Shown: in pieces, positions 1-60,235 of the stretch
How positions within the stretch are numbered: the first letter of the stretch is position 1
How the letters are laid out: the number at the start of each line of letters is the position of its first letter
Assembly: GCA_947303945.1 (NCBI GenBank)
Contig: CAMYZS010000007.1
Location: 1 to 60,235 of the forward strand
Length of the DNA: 60,235 nucleotides
Direction of reading: 5' to 3'
Source: an uncultured Candidatus Saccharibacteria bacterium
GTDB taxonomy: Bacteria; Patescibacteriota; Saccharimonadia; Saccharimonadales; Saccharimonadaceae
Position numbers and translations under genes: made by a program
Notes under the pieces: model-generated
Database searches by the model: none
Told to the model about the DNA's origin: nothing
The model's input: the letters and a program-made list of their open reading frames with translations, nothing else

Positions 1-60
1 TATCTACAGTTTAGAAGACTGCCTTTTTTGTTGCAAAGGTATTGATGGATTACGATGCAC

Positions 61-89
61 TTGACATATATGGGGTAATGTGATAGAAT
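61..89 (+). promoter_or_regulatory. Promoter for the orphan membrane protein at 148
   Basis: TTGACA at 61-66 and TAGAAT at 84-89 are separated by exactly 17 bases. Transcription would begin near 96, giving a leader of about 50 nt that ends in a strong ribosome binding site (AAGGAGGGGGG, 131-141). Confidence 0.75.
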
Positions 90-147
90 ATATGTCAGAA
101 TTAGTTACATGTGTAATCTATTAGATTTTTAAGGAGGGGGGAGATAC

Positions 148-516
148 ATGTCAGTGGAGAATTGGATTGTCATTGAGAGCTGGAGATGGCCTCAATGGTT
201 CATAGTCGTGACGGCTATATTATCGTTATATTGCGACTTAAGCAATCCGCAAAAGGAAGACTATGAATATCACTTTTCGACAGCGACATTTATTGCCGCT
301 AGAATTTTTATGAATTTCGTTTTTTTCTGCGGCGGCTTCTACAGTGTATTTGATATCCCGCAGATCTTAATGATTGCGTTGAGCGGCTTAGGAGTGCTTC
401 TTTATATGATAGACTCCGTAGACTGCCCAACGTACGTAGTCACCGATAAAGTAGTAAACGTTTTTAATGTTTGCTTTATTATATTGCTGCTGACTATGGG
501 CGGTTTTTTCGCCTAG
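148..516 (+). CDS. Orphan small membrane protein
   Basis: I do not recognise the family. The 122-residue product is very hydrophobic, with about four likely membrane segments (near residues 14-30, 45-68, 70-88 and 105-121) and a short charged stretch around residues 33-40. The ATG is well supported by a purine-rich site 7 nt upstream and by a consensus promoter at 61-89. A hairpin terminator follows at 547-573, so the gene is a single transcription unit. It lies in an accessory stretch of unrelated small membrane genes. No catalytic motif is visible and no function can be assigned. Confidence 0.75.
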   Translation: MSVENWIVIESWRWPQWFIVVTAILSLYCDLSNPQKEDYEYHFSTATFIAARIFMNFVFFCGGFYSVFDIPQILMIALSGLGVLLYMIDSVDCPTYVVTDKVVNVFNVCFIILLLTMGGFFA

Positions 517-546
517 TGCCAATAATTGTTCTTTTATCGCAAATAG

Positions 547-573
547 AAAACACCAGTTTAACTGGTGTTTTTT
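547..573 (+). terminator. Intrinsic terminator after the gene at 148
   Basis: The hairpin AACACCAGT/ACTGGTGTT with a very short loop is flanked by an A run and a T run, so it could work in both directions. It sits 31 nt after the stop at 516. Confidence 0.8.
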
Positions 574-885
574 CATGGAGGACACCCTTGCTTATCACCC
601 ATTCCACTCTTGCATCATCGACGTAGGGCAATAGCAGTGTTTTATGCAGCTGTGTTTTTGGGAGGCTATTATTTGTTCAAGAGTCAAGAACCAAAAACAT
701 TCCGCTTCGAGAACGAGCTTTATGGCGACAGTGAGGCGAAAGAATCAAGCATACATGATTATGTGAAATTCGTGCCGTCAGTAGTAATCGTGCGCAAAGG
801 CGAGGTGGTTGATGAAGATATGGTGGCGCAGAAAAAAGCCCGCGTTAAGCGGGACTTTTTAATAAAGGATGTAGTGCTTCCGTGA
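565..885 (+). pseudogene. Decayed, internally deleted copy of a membrane thioredoxin-like gene
   Basis: The open frame has no credible start: its first in-frame GTG lies inside the terminator at 547-573. From about residue 27 it matches the protein at 7127-7630: a membrane segment, then FRFENELYGDSEA against FKIESSLYGVSEA, then HDYVKFVPSVVIV against HEKVKYAPSVAIV. About 55 residues in between, which carry the single cysteine of the intact copy, are missing. The end also runs into the terminator of the opposite gene at 845. I read it as a remnant of a duplicated gene; a working short protein starting at the GTG at 637 is possible but less likely. Confidence 0.6.
832..860 (-). terminator. Terminator overlapping the 3' end of the gene at 845-1696
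   Basis: Stem CCCGC/GCGGG inside A and T runs. Read on the minus strand the stop codon of the gene at 845 lies in the loop region and a T run follows. Confidence 0.7.
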
Positions 886-1696
886 TGCGCTCCTGAAACT
901 GACGGTGGTTTTGGCCGTTACCATAGTGGTCGGCCGACTCCACAACCAGCGGCTTCACGCCGTTGCTTAGAATTACATACGTCAGCAACTTATCGTTGTC
1001 GATGAGCGTATCATTCTCGGCGAGGATGAGGCCGTCGGCCTTCATAGCGTAACACCTCTTGCCACCTATCACGCCGCATGCGTTCCAAGATAAATTCTTG
1101 GCGCATGCCGCCGTCTGATCGACTAGGAGTCTGAGCGAATATCGCCCACCCTCCACGCGAATCATGGGCCGCAGTGCTAGCCACCCGATGAGGATGGAAA
1201 ACGGAAATGCGAGTATGTACCCAACCACCGATTTCCACTTGGCCGATTCGGTCAGTACGTCCCTGCCAATACAGGGGCAGACTGGCAGTAGCTTCACCTT
1301 CTCGTAGTTGGCGACGCGGACGGCCACTTGGTAGCCAAGCGACACCGGGATGATGATCACATTCTGGTGCTCCTTGTCTTTGATATGGCGCATTACGGCA
1401 TTAGCCGACTGGTCCAAATTGAACCCTTTGGTAAGGAATTGCGTCATATAAACGTCAATTCCGCTCGGAATGATCTCCAACACGGGCTCAAATTGCGTTA
1501 CTGTAGGTGGCGACATCATTCCGCCAATCAGGTAGATGGCAGTATCCGCCCCCGCAAACTCCCGTACAGCCATAATATCAAGCCCACGGGTTGTGTCTTT
1601 TTTCGGTAAGTACGTCATGATGGCGTACGATGCAGCGTTGATAGCCGCGAAAACGACAAAAACGACGAAAACTACAATTATAAAAAGGACTTTCAC
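845..1696 (-). CDS. Membrane-anchored alpha/beta-hydrolase-like protein
   Basis: The 283-residue product begins with one hydrophobic anchor (about 3-25) and has a second hydrophobic stretch near 158-176. The remainder has the order of elements seen in alpha/beta hydrolases: a strand with IYLIGGMM, a nucleophile-elbow-like IIIPVSLGY (serine, but without the usual glycine two residues before it), an acid candidate in DTLIDNDKLLT, and a late histidine in GQNHRQF. This fold call is an inference from motif order; the substrate is unknown. Translation starts at GTG 1696 with a GGGAGGGG ribosome site. The promoter at 1757-1785 has perfect 17-base spacing and predicts a leader of about 54 nt. Confidence 0.65.
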   Translation of the reverse strand: MKVLFIIVVFVVFVVFAAINAASYAIMTYLPKKDTTRGLDIMAVREFAGADTAIYLIGGMMSPPTVTQFEPVLEIIPSGIDVYMTQFLTKGFNLDQSANAVMRHIKDKEHQNVIIIPVSLGYQVAVRVANYEKVKLLPVCPCIGRDVLTESAKWKSVVGYILAFPFSILIGWLALRPMIRVEGGRYSLRLLVDQTAACAKNLSWNACGVIGGKRCYAMKADGLILAENDTLIDNDKLLTYVILSNGVKPLVVESADHYGNGQNHRQFQERITEALHPLLKSPA

Positions 1697-1756
1697 TCTT
1701 TATCACCCCTCCCTTGAAAAGTCCAAACTTTGCTCAAACTACAGAGCCATAGTTAT

Positions 1757-1785
1757 ATTATACCACATATAGAACGGAAATGCAA
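1757..1785 (-). promoter_or_regulatory. Promoter of the gene at 845-1696
   Basis: Read on the minus strand: TTGCAT, 17 bases, TATAAT (-10 at 1757-1762, -35 at 1780-1785). Confidence 0.75.
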
Positions 1786-1806
1786 TAGCGCTTATGCTGA
1801 CACATC

Positions 1807-1833
1807 AAAAATCCCGGCGTTTTCGTCGGGATT
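1807..1833 (-). terminator. Terminator after the gene at 1882-2904
   Basis: Read on the minus strand: stem AATCCCGACG / CGCCGGGATT with one mismatch, AAAA loop, then T's. Confidence 0.75.
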
Positions 1834-1881
1834 GAAGCAAGATTGGTACGACATACCGTAATGGCACTGCGACCCTAATTC

Positions 1882-2904
1882 TTATTCATTATCAGACAAC
1901 CAGGGCTTATATGTCATTGTTCTGCCCTGAACAAAAAGGCCATAAGTACCACTCAACTCAATAGGTTTTTTGAGCGGCTTATACTCTGGGTCCTTCTCTG
2001 CTTCTGCTCTTACTCCATTCGCGTAAGACATTGTTATGTGAAGCGAATCGCTGAGCTCATTACACACCTGCTGAAGCGCCTGATTATCGGTTTCAATGCG
2101 AACCTTTAATCTTTCAACTCTATTATTACACCCATAGTCGGTGGCAATAATCTTCGCTTCGCTACCAAGCTGCTCCGCTAGTAGATGCTCGGCGTCCGGG
2201 AATTGGTTCATTATTCCAACATACGGATATCGAACCTCGCGGCTCAGCCGTTTCGGGAGATAAAGATACGCCTGGTCGTTGATAAAGAAGCCACTGTATG
2301 AAGTCTTCTGGCGTAACAATTCTTTTTTGCGCTCTTCTTCGGACATATTCGCAAACGCCTCCGTTCGTCCAAGGTCAATCAGAGACTCATCATAAACTAA
2401 GGCGTGTGTATCCCAGAATTCCTTACATTCCTGAAGCTCATCGTCTCTCCTAATGCCGTGATCCCATGGTTCGCGTGGGGCATGGCTACCAATATACGCC
2501 GTAAGTAGTACATAAGAGTTCCCATCTTCAGTAAGGCTCTCATCCCTTGCAAGTGCGACCGTTACAGAGCTGCACGGTTGCGCTTCGCGATTCTTAACCA
2601 TCGGAGTGCACCCATTGCGCCCATTACGAAAAACCATCACGACATCGTCGCCCGGCTCTAATTCTACGCAAGTCGTCTTGCCAATAACATGGCCGAAGTC
2701 TACCTGCTCAGTAACGCGACGCCAACCTCGTGTATCGATAGTGCTCAGTGCTGCGTTAAGCATATCTAGTGTAAAGCCCCCTTCTTCGTGAAAATGACTT
2801 CCGTCAATACGGTCAAAGACCTTTGCGCCGTCCCCCGTAGTGCCCAAAAGGTGCCTTGGATCTTCGGCGGATTCGTTGCGTTCTCTTTCGATTGATTCGC
2901 TCAT
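1882..2904 (-). CDS. Orphan two-part protein, possible 2H-phosphoesterase-like C-terminus
   Basis: I do not recognise this 340-residue soluble protein with certainty. The N-terminal half contains GDDVVMVFRNGRNG, then SYVLLTAYIGSHAP, a proline/tryptophan step (REPWD) and EFWDTHALVYDE. The last third has PYVGIM, then an internal YGCNNRVERLKV, then LHITMSYANG, an order like 2H (LigT-like) RNA phosphoesterases; if so, the first HxT histidine is replaced by tyrosine and only the second (HIT) remains. This is a low-confidence fold inference. The gene has no Shine-Dalgarno site; its -10 box ends 7 nt before the ATG, so the message should be leaderless. It is a single unit ended by the terminator at 1807-1833. 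Confidence 0.6.
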   Translation of the reverse strand: MSESIERERNESAEDPRHLLGTTGDGAKVFDRIDGSHFHEEGGFTLDMLNAALSTIDTRGWRRVTEQVDFGHVIGKTTCVELEPGDDVVMVFRNGRNGCTPMVKNREAQPCSSVTVALARDESLTEDGNSYVLLTAYIGSHAPREPWDHGIRRDDELQECKEFWDTHALVYDESLIDLGRTEAFANMSEEERKKELLRQKTSYSGFFINDQAYLYLPKRLSREVRYPYVGIMNQFPDAEHLLAEQLGSEAKIIATDYGCNNRVERLKVRIETDNQALQQVCNELSDSLHITMSYANGVRAEAEKDPEYKPLKKPIELSGTYGLFVQGRTMTYKPWLSDNE

Positions 2905-2911
2905 ACTGTTT

Positions 2912-2940
2912 ATTATATATAAGAATCATAATTCTTACAA
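2912..2940 (-). promoter_or_regulatory. Leaderless-type promoter with an internal palindrome
   Basis: Minus strand TTGTAA (2935-2940), 17 bases, TATAAT (2912-2917), then 7 nt to the ATG at 2904. The spacer is almost filled by the inverted repeat AAGAAT-TATG-ATTCTT (2921-2936), which could be a repressor site. Confidence 0.7.
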
Positions 2941-2993
2941 AAATGCGCGACACTATTGTTTCCTTTAGTTATGCGCAATAGATAACGCAGTTC

Positions 2994-3755
2994 CTAACAA
3001 CAGTCCCAGTCGACAATGGCATTCTCGAAGCTGCCAGATTCAATGTCTTCCGCTGTAATAAACGAAAAGATAATACCGCTATCTCCTATCATAATCCCAT
3101 GTTTTAAATTACTGTCGATCTTAATAAGGCACTCCATTTTTTCTCCATTATCCTTTAGCGGTCTCGGATCCTCCTGCGTAAAGTCTGCATACCCCGCTAA
3201 ATTGCCTGGGAATATATTAATATCCAACATTTCTTCAAATATGTCAGAATCGTTTTCAAAAAATAAATCTTCTAAATCCGATAGGTTGTTGATTTCAATA
3301 TTTGCCACCTCCTTAACTACTTCTGACATCACATCAAAAAATCTATAGTCGGATAGGGGCATATGCTCCACGTCTTTAACTAGTTTTATCTTTAATGGCT
3401 TCTTATAGATTCCATTATTCAAATTAAGCTCAGCAAGATCTTTTCTATAATCAGCAACCTGCTCAAAATATTTTACTGCGTAATCGCATGGCCAGCTGCA
3501 TTCTCTATCGATGAATATTTCCAAAATACCCTTCTCTGGGTAGCCCTCTAGCTTGATATCCTTTAAATCAACCTGGACAAGCAAAATCATCGGATTGCCG
3601 TTCTTATCTAAAGGGTACTCCTCCCCGATTGGCAGATAAGGTATGCCGCCAATTTTATCATCCATAATATCGGGCGCAACGTCTTCCTCGATTTCGATTT
3701 TATAACAATCTTTTTTCGTTCTCTCTTTGTACTTTCTCATGATTTCTTCAATCAT
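2994..3755 (-). CDS. DUF1963 (YwqG-like) family protein
   Basis: The 253-residue product shows the family pattern clearly: KIGGIPYLPIGEEYP near residue 35, a glycine/proline step and LLVQVDL, PEKGILEIFID, then PGNLAGYADFTQEDPR around 180-195, a CLIKIDS strand with GIMIGDSGII, and the C-terminal VDWDCC. The biochemical role of DUF1963 is not established. The ATG at 3755 has an AAAGGAGCG site. It lies 25 nt after the stop of the gene at 3781-4809, so the two are probably co-transcribed with this gene second. Confidence 0.85.
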   Translation of the reverse strand: MIEEIMRKYKERTKKDCYKIEIEEDVAPDIMDDKIGGIPYLPIGEEYPLDKNGNPMILLVQVDLKDIKLEGYPEKGILEIFIDRECSWPCDYAVKYFEQVADYRKDLAELNLNNGIYKKPLKIKLVKDVEHMPLSDYRFFDVMSEVVKEVANIEINNLSDLEDLFFENDSDIFEEMLDINIFPGNLAGYADFTQEDPRPLKDNGEKMECLIKIDSNLKHGIMIGDSGIIFSFITAEDIESGSFENAIVDWDCC

Positions 3756-3780
3756 ATGCTTCGCTCCTTTCTAGTTAGAA

Positions 3781-4809
3781 TTAAATAGTTTTAGACAAAA
3801 CCGACTTATCGATGGACGGCTCTGGCGTACGCGACGGAGAAATTGGTGCGCTTGGTTGGAGTGGAACAAAATTAGGGTTACCCTGAAACGAGTTAGTATT
3901 ATTGACTACAGCAGGAATTGGAGTTGGGGCTGAGACTGACATAGGCGACGACGTAACGCTTGTATTGACCCGAGCTGGCTGACTAATTGGTATTGGCGTA
4001 GCGTTCGCGTCGGCTTGAGTTGATTGGCTAGCAGACGCCGGCATAGCGTCCGTATTAGCCCGAACCGGTTGACTAATTGGCGCTACCGATGAGCCTTGAG
4101 TAGAAGCCGATGTCGAGATAGATAAAGGAGTAGCGGGAGCGACAGAGTTAGGAGGAGCGGAGGCAGCCGGAGTGGGAGCCGCCATAATAGGCGAAGGAGC
4201 AGAAGGAGCAGAAGGAGCAGAAGGAGCAGGAGGGATAGCCTGAGTAGGCGATGTCGCCGAGATGGACGGAGTAGACTGACTCATTGGAGGCGTTTCTGGC
4301 ATTTTTGCTACTGAGGCTGGCTCCGCCGATTCTTCCGTATGGCCACGATTGCGAGTAATAATGTTCTTTACGTCATTAATAATATTCTTAAAACTTAATG
4401 GGGCTTCCTCGGCGCGATTTGCTAGCAGTGGACTATTATTTATCGTCTTTTCTTCAATTGGCACAGCCAATTCGACGTTGTTTGCTAGAACCGCAACACT
4501 GCCCTCGCCGCATTCGATTACAAGAGTATTGTCTTCTTCTAGATACATTTCCTTAATCCATAGACGCATTGCGACATCAATATCTAGGGTGATATTGGAA
4601 ATCTGGTCGAAAGTTAAGAACCAAACTCGATCACTGGCATCGCTAGGCCAACTTTGTCCATTTACGATTTCCTCAATCCCCAGCGAAAGCATAGAACCAT
4701 CAAATTGCACACTACCAATCGGAAAGCCACGAAAGCCATCCATGCTCTCTATGTACTGCAGGACACTTTCAAAATCTGTGATACTCTGATATCCGTCGGC
4801 TTGATCCAT
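3781..4809 (-). CDS. Protein with a conserved-looking N-domain and a Pro/Ala/Ser-rich tail
   Basis: Residues 1 to about 125 look globular (alternating hydrophobic beta pattern with WPSD and DRVWFLTFDQI); I do not recognise this domain. The remaining 210 residues are low complexity, rich in proline, alanine, serine and threonine, with a PSA tripeptide run encoded by a 9-base tandem repeat (about 4192-4229) and two looser copies of an ISQP-R-NT unit. There is no signal peptide, so it may be cytoplasmic with a disordered tail, or a linker protein. It is first in a likely two-gene operon with the DUF1963 gene. The -10 TATAAT near 4833 carries an extended TG, and an AAGAAGGG site precedes the ATG. 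Confidence 0.65.
   Translation of the reverse strand: MDQADGYQSITDFESVLQYIESMDGFRGFPIGSVQFDGSMLSLGIEEIVNGQSWPSDASDRVWFLTFDQISNITLDIDVAMRLWIKEMYLEEDNTLVIECGEGSVAVLANNVELAVPIEEKTINNSPLLANRAEEAPLSFKNIINDVKNIITRNRGHTEESAEPASVAKMPETPPMSQSTPSISATSPTQAIPPAPSAPSAPSAPSPIMAAPTPAASAPPNSVAPATPLSISTSASTQGSSVAPISQPVRANTDAMPASASQSTQADANATPIPISQPARVNTSVTSSPMSVSAPTPIPAVVNNTNSFQGNPNFVPLQPSAPISPSRTPEPSIDKSVLSKTI
4192..4229 (-). repeat. Short 9-base tandem repeat coding PSA-type repeats
   Basis: Four near-identical GGAGCAGAA-type units within the tail of the gene at 3781-4809. The unit is a multiple of three, so copy number could change without frame loss. Confidence 0.75.
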
Positions 4810-4846
4810 AACCCTTCTTTGCTTTTTTAATTATACCATAAGCACT

Positions 4847-5740
4847 CTAGAAGCTTCGCGAAGAGCCACCGCCGCCAGAGCTACCACCACCGCCAGAGAA
4901 GCCACCGCCACCGCCACTAGAAGACCAGCCGCCACCAGAAGACCAGCCTCTGCCTCCACCAAAACTAGTAAAGTCGCCATAAATAGCCACAACATTAACA
5001 AGAGTCGCTATAAAGAAGAAGGTGAACGCTGAGCTAATATCAGCAAAAGCGCCAATCGGAATCGCAACTAAAAGATAGAGTGCTTCAATAATCAGGAACG
5101 CTCGCGTCTTAATTTTTCTAAATGTTTTAACCGCTGATCCAATAACGCTACAAATAAATATAATAACGAGCGGTACGCTTACGATATCGTCATTATAGTC
5201 ATTAGCGGAGCTGCTTCTTTTTTCAATGGGGGAAGCGTCAATATCGTAGTTATACTCCGTCGCAACTTCCTTTAAAAAAGCCTTGTAGCCATTTAATATA
5301 CCCTCATCAAAATTATTATCTTTGAAATACGGAATCATATATTGGTCTTGAAAACGCCCCGTCTTACTATCCGGCAAAATACCCTCAAGGCCATAGCCTA
5401 CTTCAATACGAGACTGGCGCTCTTTGAGCGCAAGAAGCATCAGGAGACCATTATTTTTTTCTTTGTCGCCAATCCCATAACTACGAAATAACTCGGTAGC
5501 ATAGCTTTCGAGGTCTTGACCTTCCAGGCTCGGAACCGTAACAACTACAATCTGCGCAGTAGTAGCATCGTGAAGTTTTACACTTTGGTCGAGGATATAC
5601 TTTTCCGTCTCGTCGCTTAGTATATTTGCCGCATCATTTACATAAAATTGCTCGGTTGGCGAAACGACAGCGCAAACGCTTGGCGCAAAAATGCCAAGCG
5701 CAAATATTACAATTAGAATACACCTGCAGATCTTTTGCAT
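4847..5740 (-). CDS. TPM-domain (YgcG-like) membrane protein with Gly/Ser-rich tail
   Basis: The 297-residue protein has a signal peptide (about 1-24), a TPM domain (about 30-165, with FYVNDAANILS at its start, TTAQIVVVTVPSLEG and IGDKEKNNGLLMLL, and SRIEVGYGLEGILPD), two or three membrane segments (about 185-265) and a tail of glycine and serine ending GGSSRSF. This is the normal architecture of the YgcG family, whose partner is LemA; the exact role is unsettled but both are envelope associated. The start codon overlaps the stop of lemA (TAATG), so translation is probably coupled. Confidence 0.9.
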   Translation of the reverse strand: MQKICRCILIVIFALGIFAPSVCAVVSPTEQFYVNDAANILSDETEKYILDQSVKLHDATTAQIVVVTVPSLEGQDLESYATELFRSYGIGDKEKNNGLLMLLALKERQSRIEVGYGLEGILPDSKTGRFQDQYMIPYFKDNNFDEGILNGYKAFLKEVATEYNYDIDASPIEKRSSSANDYNDDIVSVPLVIIFICSVIGSAVKTFRKIKTRAFLIIEALYLLVAIPIGAFADISSAFTFFFIATLVNVVAIYGDFTSFGGGRGWSSGGGWSSSGGGGGFSGGGGSSGGGGSSRSF

Positions 5741-6342
5741 TATTTTTCGCTACTACCGGAATCGTCGAAGTTTACTTCAGGAACTTCAAGCTTTGACTCG
5801 TCGGTGACTTCAAAATAGTCTTTACTCTGCTTCCCCATCATGCCCGCTACAATTGAGCTCGGGATTGTACTGATTTTCGTATTGTAGCTCTTGACGGCAT
5901 TATTGTAGTCGGTACGCGCCGTAGAAATGCGGTTTTCGCTACCAGATAATTCATCCATTAAACCAATAAAAGTAGTGTCAGCTTTTAGGTCTGGATAGTT
6001 TTCGATTACGACATTTAGACTATTGAGTGCAGTGTTAAGTTTGTTATTCGCATCACTTAATTCTTTTATCGAACTAGCGCCACTAATTGCTTCGCGCGCA
6101 TCGGTAATCGAATCAATTATACCCTGCTCGTGCTTTGTGTAGCCTTTGACGGTACTAACGAGATTTGGAATCAAATCAGCGCGGCGCTGAAGTTGGGTTT
6201 TAATCGTCGATGCTTTTTCTTCGACGTTTTGTTCGAGCCCGATGATGGAGTTATATGTTCCAACATATAAACCAATTAGCACTATGCCAATAGCGGCAAT
6301 AATGCCAATTATACCAAGCGCTGCGATACCTTTTTTCTTCAT
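5740..6342 (-). CDS. lemA: LemA family protein
   Basis: The 200-residue protein has an N-terminal membrane helix (about 8-28) followed by the long helical LemA domain: YNSIIGLEQNVEEKAS, the signature QLQRRADLIPNLV near residue 50, and VIENYPDLKAD near 118. The outward-facing helical bundle is typical. It is first in an operon with the TPM gene, with a one-base overlap. An AAGGAGA site lies 9-10 nt before the ATG and CATAAT upstream could be the -10. LemA-TPM pairs are widespread, and this copy shows nothing missing. Confidence 0.92.
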   Translation of the reverse strand: MKKKGIAALGIIGIIAAIGIVLIGLYVGTYNSIIGLEQNVEEKASTIKTQLQRRADLIPNLVSTVKGYTKHEQGIIDSITDAREAISGASSIKELSDANNKLNTALNSLNVVIENYPDLKADTTFIGLMDELSGSENRISTARTDYNNAVKSYNTKISTIPSSIVAGMMGKQSKDYFEVTDESKLEVPEVNFDDSGSSEK

Positions 6343-6414
6343 TCGAGAGTTCTCCTTTTTATGCTTTTATTATGCCATTACTTTTGGCTTTTTAGAAGAC
6401 GATGAACAATGATG

Positions 6415-6420
6415 TACAAT
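6415..6420 (+). promoter_or_regulatory. -10 box giving a leaderless rhodanese mRNA
   Basis: TACAAT ends 6 nt before the ATG at 6427, so the transcript should begin at or next to the start codon. A TTTAGA at 6391-6396 (18-base spacing) is a possible -35. Confidence 0.6.
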
Positions 6421-6426
6421 ACTATT

Positions 6427-7134
6427 ATGAATAAGAATGACACAAATAGATACTATATAGCAATCGCAATCGTCGTAGCTCTGTTTATCGGCATCGTGAT
6501 TGGAAATATTAATATCACCCAGCTAGGTAACAATATGCCAGCCTTGCCATTACCTGAGGTGTCCGACGGACAACGTGGCGAACTAGGCATCGATAAAAAC
6601 ATTAATGAAAAAACTATCGACCAATACCTCGGTCGCGCGGACAGCGTGTATCGAGACATGCGCATGCTCGAAGACCCGGCAAATTACGAAGCCATAGATG
6701 GAGATCGTTATCTGTCTGGGCTCGTTGAGGGCTTTGAGGTTGTACCTTTCCCTTATCTAACCAACGTGATTGGACTACCGGAGGCTGTAGGTAGTACTTA
6801 TACTGGAAAGGTCCTATTTTCTCAAAATGACAAAGGCGAATATATCGCCAACTATGAAGAGTCGATGCGGATTCTGGAAGAGCTTTTCCCTAAAGACAAA
6901 AAAATTTTCTTAATGTGTGGCGGCGGCGGCTATGCTGGTCTGACCAAAAGTATGCTCGTAAAGCTCGGCTGGGATTCGACGCAAATTTACGTAGTAGGTG
7001 GCTACTGGTACTATGACGGCGAGCATAATATTCAGATTAAACAAGGCGAGGGCGACAAAATATCTTATTCTTTCTGGAAAATCCCATATCATATTATCGA
7101 TTTCGATAAGTTAACCGAAAAGAAGAATGACTAA
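6427..7134 (+). CDS. Membrane-anchored rhodanese-domain protein
   Basis: The protein (235 residues from ATG 6427) has one N-terminal membrane helix (about 10-27) and an extracytoplasmic rhodanese-like domain. The sulfur-carrying cysteine is in IFLMCGGGGYAGLTKSML, followed by LGWDSTQIYVVGGYWYY, the usual helix-strand-turn after the active loop. An earlier in-frame ATG at 6409 lies upstream of the -10 box TACAAT (6415-6420) and would fall outside the transcript. The next gene overlaps by 8 bases and encodes a thioredoxin-like membrane protein, so the pair is probably an envelope thiol or sulfane-sulfur module. The sulfur donor and acceptor are unknown. Confidence 0.8.
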   Translation: MNKNDTNRYYIAIAIVVALFIGIVIGNINITQLGNNMPALPLPEVSDGQRGELGIDKNINEKTIDQYLGRADSVYRDMRMLEDPANYEAIDGDRYLSGLVEGFEVVPFPYLTNVIGLPEAVGSTYTGKVLFSQNDKGEYIANYEESMRILEELFPKDKKIFLMCGGGGYAGLTKSMLVKLGWDSTQIYVVGGYWYYDGEHNIQIKQGEGDKISYSFWKIPYHIIDFDKLTEKKND

Positions 7135-7630
7135 GCAAAAGTGCAATATTAACCCAAAACCGAATGTAATTGCACTGATTGCGATTGGGGCGTTTTGTAT
7201 TGTAATATTTTTTGGAGGATTCCATATCCTACAAAGTATGACAACAAAGCCGTTTAAGATTGAATCTAGCCTGTATGGTGTCAGTGAGGCGATTGACATC
7301 AAAAAAGATGATTACGAGTCATTAATTAATGAGAAAAAATCCTTCATAATTATGATTGACAAACCGGACTGCTATACGACGGCCGATATGCGCAAGCGTA
7401 TGGAGAGCTTTCCTGACAATATGCAGTTTAAGTATTATCGCATTATGTGGTCACAAGCAAAAGGCTCGAGCCTACACGAGAAGGTGAAATATGCACCCTC
7501 TGTGGCAATTGTTCATAATGGTAAAATAGTAGATTTTCTAGATGCAGACTCCGATGAAGATACGCCAAAGTACAACGAGACTCAGGCTTTACAGGATTGG
7601 ATCAAAGGCTACATAGTCTTCGAGGATTGA
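7127..7630 (+). CDS. Membrane-anchored thioredoxin-like protein with one active-site-like cysteine
   Basis: The 167-residue protein has a membrane helix at about 15-35 and then a compact domain with thioredoxin-like order: a strand (SFIIMIDKPD), a DCYTTADMRKRM turn-helix where CxxC would be expected but only one cysteine is present, and KYAPSVAIVHNGKIVD, which resembles the cis-proline strand and beta hairpin of thioredoxins. It overlaps the rhodanese gene by 8 bases. A degraded relative lies at 565-885. Fold assignment is inference; a CxxC-less member would suit a structural or monothiol role. Confidence 0.65.
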   Translation: MTKQKCNINPKPNVIALIAIGAFCIVIFFGGFHILQSMTTKPFKIESSLYGVSEAIDIKKDDYESLINEKKSFIIMIDKPDCYTTADMRKRMESFPDNMQFKYYRIMWSQAKGSSLHEKVKYAPSVAIVHNGKIVDFLDADSDEDTPKYNETQALQDWIKGYIVFED

Positions 7631-7658
7631 TGATACTTAATTGAGATTATTAAGTAAA

Positions 7659-8405
7659 TCACGAGCGTAGCGTGTTTTTAGGATCATTATACGGACGGTC
7701 CTCGATTTCTTCCTCAGAATCGCCGTCTCGTACGGCTTGTGGTTTGATTTCTGGGACGTTTATGCCATCAGCTTTAATTTCAACCTTACTCGCATTGCAG
7801 TGGCCGAGTTTTTTAGCTGCCACAATATAACGGAAGTTCTCAGCGAACATAATATTTAAACAACCCAATTTATCATCTTTAGGTCCAATATCTATACGTG
7901 CAAACTTACCGCCGAGGCTGTCCTCGTTTTCATTTATAAAGTATGTAGCCACATTAATTGTGCCGACCGAACAATATGAGTTATCGTACCATTGCGTTGG
8001 CTGGGGAATGTAGTTGAAATACGAAGTGACAGCATTCTTTAAATATCGGCAATCGCTCTGAGCGATGCTTTTCGGTCCTCCTTTTTCATAGAGAATACCA
8101 ACACTAAAGATTCGCGCAGCAGCCATCTGTTGCTCATCCGTAATTTCATAATAATTATCGTAATTAGAGTAGTTTTGCGCTTCTTGCTTGATTTGGTCAA
8201 CAATATCTGGCCCTACGTCGTTCCAGATGTGCAGGAATACGAAAGCGAAAATAATTGTCGGCAAGACAAATATTAAAAAGATAATTAAGATAGCAATCTT
8301 ACCACTACTACTGACGTTGCCACTAGTGGTGGCTCTATCTGCCAAATCTTGTCCAACTTTTATGTCGCCTGGCCGAATTGGGTCGGCCATAAAACCATCG
8401 CTCAT
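7659..8405 (-). CDS. Orphan single-pass membrane protein with cysteine-bearing outer domain
   Basis: The 248-residue protein has a short polar N-terminus, one membrane helix (about 36-60) and a 150-residue external domain with conserved-looking SDCRYLKNAV, YDNSYCSVG, DKLGCLNIMF and LGHCNASK segments; four cysteines could form disulfides. The tail is acidic. Architecturally it resembles pilin-like or signal-anchored secreted proteins, but I do not recognise the family. The start has an AGGAG site, and the promoter lies directly after the hsp20 terminator. Confidence 0.65.
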   Translation of the reverse strand: MSDGFMADPIRPGDIKVGQDLADRATTSGNVSSSGKIAILIIFLIFVLPTIIFAFVFLHIWNDVGPDIVDQIKQEAQNYSNYDNYYEITDEQQMAAARIFSVGILYEKGGPKSIAQSDCRYLKNAVTSYFNYIPQPTQWYDNSYCSVGTINVATYFINENEDSLGGKFARIDIGPKDDKLGCLNIMFAENFRYIVAAKKLGHCNASKVEIKADGINVPEIKPQAVRDGDSEEEIEDRPYNDPKNTLRS

Positions 8406-8437
8406 ATTTTTCTCCTATTTTCTAATTAAATATTATC

Positions 8438-8468
8438 AAAAAAGCGGAGCGTTTTATAGCACTCCGCA
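8438..8468 (-). terminator. hsp20 terminator
   Basis: Minus strand stem GCGGAG / CTCCGC followed by T6. The T run passes into GATAAT, a likely -10 box for the next gene. Confidence 0.8.
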
Positions 8469-8485
8469 ATACTTTGAACGATGTT

Positions 8486-8965
8486 TTAGCCTTCGATGGC
8501 TATATATTTTTGATCCTCTGGAAGCTCTTTCTTCGGCTCCGCCTTTGGTACCGTTAGAGAAAGAACGCCGTTCTTATATGATGCTTTAATATTATCCTTC
8601 TCAATATCCTCACCTATATACCAACTGCGGCTCATTGATCCAAAATGACGCTCCTTGCGGATTAGTCGGCAACCATTCTTGCGCGGTTTGCCGTTTTTAT
8701 CCTCACGCTCCTCAACATCTTCGTTCTTTTCGGCGCTAATCGTAAGTACGCCGTCGTCGTATTTAACTTTTATATCATCCTTCGTAAAGCCTGGAAGATC
8801 AATCGCGAGGCTATAGGCTTGTTCAGTTTCGCTAACATCCGTACGCATTAAATCGCGTTTATGTCCGCCACTATGAGCCGATAGCATTGGGCGACGTCCA
8901 AAGATATCGTCATCGAAATCATTGAACATTTCGTCAAAAAGGCTCTCGAATCCCGAGTGAATCAT
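8486..8965 (-). CDS. Small heat shock protein, Hsp20 family
   Basis: The 159-residue protein has an alpha-crystallin domain from about residue 45: SLAIDLPGFTKDDIKVKYDDG, ISAEK, a RHFGSMSRSWYIGEDIEKDN segment matching the family F-R-F/L pattern, and NGVLSLTVPK before the C-terminal tail. It is an ATP-independent holdase chaperone forming oligomers. A consensus promoter at 9051-9079 is overlapped by a CIRCE operator (9067-9093), so HrcA, encoded at 13788-14528, should repress it. The leader is about 80 nt with an AAAGGA site; a terminator at 8438-8468 ends the unit. Confidence 0.93.
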   Translation of the reverse strand: MIHSGFESLFDEMFNDFDDDIFGRRPMLSAHSGGHKRDLMRTDVSETEQAYSLAIDLPGFTKDDIKVKYDDGVLTISAEKNEDVEEREDKNGKPRKNGCRLIRKERHFGSMSRSWYIGEDIEKDNIKASYKNGVLSLTVPKAEPKKELPEDQKYIAIEG

Positions 8966-9050
8966 CTTTTTCCTTTCGTTAAATTTGTGTGAGTAAGTTA
9001 GTTGCTAACCGCTATATCTTATCCTGTCGGTTGCTTTCGCTTATGCTCTC

Positions 9051-9079
9051 ATTATAGCCCACTCGACTAGCACTGTCAA
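9051..9079 (-). promoter_or_regulatory. hsp20 promoter, full consensus
   Basis: Minus strand TTGACA (9074-9079), 17 bases, TATAAT (9051-9056). The -35 box lies inside the CIRCE element. Confidence 0.88.
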
Positions 9080-9093
9080 GCCGAGAGTGCTAA
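9067..9093. promoter_or_regulatory. CIRCE operator (HrcA site) of hsp20
   Basis: CTAGCACTG, 9 bases, GAGTGCTAA against the consensus TTAGCACTC-N9-GAGTGCTAA: the right half is perfect and the left has two changes. It overlaps the -35 box of hsp20. Confidence 0.9.
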
Positions 9094-9104
9094 TTCATAG
9101 TTAT

Positions 9105-9632
9105 TTAAATCTTTTGGTATATTTTTATGTGCGCGGCGGCATATTTTTTATCGCTGACGAGACTTAGATAGGCAAATTGTGGCGGCTCGGGCGACTCTGG
9201 ATGAGACAAGACAAAGAATCCACCTGGAATAAGATGCTGGATTAACGAAGTAATGAGGTCGTATTGCGGCTTATTGTATGGCGGATCAGCAAAGATAATG
9301 CCATAATCACCGTCTGGAGAGCGCAAGATATTAGCATAATTGGCTAATTGTAGATTTTGAAGATTCTTTTGAATAGTCCTGATAGCTTTAGGGTGGTTCT
9401 CCATGAAATCCACATGCGCAGCGCCAAGCGAGAGCGCCTCAAGTCCAATTGCACCACTCCCCGCAAAAGCATCGAGAATGCGTCGTCCGGGGATTTCGTC
9501 TCGCAAGCGATTAAAAATCGCCGAGCGTTCACGTTCGCCCATTGGATGGGTTGCTCTAGTTTTTGGCGTATCAATATTGCGGCCACCATAAGTTCCAGAA
9601 ATAATACGAATTTGGCTACTATTTTTGGTCAT
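9105..9632 (-). CDS. rsmD: 16S rRNA (guanine966-N2)-methyltransferase
   Basis: The 175-residue protein has the RsmD layout: RIISGTYGGRNI at the N-terminus, THPMGERERSAIFN, the SAM-binding motif I DAFAGSGAIGLEAL at about 54-67, and the catalytic IIFADPPY near 110. It methylates G966 of 16S rRNA. The length is normal. Its start overlaps the upstream gene (9619-10455) by 14 bases, so the two are likely one transcript. The hsp20 CIRCE region begins just after its stop. Confidence 0.92.
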   Translation of the reverse strand: MTKNSSQIRIISGTYGGRNIDTPKTRATHPMGERERSAIFNRLRDEIPGRRILDAFAGSGAIGLEALSLGAAHVDFMENHPKAIRTIQKNLQNLQLANYANILRSPDGDYGIIFADPPYNKPQYDLITSLIQHLIPGGFFVLSHPESPEPPQFAYLSLVSDKKYAAAHIKIYQKI

Positions 9633-10455
9633 CTTTAAGTTCCTCCTTCGCCTGGTTCGCCGCAGATGCCCAAGCTAGCGTAATAGCGCGAACAATTTCG
9701 GGTATTAGTATTTTTCGTGTTTCGATTACTAATTCCGTCGTCCAGCCGTGTTCGAGAAACTGCTCATACATCTTTAGGTTGTTAATACGCTCGAGCGATT
9801 CGTAAAAAGCTTTTTTATAATCCGCACGTTCAGCGTCTTGTTTAGTAAAGTCGTCCGGCATCAAGTGTTTGAGTAATACCGGCGTAATAATATATGCAAC
9901 ACCATATTCGTAAGCAATATGTTTCGTCATAAGGCCGCCAGCACCAAAATATAGCCAGTTCGTGCGCATAGTCTCGGCAAACGTGCCGCGTTTCGTCATG
10001 CCTTTTAATTCGATACCAAAAACTTTCACATAGTCCGCATCGCCCACTAGCTCATCGCGTACTTCGCGAAATGGATAATGGTGAGCAGGAGTAAGCCCAT
10101 CGGTAATCACGTGCGCCAGCCAGGCAGCCTCGAAACTTGCGCGCACGCGATCTTTCTTCTTGAGCGCCTGTACGAGATTATAGTGATGGTTGTCTATGTA
10201 TTGTATTAGCGTACCATCATCATCTTCTGGAATAATAAAGTGCTCTGGTTCATCTATGCCTGGAGACTTACGCTTAAGCCCGTCTGGCCCCTGCATACCC
10301 TCAAAACGTAATATCTCTGTAATAGTTGGGAAATTTTTACCGACCAAGAGATTGCGCCCCAGTAGCTGACGCGCGGCTTTATCTAGTTTTTGATGCGTTC
10401 CGATTAGCCTCCCTGAACGCTTCGAGTTGGGCTTTATGCAAAGAGTAGCATACAT
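9619..10455 (-). CDS. Possible zinc-dependent phospholipase C / S1-P1-like protein
   Basis: From the ATG at 10455 the protein has 278 residues. The segment SFEAAWLAHVITDGLTPAHHYPF resembles the histidine/aspartate helices of the Zn-dependent phospholipase C/P1 nuclease fold (H-x-x-x-D-x-x-x-P-x-H), and GTHQKLDKAARQLLG near the N-terminus could carry the first histidine. There is no signal peptide, which is unusual for that family. This is an inference from spacing and I am not certain. A longer frame upstream to 10494 is rejected because a TAAAAT -10 box at 10466-10471 sits 10 nt before this ATG. It is probably co-transcribed with rsmD. Confidence 0.55.
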   Translation of the reverse strand: MYATLCIKPNSKRSGRLIGTHQKLDKAARQLLGRNLLVGKNFPTITEILRFEGMQGPDGLKRKSPGIDEPEHFIIPEDDDGTLIQYIDNHHYNLVQALKKKDRVRASFEAAWLAHVITDGLTPAHHYPFREVRDELVGDADYVKVFGIELKGMTKRGTFAETMRTNWLYFGAGGLMTKHIAYEYGVAYIITPVLLKHLMPDDFTKQDAERADYKKAFYESLERINNLKMYEQFLEHGWTTELVIETRKILIPEIVRAITLAWASAANQAKEELKDDQK

Positions 10456-10512
10456 TATTGTTATTATTTTAACATACCGCAGCCTAGCCACCAAAAACCA
10501 ATGATTTTAGTA

Positions 10513-12516
10513 TTAGTTCAACGTCGTAATTCGTTGATACTTGCGCACTGCAACGCTTAATTCGCGGTAGTCGGATAGCTTATAATCGCTTTTGAAAAAA
10601 TCTTTAACTAACTCGTCGGCTCGACGAACGAGTCTCGTGTCAGTAATTGTCGCGATACGCAGATCAAGTGCGCCATGTTGCAACGAGCCGTATAGTTCGC
10701 CTGGTCCGCGTAGTTTAAGGTCAACTTCTGCTAAATGGAAGCCATCCTGCGAATGCTCAATCTCACGCAGACGTCTAGTTGGAGTATCAGAATTTGAGTT
10801 AATTAGATAACAGTATGAAGCATCACTTCCGCGGCCGACTCGTCCGCGTAGCTGATGCAATTGCGAGAGGCCGTATTGATCAGCATCGGCAATCACCATC
10901 ACTGTAGCGTTTGGCACATTTACGCCAACTTCGACTACTGTTGTGCTTACTAGAATGTCAATTTCGCCGTTACTAAACATAGCCATTAGTTCATCCTTTT
11001 CGGCTGGCTTCATTTTGCCATGTAAATAGGCGACGTTATAATTAGGAAATTGATGAGCGATTTTTTGCGATTCTTTCTTGACATTCGACAGCTCGCTTGC
11101 GCCTTTATCATCAATTTTCTTACAAATATAATAAACTTGATGCTTCGCGGAGAGCTCTCGCTCGATCGCATCCCACATTTGCTTGGTTGAATTCGGTGAA
11201 ACAATTTTGGTCGTAATCGGCTGACGACCAGCTGGCAACTCATCAAGAATCGACACGGAGAGATCGCCAAAAATTGTTAGCTGCAACGAACGCGGAATTG
11301 GCGTAGCGGTCATTGAAAGTAAGTGCGGCATCGTATTAGCTTTAGCAAGCAGCTTCTGGCGTTGCATAACGCCAAAACGATGCTGCTCATCGATAATCGC
11401 CAGGCCGAGGTTGCTAAACTCCGTATCGTCAGTAATCAGCGCGTGCGTACCAATTACAAGATTCACGTCGCCTTTTTTGATATGCTTTTTTAGTTCTGTT
11501 TTATGCTTAGTTGAACCGGTTAATAATGCTATATTGAGTTGCTCGCCAAATAATTCCGAGAGCGTCTCCGCATGCTGAGTGGCTAAGACTTCCGTTGGTG
11601 CCATTATGGCGGCCTGCATTCCAGCCCTAGCAGCAACAAAACAACTTAATGCCGCTACCAGAGTCTTGCCAGAGCCGACGTCGCCCTGCAATAAGCGATT
11701 CATTGGAACTTCCTGTTCCATATCTTGAATAATTTCCCACGTCGCACGACGTTGCGCATTAGTAAGTTTAAAAGGTAGCGTCTTGATAAACTTTTTTAGC
11801 GCTTCTATGTCGCCACTAATTGGTTGCGTGCGTAATTTTTGATTATCGTCACGATTTAATTTAGCCGCTAGTAGTAAGCTAAATAATTCTTCAGTTGCAA
11901 GATACTCGCGCCCAAGTTTAGCAGCTTCGACGGTTTCTGGAAAATGCACATCAAATAGCGCGTCTGCCCTGCCCGCATAATTTGGAACCATGTCTGGAAT
12001 AAGCGCGATACTTTCCTTGATGGTTGACATAAACTTTTTAAAATCTTGGGATTTTATCGAGCCACGTGCTGGGTAAATTGGCTGGATTTTAGCCATGCTA
12101 GCCTTCATATCATAATCGTCCGCCAACACGGCAGACGGATTAGATATCTGATAGCGACCATACGATAGTGCCATGGTTCCTGAAAAATAATAATCCTTAC
12201 CAGCATCGAACTGCTTGGCGCGATATGGTTGGTTAAACCAAATAACCCTAATGGCACCAGATTTGTCACGTAGGGTCGCCTCAACTAAAGTTAGGTTTCG
12301 GCGCATGCGACGAATACTAATATCTTCCACTTTTGCTTTGACTGTAACTTTGCCCGGTTTTAACTCGGAGATTTTTTGAGCTTGCTGAAAGTTCTCATAA
12401 TCACGTGGCAAATGATAGACTAAATCCCGTAAAGAAAAAATACCAGCCTTGTGCAGAATTTCGGCTGTTTTTGGGCCGATGCCTTTTATCTCCTGAATTG
12501 GAGCCGATAAGTCCAT
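10513..12516 (-). CDS. recG: ATP-dependent DNA helicase RecG
   Basis: The 667-residue protein carries an N-terminal helix-hairpin-like segment (IKGIGPKTAEILHKAGI), an OB-fold wedge domain (about 50-150), and the superfamily 2 helicase motifs: RLLQGDVGSGKT (Walker A, near 278), IIDEQHRFG (DEQH, near 370), SMTATPIPR, and the C-terminal QLRGRVGRG with the TRG-like tail. RecG remodels stalled replication forks and branch-migrates Holliday junctions. The length is normal. The -10 TATAAT (12523-12528) sits in the 14-nt gap after trmD and ends 6 nt before the ATG, so recG has its own leaderless start as well as read-through from the hrcA operon. Confidence 0.95.
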   Translation of the reverse strand: MDLSAPIQEIKGIGPKTAEILHKAGIFSLRDLVYHLPRDYENFQQAQKISELKPGKVTVKAKVEDISIRRMRRNLTLVEATLRDKSGAIRVIWFNQPYRAKQFDAGKDYYFSGTMALSYGRYQISNPSAVLADDYDMKASMAKIQPIYPARGSIKSQDFKKFMSTIKESIALIPDMVPNYAGRADALFDVHFPETVEAAKLGREYLATEELFSLLLAAKLNRDDNQKLRTQPISGDIEALKKFIKTLPFKLTNAQRRATWEIIQDMEQEVPMNRLLQGDVGSGKTLVAALSCFVAARAGMQAAIMAPTEVLATQHAETLSELFGEQLNIALLTGSTKHKTELKKHIKKGDVNLVIGTHALITDDTEFSNLGLAIIDEQHRFGVMQRQKLLAKANTMPHLLSMTATPIPRSLQLTIFGDLSVSILDELPAGRQPITTKIVSPNSTKQMWDAIERELSAKHQVYYICKKIDDKGASELSNVKKESQKIAHQFPNYNVAYLHGKMKPAEKDELMAMFSNGEIDILVSTTVVEVGVNVPNATVMVIADADQYGLSQLHQLRGRVGRGSDASYCYLINSNSDTPTRRLREIEHSQDGFHLAEVDLKLRGPGELYGSLQHGALDLRIATITDTRLVRRADELVKDFFKSDYKLSDYRELSVAVRKYQRITTLN

Positions 12517-12522
12517 AACTAT

Positions 12523-12528
12523 ATTATA
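12523..12528 (-). promoter_or_regulatory. -10 box for leaderless recG
   Basis: TATAAT on the minus strand, 6 nt before the recG ATG. The -35 would lie within the end of trmD and is not recognisable. Confidence 0.55.
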
Positions 12529-12530
12529 TC

Positions 12531-13187
12531 TTAATCGTGAGCTTCGGTCGGGGCGTTTTCAGCACGCCATTTGGCGATTTCGCCATGGTTGCCAGAGAGT
12601 AAAATTTCCGGTACCTTCATGCCGCGGAATTCTTCGGGGCGCGTATACTGCGGATATTCATAGTTATCGCCGTCCGAAAAGCTCTCAATTTCTGCAGACG
12701 TTTCGCCGCCCAGTACGCCCGGGATTAGGCGCACAATCGAATCAATCACGGCCATTGTGGGAATTTCTCCGCCCGTGAGAATAAATTTACCAATTGAAAT
12801 TTGATAATCCGCCAAGGTTGTAATACGTTCGTCGTAACCTTCGTAGTGTGGGCAAATAAAAATATAATTTTGATTCGCAGTAGATAACTCTCGAGCGCGC
12901 GCCTGGTCCCAAATGCGCCCCTTCGGTGTCATTAGAACTACTTTCGCATCAACATTACGCGTTTTTGCGTCTTCTATGGCGGCAAAAATTGGTTCTGGCT
13001 TCAAGAGCATACCATCTCCGCCACCATACGGGGTATCGTCGACTTGATGACGTGGGCCTAGGCCAAATGGACGCAAATCAATGATTTCAAATTCTACCAA
13101 ATTACGATCTTGCGCTTTCCAGAGCATTGATTGATTAAAAACTTTATCAAACATCTCTGGAAACAATGTTATGACGGAAATCTTCAT
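12531..13187 (-). CDS. trmD: tRNA (guanine37-N1)-methyltransferase
   Basis: The 218-residue protein starts ISVITLFPEMFD and contains the SPOUT trefoil-knot motifs: HQVDDTPYGGGDGMLLKPEP, ICPHYEGYDERI, and SIGKFILTGGEIPTMAVID, followed by YPQYTRPEEFRG and VPEILLSGNH. It methylates G37 of tRNAs to prevent frameshifting. It is somewhat shorter than the enterobacterial protein but complete. The ATG overlaps the grpE stop (ATGA). The usual rimM/rplS neighbours are absent; instead it follows the heat shock genes. Confidence 0.95.
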   Translation of the reverse strand: MKISVITLFPEMFDKVFNQSMLWKAQDRNLVEFEIIDLRPFGLGPRHQVDDTPYGGGDGMLLKPEPIFAAIEDAKTRNVDAKVVLMTPKGRIWDQARARELSTANQNYIFICPHYEGYDERITTLADYQISIGKFILTGGEIPTMAVIDSIVRLIPGVLGGETSAEIESFSDGDNYEYPQYTRPEEFRGMKVPEILLSGNHGEIAKWRAENAPTEAHD

Positions 13188-13795
13188 TGCTTCTTGACTT
13201 TTACCATAGCCGCACGAATTACAACTTGACCAAAGTAGTATCCAGGGCGCAATTCTTCCGCGATGAGCTCTTCGTCACCATCACCCTCAACCATCACAGC
13301 ATCGTGAAGATCTGGATTAAAAGCAGTGCCAGCTTCGGCAGGAATCTTAGTTAAACCAAGTTCTTTGACGGTTTTAGCTAGACTTTTTTCGAGCGGTCCG
13401 AGCGTATCGGGATTCGCTACGATTGCGCGGTCCATATCGTCGAGTAGCGGAAGAAGTTTTTTGACAGTAGCGTATTTAACCGCGTTCCCATATTGCTCTT
13501 TCTGAACATCAACTTGACGACGAAAGTTCTCAAAGTCGGCCCGCGTGCGTTGTAGATCCGCAATCAATTCTGCAATTTTTGCATCTTGAGCATCGTCGAT
13601 GCTTTTTTTATCTTTGCGAGCCTTAGCGGTTTTAGCTGAAGTCTCCGCGGCGCCAATTACGGCTTCACCAATGCCTTCTTCGCTTGATTCTTTTTTAGTC
13701 TGCTCATTGCCATCAAGTATGTCGTTCGGGCTTAGAGCTTCTTTTTGAACCGATTCGCTCTCAGGCGTTTCGTTAAAATCTTGATCTTCATTCAT
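13184..13795 (-). CDS. grpE: Nucleotide exchange factor GrpE
   Basis: The 203-residue protein has a long acidic, lysine-rich N-terminus (about 1-75), a coiled-coil ([20 protein letters not shown]), and the C-terminal beta domain ending with [12 protein letters not shown] and [18 protein letters not shown]. It releases ADP from DnaK. It overlaps hrcA by 8 bases and trmD by 4, so it shares the CIRCE-controlled promoter upstream of hrcA. dnaK and dnaJ are not in this window. Confidence 0.95.
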
Positions 13796-14528
13796 AAATA
13801 ATATCCTCCAACATTAATCCTGCGTGGCGTACTAATGACATTACGCGTTTATACGATTGCCGAGTTGGGCCAAGAACACCAATATAACTACGGTCGGAAT
13901 ATGGCGAACGAAAGCGCGAAATAATCAACGACACGTTCGACGCTTTTCCAATTGGGTTCTCGGTACCAATATATACATTGATTGCTTCATTCGGTTGAAC
14001 CTCCATGAGCCATGGCTTGATGTTATCTAATAGCTTACCGACAGCTTGAACCTGAGCCGCCTGTAAGAACTCTGGCTGAGCAAAGAGATTTCCGAAGCCA
14101 GAGATGTAGATTTGATCACCAATCGTGGCCAAGCCTAGATTCCCTGTAAGATTAACCAGACTATCGACCGCGGTACGAATCGCATAATCAGCACGAGTTT
14201 GCGCCTGAATGCGCGTAGCGAGAGCCCTTGTGGTTCGGTCTTCCTTTTCAATATTAGTTCGCCAATCTTCGCTAGTATCTTCTTCGTGGTCAATCTTTTC
14301 TTGGAGAGAATTAACATAAAGACGATAGCCAGCATCGGTAGGAATGCGCCCGGCAGAGGTGTGTGGCTGCGCAATATAACCCATTGCTTCGAGCTTAACC
14401 ATCTCGGCTCGAATAGTAGCCGACGAACAATCAAAAAGCTTCGCAAGCGTCACGCTGCCTACGGGAGTAGCGAGCTCGGCATACTCTTCAATAATCGCAT
14501 AAAGAATGTCACGTTGGCGATTAGTCAT
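13788..14528 (-). CDS. hrcA: Heat-inducible transcription repressor HrcA
   Basis: The 246-residue protein starts with a winged helix ([22 protein letters not shown], then [22 protein letters not shown] and [16 protein letters not shown], all typical of HrcA). The C-terminal GAF-like regulatory domain is shorter than in Bacillus (usual length about 340) but retains the final [14 protein letters not shown]. HrcA binds CIRCE, and two such sites are in this window: its own promoter (autoregulation) and hsp20. The -10 box TAAAAT ends 6 nt before the ATG, so the mRNA is predicted leaderless. Confidence 0.93.
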
Positions 14529-14534
14529 GGTTAT

Positions 14535-14563
14535 ATTTTATGCTTTTTAGCACTCAAGGTCAA
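14535..14563 (-). promoter_or_regulatory. hrcA promoter, leaderless type
   Basis: Minus strand TTGACC (14558-14563), 17 bases, TAAAAT (14535-14540), then 6 nt to ATG. CIRCE covers the -35 box and part of the spacer. Confidence 0.8.
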
Positions 14564-14573
14564 GGTTTGCTAG
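14547..14573. promoter_or_regulatory. CIRCE-like operator (HrcA site) of hrcA
   Basis: TTAGCACTC (perfect left half), 9 bases, GTTTGCTAG (6 of 9 right-half positions). The position over the hrcA promoter supports autorepression. Confidence 0.8.
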
Positions 14574-14576
14574 CCA

Positions 14577-15743
14577 CTAGTCTTCGTAACTACGCGAAAC
14601 TGGCATACGATAGAAGCTCTTGGAGTTTTTAAGATAATTCGCGCGTTCGGTTCTGTTAACTTTAGCTATCTCTTTCATGATTTCGTTTTTGCTAGTACTT
14701 TGTCTAATACCATTATTGTCGTACATATAGTAGTTCTTACCAAATAGAATAACATACCCGCTTCGCATATATACTTCATCGCCATCGTTTGCAATAAATA
14801 GCTGCTTACCCGCAAAGTTATACAAACGACGCACTCCTCCAGTCTGATAAGTCATAATATATTTTTTATACGTAAAGACACCTTCTGCGGCGCTAGCAAG
14901 CTCATCCCCAGTCTTAATATCATAAAGGCGATATTGAGAACTCTCTCGCACGATAATATACTTACCTAACACATCTTCCATGCCGGCATATGCCTTATGT
15001 TTAATATCGGAATATATGCGACTTAATTTGTTTGAGATAATTTGCTGATTATCGGCGATTGAATATAAGCCATAATCTTCCGTCGCCGGCTTGAGAATTA
15101 CATAGTAATTCCCTTTTCCCCATTCAAACACGCTCATTGAATTATATTTAATCGAATTATCGATAGTAGTAGGCGTAGCGGTATTGGTCTTAATATCATA
15201 AATATAGTACTTCTCATCATAAATAATAATTCGTTCATTTTTTATGATATCAGTCATTTTCTTACAGTCAGACTGAGTACATTTGTAACCATCAATTGTC
15301 GGTAATGGATCTTTTTGTTCTTTGCAGCTCCCCTTGTCTTTATACTCTGGACGTTCACAACAGGAAGTATTAATAGTACCATCACTATTTACACAAGGGT
15401 CCGTTTTTTGCCCCTGCCCAGCACCAATAATAATCTGCGCAATTAGCCAAATGAGCGCAACTAGAATTAGCACTCCAAAGATTGCTAGGCCAATTTTTAC
15501 CGCAATATGCAACTCTTTATTGCGACGAGCGGCTGCCTGCTGCTGTTTGAGGACTTGACTATTATATGCTTCCCGAGCCGCCAACTCTTTTTCGGCAATA
15601 TCACGAGAAGACACAATAACACTTTGCGTACGAAGGTTTTCTAGATTGCCTGTCTGCCCTATAGTAGGCGACTGTTGATGATTATCTTGAGGCGGATTTA
15701 CATTTTGCGGAATCCCACCGTCATTCGCATTTTGATTATCCAT
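14577..15743 (-). CDS. Orphan single-pass membrane protein with repeated beta-strand outer domain
   Basis: The 388-residue protein has a 75-residue Gln/Asn-rich cytoplasmic part, one membrane helix (about 80-108), a cysteine-rich linker (CCERPEYKDKGSC, CTQSDCKK) and an external domain built of repeated short units of the type Y-x-L/I-Y-D/S-I-x-T/D (for example EKYYIYDIKTN, DYGLYSIADN, QYRLYDIKTGD, RRLYNFAGK, NYYMYDNNG). The repeats suggest a beta-propeller or WG-repeat-like solenoid; I do not recognise the family. It is transcribed divergently from the kinase-like gene at 15771 and shares a palindromic -10 box with it. Confidence 0.65.
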   Translation of the reverse strand: MDNQNANDGGIPQNVNPPQDNHQQSPTIGQTGNLENLRTQSVIVSSRDIAEKELAAREAYNSQVLKQQQAAARRNKELHIAVKIGLAIFGVLILVALIWLIAQIIIGAGQGQKTDPCVNSDGTINTSCCERPEYKDKGSCKEQKDPLPTIDGYKCTQSDCKKMTDIIKNERIIIYDEKYYIYDIKTNTATPTTIDNSIKYNSMSVFEWGKGNYYVILKPATEDYGLYSIADNQQIISNKLSRIYSDIKHKAYAGMEDVLGKYIIVRESSQYRLYDIKTGDELASAAEGVFTYKKYIMTYQTGGVRRLYNFAGKQLFIANDGDEVYMRSGYVILFGKNYYMYDNNGIRQSTSKNEIMKEIAKVNRTERANYLKNSKSFYRMPVSRSYED

Positions 15744-15753
15744 AATTAGTTTT

Positions 15754-15763
15754 ATTATATAAT
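15754..15763. promoter_or_regulatory. Palindromic -10 shared by two divergent promoters
   Basis: ATTATATAAT is its own reverse complement. It gives TATAAT at 15758-15763 on plus (7 nt before the ATG at 15771) and TATAAT at 15754-15759 on minus (10 nt before the ATG at 15743). Only one polymerase could occupy it at a time. Confidence 0.65.
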
Positions 15764-15770
15764 ATATTTT

Positions 15771-16406
15771 ATGGATGAGAGAATCGAAATTATCAAAAGG
15801 TGGCTAGGAACAGGAAGTATCAATATTTTTGGCATGCCGTTTTCTGGCAAAGATACCGTTGGAATACATTTAGCGGAGCTGTTGGGCGGCAAGTTCTTAA
15901 GTTCTGGTTTAATTCTGCGCGCCGCCGAAAATGAAGATAAAGAAATAAAGAACGAAATGGCAAATGGCCAGTTAGTTAATCAGGATAAATTCCGTTCTAT
16001 TGTCTTGCCTTACCTTGCGAAAGACGAACTCTCTAGCTATCCGCTAATCCTAAGCAGCGTTGGCCGGTGGGAAGGCGAAGAATTTGATGTCATAGAGCGA
16101 GCCCAAAATACTGGACATCCAATTATGGCCGTAATAATTCTAAACATTTCCGAGGCAGAAGCCGAAGCGCGATGGAATGCGAGTAAAGATACACAAGACA
16201 GAGGTGAACGCCTTGACGATCGCGAGCGAAAGGTTCTCGATAATCGTATTAAGGAGTTTAATGAAAAAACCATCCCAGTAATTGAAACATATCAAAAACG
16301 AGGGCTTATTGTGCCAGTTAAAGCCTCTGGGACGCGTGAAGATGTATTCTCAAACGTAGTTGATGCGTTAATGCATTTTGCGCTTAATAGTGAGAATAAT
16401 AACTAA
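15771..16406 (+). CDS. Adenylate-kinase-like nucleoside monophosphate kinase
   Basis: The 211-residue protein has a P-loop GMPFSGKDT at about 21-29, followed by LAELLGGKFLSSGLILR, NGQLVNQDKFRSIVLPYL and the late RGERLDDRERKVLDNRIKEF, the pattern of the adenylate kinase LID/C-terminal region. The N-terminal extension and the P-loop variant (FSGKDT instead of SGKGT) show it is divergent from canonical Adk, so substrate preference is uncertain and I give no symbol. It is predicted leaderless (-10 ends 7 nt before ATG). It converges on lepA, with the two stop codons overlapping. Confidence 0.75.
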   Translation: MDERIEIIKRWLGTGSINIFGMPFSGKDTVGIHLAELLGGKFLSSGLILRAAENEDKEIKNEMANGQLVNQDKFRSIVLPYLAKDELSSYPLILSSVGRWEGEEFDVIERAQNTGHPIMAVIILNISEAEAEARWNASKDTQDRGERLDDRERKVLDNRIKEFNEKTIPVIETYQKRGLIVPVKASGTREDVFSNVVDALMHFALNSENNN

Positions 16407-18184
16407 TTATCTCGTTTTAGCATCACTGCAAACGCTTCACTCGGAATATCTACTTTACCAAAGCGCTTCATGCGCGCTTTGCCGCGTTTTTGTTTTTCCA
16501 TCAGCTTTGCCTTGCGGTCGCGGTCGCCAGTATGAATCTTGACAGTAACATCTTTACGATAGGCGCCAAGCGTTTCGCGCGCAATAATACGCGCACCGAT
16601 TGCCGCCTGTAATGCTACCTCAAAATTTTGGCGTGGAATAACTTGTTTCAGTTTTTTAGTAACCTCCCTACCAATTCCATCAGCCTCGCTACGATGAGCC
16701 ATTACACTAAGGGCATCGATGCGTTCGCCTGCAACTAAAAAATCTACCCTAACTAAGTCTTCTGCTCGATAACCGCCCAATTCGTAGTTGAATGAGGCAT
16801 AACCAGACGTAGCCGATTTTAGCTGATCATAAAAGTCAGTAAGCAGATTCGCCATCGGCGCCTCGAAGTCAATTACGGTACGCGTATCAATATATGAAAT
16901 ATTTTTTTGAGTTCCGCGCTTACTAACAATGAGCTCCAAGATTGAACCAATATACTCTTTCGGCGTGATAATTTCGCCCTTAGCCCACGGCTCGCGTATT
17001 TCACTGACCATACTAACGTCTGGCAAGCTTGAAGCTGAACGAATATCAAGCTCTTCGCCATTCGTCAATAAAACATGATAATCGGTAGATGGGTTTGTTA
17101 CGATTAAGTTGAGCTTAAATTCGCGCTCAAGACGCTCGCGAATAATATCCATATGCAGTAGGCCCAGAAAGCCAATGCGCAAACCGAAGCCTAATACTGG
17201 CGAGTTTTCTGGTTCGTACTGGAGTGCTGAGTCGCTCAGCGACAACTTTTCAAGCGCCTCTTTAAGGTCTTTATATTGATCGTTGCTGACCGGGAAAAAG
17301 CCAGCATAAACAAATGGGTGGATATTTTTATAACCAGGCAAAGCTTCAGTAGCAGGCCTTTTACTAAGAGTGACAGTATCACCAACTTTTGCCTCACGGG
17401 TAGCTTTTAGATTGGTTACAATATAGCCGATGTCGCCATTCTTAAGTTCAGTGCGCGGGGACATCTTCGGATTTAACACACCGACCTCGAGCGCAATGTC
17501 ATTAGACCCTGTCGCCATCATATGGATATTGGCATTTTTTGGAAGCACCCCACAAAACATGCGCACATATAACACCACGCCGCGATAATCATCAAAGTAA
17601 CTATCAAAAATTAGAGCCTTCGTCTCTTCCGAGCTAGACCGATTTGGAGCCGGCACGCGCTCAATGATAGCATCTAGTACTTTATCAACATGTTCGCCAG
17701 TCTTTGCGGATACTTTAATGATTTCCGACTCGTCGCACCCTAATAGATTAATAATCTCGGCCGCAACACGCGGGACGTCACTGGCCGGAAGGTCAATTTT
17801 GTTAATTACTGGAATAATATGTAAATCTTGCTCAAGTGCTAGATATACATTCGCTAAAGTCTGCGCCTGGATTCCTTGTGTAGCATCCACTACCAAAATT
17901 GCACCCTCCACAGCCTGTAGGCTACGCGACACTTCATAAGAAAAATCCACATGGCCCGGTGTATCAATTAGATTCAGAGTATAGCCCTTATAGCTCATAC
18001 AAACTGGCGCAAGTTTAATTGTAATACCTTTCTCACGCTCAAGCTCCATTGAATCAAGTAGCTGCGACTTCATTTCGCGCTTTGCGACCGTGCCGGTGAT
18101 TTCGAGCATACGATCGGCCAAAGTCGACTTGCCATGGTCAATATGCGCGATAATACAAAAATTACGGATTTTCTCTATATCCAT
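16403..18184 (-). CDS. lepA: Elongation factor 4 (LepA)
   Basis: The 593-residue GTPase shows AHIDHGKSTLADRML (G1), RGITIK-type switch I (KGITIKLAPV), DTPGHVDF (G3), NKIDLP (G4), and the diagnostic LepA C-terminal region ending in KKLKQVIPRQNFEVALQAAI-type and KLMEKQKRGKARMKRFG segments. EF4 binds stalled ribosomes and promotes back-translocation. The length is normal. Minus-strand TAAAAT at 18191-18196 ends 6 nt before the ATG, predicting a leaderless mRNA; no Shine-Dalgarno is present. Confidence 0.97.
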   Translation of the reverse strand: MDIEKIRNFCIIAHIDHGKSTLADRMLEITGTVAKREMKSQLLDSMELEREKGITIKLAPVCMSYKGYTLNLIDTPGHVDFSYEVSRSLQAVEGAILVVDATQGIQAQTLANVYLALEQDLHIIPVINKIDLPASDVPRVAAEIINLLGCDESEIIKVSAKTGEHVDKVLDAIIERVPAPNRSSSEETKALIFDSYFDDYRGVVLYVRMFCGVLPKNANIHMMATGSNDIALEVGVLNPKMSPRTELKNGDIGYIVTNLKATREAKVGDTVTLSKRPATEALPGYKNIHPFVYAGFFPVSNDQYKDLKEALEKLSLSDSALQYEPENSPVLGFGLRIGFLGLLHMDIIRERLEREFKLNLIVTNPSTDYHVLLTNGEELDIRSASSLPDVSMVSEIREPWAKGEIITPKEYIGSILELIVSKRGTQKNISYIDTRTVIDFEAPMANLLTDFYDQLKSATSGYASFNYELGGYRAEDLVRVDFLVAGERIDALSVMAHRSEADGIGREVTKKLKQVIPRQNFEVALQAAIGARIIARETLGAYRKDVTVKIHTGDRDRKAKLMEKQKRGKARMKRFGKVDIPSEAFAVMLKRDN

Positions 18185-18190
18185 GCGTTT

Positions 18191-18196
18191 ATTTTA
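18191..18196 (-). promoter_or_regulatory. -10 box for leaderless lepA
   Basis: TAAAAT on the minus strand, 6 nt before the ATG at 18184. No convincing -35. Confidence 0.5.
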
Positions 18197-18226
18197 ACAT
18201 ATTGTCAAGCGTGTCAGGTGGCAATA

Positions 18227-18763
18227 TTATTCGCCAGAATGGCCCACCGGCGATTCCGGCTTAATTAATGCATCTACATAAACCATATCCCCATACACAT
18301 AAACAATTGCCTTAATCGGGAGATTATTCTTATTTATATGTAAGCTATTTCGTACTGCTGGCGTTTGATATTTTTGCATTTCGCCAGTAAAAGGGTTTTT
18401 GAATTCCACAGTTAGAATACGCGAAGGGTCAGACAATCTCTGTGAAAAGCTATAATCAATTACGCTTCCTTCCACTTTTTTGCCCTGCGATATGATTTGT
18501 TTAACATTTTCATCATAATTGCGAATATCTTTCTTTATGTGCGCACGGCAAATAATCGTGGCTATTATTAATGCCGCAAACATTAAGGCCACATTAATAT
18601 ACGATGCGATAGGTTTGGGAATAATCTTGCTTATAACGCCTGCAATAATCACTTCCGCAATAAACGAAAGCGGAAATACGATTGCCACGATTGCTATACT
18701 TGACTTTTCGTATAGCACTTTTATTATTTCGGCATTATTTGTAGACATAGAATTATTATTCAT
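18227..18763 (-). CDS. Orphan membrane protein at the end of the uppP operon
   Basis: The 178-residue protein has two membrane helices (about 22-45 and 52-72) and then a soluble domain of about 90 residues with strand-rich segments (VEGSVIDYSF, RILTVEFKNPFTGEMQKYQT, LPIKAIVYVYGDMVYVD), reminiscent of small beta-barrel domains in DUF3592-like proteins; that resemblance is only by pattern. It begins 10 nt after the uppP stop and is the last gene of the sufS-like/DsbA-like/uppP operon. An internal ATG at 18748 is an alternative start. Confidence 0.6.
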   Translation of the reverse strand: MNNNSMSTNNAEIIKVLYEKSSIAIVAIVFPLSFIAEVIIAGVISKIIPKPIASYINVALMFAALIIATIICRAHIKKDIRNYDENVKQIISQGKKVEGSVIDYSFSQRLSDPSRILTVEFKNPFTGEMQKYQTPAVRNSLHINKNNLPIKAIVYVYGDMVYVDALIKPESPVGHSGE

Positions 18764-18773
18764 GCCGCTAATA

Positions 18774-19580
18774 TCATTTCAACAATTCAAATATAATCAC
18801 GATGGTCGCAATAATAACCCGATACCAACCAAAAGCCTCGAGTGAGCCATCTTTTTTGAGAAATTTCATCACAAATTTAATCGCAATAAGCCCAAAGATA
18901 AATGCAACAGCGTTCGCAAATAACAGCATGCCCCAATTTTCAGCAATATAAATGCGCGACGAGCTGCTGATTAAACTTTTTAAAACAACGCCCGTCATCA
19001 CAACGATACTAACTAAAAATGAGTAGTCAGCTGCCGATTTATTATCCATACCTGCGATGCGGCCGGCGATAATTGTCGTGCCAGAACGCGAAGTGCCCGG
19101 AATTAGCGCAAAGCATTGTGCCACGCCAATCATAAAAGCTTTTTGGGGCGTTAGCTCTTTTTCGTTTTTAATCTTTTTACATTTTGGAATTTTCTTAATT
19201 AAAATCATCGCAACGCCAACTGCCGCCATCATAGTAGCGATGACTGCTAAGTTTGAGAAAAACGGATTATTCTCTATTAGGTCGTCGAGAACAATAGCCG
19301 CAACGACGACCGGAATGCACGTTAAGATGATATTGAATGCAAATTTAAAATTATGGTCTATAAATACTTCGCGCAATATTTCAACAATGCGTTTTCGATA
19401 ATAAATAAGCAAAACGAGCAGAGTGCCTACGTTGATAAATTCTTGAAATAAATGAAAACTTTCAGGATTGCCGCTCAAAACTTCGCGCATTATTTCTAAA
19501 TGCCCAGAGCTTGATACTGGAATAAATTCCGCTAATCCCTGCGTCAAGCCGAGCCAAAATGCTTGCCACCACTCCATCAT
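18774..19580 (-). CDS. uppP: Undecaprenyl-diphosphatase UppP (BacA)
   Basis: The 268-residue polytopic protein has both signature segments: GLTQGLAEFIPVSSSGHLEI near residue 12-31 and PGTSRSGTT near 160, the catalytic glutamate- and serine/arginine-bearing regions of the BacA family. It recycles undecaprenyl diphosphate to the monophosphate lipid carrier needed for peptidoglycan precursors. The length is normal (about 270). The start ATGA overlaps the stop of the DsbA-like gene, so they are translationally coupled. Genuine UGA stop. Confidence 0.96.
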   Translation of the reverse strand: MMEWWQAFWLGLTQGLAEFIPVSSSGHLEIMREVLSGNPESFHLFQEFINVGTLLVLLIYYRKRIVEILREVFIDHNFKFAFNIILTCIPVVVAAIVLDDLIENNPFFSNLAVIATMMAAVGVAMILIKKIPKCKKIKNEKELTPQKAFMIGVAQCFALIPGTSRSGTTIIAGRIAGMDNKSAADYSFLVSIVVMTGVVLKSLISSSSRIYIAENWGMLLFANAVAFIFGLIAIKFVMKFLKKDGSLEAFGWYRVIIATIVIIFELLK

Positions 19581-20638
19581 TTTACTTCATACCTCCCTGT
19601 ATGTTTTTTACCATCATAGATTAAAGTTGGTATACCTTTTGCGTGAATATTGTTCGTGACAATATCGTTGTTTTTAGCGATAATTTCGTCAATTGCGCCA
19701 GAAGTAACACGCTCGGAAATCTCACTAATCGCTTTATCGTCTAAGCCAAATTCTTTAAGCCATTCCTTAAGTATATCGCGCGTTTGCTCGTTGGAATAAT
19801 AATCATTGAAGGCATCGAGCCAAGCGCCGCGCTCTTCGGATTTTTCGGTGTAAATACGCTTAATCATCTTGAAAGCAATCGAGTCGGTAGTAGTATTTTG
19901 CTCACGTTCATTAACGGCGTAAATATAACGCGCAATTAATTCGGAATTATTAAACTTGAATTTACCATCATTGTCCTGAATCGGGAATACGACAAGTTTG
20001 ACACTGTAATTTTCAAAGAAACCCGTTTCTAATTGGGTTTGGAATGACTGTTTGCAAACGATACAGCCCGGATCGAAGAAATCGATTGCGGTCGGCTTGC
20101 CTTCATTTTTTATCTCGATACCCACTACATCAAAATTATCCGTATTCCAGTCACGAAACTTATCTGGAATTGCGCCAAGAATCTCCCCCCAATCGCTAAA
20201 CCAAAGACCGATATATTCAATCGGATTACTAGCCTCGGTATTATTATCGATGCTGCATACTTCCGAACCGAGCGTGCACGATTCGGCATGCTTCACATTG
20301 CAAGTACCGAGCGAATATAGCGCCAAGCCTGCTTTTACACCTTCAACTAAGGACCATACCGCCACCACGACGATTAGTATAGAAGCAATTTCTATAGCAG
20401 CCGATGCTGGTTTCACCCACTTCGGATGCCGAATGATTAGCTTGCTCAGGACGGTATTTTTAACATCGTCGCCAAAACCGGTTTCGCATTTCTGTAAAGT
20501 TACGCGCTTGCCGACACAAGACCATGACTTTTTCAAAGTTTTGAGGTATTTTTTGCCCACTTTTGGTTTAAAAATCGAGATAAAGGCTACAAAAATACCA
20601 ATGATAGCTAGGATAATAAATGCGGCAATGCAGACCAT
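19577..20638 (-). CDS. Membrane DsbA/thioredoxin-like protein
   Basis: The 353-residue protein has an N-terminal helix (about 2-23), a cytoplasmic loop with two cysteines, a second helix (about 80-105) and an external domain with a C-I-V-C redox motif at 192-195 (in FFDPGCIVCKQ), a long helical insertion and a cis-proline-like GIPTLIYDG near 341. This is the DsbA layout of a thioredoxin fold split by a helical domain. Additional cysteines at about 113, 121 and 128 lie just outside the membrane. It should oxidise or isomerise exported thiols. Its ATG overlaps the stop of the SufS-like gene (TAATG) and its stop overlaps the uppP start. Confidence 0.75.
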   Translation of the reverse strand: MVCIAAFIILAIIGIFVAFISIFKPKVGKKYLKTLKKSWSCVGKRVTLQKCETGFGDDVKNTVLSKLIIRHPKWVKPASAAIEIASILIVVVAVWSLVEGVKAGLALYSLGTCNVKHAESCTLGSEVCSIDNNTEASNPIEYIGLWFSDWGEILGAIPDKFRDWNTDNFDVVGIEIKNEGKPTAIDFFDPGCIVCKQSFQTQLETGFFENYSVKLVVFPIQDNDGKFKFNNSELIARYIYAVNEREQNTTTDSIAFKMIKRIYTEKSEERGAWLDAFNDYYSNEQTRDILKEWLKEFGLDDKAISEISERVTSGAIDEIIAKNNDIVTNNIHAKGIPTLIYDGKKHTGRYEVK

Positions 20639-21801
20639 TAACCTAGCATCCTTTCGAAGACAGCAATGGTCTTATCGACGTCGCTTGGGCGAATATTATA
20701 ACCCATCGAGAAACGAATTAGTGGCGGATAATGTTTGACGTGATCTAGGTAGTAATGAACGCAGAAATATCCGGTGCGAGCCATAATGCCTTCGTTAGAC
20801 AATGCGCCGCCAACCAAATGCGAATCCAATCCATCGATATAGAAGGACATAGTTGGATTTGGCTCATTATTAATAAGATGTACACGTTCTTGTCCGCTTA
20901 AATAATCAAATAAGCGCTCATATTGCTTGCGGAAATTGTCTTTGTCGGCTTTTGATAAGTTATTAAGCCATTTAATTGCGGCGCCGAAGGCAACTATTTC
21001 ACCCCAGGCCTGAAGACCAGACTCGAACTTAGTGTAAGCATGATTTGGCGATTCGGCCGACAATTTGTAACTATCTTTGTCGACATCATCAACCATACCG
21101 CCACCAATGAAACTGGTTTCAATTATCCTAAATAAATCACGGCGTACTACCATGAAGCCTAGGGATGGGCCATACATTTTATGGGCAGAGCTGCAAATTG
21201 CATCAGCTTCGGTCTTATATAGTACCTCTGGGCTATGCGCTAAAGCCTGTGCGGCATCGATAATAATAATACCTTTTTGTTTATGAACTTTATTAATAAG
21301 ATCCTTAATATTATTAAGTTTGCGACCATCAATATTCGAAGCGCAGTTCACGACAACGAGCGCATTCGCGAAATCGTATTTACTAAGATTAATTGATCCA
21401 TCCTCGTCGCGAGTCATAACTTCTCGCGGAATATCGTGACGTTTTGCAAAAGTCATGGTAGATAAGAATGGCGAGTTATGCTCAATGTCGGATGTCATAA
21501 CTTTATCAAAAACACCGTCTTTAAGCTGATCAAGCAGCAAGTTGATACCGTAAGTAGTATTGAGCGTAAAAGAAACCGAATAGTCTTTCTTTTTAAGCTT
21601 AAGATATTTTAAAATCAGGTCGCGTGTTTCTTCGACAAGCTCATCGGTCTCTTGGCCCCAAGCATATTTTACGCGCTCGCCACAGGAGTTATGCTCAGTA
21701 TAATATCGATTTAATGCATCGATAACTGGACGCGGGCGCAGCGATTGGCATGCGCTATCTAGATATACGTCGCTGTCTTTTAGATAATCAAAATCTTTCA
21801 C
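20638..21801 (-). CDS. Cysteine desulfurase-like PLP enzyme (SufS/CsdA group)
   Basis: The 387-residue class V aminotransferase has YLDSACQS at the N-terminus, DAAQ at 182-185, the PLP lysine K208 in SSAHKMYGP, and the group II desulfurase cysteine C347 in ARTGYFCVHYY followed by IRFSMGYNI. These are the SufS/CsdA hallmarks, so it probably releases sulfur from cysteine. There are no SufB, SufC, SufD or SufU genes beside it; instead it leads an operon with a DsbA-like protein and UppP. It starts at GTG 21801 with a textbook AAGGAGGTG site. Sulfur transfer for tRNA thiolation or Fe-S assembly are both possible. Confidence 0.85.
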   Translation of the reverse strand: MKDFDYLKDSDVYLDSACQSLRPRPVIDALNRYYTEHNSCGERVKYAWGQETDELVEETRDLILKYLKLKKKDYSVSFTLNTTYGINLLLDQLKDGVFDKVMTSDIEHNSPFLSTMTFAKRHDIPREVMTRDEDGSINLSKYDFANALVVVNCASNIDGRKLNNIKDLINKVHKQKGIIIIDAAQALAHSPEVLYKTEADAICSSAHKMYGPSLGFMVVRRDLFRIIETSFIGGGMVDDVDKDSYKLSAESPNHAYTKFESGLQAWGEIVAFGAAIKWLNNLSKADKDNFRKQYERLFDYLSGQERVHLINNEPNPTMSFYIDGLDSHLVGGALSNEGIMARTGYFCVHYYLDHVKHYPPLIRFSMGYNIRPSDVDKTIAVFERMLG

Positions 21802-21872
21802 TCACACCTCCTTAGTACTTTTCAGTATATCACTAATAGCAACGTCTAGTCTAAAAAACTTACACGCTGTCC

Positions 21873-21901
21873 TTTACATAATTGTCAATTATTTCTATGA
21901 T
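21873..21901 (+). promoter_or_regulatory. Promoter of the orphan ORF at 21971
   Basis: TTTACA (21873-21878), 17 bases, TATGAT (21896-21901). The leader would be about 60 nt. Confidence 0.6.
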
Positions 21902-21970
21902 ATATTCATTCGTTTATATTAGCGCGTTCATTAGTATCATATCGCATAACATTAGGAAGGTGGTGAGTGA

Positions 21971-22426
21971 ATGTTAGCATCAGTTCTTTTGCTGTATTCG
22001 GACGGAAAAAGCCGTGGACTGAGCGGAGGAAAGCAGTTTGAGTTATACGGGGAATTAATACCCATATATTTAGCTATCGCAGCCCAGAGCGAGCATGATC
22101 CGTACTGGGCCACTGTTTCGGAGCAAGAATACAAGAAATGGATGGAATTTCACACGTTTCAATACGAGGAGTGCGACCGAATCAGGGGGCGTCATAATCG
22201 TTATACTGCACATTTTAGGGACGAGTATGGCGTAAGGGTAGATATTATCTCATATAGTTGCACGCGTCCACACTCTAATTGCGCCGACAAAGACTATCGT
22301 TTTATTGCCGGCATAAAACGTAACGGCAGGTATGTAATGAGACCCGCTATTTCACTCTCCGCATATGAGCGAAATATCGGCGGCAATTCAAAGATATCTC
22401 TCCGTACTCGCACTACCCAACAATAA
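21971..22426 (+). CDS. Orphan island protein, paralogue of the protein at 24864
   Basis: The 151-residue soluble protein aligns along most of its length with the product of 24864-25292: a shared core runs from a Y-A/W-x-x-x-x-E-x-x-Y-x-x-W motif, through FHTFQYEE / FGTFRSEE, RHNRYTAHFRDEYG / KRNRSIAHFEDEDG, VDIISYSC / WDVTTYKC, and RFIAGIKRNGRYVMRPAISLSAYE / the corresponding C-terminal block. I do not know the family. An AGGAAGGTGGTGAG site precedes the ATG. The last 15 residues diverge from the paralogue and are basic, so the 3' end may have been rearranged; the stop lies about 70 nt from an IS200-type element. Confidence 0.65.
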   Translation: MLASVLLLYSDGKSRGLSGGKQFELYGELIPIYLAIAAQSEHDPYWATVSEQEYKKWMEFHTFQYEECDRIRGRHNRYTAHFRDEYGVRVDIISYSCTRPHSNCADKDYRFIAGIKRNGRYVMRPAISLSAYERNIGGNSKISLRTRTTQQ

Positions 22427-22506
22427 CGCTATCGTACCAGAGATTAGTTTCCACAGGTACTTACGAGAAACTATGACCAAGGACGACACAATAAACATCC
22501 ACTGGC

Positions 22507-22938
22507 TTAGCCGGTGGTTTTTCTTGTGCGGACATAGTCCTCTAATTGATTTTGAATATACTCAGCAATTCGGCTTGTATTCTTTCCTACAGTATCTACA
22601 TAATACCCTCTGCACCAAAACTCCCTATTGCGATATTTGTATTTTAATTCGCCGAATTGCTCGTATAGCATCGTACTACTCTTACCTTTCAGGTAGCCCA
22701 TGAAACTAGATACAGACAGCTTTGGCGGTATCTCTACCAACATATGTACATGATCAGGACAAGTTTCAGTCTCAAGGATGGTTACGTCTTTCCATTCGCA
22801 AAGCTGTCTTAATATTTTACCTATTACCACTTTTTTCTTATGGAAGAATACTCTTCTTCTATATTTTGGAGCGAATACTATATGGTATTTGCAATTCCAT
22901 TTCGTGTGGCTTAAACTATTGATGTCATTGATAGGCAT
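22507..22938 (-). CDS. tnpA: IS200-family Y1 transposase TnpA
   Basis: The 143-residue protein has the HUH metal-binding pair H63-x-H65 in CPDHVHMLVEIPP, the family N-terminal YHIVFAPKYRRRVF, and the catalytic tyrosine Y127 in IAEYIQNQ. It should nick and rejoin single-stranded ends. The length is normal, so the element may be active. The stop lies inside the right-end hairpin. The GGAG site and ATG are within a long inverted repeat, predicting very low translation. Confidence 0.93.
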   Translation of the reverse strand: MPINDINSLSHTKWNCKYHIVFAPKYRRRVFFHKKKVVIGKILRQLCEWKDVTILETETCPDHVHMLVEIPPKLSVSSFMGYLKGKSSTMLYEQFGELKYKYRNREFWCRGYYVDTVGKNTSRIAEYIQNQLEDYVRTRKTTG

Positions 22939-23011
22939 AAAAACTCCTTTTTTGTTTATGCGAATAGCTGACGGGCTACAAAATTAGCATAACAAAAAGG
23001 AGTTTTTATGC
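22935..23011. repeat. Long inverted repeat covering the tnpA start
   Basis: Arms 22935-22952 and 22994-23011 are perfect 18-bp complements (containing CTCC/GGAG), extended by 7 bp with one bulge; the loop is about 25 nt. The stem hides the tnpA ribosome site and ATG on the minus-strand transcript. Confidence 0.85.
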
Positions 23012-23068
23012 ACTCATCGGTAAACCTATACGAAACCACTGGCCTAGCCAGTGGTTTTACGCTACAAG

Positions 23069-23093
23069 AAAAAAGAGGCGCAACTAGGCGCCC
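23069..23093 (-). terminator. Terminator of the gene at 23109
   Basis: Minus strand stem GGCGC-CTAGTT-GCGCC followed by TCTTTTTT. Confidence 0.75.
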
Positions 23094-23108
23094 CCTTGTG
23101 AGTGAACT

Positions 23109-23570
23109 TTACGAGATGGCTTTCACCAGTCTCTTAATCACGGCCACAACCTTCTCCGGATTCATCCTCTTGACAAGGACATCGACTGCCTTCTCCGCTT
23201 CAGAAGCTCCGTTAGATTCAGCGGTTTTGTCAGTCTCGACAGATCCGGTCATCTCGGCAGATTCAGCAGCATCGACTTCAGCGGTTTTGTCAGTCTCGCC
23301 AGATCCGGTCATCTCGGCAGATTCAGCAGCATCGACTGCCTTGTCCTCAGCTGACTTCATCATCGCCGCAAAGAGCTCGTGATCCTGCTCGCGACCCTGC
23401 TGTCTCTGCTGCAGATCCTCGTTCGCCGCAGCCGCAACAGCGTTGATGATGGGCTGAATCATTGCCGAAACCGCACCATTGTCAGGTGCATAACTACTGA
23501 TATCGAGATTTGCAATTGATCCGTCGGGTCTTGTTGTGATTTTTAATGCCATGTATCTGTTATCTGACAT
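23109..23570 (-). CDS. Orphan acidic protein with two 20-residue tandem repeats
   Basis: From ATG 23570 (AAGGGAGGG site) the protein has 153 residues: a short strand-rich N-terminus (YMALKITTRPDGSIANLDI), a hydrophobic helix (AMIQPIINAVAAAA), a charged Gln/Glu stretch, two copies of VDAAESAEMTGS-(G/V)-ETDKTAE, and a basic amphipathic C-terminal helix (VVAVIKRLVKAIS). The longer frame to 23624 is rejected because it lacks a ribosome site. The promoter at 23651-23679 is consensus with a leader of about 74 nt. Function unknown. Confidence 0.65.
   Translation of the reverse strand: MSDNRYMALKITTRPDGSIANLDISSYAPDNGAVSAMIQPIINAVAAAANEDLQQRQQGREQDHELFAAMMKSAEDKAVDAAESAEMTGSGETDKTAEVDAAESAEMTGSVETDKTAESNGASEAEKAVDVLVKRMNPEKVVAVIKRLVKAIS
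23220..23338. repeat. 60-bp direct tandem repeat, two copies
   Basis: Units starting at 23220/23221 and 23280/23281 differ at only a few positions. The period of 60 keeps the reading frame of the gene at 23109-23570. Confidence 0.92.
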
Positions 23571-23650
23571 GCGTTTTCCCTCCCTTAAAATATGTATATA
23601 TACGCACAGTTCACTACCTTCCATTAATTGTTGTCCGGAAGATTGCTATT

Positions 23651-23679
23651 ATTCTAGCACAGATTAGTGTTTTTGTCAA
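23651..23679 (-). promoter_or_regulatory. Promoter of the repeat-containing gene
   Basis: Minus strand TTGACA (23674-23679), 17 bases, TAGAAT (23651-23656). Confidence 0.78.
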
Positions 23680-23864
23680 TAGTTTATACGCTTTTTATTC
23701 TTTTAACACTTTACAAAGCCAACAAATGATATTGCTTATTAAGTGAAATGACAGATATAGTCTATTCACATCCAAAGTATACTATCGACTGAAAAATCTA
23801 ACACGCGATATTTATTCTAAGATAATAGGCGTCCGCTAATCTGTTAATAGTTTTAGATTATAGC

Positions 23865-23892
23865 AAAACCTCCCCAACTAAGTCGGGGAGGT
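23865..23892 (-). terminator. Terminator of the M78-like gene
   Basis: Minus strand ACCTCCCC-GACTTAGTT-GGGGAGGT followed by TTTT. The roughly 280-nt gap on its left (23571-23905) otherwise holds only the promoter of the repeat-containing gene. Confidence 0.8.
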
Positions 23893-23905
23893 AGCAGTTA
23901 TCTTA

Positions 23906-24469
23906 CTATTCCCAAAGTAACTCGCCAAGTCTCAGCCCCTGTTGAATCACAATATGTGTTGGAACGATAAAATGTTTCACAATGGGGCTTAGATCGGCCT
24001 GTTCTTTGTCGTCGATAGTTACGGTGACTTCACACTGTTTGAGGACCCGCACGTAGTCATTGCGCGGCATTATCATATAACGCGCAAACTCACACGCTTC
24101 AACATATTCTAGACTACTGTGGTCTGGCTCTTTGTATGTATCCGCCGCCTCCCACGCAGTCTCGTCGATCATGTAGCACATGTGCAAGATTAGGTGCCCT
24201 ACCAAACGAAAAATTAGCCACCTCCTTTTAGGTCTGTTTTTTTCGAGCTCTAATACCTTTGGGACGTGGATTTCGAACGAGTCTTTTCCTATGCGCTTTA
24301 CGTATCCTAACTCTCTACTGGGTACATCGTAGATGATTTTACCCCCCAGAGCCTTAATTGCCTTCTCTTCATCTATCACAGTGAATTCGTCGATCTTAAT
24401 GTACTTTCTTATGAGACCAGCGAGCTCCGCAATTAATTCTCTGACATCCCTCTTCATTGCTCCCCTCAT
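23906..24469 (-). CDS. ImmA/IrrE (M78)-like protein lacking the zinc-protease residues
   Basis: The 187-residue protein follows the ImmA/IrrE pattern: an N-terminal helix with the IDEEKAIKALGGKIIYDVPSR strand region, the core helix FRLVGHLILHMCY (88-100) where active members have HELGH-x-x-L-H, and EACEFARYMIMPRNDYV (124-140), matching the EAxxFAxxLLMP segment. The first histidine and the catalytic glutamate are replaced (R88, L89), so it should be unable to cleave. Active relatives are antirepressor proteases in mobile elements; this one may only bind. The ATG has an AGGAGGGG site, and two tandem promoters lie upstream. Confidence 0.75.
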   Translation of the reverse strand: MRGAMKRDVRELIAELAGLIRKYIKIDEFTVIDEEKAIKALGGKIIYDVPSRELGYVKRIGKDSFEIHVPKVLELEKNRPKRRWLIFRLVGHLILHMCYMIDETAWEAADTYKEPDHSSLEYVEACEFARYMIMPRNDYVRVLKQCEVTVTIDDKEQADLSPIVKHFIVPTHIVIQQGLRLGELLWE

Positions 24470-24647
24470 TTTCCCCTCCTATCTCCCCCAATCGGGGCAA
24501 TAAACATATTTAGCCCTATGTAGAATTCGGGCCAGCGTTTAATTTCCCCGTTCGGAGACAACTGCCGACTCGAATAATGAGTTTTGGGCATCAATTAGAT
24601 TATCACAGTAAGACTATAAATGTCCTTGCATGATTGCAATATATTAT

Positions 24648-24676
24648 ATTCTAGCATATATATACCTATTAGTCAA
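24648..24676 (-). promoter_or_regulatory. Proximal promoter of the M78-like gene
   Basis: Minus strand TTGACT (24671-24676), 17 bases, TAGAAT (24648-24653); leader about 170 nt. Confidence 0.7.
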
Positions 24677-24735
24677 TGGGTACTGGCCCCTCTAAGCACT
24701 TAGCTGCTTTTGGGATTAGTGAGGCTAAATATCAT

Positions 24736-24764
24736 ATATTATCACATTTACGTATATTAGTCAA
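24736..24764 (-). promoter_or_regulatory. Distal promoter of the M78-like gene
   Basis: Minus strand TTGACT (24759-24764), 17 bases, TAATAT (24736-24741). The TTGACTAATA block is identical to that of the proximal promoter 88 bases away. Confidence 0.6.
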
Positions 24765-24783
24765 TCGTAACGACATGTTATGA

Positions 24784-24812
24784 TTGCTAAATCCATCCCA
24801 TCGTAGTATAAT
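24784..24812 (+). promoter_or_regulatory. Promoter of the orphan ORF at 24864
   Basis: TTGCTA (24784-24789), 17 bases, TATAAT (24807-24812). Confidence 0.7.
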
Positions 24813-24863
24813 AATTAATGTCTTCCATCAATACAGACACCCAGTAGACAGGAGGTGATATAA

Positions 24864-25292
24864 GTGGGGAAAGGAGAACTTAAGCTGTGTTACGGAACGA
24901 TTGGTTTTGCCTTAACGGAGATAGCTGAGGGATTAGGGCGACACGATTATGCCCTGATTCCAGAAAGGGACTACCAAACATGGATTAAATTCGGGACTTT
25001 TAGAAGCGAAGAAAGCGCCATAGTAAGAAAACGCAATCGTTCTATTGCGCATTTCGAGGATGAAGACGGACGAAAGTGGGATGTCACAACCTACAAGTGT
25101 ATACATATACACTTCCCGCTTCAAGGCGCCAATTGGCGCTTCGTCGAACATATCAAGTGTGACGGTAAAGTTTTCGCTAAGCCGAAGATTACAATTGCGA
25201 CATACGAAAAGCTCGTACGGATGGCTCAAAAGAAGGCAGAAGAGAAAGAGGCATACTTCAGGAGTGTTGCGGCCCGTTGGTTTGGTGACTAA
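24864..25292 (+). CDS. Orphan island protein, paralogue of the protein at 21971
   Basis: The 142-residue soluble protein shares its core with the product of 21971-22426 (Y-x-x-x-P/S-E-x-x-Y-x-x-W, FGTFRSEES, RNRSIAHFEDEDGR, DVTTYKC, RFVEHIKCDGK, ATYEKLVRM). It continues into a charged helix rich in lysine and glutamate (AQKKAEEKEAYFRSVAARWFGD in part), which the other copy lacks. It starts at GTG 24864 after an AGGAGGTGAT site that is nearly a full anti-SD complement. The family is not recognised. A terminator at 25316-25349 closes the unit. Confidence 0.7.
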   Translation: MGKGELKLCYGTIGFALTEIAEGLGRHDYALIPERDYQTWIKFGTFRSEESAIVRKRNRSIAHFEDEDGRKWDVTTYKCIHIHFPLQGANWRFVEHIKCDGKVFAKPKITIATYEKLVRMAQKKAEEKEAYFRSVAARWFGD

Positions 25293-25315
25293 AATCCCAA
25301 AATCACAAACACATT

Positions 25316-25349
25316 ATACCCCCGGGCGAACAGTCCGGGGTATTTTTTT
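25316..25349 (+). terminator. Terminator of the orphan at 24864
   Basis: ATACCCC ... GGGGTAT with an inner CCGGG/CCGGG-like segment, followed by T7. Confidence 0.8.
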
Positions 25350-25362
25350 ATGCTATAGACAC

Positions 25363-25394
25363 AAAAAATACCCCTGCAATGAGGGGTATTTTTT
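25363..25394 (-). terminator. rpoBC operon terminator
   Basis: AAAAAATACCCC-TGCAATGA-GGGGTATTTTTT is symmetric and could work in both directions; it lies 13 nt after the rpoC stop. Confidence 0.88.
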
Positions 25395-25406
25395 AAAGCC
25401 TTGCGA

Positions 25407-28400
25407 TTAGATATTATCTAATTCACCTTCGGCTGGTTCGGCAACTTCTTCATTAGTAGATTCTTCCAAGCCAGCATATTGAGCGAGCGGCTCAACACCA
25501 GTACCTACAGGAATCTTGCGGCCAATGATGACATTTTCCTTAAGACCCTTGAGGTGATCGACGCGACCAGAAATTGCACTGGAGATTAGGACGCGAGTGG
25601 TATCTTGGAATGATGCGGCCGACAGGAAGGAATCGGAGTAGATAGACACCTTCGAAATACCAAGCAACATCTGCGTATACTCTGCTGGTGTTTTTCCGTC
25701 AGCAAGAGCAGTAGCGTTTTCTTCAGCTACAGCCGCCTTGCTAACAATATCACCAGTCGCAAAGCCAGTATCGCCTGGTTCATCAATCATTACGCGAGAG
25801 AACATTTGGCGAATGATAATTTCGAGATGTTTCGCGGAAATTTCATGCCCTTGCGCCGCGTAGATGGTAAGAATGTCATTCAAAATGTAACGCTCAGTCT
25901 CTTCGATGCCTTTGTATTTCATTAAATCTTGTAAGTTGAGAGATCCTTCGGACAGACGGTCGCCCGGCTCAACACGGTCACCATCTTTGACAGTGAGAGC
26001 AAAGTCAGTCGGCACCGACATCTTAAGTGGAGCACCAGCGTTAGCGACGAGGACAATTTCGTCCTGAGTTAGCTCAGCGATGCCATCAAATGGAGCAATA
26101 ATTGGGTCGGCGCCTTTAGCCTTACTAGCAATAACTGCACCAGTCTTAACCGAGGCACCATCTTTCACCTTAGCCTTGCGACCATCAAGTTTGAAGTGTT
26201 CTTTTCTGCCGGCATCTGGAGTAACTTGAATAATATTATAGCGGCCCTCTTCCCAAGTCGAAACCACACCAGCAATAGTTGAAATATAGGCTTGACCTTT
26301 TGGCGTACGGGCTTCGAGAAGCTCTTCAACGCGCGGAAGACCACGAGAGATTGCACCAGAGCCAGCAACACCAGAGGAGTGCTTCGTATCAAGGGTAAGC
26401 TGAGTGCCTGGTTCACCAACAGATTGAGCGGCGATAACGCCAACTGGCTCGTGATAAGCAACGGGTTGGCGAGTCGACATATCAATACCGTAAGCCTTAC
26501 GTGGCACACCATCGTTGCACTCGGTAGTAAGAACGCTCTGAATCTTCAAGCTCTCAATTTCCTCATCATCAGCGAGCTGATCAGCCATCTCACGAGAGAT
26601 AAGTTGATCATTCTCAAGACCATACTTCTCGACGGCTTCAGCAGAATAACGACCATAGATACGATCGGCAAAACCAATACCAGTAATCTCCGACTCAGAC
26701 TTATAGATGCGGAAACCTGGATCTTCAGCCTCTTCTTCTACCGTAAAGACATCTTGAGAAACATCCACGAGACGGCGAGTAAGATAACCAGAATCGGCAG
26801 TACGAAGGGCAGTCGAGACCTGGCCTTGGCGTGCGCCACGAGTAGCGATGAAGGATTCAAGCGTATTGAGACCTTTCTTGTAGCTAGATTTGACCGGGAG
26901 CTCAATCTCACGGTTAAAGACGTCCACCATGATACCAATAGTGGCAGAGGCAAGCTTAATATTACCCGCAGAACCACGCGCACCAGAGTTAGTCATGATA
27001 GAGATATTCGTATCGAGGCTAGCAAGATTATCTTTAACGAGCTTCGAGATATCATCATCGACTTTGCGCCATGCAGCGACAGTGAGGCGATAGCGCTCAT
27101 CTTCTGTAATGAGACCATCCTCAAATTGTTGGTTAATTTGCGCTGCAACGCCTTCGCCTTCGGCAAGCATCGGCTCAACCTCTGAGTAATATGGATAATC
27201 GTCTTTTGAAGTGGAAACGCCAGCAATAGTCTCATACTTGAAGGACAAGTCTTTAATAGCATCAGCCGCATTAACGGCAGCGTCGGCGCCAAAGTTATTA
27301 AGAATGTTAGCCATCACCTTCTTGAGATGTTTACTATTCTGAACTTCATTGTCGTATGGGTACTCTTTTGGCAAGATCTCATTAAAGAAGACACGGCCGA
27401 GAGTAGTATCGCGTTTTTGTCCCTTCGTATGGACGCGAATTGGAGTTTGTAACTGGATAAGGCCCATATCATAGGCAAGTTCCGCCTCATAAACACTAGT
27501 AAAGGCTTTGCGTTCGGTTTGAGCAGACGGCTTTTCGTAGGTGAGGTAGTAGCTACCCAAGACGACATCCTGCGTAATCGAGAGAACTGGTGCACCGTCG
27601 GCTGGCTTTAAGAGGTTCTTGCCGGCAGCCATAAGCTCCTTAGCTTCCGCTTGCGCTTCAGCAGAGAGCGGAAGATGAACGGCCATCTGGTCACCATCAT
27701 AGTCGGCGTTGAAGCCGTTGGCTACGAGCGGATGAAGCTTGATAGCTTTGCCATCGACCAAACGCGGCTGGAAGGCTTGAACGGAGAGACGGTGTAGAGA
27801 TGGGGCACGGTTAAGAAGGACGTATTTACCTTCGATTACTTCATCAAGAGCATCCCAAATCACAGTTTCGCCTTGCTCAATCATACGAGAAGCAGAGCGA
27901 ATATTATTTGCATATTCATTCTTAATTAACCAAGAAACGACAAATGGCTTAAAGAGTTCGAGCGCCATCTGCTTCGGTAGGCCACATTCATTAATGCGAA
28001 GTTCTGGGCCTACGACAATCACAGAGCGACCGGAGTAGTCGACGCGCTTACCAAGAAGGTTCTGGCGGAAGCGGCCCTGCTTACCCTTTAAGAGGTCAGA
28101 TAGACTCTTGAGCTTGCGACGACCATTCTGCGAGCTAGCGGCACGACCGCCACGGGAGGCGTTGTTGTCGATAAGGGCATCGACAGCTTCCTGGAGCATG
28201 CGTTTCTCGTTGCGCTGAATGACTTCTGGCGCATTAAGATCAACAAGCTTCTTGAGGCGATTGTTACGATTAATGACACGACGATAAAGATCGTTTAAGT
28301 CAGACGTCGCAAAGCGACCGCCAGCCAAAGAAATCATTGGGCGCAAATCTGGTGGAATAACTGGTATAACATTCAAAATGAGGTCAGTCGGTTTAATGCC

Positions 28401-29258
28401 AGCAGATTGCATACCTTCAAGCACCTTGAGGCGCTTCATGATACGTTTTTGCTTCTGTCCCTTAGCATTTTCGGCCTGCTCATGCAAATCATCAATCAAT
28501 TGGTCAAGATTGATTTCTTCGAGCATCTTCTTAATGGCACTAGCGCCCATTTCGACAGTAATGAGGTCTTCGTATTCTTCATCAAGATTTCGATAGTCTA
28601 CCTCATTAATAACAGCACCTTTTACGAAGCTAGTGAGAATCTCTTTTTTACTACGATAATCATTCTCAAGTTCTTCGAGCTCTTTTGTTTGAGCTTCGGC
28701 GAGTGCTTTAATATCGACACCGTCGGTTTTAGACTCGTTCTCGTAGCGGGCTTGGATAGCCTGACGAGCAACATCAGTCTGCGCCTCGAGGTCTTCAAGG
28801 CGTTTGTCAATTTCTTCTTTATCTGCATCAATAATAAGATAAGAGGCAAAGTATACTACTTTCTCTATATTCTTTACCGTAATATCAAGCAAAAGACTAA
28901 GTGCAGATGGAGTTCCGCGCATAAACCAAATGTGCGCTACTGGAGCAGCAAGTGTAATGTGCCCCATACGCTCACGGCGAGTGATACTCTTCGTGACAAG
29001 ATTGCCCTCTTTGTCGACGGCGGCTTCGCGCGAGCGAACACCTTTGAGCTTCGGATCATTAGGATTAATATCCTTTACTGGTCCGAAAATGCGTTCGCAG
29101 AACAGACCGTCGCGTTCTGGTTTCTGCGTACGATAGTTAATTGTTTCTGGCTTCAACACTTCACCATAGCTCCAGTTGAGGATATCTTCCTCGCTGGCGA
29201 CGCATAGGCGAATGGAGTCGAACTCGTTGGCACTAATGAAATTATCTTCCCAAGCCAT
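25407..29258 (-). CDS. rpoC: RNA polymerase subunit beta' without zinc-site cysteines
   Basis: The 1283-residue protein is complete: GLFCERIFGP at 51-60, RRERMGHITLAAPVAHIW, QGRFRQNLLGKRVDYSGRSV, the Mg-binding NADYDGDQMAVH near 520, the bridge helix region GARGS, and a trigger loop at about 950-965. Two oddities are visible. The N-terminal zinc finger (residues 61-90) has none of the four usual cysteines, and of the second zinc site only C914 remains (TECNDGVPRKAYG, where other bacteria have C...GVCxxCYG). The trigger loop reads QLTLDTKHSSG rather than QLTMRTFHxGG. It starts one base after the rpoB stop, with its ribosome site inside rpoB. Confidence 0.97.
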   Translation of the reverse strand: MAWEDNFISANEFDSIRLCVASEEDILNWSYGEVLKPETINYRTQKPERDGLFCERIFGPVKDINPNDPKLKGVRSREAAVDKEGNLVTKSITRRERMGHITLAAPVAHIWFMRGTPSALSLLLDITVKNIEKVVYFASYLIIDADKEEIDKRLEDLEAQTDVARQAIQARYENESKTDGVDIKALAEAQTKELEELENDYRSKKEILTSFVKGAVINEVDYRNLDEEYEDLITVEMGASAIKKMLEEINLDQLIDDLHEQAENAKGQKQKRIMKRLKVLEGMQSAGIKPTDLILNVIPVIPPDLRPMISLAGGRFATSDLNDLYRRVINRNNRLKKLVDLNAPEVIQRNEKRMLQEAVDALIDNNASRGGRAASSQNGRRKLKSLSDLLKGKQGRFRQNLLGKRVDYSGRSVIVVGPELRINECGLPKQMALELFKPFVVSWLIKNEYANNIRSASRMIEQGETVIWDALDEVIEGKYVLLNRAPSLHRLSVQAFQPRLVDGKAIKLHPLVANGFNADYDGDQMAVHLPLSAEAQAEAKELMAAGKNLLKPADGAPVLSITQDVVLGSYYLTYEKPSAQTERKAFTSVYEAELAYDMGLIQLQTPIRVHTKGQKRDTTLGRVFFNEILPKEYPYDNEVQNSKHLKKVMANILNNFGADAAVNAADAIKDLSFKYETIAGVSTSKDDYPYYSEVEPMLAEGEGVAAQINQQFEDGLITEDERYRLTVAAWRKVDDDISKLVKDNLASLDTNISIMTNSGARGSAGNIKLASATIGIMVDVFNREIELPVKSSYKKGLNTLESFIATRGARQGQVSTALRTADSGYLTRRLVDVSQDVFTVEEEAEDPGFRIYKSESEITGIGFADRIYGRYSAEAVEKYGLENDQLISREMADQLADDEEIESLKIQSVLTTECNDGVPRKAYGIDMSTRQPVAYHEPVGVIAAQSVGEPGTQLTLDTKHSSGVAGSGAISRGLPRVEELLEARTPKGQAYISTIAGVVSTWEEGRYNIIQVTPDAGRKEHFKLDGRKAKVKDGASVKTGAVIASKAKGADPIIAPFDGIAELTQDEIVLVANAGAPLKMSVPTDFALTVKDGDRVEPGDRLSEGSLNLQDLMKYKGIEETERYILNDILTIYAAQGHEISAKHLEIIIRQMFSRVMIDEPGDTGFATGDIVSKAAVAEENATALADGKTPAEYTQMLLGISKVSIYSDSFLSAASFQDTTRVLISSAISGRVDHLKGLKENVIIGRKIPVGTGVEPLAQYAGLEESTNEEVAEPAEGELDNI

Positions 29259-29259
29259 A

Positions 29260-32200
29260 TTATAGGTCCTCCCCTAAATCTGTTATTGTATCTTCTTCGT
29301 CGAAATCCTCATCGAAGTCATCATCGACCTCGATCTCTGATTCGTCGAGCGGATTTCCATCGCTGTCTTCTAGACTAAAGCCTTCAGCATTCTCGCCGAG
29401 GTCATCCGGCGGTGTGTCTGCATCTTCTCTATGCTGAGCATATATGACAGAATCATCGCGGCGACGCTCAACTTCTTCGGTGGTTTTTTCAATGACGTGA
29501 TCAGCATCGCGCGCATCACCATGATCAAGCAAGTCAACTTTAAGGCCGAGACCTTGAAGCTCCTTCACCAAGACATTGAAGCCTTCTGGAAGCTTTGGCC
29601 CCTCGATTGCTTCGTTCTTAATAATGGATTCATAAGCCTTGGCGCGACCGTAAACGTCATCCGACTTAATTGTCAGCATCTCCTGAAGCGTAGATGCAGC
29701 GCCGTAAGCTTCGAGTGTCCAAACCTCCATTTCGCCAAAGCGCTGACCACCATTCTGAGCTTTACCACCAAGTGGCTGCTGAGTAACCATAGTGTATGGA
29801 CCAGTCGAACGAGCGTGAATCTTATCGGCAACCATATGATGAAGCTTGAGCATATACATAACACCTACAGTAATGCGCTCTTCGAATGGCTCGCCAGTGA
29901 GACCATCGTATAGTTTGACGCGGCCATCTGGTTCAAAGCCGGCCTTCTTGAGCTCTTCGGAAATTGTTTCGTCGGAAACAGAGTTGAAAGATGGCGTCGT
30001 CACATGATAACCAAGCGCGCGCGCAGCCATACCGAGATGAGTTTCAAATAGCTGACCAAGATTCATACGAGAAGGCACGCCCATCGGGTTGAGTACGACA
30101 TCAACTGGAGTACCATCTTCCATGAATGGCATATCTTCAACTGGCAAAATACGAGCAACGACACCCTTGTTGCCGTGACGACCAGAGAGCTTATCGCCAA
30201 CAGAAATCTTACGCATCTCCGCAACATAAATCTTAATCTGCATAATAACGCCGGACTTAAGATTGTTGCCCTGCTCGCGAGTGAAGATTTTAACACCGAC
30301 AACTTTACCGCCATCGGAGCCATTCATACGAACAGAGGTATCGCGGACATCCTTAGCTTTCTCGCCAAAGATAGCGCGAAGAAGGCGCTCCTCAGAGCTA
30401 AGCTCTTGTTCTCCCTTAGGCGTAATCTTACCGACAAGAACATCGCCATTGTGAACTTCAGAACCAACCGTTACAATGCCATCTTCGCCAAGATGACGGA
30501 GGGCAACTTCGGAAACATTTGGAATATCGCGAGTAACTTGTTCTGGGCCAAGCTTAGTTTCACGAACTTCGACATCGAAATCGCGAATATTTATACTAGT
30601 TAACTCATCGTCATGAACGAGGCGACTGGAAATTACGATAGCGTCATCCATATTGTAGCCACGCCATGGCATAAATGCGACAAGCATATTCTTGCCGAGG
30701 GCCAATTCGCCGTTGTCAATAGAGGCGCCCTCGATTAGAACGTCGCCTTTTTTAACTTTTTGACCACGCTTCACTACCGTGCGTTCATCGTAACAACGAT
30801 CATCATTAGTCTTCATGAAGTGAATCAAGTTATAGATCTTGGTTTCTTTTTCGTATTTAACTTCGACCGAGTTTGAATCTGCCTTAATTACTTCACCGTC
30901 AGCCTCAGCGTAGACGATTTGGGACAGATTCTTTGCGACTTCAGCATCAATACCGGTTGAAACAATAGATGCCTCTGGCTTTATAAGTGGGACTGCCTGT
31001 TTCTGCATCGCGCAGGCCATCAATGAACGGTCAACGCGGTTCTTTTCGACAAACGGAATCATAGAAGCGGCAACGCCGAGAATCTCCTTGTGTGCAGCAT
31101 CCATATGTGTTACCTCGCTAGCCATCACTTGGGTTGGCTGGAGAGCTTTACGAGCAGATACATACTCATCAATGAATTTGCCATCTTTATCGAGCTTAGC
31201 ACTCGTATCGGCAATAACCATATTTTCTTCGGCAGCTGCGTCAGCATAAACGATTTCATCGGTAACTTTACCGTTCTTTACGATGCGATAAGGAGCTTCA
31301 ATAAAGCCATAATCGTTTATGCGTGCATAGGTTGCAAGGTTAAGCACGAGACCAACGTTACCACCCTCTGGGGTTTCAACGGTACAAATACGACCATAGT
31401 GGGTAGGATGCGTATCGCGGACTTCGAAGCCGGCACGCTCACGAGTAAGGCCGCCAGGGCCCATGCTGGATAGACGGCGCTTATGTGAAAGCTCACTAAA
31501 TGGGTTGGTTTCATCCATAAGCTGACTAAGCTGAGAGCTGCTAAAGAATTCTTTAACTGCCGCAGTAACTGGACGAGAATTGACTAGCTGAGACGGAGTA
31601 ACGGTTTGCGGATCGCTCATCGACATACGGTCAAGGATATTACGCTGCAAGCGAAGCATGCCCAGACGGAATTGGCGCTGAACGAGCTCCCCGACAAGTT
31701 TGACGCGGCGATTAGCGAGCGAGTCAATATCATCGACTGGATCTTGCGTATTATTAAGGCGGATAATTTCGCGAATGATTGCAATCAGATCTTGCATTTG
31801 TAGTGTGCGATGCGATTCGTCGTTTGGCGTATCAAAGCCAAGGCGCTGATTAATCTTGTAGCGGCCAACACGAGAATAATCATAGCGACGATAGTCATTA
31901 AACGTGCGATCAATCATTGAACGAGCATTTTCGATAGTCGCCAAGTCGCCTGGGCGGAGACGGCGATATATTTCGAGCAGAGCGCTACCCTGATTGTCGG
32001 ATGGGTCTTTTTCGAAAGTGTTTTCAATATAATGAACATCACCAGTGTCGATGTCTTTAAAATCAGCTACGATTTCAGTCTTTTTGCGACCAAGCGCACG
32101 GAGCAAAGTTGTTACAGGAACTTTACGACGACGGTCGATTTTAACGTAAATGACGCCCTTTGTATCAGTCTCAAATTCGAGCCATGCGCCACGACCTGGG

Positions 32201-32685
32201 ATTATCTTCGCACCATAGTAGTTATGGCCGTTAACCGTGTCGGCCTGGAAGAATACGCCAGCAGAACGAATCAGCTGAGATACAATTACACGCTCGGTAC
32301 CATTAATAATAAAGCTGGCACGATCGGTCATCCAAGGGTAGTCACCAAAGTAGATATCCTGCTCTTTGACTTCGCCAGTTACCTTGTTAGTAAGCTCGAC
32401 ATTAACATGAAGTGGAGCTTCGTAGGTTGTAAGATTTTCTTTAGCCGTACGATCGTCTTCGACAGGATCCTTAAAATAGTAATCCTTGAAGCGTAGACTC
32501 ATTTTTTGACCAGTATAGTCGTCAATTGGATTGAGCTCATTAAAAACCTCTTGAAGGCCGAATTTGACAAATTCGTCCCAAGACTTAGTTTGATGCTCAG
32601 TTAAATTTGGTATTGGAAGAACTTGGTCGCCCTCGGTAAAGGATACCCGGCTACCACTCTGTGCGGTTTTTATTGATTTTGCCAC
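29260..32685 (-). CDS. rpoB: RNA polymerase subunit beta
   Basis: The 1141-residue protein holds the expected conserved blocks: the fork and rifampicin region SQLSQLMDETNPFSELSHKRR then GPGGLTRERAGFEVRD, THYGRICTVETPEG, VAFMPWRGYNMDDAIVIS, KISVGDKLSGRHGNKGVV, and the C-terminal GGKAQNGGQRFGEMEVWTLEAYGAA. It is shorter than the proteobacterial protein because lineage insertions are absent, and it ends in an acidic tail. It starts at GTG 32685; an ATG one base upstream is out of frame. The promoter at 32807-32835 gives a leader of about 115 nt that contains a hairpin. Confidence 0.97.
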   Translation of the reverse strand: MAKSIKTAQSGSRVSFTEGDQVLPIPNLTEHQTKSWDEFVKFGLQEVFNELNPIDDYTGQKMSLRFKDYYFKDPVEDDRTAKENLTTYEAPLHVNVELTNKVTGEVKEQDIYFGDYPWMTDRASFIINGTERVIVSQLIRSAGVFFQADTVNGHNYYGAKIIPGRGAWLEFETDTKGVIYVKIDRRRKVPVTTLLRALGRKKTEIVADFKDIDTGDVHYIENTFEKDPSDNQGSALLEIYRRLRPGDLATIENARSMIDRTFNDYRRYDYSRVGRYKINQRLGFDTPNDESHRTLQMQDLIAIIREIIRLNNTQDPVDDIDSLANRRVKLVGELVQRQFRLGMLRLQRNILDRMSMSDPQTVTPSQLVNSRPVTAAVKEFFSSSQLSQLMDETNPFSELSHKRRLSSMGPGGLTRERAGFEVRDTHPTHYGRICTVETPEGGNVGLVLNLATYARINDYGFIEAPYRIVKNGKVTDEIVYADAAAEENMVIADTSAKLDKDGKFIDEYVSARKALQPTQVMASEVTHMDAAHKEILGVAASMIPFVEKNRVDRSLMACAMQKQAVPLIKPEASIVSTGIDAEVAKNLSQIVYAEADGEVIKADSNSVEVKYEKETKIYNLIHFMKTNDDRCYDERTVVKRGQKVKKGDVLIEGASIDNGELALGKNMLVAFMPWRGYNMDDAIVISSRLVHDDELTSINIRDFDVEVRETKLGPEQVTRDIPNVSEVALRHLGEDGIVTVGSEVHNGDVLVGKITPKGEQELSSEERLLRAIFGEKAKDVRDTSVRMNGSDGGKVVGVKIFTREQGNNLKSGVIMQIKIYVAEMRKISVGDKLSGRHGNKGVVARILPVEDMPFMEDGTPVDVVLNPMGVPSRMNLGQLFETHLGMAARALGYHVTTPSFNSVSDETISEELKKAGFEPDGRVKLYDGLTGEPFEERITVGVMYMLKLHHMVADKIHARSTGPYTMVTQQPLGGKAQNGGQRFGEMEVWTLEAYGAASTLQEMLTIKSDDVYGRAKAYESIIKNEAIEGPKLPEGFNVLVKELQGLGLKVDLLDHGDARDADHVIEKTTEEVERRRDDSVIYAQHREDADTPPDDLGENAEGFSLEDSDGNPLDESEIEVDDDFDEDFDEEDTITDLGEDL

Positions 32686-32742
32686 ATTTCCTCGCTGTAT
32701 ATTTAGTGTTGATACTTTGGCCGGAAGATCACCGCTTTAACC

Positions 32743-32764
32743 TCAACCGTTTCGCCAGAACGGT
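32743..32764 (-). other. Hairpin in the rpoBC leader
   Basis: Inverted repeat AACCGTT / AACGGTT with a CTGGCGA-type loop, about 58 nt before the rpoB start. It has no T run, so it is not a terminator; it may be an mRNA-stability or control stem. Confidence 0.5.
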
Positions 32765-32806
32765 TCGAGCAAAAAAGAGTTAAAGCACACTACTTCTTGG
32801 TACTGT

Positions 32807-32835
32807 ATTATAGCGTAGTCTCGCAAGAATATCAA
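32807..32835 (-). promoter_or_regulatory. rpoBC promoter
   Basis: Minus strand TTGATA (32830-32835), 17 bases, TATAAT (32807-32812). Confidence 0.82.
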
Positions 32836-32857
32836 GCAGATTTTTGCTGCCTTGCGG

Positions 32858-32886
32858 TTGTATAAAATGACACAAGCATTTACAAT
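32858..32886 (+). promoter_or_regulatory. Near-leaderless promoter of the 20-TM protein
   Basis: TTGTAT (32858-32863), 17 bases, TACAAT (32881-32886), then 8 nt to the ATG at 32895. Confidence 0.7.
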
Positions 32887-32894
32887 TTAATTAT

Positions 32895-35033
32895 ATGGAG
32901 TATCTATTAATTATATTGTTTGCGATAGGGGCTACCGTAATTTTTAATCCCATTACTTGGATAGTAGTAATTGTCGCAATTATACTTTCTAATAAGTCTA
33001 AAAAGAAAAAGGCAGCTAACGGCGTTCAGGCTAGCCAAAACACTAATATAGCCGCAAGGCCGGCCGTAGCACCAAAGCCAGTAAATCCGATGGCGAGGTG
33101 GAACTGGCTATTATATATTGGTAGCTTTTTAATCGTGCTTGCGATGATGTATTTTATTAATACGATCAACGACTCTTATGTTGCGCCAAGCACAATAATA
33201 CTTACACTACTAATATATGTTGGCGGCATCGTCTTGTACAAAAAAATAGATTACCTACGTCCAGTCGCAAAGGCTTTCGTTTATTCAGCGCTCTGTATGA
33301 TACCTCTTTGGATAATCGCCCTCTCGTCAATAGGAATAGCGAGCGAATTCGTGCCTATATGCGTTTCATTTATCTTTATGATTACATCTTTTGCAAGCGC
33401 TTTCTTACTTGACGACAATTTAATGGGGCACATCGCCTTTACGAGCGCCGTAGCGTTCATGTGGTCATTTGGCCCATTAATGGATTTAAGAATAGGCACG
33501 GGACCGTACTACTACCTTATAGTCATACCGCCCATGATTGCCGCAATATTGCCCGCTTCGCTTTATCTAACCGGAATAGCGTTACCAAAGGCCTTCAAGG
33601 AAGCAGCAAAGAACATTGGTATCTCGCTGTGGCTAGTGGCTTTCTGTGCTTCCTTGGCCTTGTTTTTTGTGCCAGATATCGCAAGCGTCGCGCCATTATT
33701 ACGTACAGTCTGTTCCCTATTCTTCCTCTTATATAGTTTCGTATACTGGTATAAAACTAAAAAACATTCATTCATAATTCTGGCACGAATAGGAATTCAG
33801 ACCCTAATTATCGCACTAATAGCAGATGTGGTTAACGCCTCTGCTGGTTTTGTCGCTAGTGGCACAAATCAAACAGGCAGAGCAATCTGCTTCATTACTA
33901 CTTGGTTACTCACCTTTGCGGCGCAAGTACTATACTCACTCTATTGCAAGAAGGAAACAAAATCGGTCGAATCATCCGAACATACCATCAGTATCGTATC
34001 AATGATCTGTATTTTCTGGGCACCAAATCTCTATCTAGGCTTACCGCAAGCTGAAACTGCAATTATATGGATAATCGTGTGCGCTTTACTAGCGATTTTT
34101 GGCATTGCTTACGCCTCGCATTATAAGAATGTCAGCTGGAGTATCACTACGGCGGCAAGTATAATGATTATCCCCTTTGTTATCGGCAATTATATTGCAT
34201 CTCCCGTCTGGAAGGGCGATTCGTATTTATTTAGTTACATGATCGTTTCCTTATTGTTCTTACTCGGTACCTACTTCTTGCAGCAAATTCAAAAGAAAGA
34301 AACACAGATTATTGGTGCAATTAGTATTTCTATATCATGCTTTGCAATAATATTGGCCGCAAACAGCGCAGATTTAGCATACTTAGGTTATATGCTGGCC
34401 GCAGCATTCTTTGCTGGCTATGCGCTGATTGCGAACCTAAATATTTTCTACGAGGTTGCTATTTATCTATTATCTATCGGACTAATTTATCTCGTAAAGG
34501 TATTACTGCCAGACCCATCGAGTCATTCCTACTATTATGACAACCCAAACAGACTTCCGAGACTAATAATCGACACACACATCATCGGCATCGCTCTGAT
34601 TGGTGCGCATCTTCTAGCGAAGTATCTCTACAAAAAAACCAACAAAGTCAGATTAATCGTTGGATACTCACTCTTTTCAGCAATAATGACTACTACTCTA
34701 ACATCTTACGCCGTAAAATCATCAGATATTGGTTGGGCGCTCTTGTTTCTAGTTGAGCAAGTAGTCGCTTTACTATATAGCGTAGCAAAGAAAGAAAAGT
34801 GGCTAATTTGGTTTAGCTCAATCGAGATATTTATCATAGCACTTCGCTTGACTGATGGATTATATTTCTTATGGATTGGCCTAATCGGTGTTGGCTTAAT
34901 CGCTTTTGTAATTTGGCAACTTAGCAAGGCAGATAAAAAATTAAAGGGGCAAGGAGCGCCAGCGGTGAAGCTAGAGACATCTGACGGCACCGTATCGCCA
35001 GAGGCTTCTGGACCAAAAGATAAGACCGAATAA
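32895..35033 (+). CDS. Large orphan polytopic membrane protein
   Basis: The 712-residue protein is almost entirely hydrophobic, with about 20 predicted membrane segments, an N-terminal helix pair separated by a lysine/alanine-rich loop (residues about 33-65), and a charged C-terminal tail. Its regular pattern of long helices with short loops resembles DUF2157- or DUF2339-type bacterial membrane proteins, but I cannot assign a family. No ribosome site is present; the -10 box lies 8 nt before the ATG. Terminator hairpins follow at 35046 and 35133. Confidence 0.75.
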   Translation: MEYLLIILFAIGATVIFNPITWIVVIVAIILSNKSKKKKAANGVQASQNTNIAARPAVAPKPVNPMARWNWLLYIGSFLIVLAMMYFINTINDSYVAPSTIILTLLIYVGGIVLYKKIDYLRPVAKAFVYSALCMIPLWIIALSSIGIASEFVPICVSFIFMITSFASAFLLDDNLMGHIAFTSAVAFMWSFGPLMDLRIGTGPYYYLIVIPPMIAAILPASLYLTGIALPKAFKEAAKNIGISLWLVAFCASLALFFVPDIASVAPLLRTVCSLFFLLYSFVYWYKTKKHSFIILARIGIQTLIIALIADVVNASAGFVASGTNQTGRAICFITTWLLTFAAQVLYSLYCKKETKSVESSEHTISIVSMICIFWAPNLYLGLPQAETAIIWIIVCALLAIFGIAYASHYKNVSWSITTAASIMIIPFVIGNYIASPVWKGDSYLFSYMIVSLLFLLGTYFLQQIQKKETQIIGAISISISCFAIILAANSADLAYLGYMLAAAFFAGYALIANLNIFYEVAIYLLSIGLIYLVKVLLPDPSSHSYYYDNPNRLPRLIIDTHIIGIALIGAHLLAKYLYKKTNKVRLIVGYSLFSAIMTTTLTSYAVKSSDIGWALLFLVEQVVALLYSVAKKEKWLIWFSSIEIFIIALRLTDGLYFLWIGLIGVGLIAFVIWQLSKADKKLKGQGAPAVKLETSDGTVSPEASGPKDKTE

Positions 35034-35045
35034 TAGTAACTATTA

Positions 35046-35088
35046 CAAAAAAGGGCACCAGCATACACTATCTGCTGGCGCTTTTTTA
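35046..35088 (+). terminator. Terminator of the 20-TM protein
   Basis: Stem GCACCAGCA / TGCTGGCGC with one mismatch, followed by T6. Confidence 0.75.
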
Positions 35089-35132
35089 CTTGCACCTAAT
35101 ATAACATTAGCCATTTTGGCCACATACTCTAC

Positions 35133-35166
35133 CAAAAAACCATCCTTTCTACTGGGATGGTTTTTT
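35133..35166 (-). terminator. Terminator of khpA
   Basis: AAAAAACCATCC ... GGGATGGTTTTTT is symmetric; it probably ends khpA from the right and can back up the plus-strand terminator. Confidence 0.75.
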
Positions 35167-35243
35167 AGCATATAAGCTCTCAACTTTTATGTTTCAAAGC
35201 CGACTCGCAGTTAGCCTTATGCTGTGTAAAAGCATTAACTCTA

Positions 35244-35669
35244 TTATATATCCAAATCGTCCAAATCTGCAAGTTCTTGGCGAGTCTTTTTTGCAAGTTC
35301 ACTGCCTTCTTCAATGGTAGACTCGTCTTCAACTTCCTCGATATCTTCCTCTTCAGCACCACTGGCAGTTTCCTCAGCTTCAGAAGAAGCGTCACGATCA
35401 TGCTTGGCTGCTTGGTCGAAACCGTCATTATTGACAATCTTAAGGTTATAGCGAGCATCGTTTTTGGTTCCGAGGGCACGCAAAAGAGTGCGAATACTTT
35501 GCGCCGTAGCACCACGACGGCCAATAATACGGCCAACATCCTCTGGGTCAACTTCGAGGCTTAATAGTACACCTTTCTCGTCAATCGTACGATCGATATT
35601 AACTTTGTCTGGGTTATTTACTAGAGTCTTTACAATATATTCTACGAATTGCTGATCTATAGTAGCCAT
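35244..35669 (-). CDS. khpA: KH-domain RNA-binding protein KhpA
   Basis: The 141-residue protein begins with the small KhpA KH domain (residues about 1-78): FVEYIVKTLVNNPDKVNI, then VDPEDVGRIIGRRGATAQSIRTLLRA, which holds the GxxG loop (GRRG). The C-terminal 60 residues are an acidic extension not usual in KhpA. KhpA pairs with KhpB to bind RNA and influence division and cell wall synthesis in Gram-positives. In many bacteria khpA directly follows rpsP; here a repeat and an orphan gene separate them. A CGGAGAA site precedes the ATG. Confidence 0.88.
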   Translation of the reverse strand: MATIDQQFVEYIVKTLVNNPDKVNIDRTIDEKGVLLSLEVDPEDVGRIIGRRGATAQSIRTLLRALGTKNDARYNLKIVNNDGFDQAAKHDRDASSEAEETASGAEEEDIEEVEDESTIEEGSELAKKTRQELADLDDLDI

Positions 35670-35731
35670 AGGTTCTCCGTTTTTTGTTAAGTTTTATAGT
35701 TATATTTTAGCATAAAAAATATTTCGCATAA

Positions 35732-35762
35732 TAAAAAGAGCCCCCAGATTGCTCCGGGGACT
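35732..35762 (-). terminator. Terminator of the orphan at 35774
   Basis: Minus strand AGTCCCC ... TGGGGGCT followed by CTTTTT. Confidence 0.75.
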
Positions 35763-35773
35763 ACGTAAGCCTA

Positions 35774-36160
35774 CTACTCCGCTTCGAGCAGTACTACGAA
35801 AAGAACGACGCAGAAAGCAGCGACAGTATAGCAGCCGAGTGACAGTTCATCTAAATACAGACTCCCGTCTATCAGCTCTATCACCTCATCGCTATCGATC
35901 GAGCTGTCATAGCGACTCGGCGAGACACCGCGGACGTGAGTCTTCCGGCCAGCGTTTTCGTATCTGTAACGATAACTGTCGCCATACGTGTACCGGCCTG
36001 TTCGATACACGATAAACTCGCTCGGCTCACAGCCGATTTCTTCGGCCAGAACCACTTTCGCCTCGTAAAGCGTCCTGTCGGCCTTGCCGCCAAGCACGAG
36101 GCCCTCAATGATCATACCGAAAAATATTACTACTGCGATCGCCATAACAGTCTTTTTCAT
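35774..36160 (-). CDS. Orphan small membrane protein inserted between rpsP and khpA
   Basis: The 128-residue protein has a hydrophobic N-terminal helix or signal (about 4-24), a charged middle region rich in tyrosine and arginine (YRTGRYTYGDSYRYRYEN), and a C-terminal membrane helix (about 108-126). I do not recognise the family. It is an independent unit with a consensus promoter (36208-36236), a strong AGGAGGGGG site and its own terminator. Confidence 0.65.
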   Translation of the reverse strand: MKKTVMAIAVVIFFGMIIEGLVLGGKADRTLYEAKVVLAEEIGCEPSEFIVYRTGRYTYGDSYRYRYENAGRKTHVRGVSPSRYDSSIDSDEVIELIDGSLYLDELSLGCYTVAAFCVVLFVVLLEAE

Positions 36161-36207
36161 CTTACCCCCTCCTTTTTTGTTGGAGCCATGCTATTTACAT
36201 CTTGTAC

Positions 36208-36236
36208 ATTATACTACATATGCCACAGCTTGTCAA
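36208..36236 (-). promoter_or_regulatory. Promoter of the orphan at 35774
   Basis: Minus strand TTGACA (36231-36236), 17 bases, TATAAT (36208-36213). Confidence 0.82.
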
Positions 36237-36243
36237 GTCATCC

Positions 36244-36405
36244 CCTAAGTTAACCTTTCAAGCGCAAAGCTTAGTAGCAAAAAAGAGACATCTTTGCGTC
36301 TACCCTGTTAGAATTAAATTTGCATAAACTAAAAAAGGAGTAAACCATTCTTGGGAGCGAGGCAGAAATGAAAAATACTTGCACTTGAGGAGTAGATGTA
36401 GCGGG
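36244..36405. repeat. Short element with IS30-like ends, possible MITE or deletion remnant
   Basis: The left end CCTAAGTTAAC-x-T-x-TCAAGCGCAA (36244-36267) matches 21 of 24 positions with a second copy at 60181-60204. An inverted TTGCACTTGA (36379-36388) marks the right side. The TTGCACTTGA core resembles terminal repeats of IS30-family elements, as I remember them. Inside are a stretch with AAAAAAGGAG (36334-36343) but no open reading frame. Confidence 0.5.
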
Positions 36406-36413
36406 AAAGGAGT

Positions 36414-36444
36414 CAAAAAATACCAGCTTTTGACTGGTATTTTT
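36414..36444 (-). terminator. rpsP terminator
   Basis: AAAAATACCAG-CTTTTGA-CTGGTATTTTT, symmetric, 9 nt after the rpsP stop. Confidence 0.85.
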
Positions 36445-36452
36445 ACGGGGCC

Positions 36453-36800
36453 TTAAGCTTCAGCTTCTTCGGCTGGCGCTTCTTCTTTCGGCTGATTTTT
36501 GCGAAGCTTATCCGCATGCTTAGCAGTAGCATGTTTCTCGAGTGGCATCTTAACCCATTTTGGCATTTTTATACCTTCTTTGGTTAAAATGCGAATCACG
36601 CGAGTGCTTGGCTGCGCGCCATTGCTTAAGTATTTCTCAACTTCTTTTTTGTCAAGGACGACTTCCTTGGTATGTGGGTTGTAGCTGCCGACCTGAGCGA
36701 CGATACGACCCGAGAGTGGGTGACGTTGCGCTTCTTGGACGACTATCCGATAAAGCGGTAAAGCTTTACGGCCATTACGCTGTAAGCGAATCGCAAGCAT
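36453..36800 (-). CDS. rpsP: Small ribosomal subunit protein bS16
   Basis: The 115-residue protein starts MLAIRLQRNGRKALPLYRIV and has GRIVAQVGSYNP and YLSNGAQPSTRV, the bS16 signature. A charged Ala/Glu-rich C-terminal tail extends beyond the usual 80-90 residues. It is an assembly protein of the 30S subunit. A GGAG site precedes the ATG, and rnc lies 55 nt upstream. Confidence 0.96.
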   Translation of the reverse strand: MLAIRLQRNGRKALPLYRIVVQEAQRHPLSGRIVAQVGSYNPHTKEVVLDKKEVEKYLSNGAQPSTRVIRILTKEGIKMPKWVKMPLEKHATAKHADKLRKNQPKEEAPAEEAEA

Positions 36801-36855
36801 AATACTCCTTTATTTATTTGTTCTGTGGATATTATAACTTATTCAGCGACATTTA

Positions 36856-37590
36856 TCAAGAGAGCGTTTTAAACTCTTTGGGGTGCTCCTTCTTATATTT
36901 ACGGATTGCTTCGCTTGCGGCCTTAACTTGTGCTTCCTGCTTGCTGTGACCGACCGCAGTTGCTTTTAGGTGCTCGTTGATATATACGCCAAGCGTAAAG
37001 CTCTTATCATGATCCGGCCCTTCTTCTTTTATAACGCGATAAACCGGCGTAACACCGTCAATGCGTTGAGCGAGTTCTTGTAAATAAGACTTTGAGTCGC
37101 GCCAAGATTCACTCTCGAGGATATCATCAATCTTCGACAGAGTGTTTTTGCGAATAAATGTCGCCGCCGCCTCATAGCCTTTATCTAAATAGATGGCGCC
37201 GATAATCGCTTCATAACAGTCTGCCATGATGACATGATGGGCGCGCTCGGAGCCGCGTTTTTCGCCTTTACTCAAGCGTACGAGTGGGCCATAACCAAGC
37301 TTTTCACCGCTAGCAGCGTTGGATTCCGTATTTACAAGTGCGGCGCGCCAGCTAGTCATAATCCCCTCTGGTTGCTGATATTTTTGAAATAAGAAATCTG
37401 ATGTCACTAGCTCTAATACGGCATCACCTAAAAACTCCAGGCGTTCATTATGTTCTGTAACAGTCTTCTTATGCTCATTAACATATGAACGGTGAGTAAG
37501 AGCTGTAATTAAGAGGTTAATATCCTTAAAATTAATACCAAGTTTAGCCTTAGCAAACTCGCGATAGGCGTCGATCTGTTCTTTATTCAT
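36856..37590 (-). CDS. rnc: Ribonuclease III
   Basis: The 244-residue protein has the RNase III signature NERLEFLGDAVLELV (residues about 43-57), the second acidic site DCYEAIIGAIYLDKG, and a C-terminal double-stranded-RNA-binding domain (SYLQELAQ through ATAVGHSKQEAQVKAASEAI). It processes rRNA precursors and cleaves duplex RNA. The start lies 5 nt after the Nudix gene stop, so they are co-transcribed. Length and motifs are normal. Confidence 0.96.
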   Translation of the reverse strand: MNKEQIDAYREFAKAKLGINFKDINLLITALTHRSYVNEHKKTVTEHNERLEFLGDAVLELVTSDFLFQKYQQPEGIMTSWRAALVNTESNAASGEKLGYGPLVRLSKGEKRGSERAHHVIMADCYEAIIGAIYLDKGYEAAATFIRKNTLSKIDDILESESWRDSKSYLQELAQRIDGVTPVYRVIKEEGPDHDKSFTLGVYINEHLKATAVGHSKQEAQVKAASEAIRKYKKEHPKEFKTLS

Positions 37591-37595
37591 TATTT

Positions 37596-38279
37596 TTAAT
37601 ATTCCCCGCTACGAATTTTACGTTTAGCGATTAGCATTAATTTTTCGATATCCGCATATTCGATTGCGTCGAGTGCGTCCGTAAAAGTAAACCAGCGAAT
37701 ACCGTTCATCCATTTTTCTTTAGTTGGATGCTCGTTCTTATCTAATGACTGAACAAGATATACCTGCGTAGTCATAAGCACGAGTTTATCTAGACGGCGA
37801 TATTTGAAATGAATTTTACCTAACCACGCCAAGACATCAACATGCTTAAGGCCGGACTCTTCGCCTATCTCGCGGACAGCCGTCTGTTTAGCTGTTTCGC
37901 CCGGCTCAATGTGTCCTTTTGGGATCGTCCAGCGGTTTTTACTATCTTGAATAAGTAGGATTTCAATATCTTTTTGATCTGGCGCCATGCGAAAAACAAT
38001 ACCACCAGCAGTCGGTTCACGCACGATCTCCTTAATTTCTGGCTTCTTGCGAAGAACTACCTGACGGAATTTTTCAAGCCTCGGCTCTTTATAAAGCTCA
38101 GTAGGCAATGCATCTGGAATCTTATACCCATTACGATGCGTTCTTTGATTACTTTCTTTTTTCTTATTTGATGATGTCACCTTCGTGACGGATTTTTTAG
38201 TCCTCGGTTTTTTCGGCTGGCTCTCTTGATTCCGCTTTCGTTGAGTCTGCTTTTTCATCGGACTTTTCTGTTTCTGCAT
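37596..38279 (-). CDS. Nudix hydrolase with basic N-terminal extension
   Basis: From ATG 38279 the protein has 227 residues: a lysine/serine-rich extension of about 70 residues, then a Nudix domain with a perfect Nudix box, [23 protein letters not shown]. The preceding TAGGIVFR and NRWTIPKG are family features of MutT/Ap4A-hydrolase-like members. The substrate is unknown. The gene overlaps the 3' end of nusB by about 80 nt in another frame. An internal ATG at 38258 is an alternative start; the longer frame to 38363 runs deep into nusB and is less likely. Confidence 0.85.
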
Positions 38280-38724
38280 GCTTTTTATTATCCTCTCCCC
38301 CAATGTTACGGTATGCAGTGCCCAGTACGCCATTAATGAACTTCGATGAATTATCAGAGCCAAAAGCTTTTGCTAATTCAACAGCTTCATTGATAGCAAC
38401 TTTTGGAGGCACTTGTTCCTTACGGCGTGTTAATTCAAATAAACCAATCCTTAGAACATTGCGGTCAATTGGGGAAATGCTAGAGATTGGCCATTCTGGC
38501 GCCATCGGCTGCAATTCGTTATCGAGTTGCTCCATTTCGTCAAAAACCCCATGCGTTAAATCGTGAACAAAATCCACGTCACCTAACGCTTTTTGATAGG
38601 GTTCTATATTTTTTGCGACGATACTATCGATGTCGGCCGAGGCGTCGCCCGCCTTACTTCGGAATTCATACTCATATAAACTCTGAAGCGTAATTATTCT
38701 ACCGAGATGTCGATTGCTTGCCAC
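38197..38724 (-). CDS. nusB: Transcription antitermination protein NusB
   Basis: The 175-residue protein has the NusB fold markers: [17 protein letters not shown] at the N-terminus, [17 protein letters not shown] near 85-101, and [30 protein letters not shown]. The last 35 residues are a charged tail overlapping the next gene. NusB with S10 binds boxA RNA during rRNA transcription. It starts at GTG 38724 with a GGAGG site and follows rpmF by 17 nt. Confidence 0.94.
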
Positions 38725-38741
38725 GTTCTACTGCCTCCCTT

Positions 38742-38951
38742 TTATTTCTTCTTGTTGTCTTTTTCGGCTTTACAGTCGCAGTTCTTCTTGCCGCATTTGC
38801 AAGTTTTAAGCTTGAGATTTGGTGTCGTTTTTGCTGTCTCGAAAGCTTTCACTGGTGAATGCTTGTTCACACTACGAGCTAGCTTTAGACGCAAATGGCT
38901 ACGACGTAGACCAGTCTTGCGAGGGCTACTCTGTTTTTTCGGTTCAGGCAT
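38742..38951 (-). CDS. rpmF: Large ribosomal subunit protein bL32 with cysteine-rich tail
   Basis: The 69-residue protein begins MPEPKKQSSPRKTGLRRSHL, the bL32 N-terminal pattern. The usual central CxxC...CxxC zinc ribbon is replaced by a compact CKCGKKNCDC cluster near residues 51-60, followed by a lysine-rich end. It leads the rpmF-nusB-Nudix-rnc run. An AGAAGGAG site lies rather far (about 11 nt) from the ATG. Confidence 0.85.
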   Translation of the reverse strand: MPEPKKQSSPRKTGLRRSHLRLKLARSVNKHSPVKAFETAKTTPNLKLKTCKCGKKNCDCKAEKDNKKK

Positions 38952-39047
38952 GTAAAAATGCTCCTTCTTTGATATATTACTTTGGAAACTAGTTTACTAT
39001 ATTTCCGGCACTATTGCAAGTAGAAGCGCAGGAAGCCTCCTTCATGC

Positions 39048-39053
39048 TATAAT
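39048..39053 (+). promoter_or_regulatory. -10 box for leaderless sortase gene
   Basis: TATAAT ends 7 nt before the ATG at 39061; no clear -35 is seen. Confidence 0.5.
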
Positions 39054-39060
39054 AATGGTT

Positions 39061-39894
39061 ATGAAAATACGGAAGGTGAAATCTCGCATTAAATTAGCTT
39101 TGAGTTGCATTATTGCACTTGCGTGTGTGGTAGGAATTGGCGTTTCTGCATATGAAATAATCAGATGGAAAATAGACTCTGAACGCACAAAGATTCAAGA
39201 AAGCGAGATAAAAGTAGTAGCCAAAATTGACGAGAAAGACGATGACGACAAAACTGAGGTAGTCAAGCAAAAAAAGCCTGATCCTAAAACTGGTCCGTAT
39301 TGGGACTATATTAAAATGAAGCTAATAGACGTCGACTTTGATGAGCTGCGAAAGCGAAATCCAGATACCGTAAGTTGGATTTCCGTGAGTGGGTCAAATA
39401 TCAATTATCCGGTCGTGCAGTCAACTAATAATGATTTTTATCTAAATCACACCTTTGACCGTAGTTATAATGAGGCCGGCTGGGTATTTGCAGATTTTCG
39501 CAATCGTGTAGATGGGTCAGACAAGAATATGATTTTCTATGCGCACGGCCGCATTGATGGCACCATGTTTGGCACGTTACGCAATGTACTCACTAACGGC
39601 TGGCTAAGTAATCAAAATAACTTCACCGTACGCACTTCAAACGAGCACGAAAACGCACTCTGGCAGGTGTTTAGCGTATATCATATTCCAACAACTAGCG
39701 ACTATATTCAAACCGACTTTGCGACAAGCGATGAGTTTGAGACGTTTATAAAAAATCTCATTAACCGTAGTGCATTTAATTTTCGTACAAATATCGATGG
39801 CACCGACCATATTCTTACATTGTCGACTTGTTACAGTGAGACTGAGCGCGTAGTTTTACACGCAAAGCTCATTAAGCGTTCGGCCAAGGAATAG
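39061..39894 (+). CDS. Class B sortase
   Basis: From ATG 39061 the protein has 277 residues: an N-terminal membrane helix (about 10-30), a charged linker, and a sortase domain with the class B features: NPDTVSWISVSGSNINYPVVQ, FYLNHTFDRSYNEAGWVFAD, the catalytic histidine in FYAHGR (about 162), cysteine in LTLSTCY (about 257) and arginine in ERVVLHAKL (about 263). It should anchor surface proteins by transpeptidation; no obvious sorting-signal substrate is encoded in the window. An ATG at 39055 is rejected because the -10 box lies directly before it. It converges with leuS, one base apart. Confidence 0.92.
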   Translation: MKIRKVKSRIKLALSCIIALACVVGIGVSAYEIIRWKIDSERTKIQESEIKVVAKIDEKDDDDKTEVVKQKKPDPKTGPYWDYIKMKLIDVDFDELRKRNPDTVSWISVSGSNINYPVVQSTNNDFYLNHTFDRSYNEAGWVFADFRNRVDGSDKNMIFYAHGRIDGTMFGTLRNVLTNGWLSNQNNFTVRTSNEHENALWQVFSVYHIPTTSDYIQTDFATSDEFETFIKNLINRSAFNFRTNIDGTDHILTLSTCYSETERVVLHAKLIKRSAKE

Positions 39895-39895
39895 T

Positions 39896-42706
39896 TTATT
39901 TGATAACAATATTCACAAGATGGTTTTTTGGAACCACGATAATCTTGGCAATTTCTTTGCCATTGGTAAAGGTTTTGACTTTTTCGTCAGCAATAGCGTA
40001 TTCTTCGAGTTTATTTTTATCCTCGGCTTCATCGGCCGGGACCTGAATACGAGCACGAAGCTTGCCGTTAATTTGCACAACCAACTCAACTTCGCTTGCC
40101 GACAAATGCTTTTCGTCCCATCTCGGCCAAATATCGTCAGACTTAAGCTCTTCCAAAATTTCAGAAGCAAGGTGTGGCGCGAATGGCTTTAAAAGCTTAG
40201 CCAAGACAACGACATCTTCCCGATTAGCGCTATTTTTATATAGCTCGTTGACAAACTCCATTAATGCCGCTACGGCGGTATTGAAGTTATTTCGATACAT
40301 GTCTTCGGTAACTTTTTTAATTGTCTTATGACGATAAGCAATATTGCCATCAGTCTCATTAAACTTTTTGTCAAAAGCTAGAGCCCAACAACGATTTAGG
40401 AAACGGTATACGCCGCCAATAGCCTCCGTGCTCCAAGCAGCGTCCATATTATATGGGCCAATAAAGAGCTCGTAGGTACGAAGAGTATCCGCACCATAGC
40501 CCTGGTCGATTACATCGAGCGGGTCAATAACATTCCCCTTAGACTTGGACATTTTTTTACCATCTGGTGCATTTATATAGCCGTTATAGAGGAGCTTCTT
40601 GATTGGCTCGCGGAAGTCCAAATAGCCCTCATCGGCAAAGAATTTACACCAGAAGCGCACATAGAGAAGATGTGCTACGGCATGGTCACCGCCAACATAG
40701 ACGTCAGTTGGCGCCCAAAAGTTAACCTTCTTTGGATCCCAGGCCATTTTTTTATTGTGCGGATCCGTATAACGCCAAAGATACCAGCTCGAGCAAGCAT
40801 AGCCATCGAGCGTATCGGTCTCGCGCGTCATTTCTTCGCCATTTACTGTAACCTTCATAAACTCTTTGGACTTAGCTAAAGCACTACGTCCAGACGAATC
40901 GGGCTTATAATCGTCGATTTTAGGGAGTAAAACTGGAAGTTGATCTTCTGGAATAGCATGAGGATTACCCTGTTTATCGTAAGCGATTGGAATTGGACAT
41001 CCCCAATAACGCTGACGGGAAATTAGCCAGTCACGCATACGGTAGGTTACTTTAGTATTTCCAAGCTTCTTCTTTTCGAGCCAGGCAATAATGCGCTCAC
41101 CAGCAATAGAATGTTCGAGACCGTCATATTCACCAGAATTAATCATGATGCCAGCGCCAACAATAGCACATGGGTTTTTATAATACTTAAAAGTGGTCGC
41201 ATGCAATTCGTCTTGGACCTTAGCGAGTACTTCCTGCTCATCTAGCCATTCAACTTCAAATTTTTCGTCTGGCTCAAGTTGTTGCTTAATGCGCTTGTTA
41301 GACTTTAGCTGAAATGCGAAACAATAAATATCTTTTTCGATATATTCTTTGCGATTTGCGGCGTAATAATTATGATGAATGCGTGGAGTTTCAGCGATTA
41401 ACTCTAGGTCAGTATAGCCGGTTTCCTCGCGGATTTCGCGAAGTGCACATTCTTCAGGAGTTTCACCCTTTTCGCCGCTACCGCCTACAAATAAGTGCCA
41501 GTCCCGGCCATTAGTCTTGCTCCAATCTAGAGTAAGGTATTTTTTTGCATTAGGGTCATAAACGACAGCAACCGTACCCCAAGTTTTTTTCTTCGCATCA
41601 TCGCGCGCTTCACCGGTAACTTCCTCAATGACTTGGCGAATTGGCAAATCGAACTTTTGTGCAAACTCATAGTCACGCGAATCGTGCGCTGGCACAGCCA
41701 TAATGGCACCTTCACCATATCCGGCAAGAACATAATCGGCAACCCAAATCGGAATTTTTTCATTATTTATCGGATTAATTGCGTAGGCGCCAGTAAAAAC
41801 ACCAGTTTTTTGCTTATTTTCTTGACGCTCAATTTCGGACTTCTTAATAGCGTCCGTACAATAGTTATCAACCTTAGGTTTCTGCTTGGCGGTAACGATT
41901 TTTCCAATAAGTTGATGTTCGGGAGCTAACACCAAGAAAGTAGCGCCAAAGAGCGTGTCGGGACGGGTCGTGAATACTTTTATAGTCTCATTAGAGCCGT
42001 CAATATGAAAATCTATCTCTGCACCCTCACTACGACCAATCCAATTCTTCTGCATCGTCTTAATCTTCTCCGGCCAGTCAAGCGAGTCTATCTCATCGAG
42101 TAATTCATCAGCATATGCAGTTATTTTGAAGAACCACTGCTTCATTTTCTTCTTTTCGACTTCGTGCCCACAACGCCAGCAGTGGCCATTTTCTACCTGT
42201 TCATTCGCGAGCACGGTCTGGTCGACCGGGCACCACCATTGATAGCTCTCAGCCTGATAAGCTAGCCCTTTTTTAAACAGTTGAAGGAAGCACCATTGAG
42301 TCCACTTATAGTATTCTGGGTCAGAAGTATTGATCTCGCGCGACCAATCTATTGCATAGCCAAGGCGTTTAGCTTGTTTGCGGAAGTTATCAATATTGGT
42401 TTTAGTTACTTCCTGCGGCGAAATGCCAGTTTTAATGGCATAGTTTTCGGCTGGAAGCCCAAAAGTGTCATAGCCAAATGGGCGCAAGACATTTATATCT
42501 TGCTGAGCATAAAAACGGGCCAAGCAATCAACAATAGAAAAATTACGAACATGACCAACATGTAGGCCGACGCCAGAAGGGTATGGAAACATCTCAGCAA
42601 GAAACATCTTCGGACGACTATCGTTATCTTTGGCGGCAAAAGGTTTCTCTTTTTCCCAACGCTTTTGCCATTTTTCTTCTATTTTTAGTGGATCATAATG
42701 GCTCAT
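39896..42706 (-). CDS. leuS: Leucyl-tRNA synthetase with an embedded Nudix domain
   Basis: The 936-residue class Ia synthetase has HVGH (49-52, HIGH motif), a zinc-site-like C159...C176xxC179, the CP1 editing domain (TTRPDTLFGATF near 246 and AVPAHDSRDYEF near 337-348 with the conserved aspartate), and KMSKS at 718-722. Between LPIRQVI (about 354-360) and AGIMINSGEYDG (about 518-529), where ordinary LeuRS has about 20 residues, lies a roughly 150-residue insert with a complete Nudix box (GSGEKGETPEECALREIREE and TGY, about 409-431). Both frames and boundaries are intact, so this is one fused protein. The promoter gives a 1-2 nt leader. Confidence 0.95.
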   Translation of the reverse strand: MSHYDPLKIEEKWQKRWEKEKPFAAKDNDSRPKMFLAEMFPYPSGVGLHVGHVRNFSIVDCLARFYAQQDINVLRPFGYDTFGLPAENYAIKTGISPQEVTKTNIDNFRKQAKRLGYAIDWSREINTSDPEYYKWTQWCFLQLFKKGLAYQAESYQWWCPVDQTVLANEQVENGHCWRCGHEVEKKKMKQWFFKITAYADELLDEIDSLDWPEKIKTMQKNWIGRSEGAEIDFHIDGSNETIKVFTTRPDTLFGATFLVLAPEHQLIGKIVTAKQKPKVDNYCTDAIKKSEIERQENKQKTGVFTGAYAINPINNEKIPIWVADYVLAGYGEGAIMAVPAHDSRDYEFAQKFDLPIRQVIEEVTGEARDDAKKKTWGTVAVVYDPNAKKYLTLDWSKTNGRDWHLFVGGSGEKGETPEECALREIREETGYTDLELIAETPRIHHNYYAANRKEYIEKDIYCFAFQLKSNKRIKQQLEPDEKFEVEWLDEQEVLAKVQDELHATTFKYYKNPCAIVGAGIMINSGEYDGLEHSIAGERIIAWLEKKKLGNTKVTYRMRDWLISRQRYWGCPIPIAYDKQGNPHAIPEDQLPVLLPKIDDYKPDSSGRSALAKSKEFMKVTVNGEEMTRETDTLDGYACSSWYLWRYTDPHNKKMAWDPKKVNFWAPTDVYVGGDHAVAHLLYVRFWCKFFADEGYLDFREPIKKLLYNGYINAPDGKKMSKSKGNVIDPLDVIDQGYGADTLRTYELFIGPYNMDAAWSTEAIGGVYRFLNRCWALAFDKKFNETDGNIAYRHKTIKKVTEDMYRNNFNTAVAALMEFVNELYKNSANREDVVVLAKLLKPFAPHLASEILEELKSDDIWPRWDEKHLSASEVELVVQINGKLRARIQVPADEAEDKNKLEEYAIADEKVKTFTNGKEIAKIIVVPKNHLVNIVIK

Positions 42707-42714
42707 AATATGTT

Positions 42715-42743
42715 ATTTTACCCCATTTATTAAGAGGTGTAAA
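42715..42743 (-). promoter_or_regulatory. leuS promoter, near-leaderless
   Basis: Minus strand TTTACA (42738-42743), 17 bases, TAAAAT (42715-42720), then 8 nt to ATG 42706. Confidence 0.72.
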
Positions 42744-42745
42744 AT

Positions 42746-42765
42746 GTTTGTGTTTTAACACAAAC
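42746..42765. promoter_or_regulatory. 20-base palindrome between divergent leuS and PBP promoters
   Basis: GTTTGTGTT-TT-AACACAAAC is a perfect 9-bp inverted repeat. It lies directly upstream of the leuS -35 and at the expected -35 zone of the PBP promoter, a good place for a regulator. Confidence 0.55.
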
Positions 42766-42779
42766 ACGAACAAATAGTG

Positions 42780-42785
42780 TATAAT
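42780..42785 (+). promoter_or_regulatory. -10 box for leaderless PBP gene
   Basis: TATAAT ends 6 nt before the ATG at 42792. The upstream in-frame GTG at 42777 overlaps this box and cannot be in the transcript. Confidence 0.65.
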
Positions 42786-42791
42786 GTAGTA

Positions 42792-45527
42792 ATGGCAAAA
42801 CTTAAAACTGCGAGTGGAAAGAAAACGGCCGCCAAATCTTCGAACAAACGGACGGTAAAGTCGTCTAGTAAGAAGAGTAGGATGAGTCTCTATTCAAATT
42901 TAGCCTACAAGCGCCGTGTCAAGGAAGACATGCGCTCTCGTAAGAAGGCGGAAGAATTAGCAAAGCTACCGAAGAACCCAATCCTACGATTCTTCGCAAG
43001 ACTTAGGCCAGATCGTCTTTTTAAGGCAATTTTTTCCCGGGAAGGTTTGGTCGGAATCTTGAAGTTTATGGCCGCTTGCGTTCTACTTATGATTATTGCT
43101 ATCGGTGGCCTATTCTTATATTTTAAGAAAGATTTGGCCGAAATCGATCCAGAAGAGCTCGCGAGTCGAGTCCAGAATACCGTCAACACATACTACGACC
43201 GAAATGGAAATTTGCTCTGGGAGGATCGTGGTAGCGGTGATTATCGCTTAGTTGTCGATGGTAGCGAGATTTCGACTTATATGCGCCAAGCTACGGTCGC
43301 AATTGAAGACAAGAACTTCTATAATCACTCGGGTATAGATTTGGGCGGTATCGCGCGCGCAATCTATGTCACCGTCCTCAAGCGCGGCAACGTCCAAGGT
43401 GGCTCAACTCTGACTCAGCAATTGATCAAGCAAGTATATTTCTCAGACGAGGCTAAAGACCGTTCTTTTTCTGGCATACCGCGCAAGATTAAAGAGATGA
43501 TTCTCGCAATTGAGGTTGAGAAAATGTATGACAAAGAGCAGATTATCACCCTCTATCTAAACGAGTCTCCATATGGAGGCCGCCGCAATGGCGTCGAATC
43601 TGCTGCGCAAACTTATTTCAATAAGAGTGCAAAAGATCTTGATTTGGCCGAATCAGCATTGCTTGCGGCAATCCCGAACAACCCTGGAGTATTAAATCCA
43701 TATAATGTCGACGGTAACGAGGCACTGATTAATCGTCAACATCTCGTTTTAAACGCAATGGTTGACATGGGTTATATTACCCGCGAAGAGGCAAAAAAGG
43801 CGAAAGAAGTTGCAATATTAGACAAGATCCAGCCCGAACAGAATCAGTACGCTGGCATGAAGGCGCCATGGTTTGTGCTTGAAGTAAAGTCTCAGCTTGA
43901 GGAAAAATACGGCATTAAGACTATGCGCGAAGGTGGTTTCTCGATTACTACCACTATAGATTTACGTGCGCAAAAGCTTGCCGAAGCCGCTATTCGAGAA
44001 GGGGAAAAAGTATTCTATATAAATGGCGCAGATAATGCATCACTAGTGTCAGTCGACGTCGATACAGCACAGGTTATAGCGATGGTCGGTAGTGTAGACT
44101 GGAATAAAAAAGGCTATGGTCAGGTCAATGCCACGACTTCTTTGCTAGAACCAGCTTCATCAATTAAGCCGATTCTTGATTATACGCCACTATTCATGAA
44201 GCGTAATGGAGTAAACTATGCGCCTGGTACCATTCTTCGCGACGAAAACATTAACTCAATTTACTGTGCCGGCACTTACGGCAATTGTAGTGTAAAGAAT
44301 TATTCTGGCCAATTCTATGGCAATATCACGATTCGTAAGTCTTTGGCTGGGTCATTAAACATTGGCGCTATTAAAGCTCTATATATTAACGGCATCGATA
44401 ATAGCTTGAAGGTCGCACATGACCTTGGCGATAAGTCATACTGTGCAAATGGCGAGCAGGCTGGCTTGTCGATGGCGATTGGTGGCGGCTGTTCAGTGCG
44501 CCCAGTTGAGCATGCAAACGCCTATGCAAGCCTTGCTCGTGGCGGAGTTTACAAAGATCTCGTTTACTGGCTAGAAGTAAAGAATTCTACTGGCGACGTA
44601 ATTGACTCATGGGAGGACACTAAAGGCCAACGCGTTGTCGATGCTCAGGTTGCCTATATGACGACTAGCATTCTAACCGATTGTGACGCTCGTAATTTTA
44701 CTTTTGGTTATAATCTTGCGCATAATGCTGGCTTTTGTTCGAACCCGAGCGACGTCGTATTTGGCTCCAAGACTGGTACTTCAGAAAACGGTAACGGTCG
44801 CGCAAAAGATACTTGGATTATGACCGTTTCGCCCGTGCTTGCCACGGCGATTTGGAGCGGAAACCATGACGGTTCGCCATTATATGCGGATACGCACGAT
44901 ATTTGTTTCGCAATTAGCTCTGCCTATATTAGTAAAGTTCACAATCAAGTCTATGCAAAGGATGGTAAGTGGAAGAGGGGGCAACAATTCGAAGTCCCGT
45001 CGGGCATTAAACACACGACAATCAATGGCGTTTACGATTACTGGCCGAGTTGGTATACGCAAAAGAGCTCTGGTATTTCTTCTACGACTAAGACTTTCGA
45101 CCGTATTAGTAAAAAGCTTGCTACAAGCTGTACCCCAGCCGAAACAAAAGTTGAAGCAAAAGTCACGAAAATAATTGATCCGATGACAAAGAAGGAGAGT
45201 TATACAGCTGGTGATTATAATCCAAATAAAAACGACGACGTCCATAGTTGTAGCGATAGAAGGCCGACAGCATCCATATCGGTTTCAAGTGTCGGCAACG
45301 AAGAAGACGGAACTGCTAGTTGGATAATTCGCGGCAATGCTGATTATGGCACATTTGAGTTAGCAAGCTATACGCTTACCGTAAACGGACAAACAGTGAA
45401 GTCTGGTAGCCTCAGTGCGTCTGGCGGATCTATAGAGCATATCACTACCACCAAGCCAACGAATATCACTTTTAAAATCGAGGATAAGGCCGGCTATACC
45501 GCGACTACTACTGGCGGAGCAAACTAA
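42792..45527 (+). CDS. Class A penicillin-binding protein (PBP1A-like)
   Basis: From ATG 42792 the protein has 911 residues: a very basic N-terminus, one membrane helix (about 85-110), a GT51 glycosyltransferase domain (AIEDKNFYNHSGID near 170, GNVQGGSTLTQQLIKQ, LNESPYGG), and a transpeptidase domain with SxxK in PASSIKP (about 456), SLN in AGSLNIGA and KTG in GSKTGTSENG. The C-terminus has an Ig-like strand-rich domain. It polymerises and cross-links peptidoglycan. It is divergent from leuS with a palindrome between the promoters. Confidence 0.95.
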   Translation: MAKLKTASGKKTAAKSSNKRTVKSSSKKSRMSLYSNLAYKRRVKEDMRSRKKAEELAKLPKNPILRFFARLRPDRLFKAIFSREGLVGILKFMAACVLLMIIAIGGLFLYFKKDLAEIDPEELASRVQNTVNTYYDRNGNLLWEDRGSGDYRLVVDGSEISTYMRQATVAIEDKNFYNHSGIDLGGIARAIYVTVLKRGNVQGGSTLTQQLIKQVYFSDEAKDRSFSGIPRKIKEMILAIEVEKMYDKEQIITLYLNESPYGGRRNGVESAAQTYFNKSAKDLDLAESALLAAIPNNPGVLNPYNVDGNEALINRQHLVLNAMVDMGYITREEAKKAKEVAILDKIQPEQNQYAGMKAPWFVLEVKSQLEEKYGIKTMREGGFSITTTIDLRAQKLAEAAIREGEKVFYINGADNASLVSVDVDTAQVIAMVGSVDWNKKGYGQVNATTSLLEPASSIKPILDYTPLFMKRNGVNYAPGTILRDENINSIYCAGTYGNCSVKNYSGQFYGNITIRKSLAGSLNIGAIKALYINGIDNSLKVAHDLGDKSYCANGEQAGLSMAIGGGCSVRPVEHANAYASLARGGVYKDLVYWLEVKNSTGDVIDSWEDTKGQRVVDAQVAYMTTSILTDCDARNFTFGYNLAHNAGFCSNPSDVVFGSKTGTSENGNGRAKDTWIMTVSPVLATAIWSGNHDGSPLYADTHDICFAISSAYISKVHNQVYAKDGKWKRGQQFEVPSGIKHTTINGVYDYWPSWYTQKSSGISSTTKTFDRISKKLATSCTPAETKVEAKVTKIIDPMTKKESYTAGDYNPNKNDDVHSCSDRRPTASISVSSVGNEEDGTASWIIRGNADYGTFELASYTLTVNGQTVKSGSLSASGGSIEHITTTKPTNITFKIEDKAGYTATTTGGAN

Positions 45528-45537
45528 TATTGCTTTT

Positions 45538-45561
45538 TAGCCCCTCTCTTTTTGAGGGGGC
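45538..45561 (+). terminator. Hairpin after the PBP gene
   Basis: AGCCCCTC-TCTTTTT-GAGGGGGCT, with only a weak T-rich tail (TCGCTATTTCTTT). It may serve both converging genes. Confidence 0.55.
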
Positions 45562-45565
45562 TTCG

Positions 45566-46345
45566 CTATTTCTTTCTTGTCGCTTTTGGTTTGCTGCGCC
45601 CGAGACTTTGTTTGTGTTTCTTATTATTCAATTTAGTCTTACGCTGTTCAGAAATTCTTGCGAACATCATCTTGCCGGCATTCGTTTGCAGATAGCGAAC
45701 AAACTCAATTTCAATTGTTTCATTTTTTCCGGCGTATCGGTCCGCAGCATCAACAACAACCATTGTCCCGTCCGGCAGATACGCTATGCCCTGATGCGGA
45801 TTGCTGCCTACACTAATTATTTTCACATGCAACTTATCGCCTGGAAGATATTCACTACGCAATCCTTGCGCTAAATCATTTATATTAATCGCATCAACAT
45901 GTTCTGTTGCAGCAACTTTTGCAAGGTTGAAGTCGTTGGTTAATATAATTCCACCATGCTCCCTAGCCAACTCCAGAAGACGATCATCAACTTTTACACG
46001 GTCGCCTTCGTCGGCAAAGATTTCAACATGAGACAATTCGACGCGCTCAAGCTCGTTGACCACATCGAGACCAAATCGTGCGCGAGTTCGCTTATCAGTG
46101 TCAGACCCGTCAGCTAATAGTTGTAGCTCGCGAATTACTGAGCGCGGAATAAGAATATCGTCCCCTAAAAAGCCCGCCTTCGCCACCGACAAGATGCGCC
46201 CATCCATTAAAGTCGAAGTATCGACAAATACCTTACGACGAACCGTGCTATTAATGCGAGAATTTCCGCCCATAAAGCCCTTGATAGTTAACGCGGTAGT
46301 TTCAAGAAAAATTCCCAATATTATAATGTATGTAAATAATTCCAT
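45566..46345 (-). CDS. PIN-TRAM domain membrane protein (YacL-like)
   Basis: From ATG 46345 the protein has 259 residues: one N-terminal membrane helix, a PIN nuclease domain (KVFVDTSTLMDGRI with the first aspartate, IPRSVIRELQLLAD with the glutamate, ILTNDFNLAKVA with the ND pair), and a TRAM domain (about 185-235, LPGDKLHVKIISVGSNPHQGIAYLPDGTMVVV in part), then a basic tail. This is the YacL family of Gram-positives, a putative RNase. The longer frame to 46363 starts at a TTG before the -10 box and is rejected. The leader is about 3 nt. Confidence 0.9.
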   Translation of the reverse strand: MELFTYIIILGIFLETTALTIKGFMGGNSRINSTVRRKVFVDTSTLMDGRILSVAKAGFLGDDILIPRSVIRELQLLADGSDTDKRTRARFGLDVVNELERVELSHVEIFADEGDRVKVDDRLLELAREHGGIILTNDFNLAKVAATEHVDAININDLAQGLRSEYLPGDKLHVKIISVGSNPHQGIAYLPDGTMVVVDAADRYAGKNETIEIEFVRYLQTNAGKMMFARISEQRKTKLNNKKHKQSLGRSKPKATRKK

Positions 46346-46354
46346 ATTATATAT

Positions 46355-46382
46355 ATTATACAATTTTTACAGTAATAATCAA
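46355..46382 (-). promoter_or_regulatory. Promoter of the PIN-TRAM gene
   Basis: Minus strand TTGATT (46377-46382), 16 bases, TATAAT (46355-46360), then 9 nt to ATG 46345. Confidence 0.65.
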
Positions 46383-46388
46383 GTCACC

Positions 46389-46421
46389 AAAAAGGCCCCC
46401 TTTTGTTAGGGGGCGCTTTTT
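46389..46421 (-). terminator. ldh terminator, bidirectional shape
   Basis: AAAAAGGCCCCC ... GGGGGCGCTTTTT; it touches the last bases of ldh. Confidence 0.8.
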
Positions 46422-47331
46422 ATCCTTCCGCTATTTTAATTGCTTCCTGAAGCACTTTTATACTCTTATTGAGTTTTTCTTGTTCCTCATAATTAAGCTT
46501 CAAGCCGATGCGACGAACGACACCATGGCGACCAATGACGGCCGGAAAGCCGTTATAAGTATCACTCATTTCATCATACGTACTAACTGGAAGAATGCGC
46601 TGCTCATCATTTAGGATACAATTAGTAATTGAAGCCATACAGCTACCAATACCGTAGTAGGTGGCACCTTTTTTCTCAATAATCGTATACGCTTCTTTGC
46701 GGGCATATTCTTCGATTTCATTCAATTCCTCTTTACTAAGAAGATCCGTGATTGGCTGACACCCGACATTTGAACTGCTCCAAATCGCAAACTCCGTATC
46801 GCCATGTTCGCCGACCTGATATGCATGAATGTTCTTCGGATGCACATGAAGACGTTGGCTGAGACGAAAACGCAAACGTGCGGAATCTAACACTGTGCCA
46901 GAACCAATAACACGCTCTGCGGGGAGTCCAGAATAGCGCCAAGTTAGATAAGAAAGAACATCCATAGGGTTACTTACCACTAAGAAAATACCATCAAAGC
47001 CAGCCTCCATAATCTGTCCTATCATATCCTTAAAGATAGCGGCATTCTTCTTGAGCAAGTCCATACGGGTTTCGCCTGGCTTTTGTGGGACGCCAGCCGT
47101 GATTACAACTAAGTCGCAATCACCAGCATCAGCATAACTACCGCTACGGATTTTTAAATAGCTAGGGGATACTGCGAGTGTGTCTCGGAGATCAATCGCT
47201 TCGCCTTCCGCATCTTCGGTATTAATGTCTACTAAAACAAGCTCGTTTACGCTCGTGCGTTGGTGGACCAAAGCATAGCCATAGCTCATGCCTACATTGC
47301 CGGTGCCAACAATCATAACTTTATTTGCCAT
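46420..47331 (-). CDS. ldh: L-lactate dehydrogenase family protein
   Basis: The 303-residue protein has the NAD-binding GTGNVGMS near residue 8, D35-like aspartate in LVDIN, the substrate loop AGVPQKPGETRMDLL with a glutamine as in lactate dehydrogenase rather than the arginine of malate dehydrogenase, SNPMDVL, and the catalytic GEHGDTEF near 180. It should reoxidise NADH by reducing pyruvate, fitting fermentative life. An AAGAAGG site lies about 14 nt before the ATG. Confidence 0.93.
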   Translation of the reverse strand: MANKVMIVGTGNVGMSYGYALVHQRTSVNELVLVDINTEDAEGEAIDLRDTLAVSPSYLKIRSGSYADAGDCDLVVITAGVPQKPGETRMDLLKKNAAIFKDMIGQIMEAGFDGIFLVVSNPMDVLSYLTWRYSGLPAERVIGSGTVLDSARLRFRLSQRLHVHPKNIHAYQVGEHGDTEFAIWSSSNVGCQPITDLLSKEELNEIEEYARKEAYTIIEKKGATYYGIGSCMASITNCILNDEQRILPVSTYDEMSDTYNGFPAVIGRHGVVRRIGLKLNYEEQEKLNKSIKVLQEAIKIAEG

Positions 47332-47385
47332 TGTCTTTTAGTGCCCTTCTTGACTTATATTTTTAATTTTAGCATAAGTGGAATA

Positions 47386-48234
47386 TTAGACAAGAGCCCA
47401 ACAGTTGCAACCTAGTGGCCGAACTATATTCTTTAATTCAAGTAAAGTTATCGTTTGGTTAAACTTTGAAATATCGATTTTTGCATCCTTAGCAATTTCC
47501 TCGCCGCTAATCAGGCCAGCTTTAAGTTTATTAATTATTAGCTCTTCATCCACACTTACGCTTTGATGGTGTGTTTCCGAAGCTTTAATACCTAATGCGC
47601 GAGAAGTAAAATCTTCAAAGCTAATATACGGATGAGCCTCCCATAATAACATATTGCAACCCTTCGACATGGGCTGAGTTATATTGCCTGGAACTACATA
47701 TAAATCTTTGCCCTGTTCGATAGCATATGAAGCCGTGCGTAATGTCCCGGAACGATCAGACGCTTCCACGATAACTACAATATCCGCTAGGCCAGAAATA
47801 AGCCGATTGCGTTCTAGAAAGTTTCAAGCATGCGTCTCATGTCCGACTGGATATTCGGAGATTATCGCCCCACGCTCAAGAATACGTTCAGCTAAACTGT
47901 AGTTTCCGCGAGGGTAAATCTGATTTATCGGCGTCCCCAAAACCGCAACCGTCGCGCCGCCTGCATCTAAACAGCCACGATGCGCGCAGGAATCAATACC
48001 ATACGCTAAACCGCTAACTACAATTACTCCTATTTTTGCTAAATTATAAGCTAGCCGATAGGCAATTTCCTCCCCGTAGCTCGTACATCGGCGAGCGCCC
48101 ACGATTGATACGACTTTTTGGCTATTTTGTTTTTCTGGAAGAGAGCCGCGGCTTCAGAGGTGCGTAGGCGCAGGCGTAATATTAACTAGTGGCTTTGTAA
48201 AACTATGGCTAAAAACACACTCTTTTATTTCCAT
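47386..48234 (-). pseudogene. dprA: dprA (smf) frame interrupted by two in-frame UGA codons
   Basis: A single 283-codon frame from ATG 48234 to 47386 encodes DprA: KPLVNITPAPTHL, then UGA (48154-48156), SRGSLPEKQNSQKVVSIVGARR, VVSGLAYGIDSCAHRG, VAVLGTPINQIYP and ISEYPVGHETHA, then UGA (47824-47826), NFLERNRLISGLAD, EASDRSGTLRTA, VVPGNITQPMSKGCN and the C-terminal winged helix. There is no frameshift and no other stop. DprA loads RecA on incoming single-stranded DNA. A -10 box 6 nt before the ATG is intact. It is either a recent pseudogene or read through; UGA is a normal stop elsewhere here, and tryptophan in LLWEA and NCWALV is UGG. Confidence 0.85.
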
Positions 48235-48240
48235 AGGACA

Positions 48241-48246
48241 ATATTA
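48241..48246 (-). promoter_or_regulatory. -10 box of dprA, leaderless type
   Basis: TAATAT on the minus strand ends 6 nt before the ATG at 48234. Confidence 0.5.
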
Positions 48247-48295
48247 GCGCTTCTTATCACTGAAAAGAAAGCTCAAGTATATTGTTTTTATTATA

Positions 48296-49726
48296 TTACT
48301 CTTCTCTACGCATTGGCGGGAATGGCACCCCCTCGCGCGCCGAAACGCCTTCAAATAGCCAAAAGTTGCGCTCCGAGTTGCCCCAACCACAGGTTGGCGG
48401 CATACCATATTCAAGCATCTCTACAAAATCCATATCTAGCATCTGCGCCTCATCGTCACCAGCATCGCGCATAGCCTGCTGACGCTGAAAGCGCTCGAGC
48501 TGATCAATTGGATCATTTAACTCCGAGAAGCCATTGCCCATTTCTGTGCCGAAAATAACTGGATGAAAACGCTCGGTTACGCGCGGATCTTCGGCGTGTT
48601 TCTTCGCAAGAGGAGACAATTCGACTGGTTCATGGATTAGCCAGAATGGGCCAACGGAATTTTTACGAATAATTTTCCACAAATAGTCGAGTAAGCGCGA
48701 GGCTTCGGCTTTTTCGTCAAATTTAACACTATTTTTACGTAAAATTTCGTGAATTTTCTTAATGTCTGGATTAAATACATCGATATCAAAGTTTTCTCTA
48801 ATGATGTCAGCGAAAGTGATTTTAGGCCACTCGCAATCGAGATTAACTTTCATTCCATCATGCTCAAATTGAAGTGTCCCCCAAGTTTCTTTACAGACAT
48901 ATTTAATCATCTCTTCATAGAGCGCCATACCTTCTTCGTAGTCTTGATAGGCTGCATAGGACTCCATCGCAACATGCTCTGGAAGATGTTCTTCATCCAT
49001 ACCTTCATTGCGAAAGCGTGGGCCAATATCATAGACGCGCTCATAGCCGCCTCCAATCAAGCGCTTGAGCGGTAGTTCGTGCGAGATGCGTAGGTAATAA
49101 TCCTGATTCAACGCATCCATATGCGTAACAAACGGATTAGCATCGGCGCCGCCAGTTGTAACCTCTAATACTGGAATGTTTATCTCAACAAAACCATGGC
49201 TGTTCAAGAATTGGCGCGTTGCGGTCCAGAACTTAGAACGACGAATAAAACGTTCGCGCACCTCGGGATTTACCGCCATATCAACATAACGGCGGCGAAG
49301 GCGTTCTTCCTTATTAGTAAAACCATCGCGACCTGGGAGCGGACGAAGTGCTTTAGTAAGAATGCGCGGCATATCGCAAAATACAGATATTTCGTCAGTC
49401 TTAGTGCGACCAACTTTGCCAGTCGCCTCCAGATAATCGCCAGTATCAAGCTTCTTGGTAAATTTAGCGGCATCATCCTTAAGAAGAATTTGGATTTGGC
49501 CAGAATCATCCGCAATTACTACGAAAGCAAGTTTACCAAAACTACGTATGCTAACAATTCGGCCGGCAACACAAACATCCTTGTCGGCATACTTATCGAA
49601 ACTCTTAAGAATATCTCCGATTTTCGTATTACGGTTGGAATGTGCTGGATACGGATCAATACCCTCCGCTCGGAGTTCATTTAGTTTGCGAATTCTTTCA
49701 TCGCGAAAATCTTTAAGAGTTGCCAT
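48296..49726 (-). CDS. lysS: Lysyl-tRNA synthetase, class II
   Basis: The 476-residue protein has the OB-fold tRNA-binding domain (DVCVAGRIVSIRSFGKLAFVVI in part), class II motif 2 (PRFRNEGMDEEHLPEHV), and the C-terminal GFSELNDPIDQ and MDFVEMLEYGMPPT. The motif 3 region departs from the usual GxGIGIDRLVM: here it reads CGWGNSERNFWLFEG then SAREGVPFPPMR, one residue shorter before the arginine but keeping G-x-G and R. Start: ATG 49726, with TATGAT ending 7 nt before it. It charges tRNA-Lys. Confidence 0.94.
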   Translation of the reverse strand: MATLKDFRDERIRKLNELRAEGIDPYPAHSNRNTKIGDILKSFDKYADKDVCVAGRIVSIRSFGKLAFVVIADDSGQIQILLKDDAAKFTKKLDTGDYLEATGKVGRTKTDEISVFCDMPRILTKALRPLPGRDGFTNKEERLRRRYVDMAVNPEVRERFIRRSKFWTATRQFLNSHGFVEINIPVLEVTTGGADANPFVTHMDALNQDYYLRISHELPLKRLIGGGYERVYDIGPRFRNEGMDEEHLPEHVAMESYAAYQDYEEGMALYEEMIKYVCKETWGTLQFEHDGMKVNLDCEWPKITFADIIRENFDIDVFNPDIKKIHEILRKNSVKFDEKAEASRLLDYLWKIIRKNSVGPFWLIHEPVELSPLAKKHAEDPRVTERFHPVIFGTEMGNGFSELNDPIDQLERFQRQQAMRDAGDDEAQMLDMDFVEMLEYGMPPTCGWGNSERNFWLFEGVSAREGVPFPPMRREE

Positions 49727-49733
49727 GCTCTAT

Positions 49734-49739
49734 ATCATA
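49734..49739 (-). promoter_or_regulatory. -10 box of lysS, leaderless type
   Basis: TATGAT on the minus strand, 7 nt before the ATG at 49726. Confidence 0.5.
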
Positions 49740-49812
49740 ACATCATTTAATTGATTAGTCGAGCATCACGTAATCCATCAATACCTTTGTAACACATCAG
49801 TGGAGTTAGGCA

Positions 49813-51066
49813 TCACGGCACGCGTTTGACGACCTTCTGATGCTCAGCGTTGCCAAAGAACGAATTATCTAGATATTTGTAGTCCATTAAATAATCGTTT
49901 TTGAATTTCAGAATACGGTAGACCGATTCATTAATACGCTCTTCGGAAACATTCTTTTTAATACTCTCTATAGCAAGCTCTGGATGTGACGGCAATAATA
50001 GTAAGTCAACTCCAGCATTGATGGCTCGATAGTATACTTCTGTTTCCGAATAGTTATTTGCTAATGCGCCCATATTCATGCCATCCGTAACAATCAGCCC
50101 GTCAAACCCAAGCTCTTTGCGTAAAATGGTTTTATTAATCTTTTTCGATAGCGTTGCGGGCGTATTATTATTTGTGATTTTCGGAAGCGCAATATGGCCG
50201 ATCATAATTACCTTTGCCCCATTCTTGATGGCATTTTTGAAAGGAACCAAATCCTCCTCATCCAACTGTTCGCGCGTGCGATTAATGACGGGGAGACTAA
50301 GGTGAGAATCGACCGCCGTGTCGCCATGTCCTGGGAAATGTTTATACGTAGCAATCACACCATTTTCCTCCAGCCCTTGCGCCAGTGCGAGTGACATCCT
50401 AGCGACAACTTCTGGTTTTTCCGAGAAACTCCGTCTACCAATAACCGTATTATTTGGATTCAAGAAAACATCAGCGTCTGGCGCAAAGTCAACATTTATC
50501 CCAATCACACGCATCTCTTCGGCCATCACGCGGCCGATTTCTTTGGCTAATTCCATATTATTAGTTTTGCCAACGCGATACATTTCCGGAATAATGGTTG
50601 CAGAATAATCTTGAATCATTCGAATACGTTGGACATTTCCGCCTTCTTGGTCGGTAGATATTATCAATGGACGTTTCGAATATGACTGCAGATTTTTAAC
50701 AAACTTTCTCGTAGCAGATAGTGTGCCATAGTTATTTTCCATTAAAATATACCCGCCATACGGAGCAGTTTTTAAACGCTCAATTTCTGCTTCAGAGATT
50801 TGCATGCCTGGATTTTGAACAATCAGAAGCTGCGCTACCTTCTCGTCTAGAGTCATTTTTTTAATTTCTTCAGCAATCTGATCCATTTTGGGCTGTGGCT
50901 TAGGTGCTGATTCGGATTCAGGTTTTTCCAGCTCCTTTTTCGTAGTCAGATGTTCTGGCTGATTGGTCGCTTCTCGTTCCATCAGCAATCGTGGCGCTAC
51001 AATAAAAGTTACCACGTAAAACGAAATTAAAAAGAGAACAAGAAGTAAGAAAACCTTGAACTTCAT
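49813..51066 (-). CDS. Membrane-anchored GH3 beta-N-acetylhexosaminidase (NagZ-like)
   Basis: The 417-residue protein has an N-terminal membrane anchor (about 4-26), a short Pro/Glu/Lys linker, and a glycoside hydrolase family 3 domain: STDQEGGNVQRI, FAPDADVF, the catalytic-histidine loop KHFPGHGDTAVDSHLSLP, and the nucleophile aspartate in GLIVTDGMNMGAL. It probably removes N-acetylglucosamine from peptidoglycan outside the cell. An AGAAAGGAGG site precedes the ATG. It follows the ABC exporter by 18 nt, so the two are co-transcribed. Confidence 0.92.
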   Translation of the reverse strand: MKFKVFLLLVLFLISFYVVTFIVAPRLLMEREATNQPEHLTTKKELEKPESESAPKPQPKMDQIAEEIKKMTLDEKVAQLLIVQNPGMQISEAEIERLKTAPYGGYILMENNYGTLSATRKFVKNLQSYSKRPLIISTDQEGGNVQRIRMIQDYSATIIPEMYRVGKTNNMELAKEIGRVMAEEMRVIGINVDFAPDADVFLNPNNTVIGRRSFSEKPEVVARMSLALAQGLEENGVIATYKHFPGHGDTAVDSHLSLPVINRTREQLDEEDLVPFKNAIKNGAKVIMIGHIALPKITNNNTPATLSKKINKTILRKELGFDGLIVTDGMNMGALANNYSETEVYYRAINAGVDLLLLPSHPELAIESIKKNVSEERINESVYRILKFKNDYLMDYKYLDNSFFGNAEHQKVVKRVP

Positions 51067-51084
51067 TGTCCTCCTTTCTTTTAA

Positions 51085-52887
51085 CTAATCTTTACCATCA
51101 AGAAATGCGCCCGATTGGCGAGACCACAGATGGTAATACTCGCCACCTTTCTCGAGTAATTGCTGATGCGTGCCTTGTTCAATTATTTTACCATTTTCTA
51201 ATACTACAATACGATCGAGACTAGCTATCGTCGAAAGACGGTGCGCAACTACAATACTAGTGCGCCCCCGCATTAGCTTAACGAGAGCATCCTGAATGAG
51301 CGCCTCCGATTCGGAATCAAGTGCAGATGTTGCCTCGTCGAGCACAAGAATTGGGGCATCTTTAAGAATTGCGCGCGCAATTGCAACACGCTGGCGTTGA
51401 CCGCCCGACAGCTTAATACCGCGCTCGCCCACAAGCGTATCATAGCCATTTGGCAAATCTTTAACAAAATCGTGCGCATTTGCCAGCTTGGCAGCGCGAA
51501 TAACTTCTTCCCGCGTAGCGTCTGGACGAGCGTAAGCAATATTGTCTGCAATACTGCGATGGAACAGTGAAGTCTCTTGCGGCACGTAAGCAATCGCTTC
51601 GCGTAAACTTACTTGCTGAACTTGACTAATATTTTGACCATCCACTAAAACTTCGCCATCCTGAACATCTGCGAAACGAAGAAGTAGTTTTGTGAGTGTA
51701 GTTTTTCCTGAGCCAGATATACCAACTAGACCAACGCGCTCGCCTGGTTCAATATGGAGCGTGAAATCTTTAAAAATTGGCGTCTTCGCATCGGCGTGTT
51801 GGAACGTAATATTTTTAAAGAGAATATCGCCTTTTTTAGCAACAAGCTCCTTGGCTTCTGGAACATCCTTTACAGCATCCTCGGTATCGAGAATCTGCGT
51901 CATTTCATAGGCGTCACCAAAAACTCTATTAATGTGTTTGAAAATATTATTAATATCCCATAATTCACGCATGATAGTCATGGAGTAGTTGACAATGAGA
52001 ATCAATGTAGAAATCGTCAATCCAAAGACCGGAACACCGATAATCATAAAAGTCACAAGAATAGCGATGATACCAATGTTTACAATATTAAACCAGAGGT
52101 CGCGAGTCATCGTGCCACGAATCTCGGCAAGGCCAGCACTGTAACTAGCGCGGTTAAAGTTCGCATAGCGATGGCGCTCGTGCGATTCGCGACCATACGA
52201 CTTAACCGAAAGAATATTCGACACAGAATCAGCAAGCTGACCGGTCTGTTTATTTTCCGCCTCGGCGCGCTCCTTACTTAAATGCGCAATACGATCGGAA
52301 GTTAAGGCTGAGCAGATAGTATATAACACGATGAAGGCAGTGAGTCCAAATGCAAACCATGGCGCGCGCGGAATCAGTACCACCATAATAAATACGACTA
52401 GCGAGATTAAGTAGACAATTTCGTAAATTAATACATCAAAGAAACGTTCAAATGAGCCAACGAATTTATTTGTCTGCGAAACAAGCGAGCCCGAGAATCT
52501 ATCACTATGGAACTGCATAGACTGTGAACTAATTGTATCAAAGCAGATTGCAGAAAGATCATAGAGCACTTTTAATTCAAATTTCCAGCTCCAATATACG
52601 CGAAGCCAACCAAGTACAACACTACCTCCAAAGAATAGCCCTATTAATAATAACCCTTGAGGCAGAAGTGTTGGTACGATTTGGTCGTTTGGAATCCCGA
52701 CCGAAATCGCATCGATCATATTTGCGAAAATTAGCGGGATTAAAGTTGTGCGAATTAGTACAACGATTGGCGTCGATAGAAACGTACCAATAGCATACCA
52801 TTTGTATTTTTTTGACGTTTGCCAATAGTAGTACAGCGTGCGCTTCGCAACCGACGCGCGCTGCTTGCTATTATGTTTTGTTCTCAT
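51085..52887 (-). CDS. ABC exporter (fused membrane and ATPase domains)
   Basis: The 600-residue half transporter has six membrane segments in its first 320 residues and a nucleotide-binding domain with Walker A GISGSGKTT, the Q-loop YVPQETSLF, the signature LSGGQRQRVAIARAI, Walker B ILVLDEATSALD and H-loop VVAHRLSTI. It is of the MsbA/MdlB/multidrug type; the substrate cannot be told. It is followed by the GH3 enzyme in the same operon, which may hint at an envelope-related cargo. TATAAT ends 7 nt before the ATG. Confidence 0.92.
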   Translation of the reverse strand: MRTKHNSKQRASVAKRTLYYYWQTSKKYKWYAIGTFLSTPIVVLIRTTLIPLIFANMIDAISVGIPNDQIVPTLLPQGLLLIGLFFGGSVVLGWLRVYWSWKFELKVLYDLSAICFDTISSQSMQFHSDRFSGSLVSQTNKFVGSFERFFDVLIYEIVYLISLVVFIMVVLIPRAPWFAFGLTAFIVLYTICSALTSDRIAHLSKERAEAENKQTGQLADSVSNILSVKSYGRESHERHRYANFNRASYSAGLAEIRGTMTRDLWFNIVNIGIIAILVTFMIIGVPVFGLTISTLILIVNYSMTIMRELWDINNIFKHINRVFGDAYEMTQILDTEDAVKDVPEAKELVAKKGDILFKNITFQHADAKTPIFKDFTLHIEPGERVGLVGISGSGKTTLTKLLLRFADVQDGEVLVDGQNISQVQQVSLREAIAYVPQETSLFHRSIADNIAYARPDATREEVIRAAKLANAHDFVKDLPNGYDTLVGERGIKLSGGQRQRVAIARAILKDAPILVLDEATSALDSESEALIQDALVKLMRGRTSIVVAHRLSTIASLDRIVVLENGKIIEQGTHQQLLEKGGEYYHLWSRQSGAFLDGKD

Positions 52888-52894
52888 AAATTAT

Positions 52895-52900
52895 ATTATA
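52895..52900 (-). promoter_or_regulatory. -10 box of the ABC exporter operon, leaderless type
   Basis: TATAAT on the minus strand, 7 nt before ATG 52887. Confidence 0.6.
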
Positions 52901-52933
52901 TCCTTTTTATTGCTTATTTTTATTAACGCGCGC

Positions 52934-52969
52934 AAAAACGCGCCATTTTGTATACAACGACGCGTTTTT
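52934..52969 (-). terminator. greA terminator
   Basis: Minus strand AAAAACGCG ... CGCGTTTTT with an 18-nt loop, 11 nt after the greA stop. Confidence 0.8.
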
Positions 52970-52979
52970 AGAAAAGCAA

Positions 52980-53426
52980 TTAATCAATGGCGGTAACTTT
53001 AAATACCTTACCATTAGGTAAAACGGCTTCTTCGCCTACCTTCTTGCCCAAGATAGCCTTACCGATTGGCGACTCATCACTAATTTTCCCTTCGAGCGGA
53101 TTCGCCTCGACCGCACCAACTAGCGTATATTGACTAGTTTTGCCGGCGGACTCAAGTGATACTATACTACCCATGGCAACTTTCTGCTTCTTTCCCCCCT
53201 TGATAATCTTGGCGTGAAGCAAGATGTCTTGAATTTCTAAAATACGTCCTTCGACTACTTTTTGCTCACCGCGAGCAGCGCTGTAGTCTTCGTTTTCGCT
53301 AAGATCCCCATAGGAACGCGCGAGGGCGATTTTCTCGGCAATTTCTGGGCGACGGGCGATAAGCTGTTCAAGCTCATTTTCCAAATCTTTGCGACCTGCG
53401 GCGGTAATACTAACAGTCTTAGCCAT
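52980..53426 (-). CDS. greA: Transcription elongation factor GreA
   Basis: The 148-residue protein has the coiled-coil N-domain (LENELEQLIARRPEIAEKIA, ARSYGDLSENEDYSAARGEQ with the tip acidic pair, EGRILEIQDIL) and the FKBP-like C-domain (ESPIGKAILGKKVGEEAVL). It rescues backtracked RNA polymerase. The length is slightly below the usual 158. It has a GGAAGGAGGG site and its own terminator. Confidence 0.95.
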   Translation of the reverse strand: MAKTVSITAAGRKDLENELEQLIARRPEIAEKIALARSYGDLSENEDYSAARGEQKVVEGRILEIQDILLHAKIIKGGKKQKVAMGSIVSLESAGKTSQYTLVGAVEANPLEGKISDESPIGKAILGKKVGEEAVLPNGKVFKVTAID

Positions 53427-53471
53427 ATACCCTCCTTCCCTTAACTATTATGTTTAATTTATTATTAATAT

Positions 53472-54707
53472 CTAAGAAAGTTTACTAATAAATTCATTTA
53501 AGGTCAAGAGCTTTGTTTCGCTAGTCTTACGGTTTTTAAATTCAACCTTCTCCTCGGCTAAGGTCTTGTCGCTAACAACAACACGATACGGAATCCCCAT
53601 TAAGTCTGCATCGGCAAACTTCTCACCCGTACGTGCATTAATACGATCGTCAAGAATAATATTGTCTGGGGCTTTCGCGTAAAGCTCGGCAGCTTTTTTC
53701 GCGCCTTCCTCGCCAATGCCGACAAGGTAATATTTATATGGCGCAATTTCTTCTGGCCAGATTAGGCCTTTATTGTCGCTTAGCCTTTCCGCTATTACAC
53801 CCATCACGCGGCTCGGCCCAATCCCATAACTGCCCATAAATACCTTCTGGCGTTTACCATCCCTGTCATTAAAGCAAAGGTCTAGTGTATCGGAGTATCT
53901 ATAACCAAGCGTAAAGATATTCCCAACTTCTGCCGCTTTGCATTTTTCAAGGTTCTTTTCGTTCAGTCCAAGCTGCGCAAGGGTTTCCGGATTATAAACT
54001 TCCTCATTGATGGCAATATTCTTATCGCGATCTAGATAAATAATATCCTCGCCCGAATCACATAAAGTCTGAAACTCGTCACTATATTTACTAAAAGAAC
54101 CACCCGATGCAAAAGTGCGAAATGTGCTGTCTCCTATACCTAGTCGGTCAAAGATTTTTAAGTAAGTCTTTACGACTAGTTCATAGAATTCTTCGTGTTG
54201 CTCGCGATTCTCGCTAAAACTATATAAATCTTTCATTAAGAATTCACGCGTACGCATGATACCAGACTTGGCGCGAAGTTCATTGCGGAATTTGGTCTGG
54301 AACTGATAAACATAGATTGGTAGGTCCTTATAGCTAGAGATAAACGTTTTCATTAAGCGCGTAAAAGCTTCTTCGTGCGTCGTCGCTAATCCAAGTTCGC
54401 CACCGGCATTTAGTTTTGTTTTAAACCAGACGTCTAGGACATCATCGTTCCAACGCCCGCTCGCTACCCATGCATCTTTTGGCTGCAAGCCAGTCATGCG
54501 GAGTTCCTCGCCACCAATAGCGTCTATTTCCTCACGTATTATTTGAACAATTTTCTCAAGAGTGCGCATGCCAAGAGGCAAAAAGTCATATACGCCCGCC
54601 ATTTCCTTATAAATATAACCAGCACGCAAAAGGTATTTAGCGCTTACGCTAGTTTCATCAGCCGGCGCCGTCTTCATAGTCTTAGTAAACGATTGACTTA
54701 ACTTCAT
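53472..54707 (-). CDS. proS: Prolyl-tRNA synthetase, short form without editing insert
   Basis: The 411-residue class II synthetase has motif 1 (LPLGMRTLEKIVQIIREE), motif 2 (QTKFRNELRAKSGIMRTREF with MKDLYSF), and motif 3 (GSYGIGPSRVMGVIAE), followed by an anticodon-binding domain. The INS editing domain between motifs 2 and 3, present in the roughly 570-residue bacterial form, is absent. Short forms of this type are known in some lineages and rely on separate or no editing of Ala-tRNA-Pro. A perfect hairpin (about 54730-54748) lies just upstream of the promoter region. Confidence 0.95.
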   Translation of the reverse strand: MKLSQSFTKTMKTAPADETSVSAKYLLRAGYIYKEMAGVYDFLPLGMRTLEKIVQIIREEIDAIGGEELRMTGLQPKDAWVASGRWNDDVLDVWFKTKLNAGGELGLATTHEEAFTRLMKTFISSYKDLPIYVYQFQTKFRNELRAKSGIMRTREFLMKDLYSFSENREQHEEFYELVVKTYLKIFDRLGIGDSTFRTFASGGSFSKYSDEFQTLCDSGEDIIYLDRDKNIAINEEVYNPETLAQLGLNEKNLEKCKAAEVGNIFTLGYRYSDTLDLCFNDRDGKRQKVFMGSYGIGPSRVMGVIAERLSDNKGLIWPEEIAPYKYYLVGIGEEGAKKAAELYAKAPDNIILDDRINARTGEKFADADLMGIPYRVVVSDKTLAEEKVEFKNRKTSETKLLTLNEFISKLS

Positions 54708-54729
54708 ATTTATTATCCTATCATACTAT

Positions 54730-54748
54730 TAACACTTTACGAAAGTGT
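54730..54748. other. Small perfect hairpin upstream of proS
   Basis: AACACTTT-ACG-AAAGTGTT is followed by T6 only on the plus strand, where no gene ends. It may be an operator or an ftsK 3' stem rather than a terminator. Confidence 0.4.
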
Positions 54749-54777
54749 TTTTTGTGTTATTAATTTCAAGATTGCTT

Positions 54778-57018
54778 TTAGGCTAGATTGTCATATTCAT
54801 CCATCGACGAAATAAGCAGCTCGCGCCCTTTATTACCGCCAGAGGAATCACCAACGATTCCTTGATCGGATAATTCATCTATAATCGCCGCCGCGCGGCC
54901 ATAACCGATACGAAGGCGACGCTGAAGTAGCGAAGTGGATATTTTTCCCTCGCGGAGCGCAACTTCGACAGCTTGACGCTTGATATCACCCCCTGCGCCA
55001 CCCATATCCATGCCGACCCCAGCAGAGCCTTTCCCGCCGAGCATAACCTGTTGGGAGGTAACTTCTTCATTATAGTCTGTTGGCGCTTGCTGACGTAGAA
55101 AATCGGTTACTTTACTGATTTCTGGATCGCTCACGAAAGCACCCTGAACGCGAATAGGTTTCCCCATCATTTCTGTAGTAAGAAATAGCATATCACCCGA
55201 GCCGAGTAGCTTCTCGGCACCACCCATATCGAGCATGACGCGAGAGTCGGTATTATTATTAACCGCAAAGGCAATACGGCCAGGAATGTTAGCCTTAATA
55301 AGACCAGTAACGACTTTAACCTCTGGGCGCTGCGTAGCGAGAACGAGATGTATACCGGCCGCGCGCCCCTTCTGGGCAATTCGGACAATTAGAGTCTCTA
55401 GTTCTTTGCCCGCCATCATCATAAGGTCTGCCATCTCATCGACAATAACAACAATGTACGGCATTTTGCCATTATCGTGTTTTTGTTTATTGCCATCATC
55501 GTCGGCGATAGTTGCCGATATATTATCTTTTGCCATTTTTTCGTTGTAATCTACAATGTTTTTCACTCGCGACTCCTTCATGGTCGTGTAGCGCGACTCC
55601 ATTTCTTTGACTGCCCATTGCATAGCGCTAAGAGCCTCGGAGACATTCGTAATTACTGGCGCAAGTAGATGCGGAATAGCATCATAAGCGGCCATCTCGA
55701 CCTGCTTAGGATCAACAATAATTAGCCGTAAGTCTGCAGGTGAATTATGATACAACATCGACATAATCAGAGTGTTGGTCATAACTGATTTACCGGATCC
55801 AGTAGTACCCGCAATTAGCAAATGTGGCATTTTAGCAAGATTCCCTACGATTGGACGACCAGAAATATCTTTGCCAACCGTAAAGGCTAGCGGCTTATCG
55901 GCGATTGCCTTATTCCATTCGCTAGATTTTAAGAGTTCATGCAAGCCAACGCTTGCGGCTTTATTGTTTGGGATCTCGATACCAACAGTACGCGTGCCTG
56001 GGATAGGCGCTTCGATACGAATCTTGTCTTTTGCTAAATTGAGCGCCAAGTCACGATCGAGCGTTGCGATTTTGCTAACTTTAACGCCTGCTGGCGGACG
56101 AAGCGTGTATTGCGTAATGCGAGGACCAACATTAGCCCCCTCAACTTCAACATTGATACCAAATTGCTCAAGCGTATCTTTGATAATAGCAGCATTATTA
56201 TGCGTATCGCCAGGGTCGGCGGGAGAGCGTTTTTTGCTCAGGAGTTCCATTGATGGCATCTCCCAATTCGGGTCGCTTACCGCCAAAAGTGCAGTCGGCT
56301 CATCATTAACGGGGGGCTTTTCGGCTCGATCGTCCCTCTTGCTTAATAGACTGTGTTTTTTATGGTCGGCAATTTCAACATTAGAATTAACTTTGAAGTT
56401 CTTTAGGCCATCATCGCTTCCGTCATCCTCGACCCCACGAATGCCATTTGCGCGGCGCATAACTTTGGCATTCTTAGCATCCTCATCATTCTTACTAGTT
56501 TTAAAGATAGAGCCAATCTTACGAAATAACGTAGCTGGCGCTTCGGCATACATAAATAATGCTGTAATTAAGATTAAGACGATATATATAAAGATAGAGA
56601 CACCGCCACCTAGCGACTTAACGGCAATATCATTGAGGCTCTCGCCAACTATGCCGCCCGTGGAGTTAGCTTGGCCGTAGCTGGGGACGCCAAAGATGCC
56701 ACTAAACCAGAAAATCATCAAGATAGACGCTATCCAAACACTAGCGTCGAGACGGTTATTTTGAGCACGAAAAATCATTACAGCCAAATAAACCAAGATG
56801 ATTGGGAATAAATAAGTTGTATATCCGAAAATCTTTAAGGAAACATCGTTTATAGTTTTTAAGACTGGCCCGCCCTTCCCCATCCAGGTTGCAACAAGGA
56901 CAATCGCTACGCAAATCATAATAAGAGCCATAATTTGGCGCCAAAAACCTCCAGGTAGCTCATGTGAATTAGTTACCTCTGGAGCCTTTTTTCTTCTTCC
57001 GCGTTTTCTGTTTGCCAT
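54778..57018 (-). CDS. ftsK: DNA translocase FtsK/SpoIIIE
   Basis: The 746-residue protein has four membrane helices in the first 165 residues, a charged linker, and the motor: NVEVEGANVGPRITQYTLRP, Walker A AGTTGSGKSVM (near 400), Walker B VVIVDEMADLMM (near 520), and the GRAAGIHLVLATQRP arginine-containing segment. The C-terminal gamma winged helix (KISTSLLQRRLRIGYGRAAAI) binds KOPS-like DNA. It pumps chromosome termini at division. TATAAT at 57025-57030 ends 6 nt before the ATG. Confidence 0.97.
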   Translation of the reverse strand: MANRKRGRRKKAPEVTNSHELPGGFWRQIMALIMICVAIVLVATWMGKGGPVLKTINDVSLKIFGYTTYLFPIILVYLAVMIFRAQNNRLDASVWIASILMIFWFSGIFGVPSYGQANSTGGIVGESLNDIAVKSLGGGVSIFIYIVLILITALFMYAEAPATLFRKIGSIFKTSKNDEDAKNAKVMRRANGIRGVEDDGSDDGLKNFKVNSNVEIADHKKHSLLSKRDDRAEKPPVNDEPTALLAVSDPNWEMPSMELLSKKRSPADPGDTHNNAAIIKDTLEQFGINVEVEGANVGPRITQYTLRPPAGVKVSKIATLDRDLALNLAKDKIRIEAPIPGTRTVGIEIPNNKAASVGLHELLKSSEWNKAIADKPLAFTVGKDISGRPIVGNLAKMPHLLIAGTTGSGKSVMTNTLIMSMLYHNSPADLRLIIVDPKQVEMAAYDAIPHLLAPVITNVSEALSAMQWAVKEMESRYTTMKESRVKNIVDYNEKMAKDNISATIADDDGNKQKHDNGKMPYIVVIVDEMADLMMMAGKELETLIVRIAQKGRAAGIHLVLATQRPEVKVVTGLIKANIPGRIAFAVNNNTDSRVMLDMGGAEKLLGSGDMLFLTTEMMGKPIRVQGAFVSDPEISKVTDFLRQQAPTDYNEEVTSQQVMLGGKGSAGVGMDMGGAGGDIKRQAVEVALREGKISTSLLQRRLRIGYGRAAAIIDELSDQGIVGDSSGGNKGRELLISSMDEYDNLA

Positions 57019-57024
57019 AAGGAT

Positions 57025-57030
57025 ATTATA
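57025..57030 (-). promoter_or_regulatory. -10 box of ftsK, leaderless type
   Basis: TATAAT on the minus strand, 6 nt before ATG 57018 and directly after the T tail of the preceding terminator. Confidence 0.62.
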
Positions 57031-57035
57031 CCATA

Positions 57036-57066
57036 AAAATCGACCCCCATTCTTATGAGGGCCGAT
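57036..57066 (-). terminator. Terminator of the gene at 57087
   Basis: Minus strand ATCGGCCCTCAT-AAGA-ATGGGGGTCGAT with mismatches, followed by TTTTT. Confidence 0.75.
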
Positions 57067-57086
57067 ATAGCTATAGCGCTTATTAA

Positions 57087-57758
57087 TTAATCACCATAAA
57101 GAGTGACCATTGTAGCAATGAAGCACAATATAAACGAAAGCGCGCCAAGTCCGACCCCAATAAAACTAGCAAGACGCGCGTTTGCGGTTTTGCCGTCCGC
57201 TATCGATTTAGCAATAAACGCCATCGCACAAACGCCTGCAGCCATAATGAAGGTTGGCAAGAAACTGTTAAGCCAGATATTCTTTTGCAATGTCCTGAAG
57301 CCATATTCTTTACCAATACCTATTGTAATAAGTGAATAGAGAACCAAGCAAACAAGGTCAACAATATAGACAAATAGAATCGCAAAAAATGTTTTTGCAA
57401 TACAGTCCCAGCTTTTTTTAAGTGCTTCCCCATCGGTTACTCTGCTCAACGTGACAATTCCGACAATTCCTGCCACGAGCGCGAAAAGGGTGCCGAGAAG
57501 AGTTAGTCCCGTTCCGGTTAATGATAAGACGCTAACTACATTTGAACCTAGATGCTCCGTAAAGATTGGCATTTTAAAGCTCCATGCGCCGTCTTTACCG
57601 ATAGTTGTAAACGCCGCTATCGATGCGAATATGCCAGCAAAACCAAAAAAGCAGGCAAGCGCAATCGCCCAGGCGTTCGCACATGCTAAAGATTTATGGT
57701 TAACTTTTAATTTTGGCATTTTGACCGGCGCGACGACCGGTGTCTCTGTTTCCGCCAT
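57087..57758 (-). CDS. Orphan polytopic membrane protein
   Basis: From ATG 57758 (GGGAG site 5 nt away) the protein has 223 residues with five membrane segments (about 30-52, 75-100, 118-145, 160-182 and 195-218) and short loops. No motif I recognise. It is a single unit, with its promoter (TATAAT 57788-57793) overlapping the tail of the pnp terminator and its own terminator before ftsK. An upstream in-frame GTG at 57764 overlaps the ribosome site and is rejected. Confidence 0.7.
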   Translation of the reverse strand: MAETETPVVAPVKMPKLKVNHKSLACANAWAIALACFFGFAGIFASIAAFTTIGKDGAWSFKMPIFTEHLGSNVVSVLSLTGTGLTLLGTLFALVAGIVGIVTLSRVTDGEALKKSWDCIAKTFFAILFVYIVDLVCLVLYSLITIGIGKEYGFRTLQKNIWLNSFLPTFIMAAGVCAMAFIAKSIADGKTANARLASFIGVGLGALSFILCFIATMVTLYGD

Positions 57759-57787
57759 ATACACTCCCGTTATGTTTAATTACTTTC

Positions 57788-57793
57788 ATTATA
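57788..57793 (-). promoter_or_regulatory. -10 box of the gene at 57087
   Basis: TATAAT on the minus strand; leader about 23 nt with a ribosome site. Confidence 0.55.
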
Positions 57794-57797
57794 CAAC

Positions 57798-57828
57798 AAA
57801 AACGCCTAGCGAATACTAGGCATTTTTT
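57798..57828 (-). terminator. pnp terminator
   Basis: Minus strand AAAAAATGCCTAG-TATTCG-CTAGGCGTTTTT, 12 nt after the pnp stop. Confidence 0.85.
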
Positions 57829-57839
57829 GCTTATTCTTT

Positions 57840-60026
57840 TTAGGCTTTTTGATTAACGCCCTTCATGGATAGGCTGAGACGCCCCTTATCATCAATGGCA
57901 TCCAGACGAACTTTAATCTCATCGCCAACCTGGAGTGCGTCCGTAACCTTAGCAAGACGCTTATCGCTGATTTGCGAAATATGAAGCATGCCGTCGATTC
58001 CTGGTAGAATGTTCACAAATGCACCAAAGTCTTTAATGGAAACGACTTTACCATTATAAATCTTGCCTGGCTCTGGCTCTTCAACGAGAGACTTAATCCA
58101 ATTGAGGGCTTTCTCAATTTTCTCCGCATCAACGGCTGAAACTGTAATGAGGCCGTTTTCTTCAATATTAATCTCCGCGCCAGTCTCGGCGGTAATTTTA
58201 TTAATAGTCTCACCGCCCTTGCCGATAATCGTACCAATCTTATCCGGGTTAATCATGAGTTTTTCAATGCGCGGAGCGTATGGGCTGAGATGATCGCGCG
58301 GACCATCGAGCACCGAAAGCATATGTTTCATAATAAACATACGTCCATCATGAGCTTTCTTGATAGCCTCGGAGAGTACGCTCACTGGTAGGCCATGCAC
58401 TTTCATGTCCATCTGGAGTGCTGTAATACCCTCAGTAGTACCAGTGACCTTGAAGTCCATGTCGCCAGCAAAATCTTCTGCATCCATAAGGTCAGTTAGG
58501 ACATACGGCTTATCGCCATCCATCATCAAGCCCATCGCGACACCGGCAACTGGGCGCTTTAGCGGTACGCCGGCATCCATCAAAGCAAGGCACGAGCTAC
58601 AAGTCGCGGCCATAGAAGTCGAACCATTCTGAGACATAATCTCCGTAACACTACGAATTGCATATGGAAAATCTTCCTCGCTCGGCAACACCGGTACCAA
58701 GGCACGCTCTGCTAGATAACCGTGGCCAATCTCGCGACGACCTGGACTACCGATGCGACCAACCTCGCCAACTGTATAGCTCGGCGCATTATAGTGGTGC
58801 ATATAACGGCGGACGCCGTCAGTAACTTCCATGGTGTCAACGAGCTGACCATAGCTAAGCGGAGCTAAGGTTACAATATTCATTGCCTGAGTGACACCAC
58901 GAGTAAAGAGGCTAGAGCCATGGCAGCGCGGCAAAATGCCAACCTGAGAACTGAGTGGACGAACCTCATCTAGCTTGCGACCATCTGGACGAACACCGTC
59001 CTCGATAATATGTTTGCGAACATCCTTCTTTACGGCAAGCTCGAAGGCTTCCGAGTAATCAGCGCGGAAGTGCTCGTCATAGTACTCGGTCTTAGTAGTC
59101 ATCTTTTCCTCGTCGGACATCTTATCGGTAACGCCAGCTTCTTCATCACTAATCTCTTGAGCAAATTCATCGTGCATTTGCCATTTAATTTCGTCAATCA
59201 ATTGATTTCGCTCGACCGTATTCTGAGTGCGAAGCTCATCGCCAAGCTTGCCAACCATCCATTCGTCAACTTTCTTTTGGACTTCTTCGCTCGGCAAAAC
59301 TAGGGTATATTCTTTTTCTTCGACACCAACCTTCTCGCGGAGTTCATTCTGGAGCTTGATCGCGGGTTGAATCATCTGAAGACCCCATTCGAGACCGCCA
59401 ATAATGACATCTTCTGGTACTTCATTGGCGCCAGCTTCAACCATAGTAATACCCGTATCTTTACCGGCAACCACGAGATCGAGATCGGAAGCTTCGCGCT
59501 CTTCTGGAGTTAAGAATGCCTTATATTCGCCATTGACGCGACCGATGCGGAGGCCGGCGATTGGCCCATCAAATGGAATGCCAGCTAGCATTAGTGCGCT
59601 GGAAGCGGCGATCATCGCGATAACGTCCGGACGAAAGCTCGGATCCATTGAAAGAACCGTGGTGACAACTTGAACTTCTTGGCGATAACCCTTCGGGAAT
59701 AGCGGGCGAATCGGACGGTCAATTAAGCGACCAATCAAGACGGCATTATCGGAAGGTTTTCCTTCGCGTTTGATAAATTTACTACTACTGATTTTGCCAG
59801 AAGCATAATATTTCTCTTCGTAGTCGATAGAGAGTGGGAAGAAGTCTTGCACGACTGGCTTGGTGCCAACCACAACCGAGCCGAGAATAACAGTATCGCC
59901 ATAGCTAACAAGCACAGAAGAAGTAGTGCGGAAGCCGACACGGTTTACCTCTAGACTAAGAGGACGACCGCAAAAATCAGTTTCCACCTTGAAAGTTTTC
60001 TTTCCGCTGGGATTAATAATATCCAT
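57840..60026 (-). CDS. pnp: Polyribonucleotide nucleotidyltransferase
   Basis: From ATG 60026 the protein has 728 residues: two RNase PH-like domains (TSSVLVSYGDTVILGSVV; GRPIR-type DRPIRPLFPKGY; EDGVRPDGRKLDEVRPLSS; FTRGVTQAMN; RREIGHGYLAERAL), a KH domain (KIGTIIGKGGETINKI) and an S1 domain (YNGKVVSIKDFGAFVNILPGIDG in part). It degrades RNA phosphorolytically. The longer frame to 60119 is rejected: an AAAGGA site lies just before 60026 and residues upstream do not look like PNPase. The leader is about 110 nt from an extended -10 TATAAT at 60145-60150. Confidence 0.96.
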   Translation of the reverse strand: MDIINPSGKKTFKVETDFCGRPLSLEVNRVGFRTTSSVLVSYGDTVILGSVVVGTKPVVQDFFPLSIDYEEKYYASGKISSSKFIKREGKPSDNAVLIGRLIDRPIRPLFPKGYRQEVQVVTTVLSMDPSFRPDVIAMIAASSALMLAGIPFDGPIAGLRIGRVNGEYKAFLTPEEREASDLDLVVAGKDTGITMVEAGANEVPEDVIIGGLEWGLQMIQPAIKLQNELREKVGVEEKEYTLVLPSEEVQKKVDEWMVGKLGDELRTQNTVERNQLIDEIKWQMHDEFAQEISDEEAGVTDKMSDEEKMTTKTEYYDEHFRADYSEAFELAVKKDVRKHIIEDGVRPDGRKLDEVRPLSSQVGILPRCHGSSLFTRGVTQAMNIVTLAPLSYGQLVDTMEVTDGVRRYMHHYNAPSYTVGEVGRIGSPGRREIGHGYLAERALVPVLPSEEDFPYAIRSVTEIMSQNGSTSMAATCSSCLALMDAGVPLKRPVAGVAMGLMMDGDKPYVLTDLMDAEDFAGDMDFKVTGTTEGITALQMDMKVHGLPVSVLSEAIKKAHDGRMFIMKHMLSVLDGPRDHLSPYAPRIEKLMINPDKIGTIIGKGGETINKITAETGAEINIEENGLITVSAVDAEKIEKALNWIKSLVEEPEPGKIYNGKVVSIKDFGAFVNILPGIDGMLHISQISDKRLAKVTDALQVGDEIKVRLDAIDDKGRLSLSMKGVNQKA

Positions 60027-60144
60027 AATATTCCTTTCTTCGAGAAAATAATAAGTATCCGTAGCCGTATTTTTGCGACCGCACCATAGGGGAGCGTTAC
60101 CGCAACGGGTATCTATCATTTTCTCGATATTTGATACTAGACAT

Positions 60145-60150
60145 ATTATA
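60145..60150 (-). promoter_or_regulatory. Extended -10 promoter of pnp
   Basis: Minus strand TGATATAAT; a TG one base before TATAAT can replace a weak -35. Confidence 0.55.
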
Positions 60151-60180
60151 TCATATCTTTCAAGGTTTTAGTGGGGTCTA

Positions 60181-60235
60181 CCTAAGTTAACATCTCAAGT
60201 GCAACAAAAAGCATCGTATTCTTAGTTCCTGTAAA
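60181..60235. repeat. Second copy of the IS30-like end, cut by the window edge
   Basis: CCTAAGTTAAC-x-T-x-TCAAGTGCAA (60181-60204) matches the left end of the element at 36244. The following bases also resemble it in order (CAAAAAG, CATC, CCTGT). A full insertion element may begin here. Confidence 0.5.

Follow-up and report, generated by a model that had tools for sequence, protein, structure and literature searches.

A group of core DNA-uptake genes in one genus of Saccharibacteria, tiny bacteria that live as parasites in the gut, is interrupted by in-frame UGA codons, and is probably gated at these codons by a competition between RF2 and tRNA-Trp. The gated set comprises comEC, comF, dprA and the gene of an LTD-domain surface protein, and includes that of a cutinase-like protein in part of the genus. 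A wider reading, which we hold more tentatively, is that of a genus-wide stop-codon regulon, in which a lower action of RF2 would switch on transformation post-transcriptionally and comEC, comF, dprA and the LTD gene would open together. The analysis departs from dprA, located in a window (a stretch of 60,235 nucleotides) from genome G000. This gene is, on balance, a working member of the UGA-gated set.

The dprA frame and its two UGA codons

The frame of dprA runs from an ATG to a TAA and contains exactly two internal stops, both UGA, and no frameshift (Table 1). In this respect the earlier note, made from the window alone, had described the gene correctly as whole apart from two in-frame UGAs. 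It had also expected Trp at 47824 and an aromatic residue at 48154, whereas the alignment with congeners gives the reverse, Trp being usual at codon 27 and an aromatic residue at codon 137. The promoter of its own that had been ascribed to dprA found no support, a consensus scan giving no sigma-70-like site upstream on the dprA strand. When UGA is translated as Trp, the product matches the Pfam family DNA_processg_A (PF02481) with 1.3e-67 over residues 9-199, across both UGAs and the whole Rossmann region. It also matches solved DprA structures, the closest PDB relative being 3uqz (E 2.6e-33). The gene is single-copy in the genome.

Table 1. Coordinates of dprA, its in-frame UGA codons and its domain in the window
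Feature	Position	Strand	Remarks
dprA	47386..48234	minus	283 codons with the stop counted; complete product requires both UGAs to be sense
UGA codon 27 of dprA	48154..48156	minus	LW.RG site, putative "early gate"; congener column Trp 14, UGA 11, Tyr 4
UGA codon 137 of dprA	47824..47826	minus	aromatic site, Rossmann-fold domain; congener column Tyr 17, Trp 7, UGA 3, Phe 2
DNA_processg_A (DprA) domain	47638..48210	minus	includes both UGAs

The genes with in-frame UGA and their distribution

Genome G000, the single UGA-positive genome that was scanned whole, was covered for 1,285,032 of its 1,288,167 bases and compared with the proteome of the UGA-free congener G006. Among the 402 genes common to the two (1186 UGG codons), true internal UGA was found only in dprA, comEC (PF03772), comF and the gene of the LTD-domain protein (PF00932), each of which carries two. 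The remaining stops listed in this comparison were judged to lie 5' of starts, to be terminal, or to belong to antisense frames in which several stop types occur. When G006 was scanned in turn for internal UGA, no comparable case came up. A secreted cutinase-like protein (PF01083; G000:C18:19654-21141) stands outside the 402 because its length departs too far from that of its G006 counterpart; its gene has three in-frame UGAs, and roughly half of the congeners with this gene also have UGA in it. ComEC, ComF and DprA are named as core com components of Saccharibacteria in PMC10633639. By our own calculation, if five of about 400 genes have UGA, the chance that three named com genes are among them is ~1e-6. 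A coding-potential scan for more UGA genes was too noisy to be used alone. One further candidate for a UGA gene, C14:18554-19600, has no match in Pfam.

The LTD surface protein (G000:C26:13281-14768, L122; relatives L282-L311) is a candidate for an unrecognised component of DNA uptake. In G012, G013, G015, G029, G031, G034, G040, G041 and G043 its gene lies ~4-5 kb from comEC.

Across the 45 genomes of the genus, dprA is present in 41, with in-frame TGA in many copies, and in-frame UGA also occurs throughout the genus in comEC, comF and LTD. A midpoint-rooted tree of the four proteins sets the UGA-free genomes G006, G014 and G026 apart from the rest, here called the ingroup. Among aligned ingroup loci, UGA was found in 33/33 for comF, 25/32 for comEC, 24/28 for LTD and 16/27 for dprA. 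In the last count G032 was scored negative, only the downstream half of its gene being aligned, and G030 was left unaligned; both have the frameshift form described below. For some members of the genus the start of comEC is uncertain, and the counts exclude any UGA in alignment column 1. About a third of the ingroup dprA genes, and some of the comEC and LTD genes, are UGA-free, a point against the gate. The earlier note considered two stops of the same type odd for random decay, and in fact UGA recurs in the four genes throughout the genus far beyond chance. What had been seen there in dprA alone extends to the whole com set and to frameshift sites of the prfB type.

The comF search spanned the order (295 genomes in 143 genera, the genus itself being one of them) and the dprA search 198 genomes. 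Outside the genus, no internal TGA was found among the comF matches listed, except for one match (G199) with TGA and TAG, and none among the dprA matches listed. In-frame UGA thus seems limited to the genus where tested, that is, for dprA and comF. Splits in the dprA of the sister genus g3 were only apparent, and turned out to be in-frame insertions. Within the genus, TAA or TAG in the comF matches lay 5' of the start, UGA being the sole stop type that interrupts the frames. The genomes compared seem to consist mostly of draft assemblies or MAGs, and UGA-bearing comF was found in 'Candidatus Saccharibacteria bacterium' MAGs from several projects, at least one of them from sheep rumen. Apart from this, the comF of G019 (L222) is similar to that of G029 both in its own sequence and in the region upstream of it, contrary to the tree, and may well reflect contamination or transfer.

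Frameshift sites and the proposed gate

In two genomes the dprA frame is interrupted in another manner. At HRGC-L|D-AGG the gene is broken by CUU UGA C in G032 and by CUU UGA U in G030, and in both the +1 frame is intact to the end; a prfB-type CUU UGA site with an intact +1 frame was found only in these two dprA genes. They also have a weak purine-rich element (GAGGU or GUGGG) at the position of the SD-like element of prfB (AGGGGG-like, six bases before the stop). Only 4-7 of about 3000 random single-base insertions in dprA create such a site, and G030 and G032 are not sisters in the tree that contains dprA. The presence of prfB-type sites in two species therefore suggests that the common feature of the gate is UGA, at which RF2 terminates, and not Trp.

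The gate would operate as follows. By default, RF2 would terminate at the early UGA, so that translation yields no more than a short peptide. Where RF2 terminates poorly, the sole tRNA-Trp(CCA) would insert Trp at UGA, and in the dprA of G030 and G032 a +1 shift of the prfB type at CUU UGA would take the place of read-through. When the action of RF2 goes down, or near-cognate decoding goes up, ribosomes would pass and all com proteins would appear together. Several UGAs in one gene would multiply, such that the gene would act like a combination lock, with an output that climbs steeply as read-through becomes more efficient. In other bacteria, RF2 action is lowered or near-cognate decoding raised by acid pH, starvation and tRNA modification (PMC10057733). 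The comparison of genomes supports this proposal through the restriction of the breaks to UGA and to a few genes, the retention of UGA with movement, the selection downstream, the Trp columns, the undetected tRNA(UCA) and the prfB-type sites. Near-cognate tRNA-Trp as decoder, RF2 activity as input and the regulation of competence as purpose are what we infer from these.

The strongest competitor is a constitutive attenuator or a form of bet-hedging, in which a fixed and modest efficiency of reading UGA as Trp keeps the com proteins at a very low or cell-variable level and no signal opens the gate. The gene set, the UGA retention and the Trp columns fit this equally well, and tRNA-Trp is known to leak at UGA in E. 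coli, and in B. subtilis to the extent of about 6% (PMC7918605). Moreover, no condition-dependent factor was found, nor was a trans factor identified for the high read-through state that the most heavily interrupted genes need. However, some comEC genes carry 4-5 UGAs, and at an ordinary leak of 10^-3 to 10^-2 (PMC10057733) these would yield almost no product, which is why a state of high read-through is to be expected; the prfB-type sites, in addition, indicate a control that is sensitive to RF2. A constant attenuator is the less likely of the two in our judgement, though a serious alternative, and a switch is what we infer.

Position of the UGAs and selection downstream

Most carriers have the first UGA of dprA in a column where Trp is conserved. 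In G022 and G043 it lies two codons before this column and in G012 and G034 four codons after it; here the UGA has shifted to a nearby codon that does not encode Trp, which is not a change of UGG to UGA and looks like retention of the stop. A shift of this kind is also seen in comF, where the first UGA takes one of nine columns depending on the clade, mostly within the N-terminal Cys-rich part and often in non-Trp columns. In comF, judging from the alignments, a stop persists but does not stay at one codon. Relative to UGG codons, UGA is enriched in the first 30% of dprA (p 4e-5), comEC (5e-8) and comF (2e-9), values that are indicative only because the sequences are related; the same comparison gave no early concentration in LTD.

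These positions bear on neutral drift, by which a leaky UGA would make the change of UGG to UGA tolerable in genes that need little protein. Such drift would explain the many extra UGAs at Trp columns, and competence genes may indeed be weakly expressed. Nevertheless, it is hard to reconcile with a UGA in every aligned ingroup comF despite the changes of column, often to non-Trp ones, with the early clustering in three genes and with the lack of UGA in other genes, and we consider it improbable.

Downstream of the UGA, dN/dS is 0.04-0.05 in close dprA pairs, 0.11-0.19 in comF and 0.05-0.27 in comEC. By this measure the sequence 3' of the UGA is under purifying selection, strong in dprA, which argues that full-length DprA is made in the cell. 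The earlier note offered three options, namely recent pseudogenisation, sequence error, and read-through of UGA that serves to switch DNA uptake. Annotation pipelines would indeed label the genes broken, but UGA is the sole type of lesion, and the first two options are excluded because of the recurrence across the genus, the strong purifying selection and the independence of the assemblies; the probability that we leave to them is minute. Read-through as a switch is favoured, the regulated character of the switching being the presumptive part.

How the UGA is read

Further UGAs occupy columns that are otherwise Trp: LTD column 318 (Trp 21, UGA 9), comF column 203 (Trp 29, UGA 6, Cys 1) and comEC column 323 (Trp 28, UGA 4, Phe 2). 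This makes Trp the likeliest residue at UGA, and recoding of UGA in these genes is well supported by the comparison. The sole tRNA-Trp is an intact tRNA-Trp(CCA) with an anticodon stem of 5 bp, which rules out the variant with a 4-bp stem. Within the genus, 29 genomes share one and the same tRNA-Trp sequence. The 28-42 pair differs in the UGA-free G006 and G026 but not in the UGA-free G014, and so is no clean marker. The suppressor tRNA-Trp(UCA) for which the earlier note proposed a search was not found: ARAGORN gave neither tRNA(UCA) nor tRNA-Sec in 1,285,032 of the 1,288,167 bases.

TGA is also a normal stop in this genome, ending 222 of the 1199 selected ORFs, and its usage as stop is alike in the UGA-gated G000 and the UGA-free G006, which speaks against the proposed gate. 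RF1 and RF2 are present and whole, RF2 with its SPF and GGQ motifs, and prfB, the gene of RF2, is a single open frame wherever complete in the genus, without a frameshift of its own. That UGA encodes Trp throughout the genome, or selenocysteine, is extremely improbable in view of the TGA stops, the intact RF2, the tRNA search and the limitation of internal UGA to a handful of genes. The coincidence of UGA with Trp columns would agree with the first of these readings and opposes the second.

With respect to context, U at position +4 is rarer after sense UGA (16/83) than after real UGA stops (73/207; p 0.0075), a signal that is mild because it is no rarer than after UGG. RNA structure was looked for downstream of the sense UGAs, and none was found. 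Neither the +4 context, which is only mildly unusual, nor a downstream structure thus provides a cis signal that would account for efficient read-through, a further point against the gate.

Some tRNA-like sequences were considered as UGA suppressors and rejected, as those at G000:C5:62746-63032 and C6:52016-52079 are without a UCA anticodon. The former (C5 corresponding to L082-L085) is a cluster near a contig end, beside an extra tRNA-Lys, with two tRNA-like genes that have 8-base anticodon loops and were unassignable by ARAGORN ('ga', 'agaa'); the latter is a degenerate match of 36.7 bits that ARAGORN did not call. An unusual insertion was also observed in the leucyl-tRNA synthetase (39896-42706, minus strand), in which a NUDIX domain (PF00293, 8.2e-18, residues 376-498) follows right after the start of the editing domain (PF13603, 219-377).

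Significance and relation to known systems

If a whole pathway is controlled through a stop codon that its genes have in common, and not through a common promoter motif, this would add an uncommon level to the control of bacterial genes, located between the autoregulation of prfB and the reassignment of the code. Standard annotation would score these genes as broken and the genus as non-competent. If the regulon reading holds, the UGA mark could be used to find more members of the DNA-uptake machinery, and the gate would offer a means of acting on competence in Patescibacteria that can be tested directly. A literature search of partial coverage returned nothing that combines Saccharibacteria, UGA and readthrough, and nothing on stop-codon read-through in dprA.

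A close parallel is the autoregulatory +1 frameshift of prfB at CUU UGA C (PMC12421855), where an early in-frame UGA likewise means off as long as RF2 is effective. The dprA genes of G030 and G032 share with it the slippery CUU UGA, preceded at a distance of three bases by a run rich in purines. Here, however, the targets are DNA-uptake genes and not RF2, most gates would act by in-frame read-through, and the prfB of this genus lacks the frameshift. Near-cognate read-through by tRNA-Trp in E. coli and B. subtilis (PMC7918605, PMC10057733) has in common the leaky UGA, the probable insertion of Trp and the competition between RF2 and tRNA-Trp, whereas in the present case the UGAs are borne by a defined functional set of genes and are kept across a genus. 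Another parallel is the reassignment of UGA to Trp in the code, which includes the Patescibacteriota family JAKLIH01 and the tRNA-Trp with a 4-bp anticodon stem (PMC13092985). UGA at Trp positions and a tRNA-Trp(CCA) are shared features, but here the change is not genome-wide, UGA is still a stop and the anticodon stem has 5 bp. Finally, the saccharibacterial com system, for which comEC was reported to be required for transformation in Southlakia epibionticum, has the same core set of ComEC, ComF and DprA; internal stops go unmentioned in the excerpts of that paper (PMC10633639), whereas the corresponding genes of the genus described here are interrupted by UGA.
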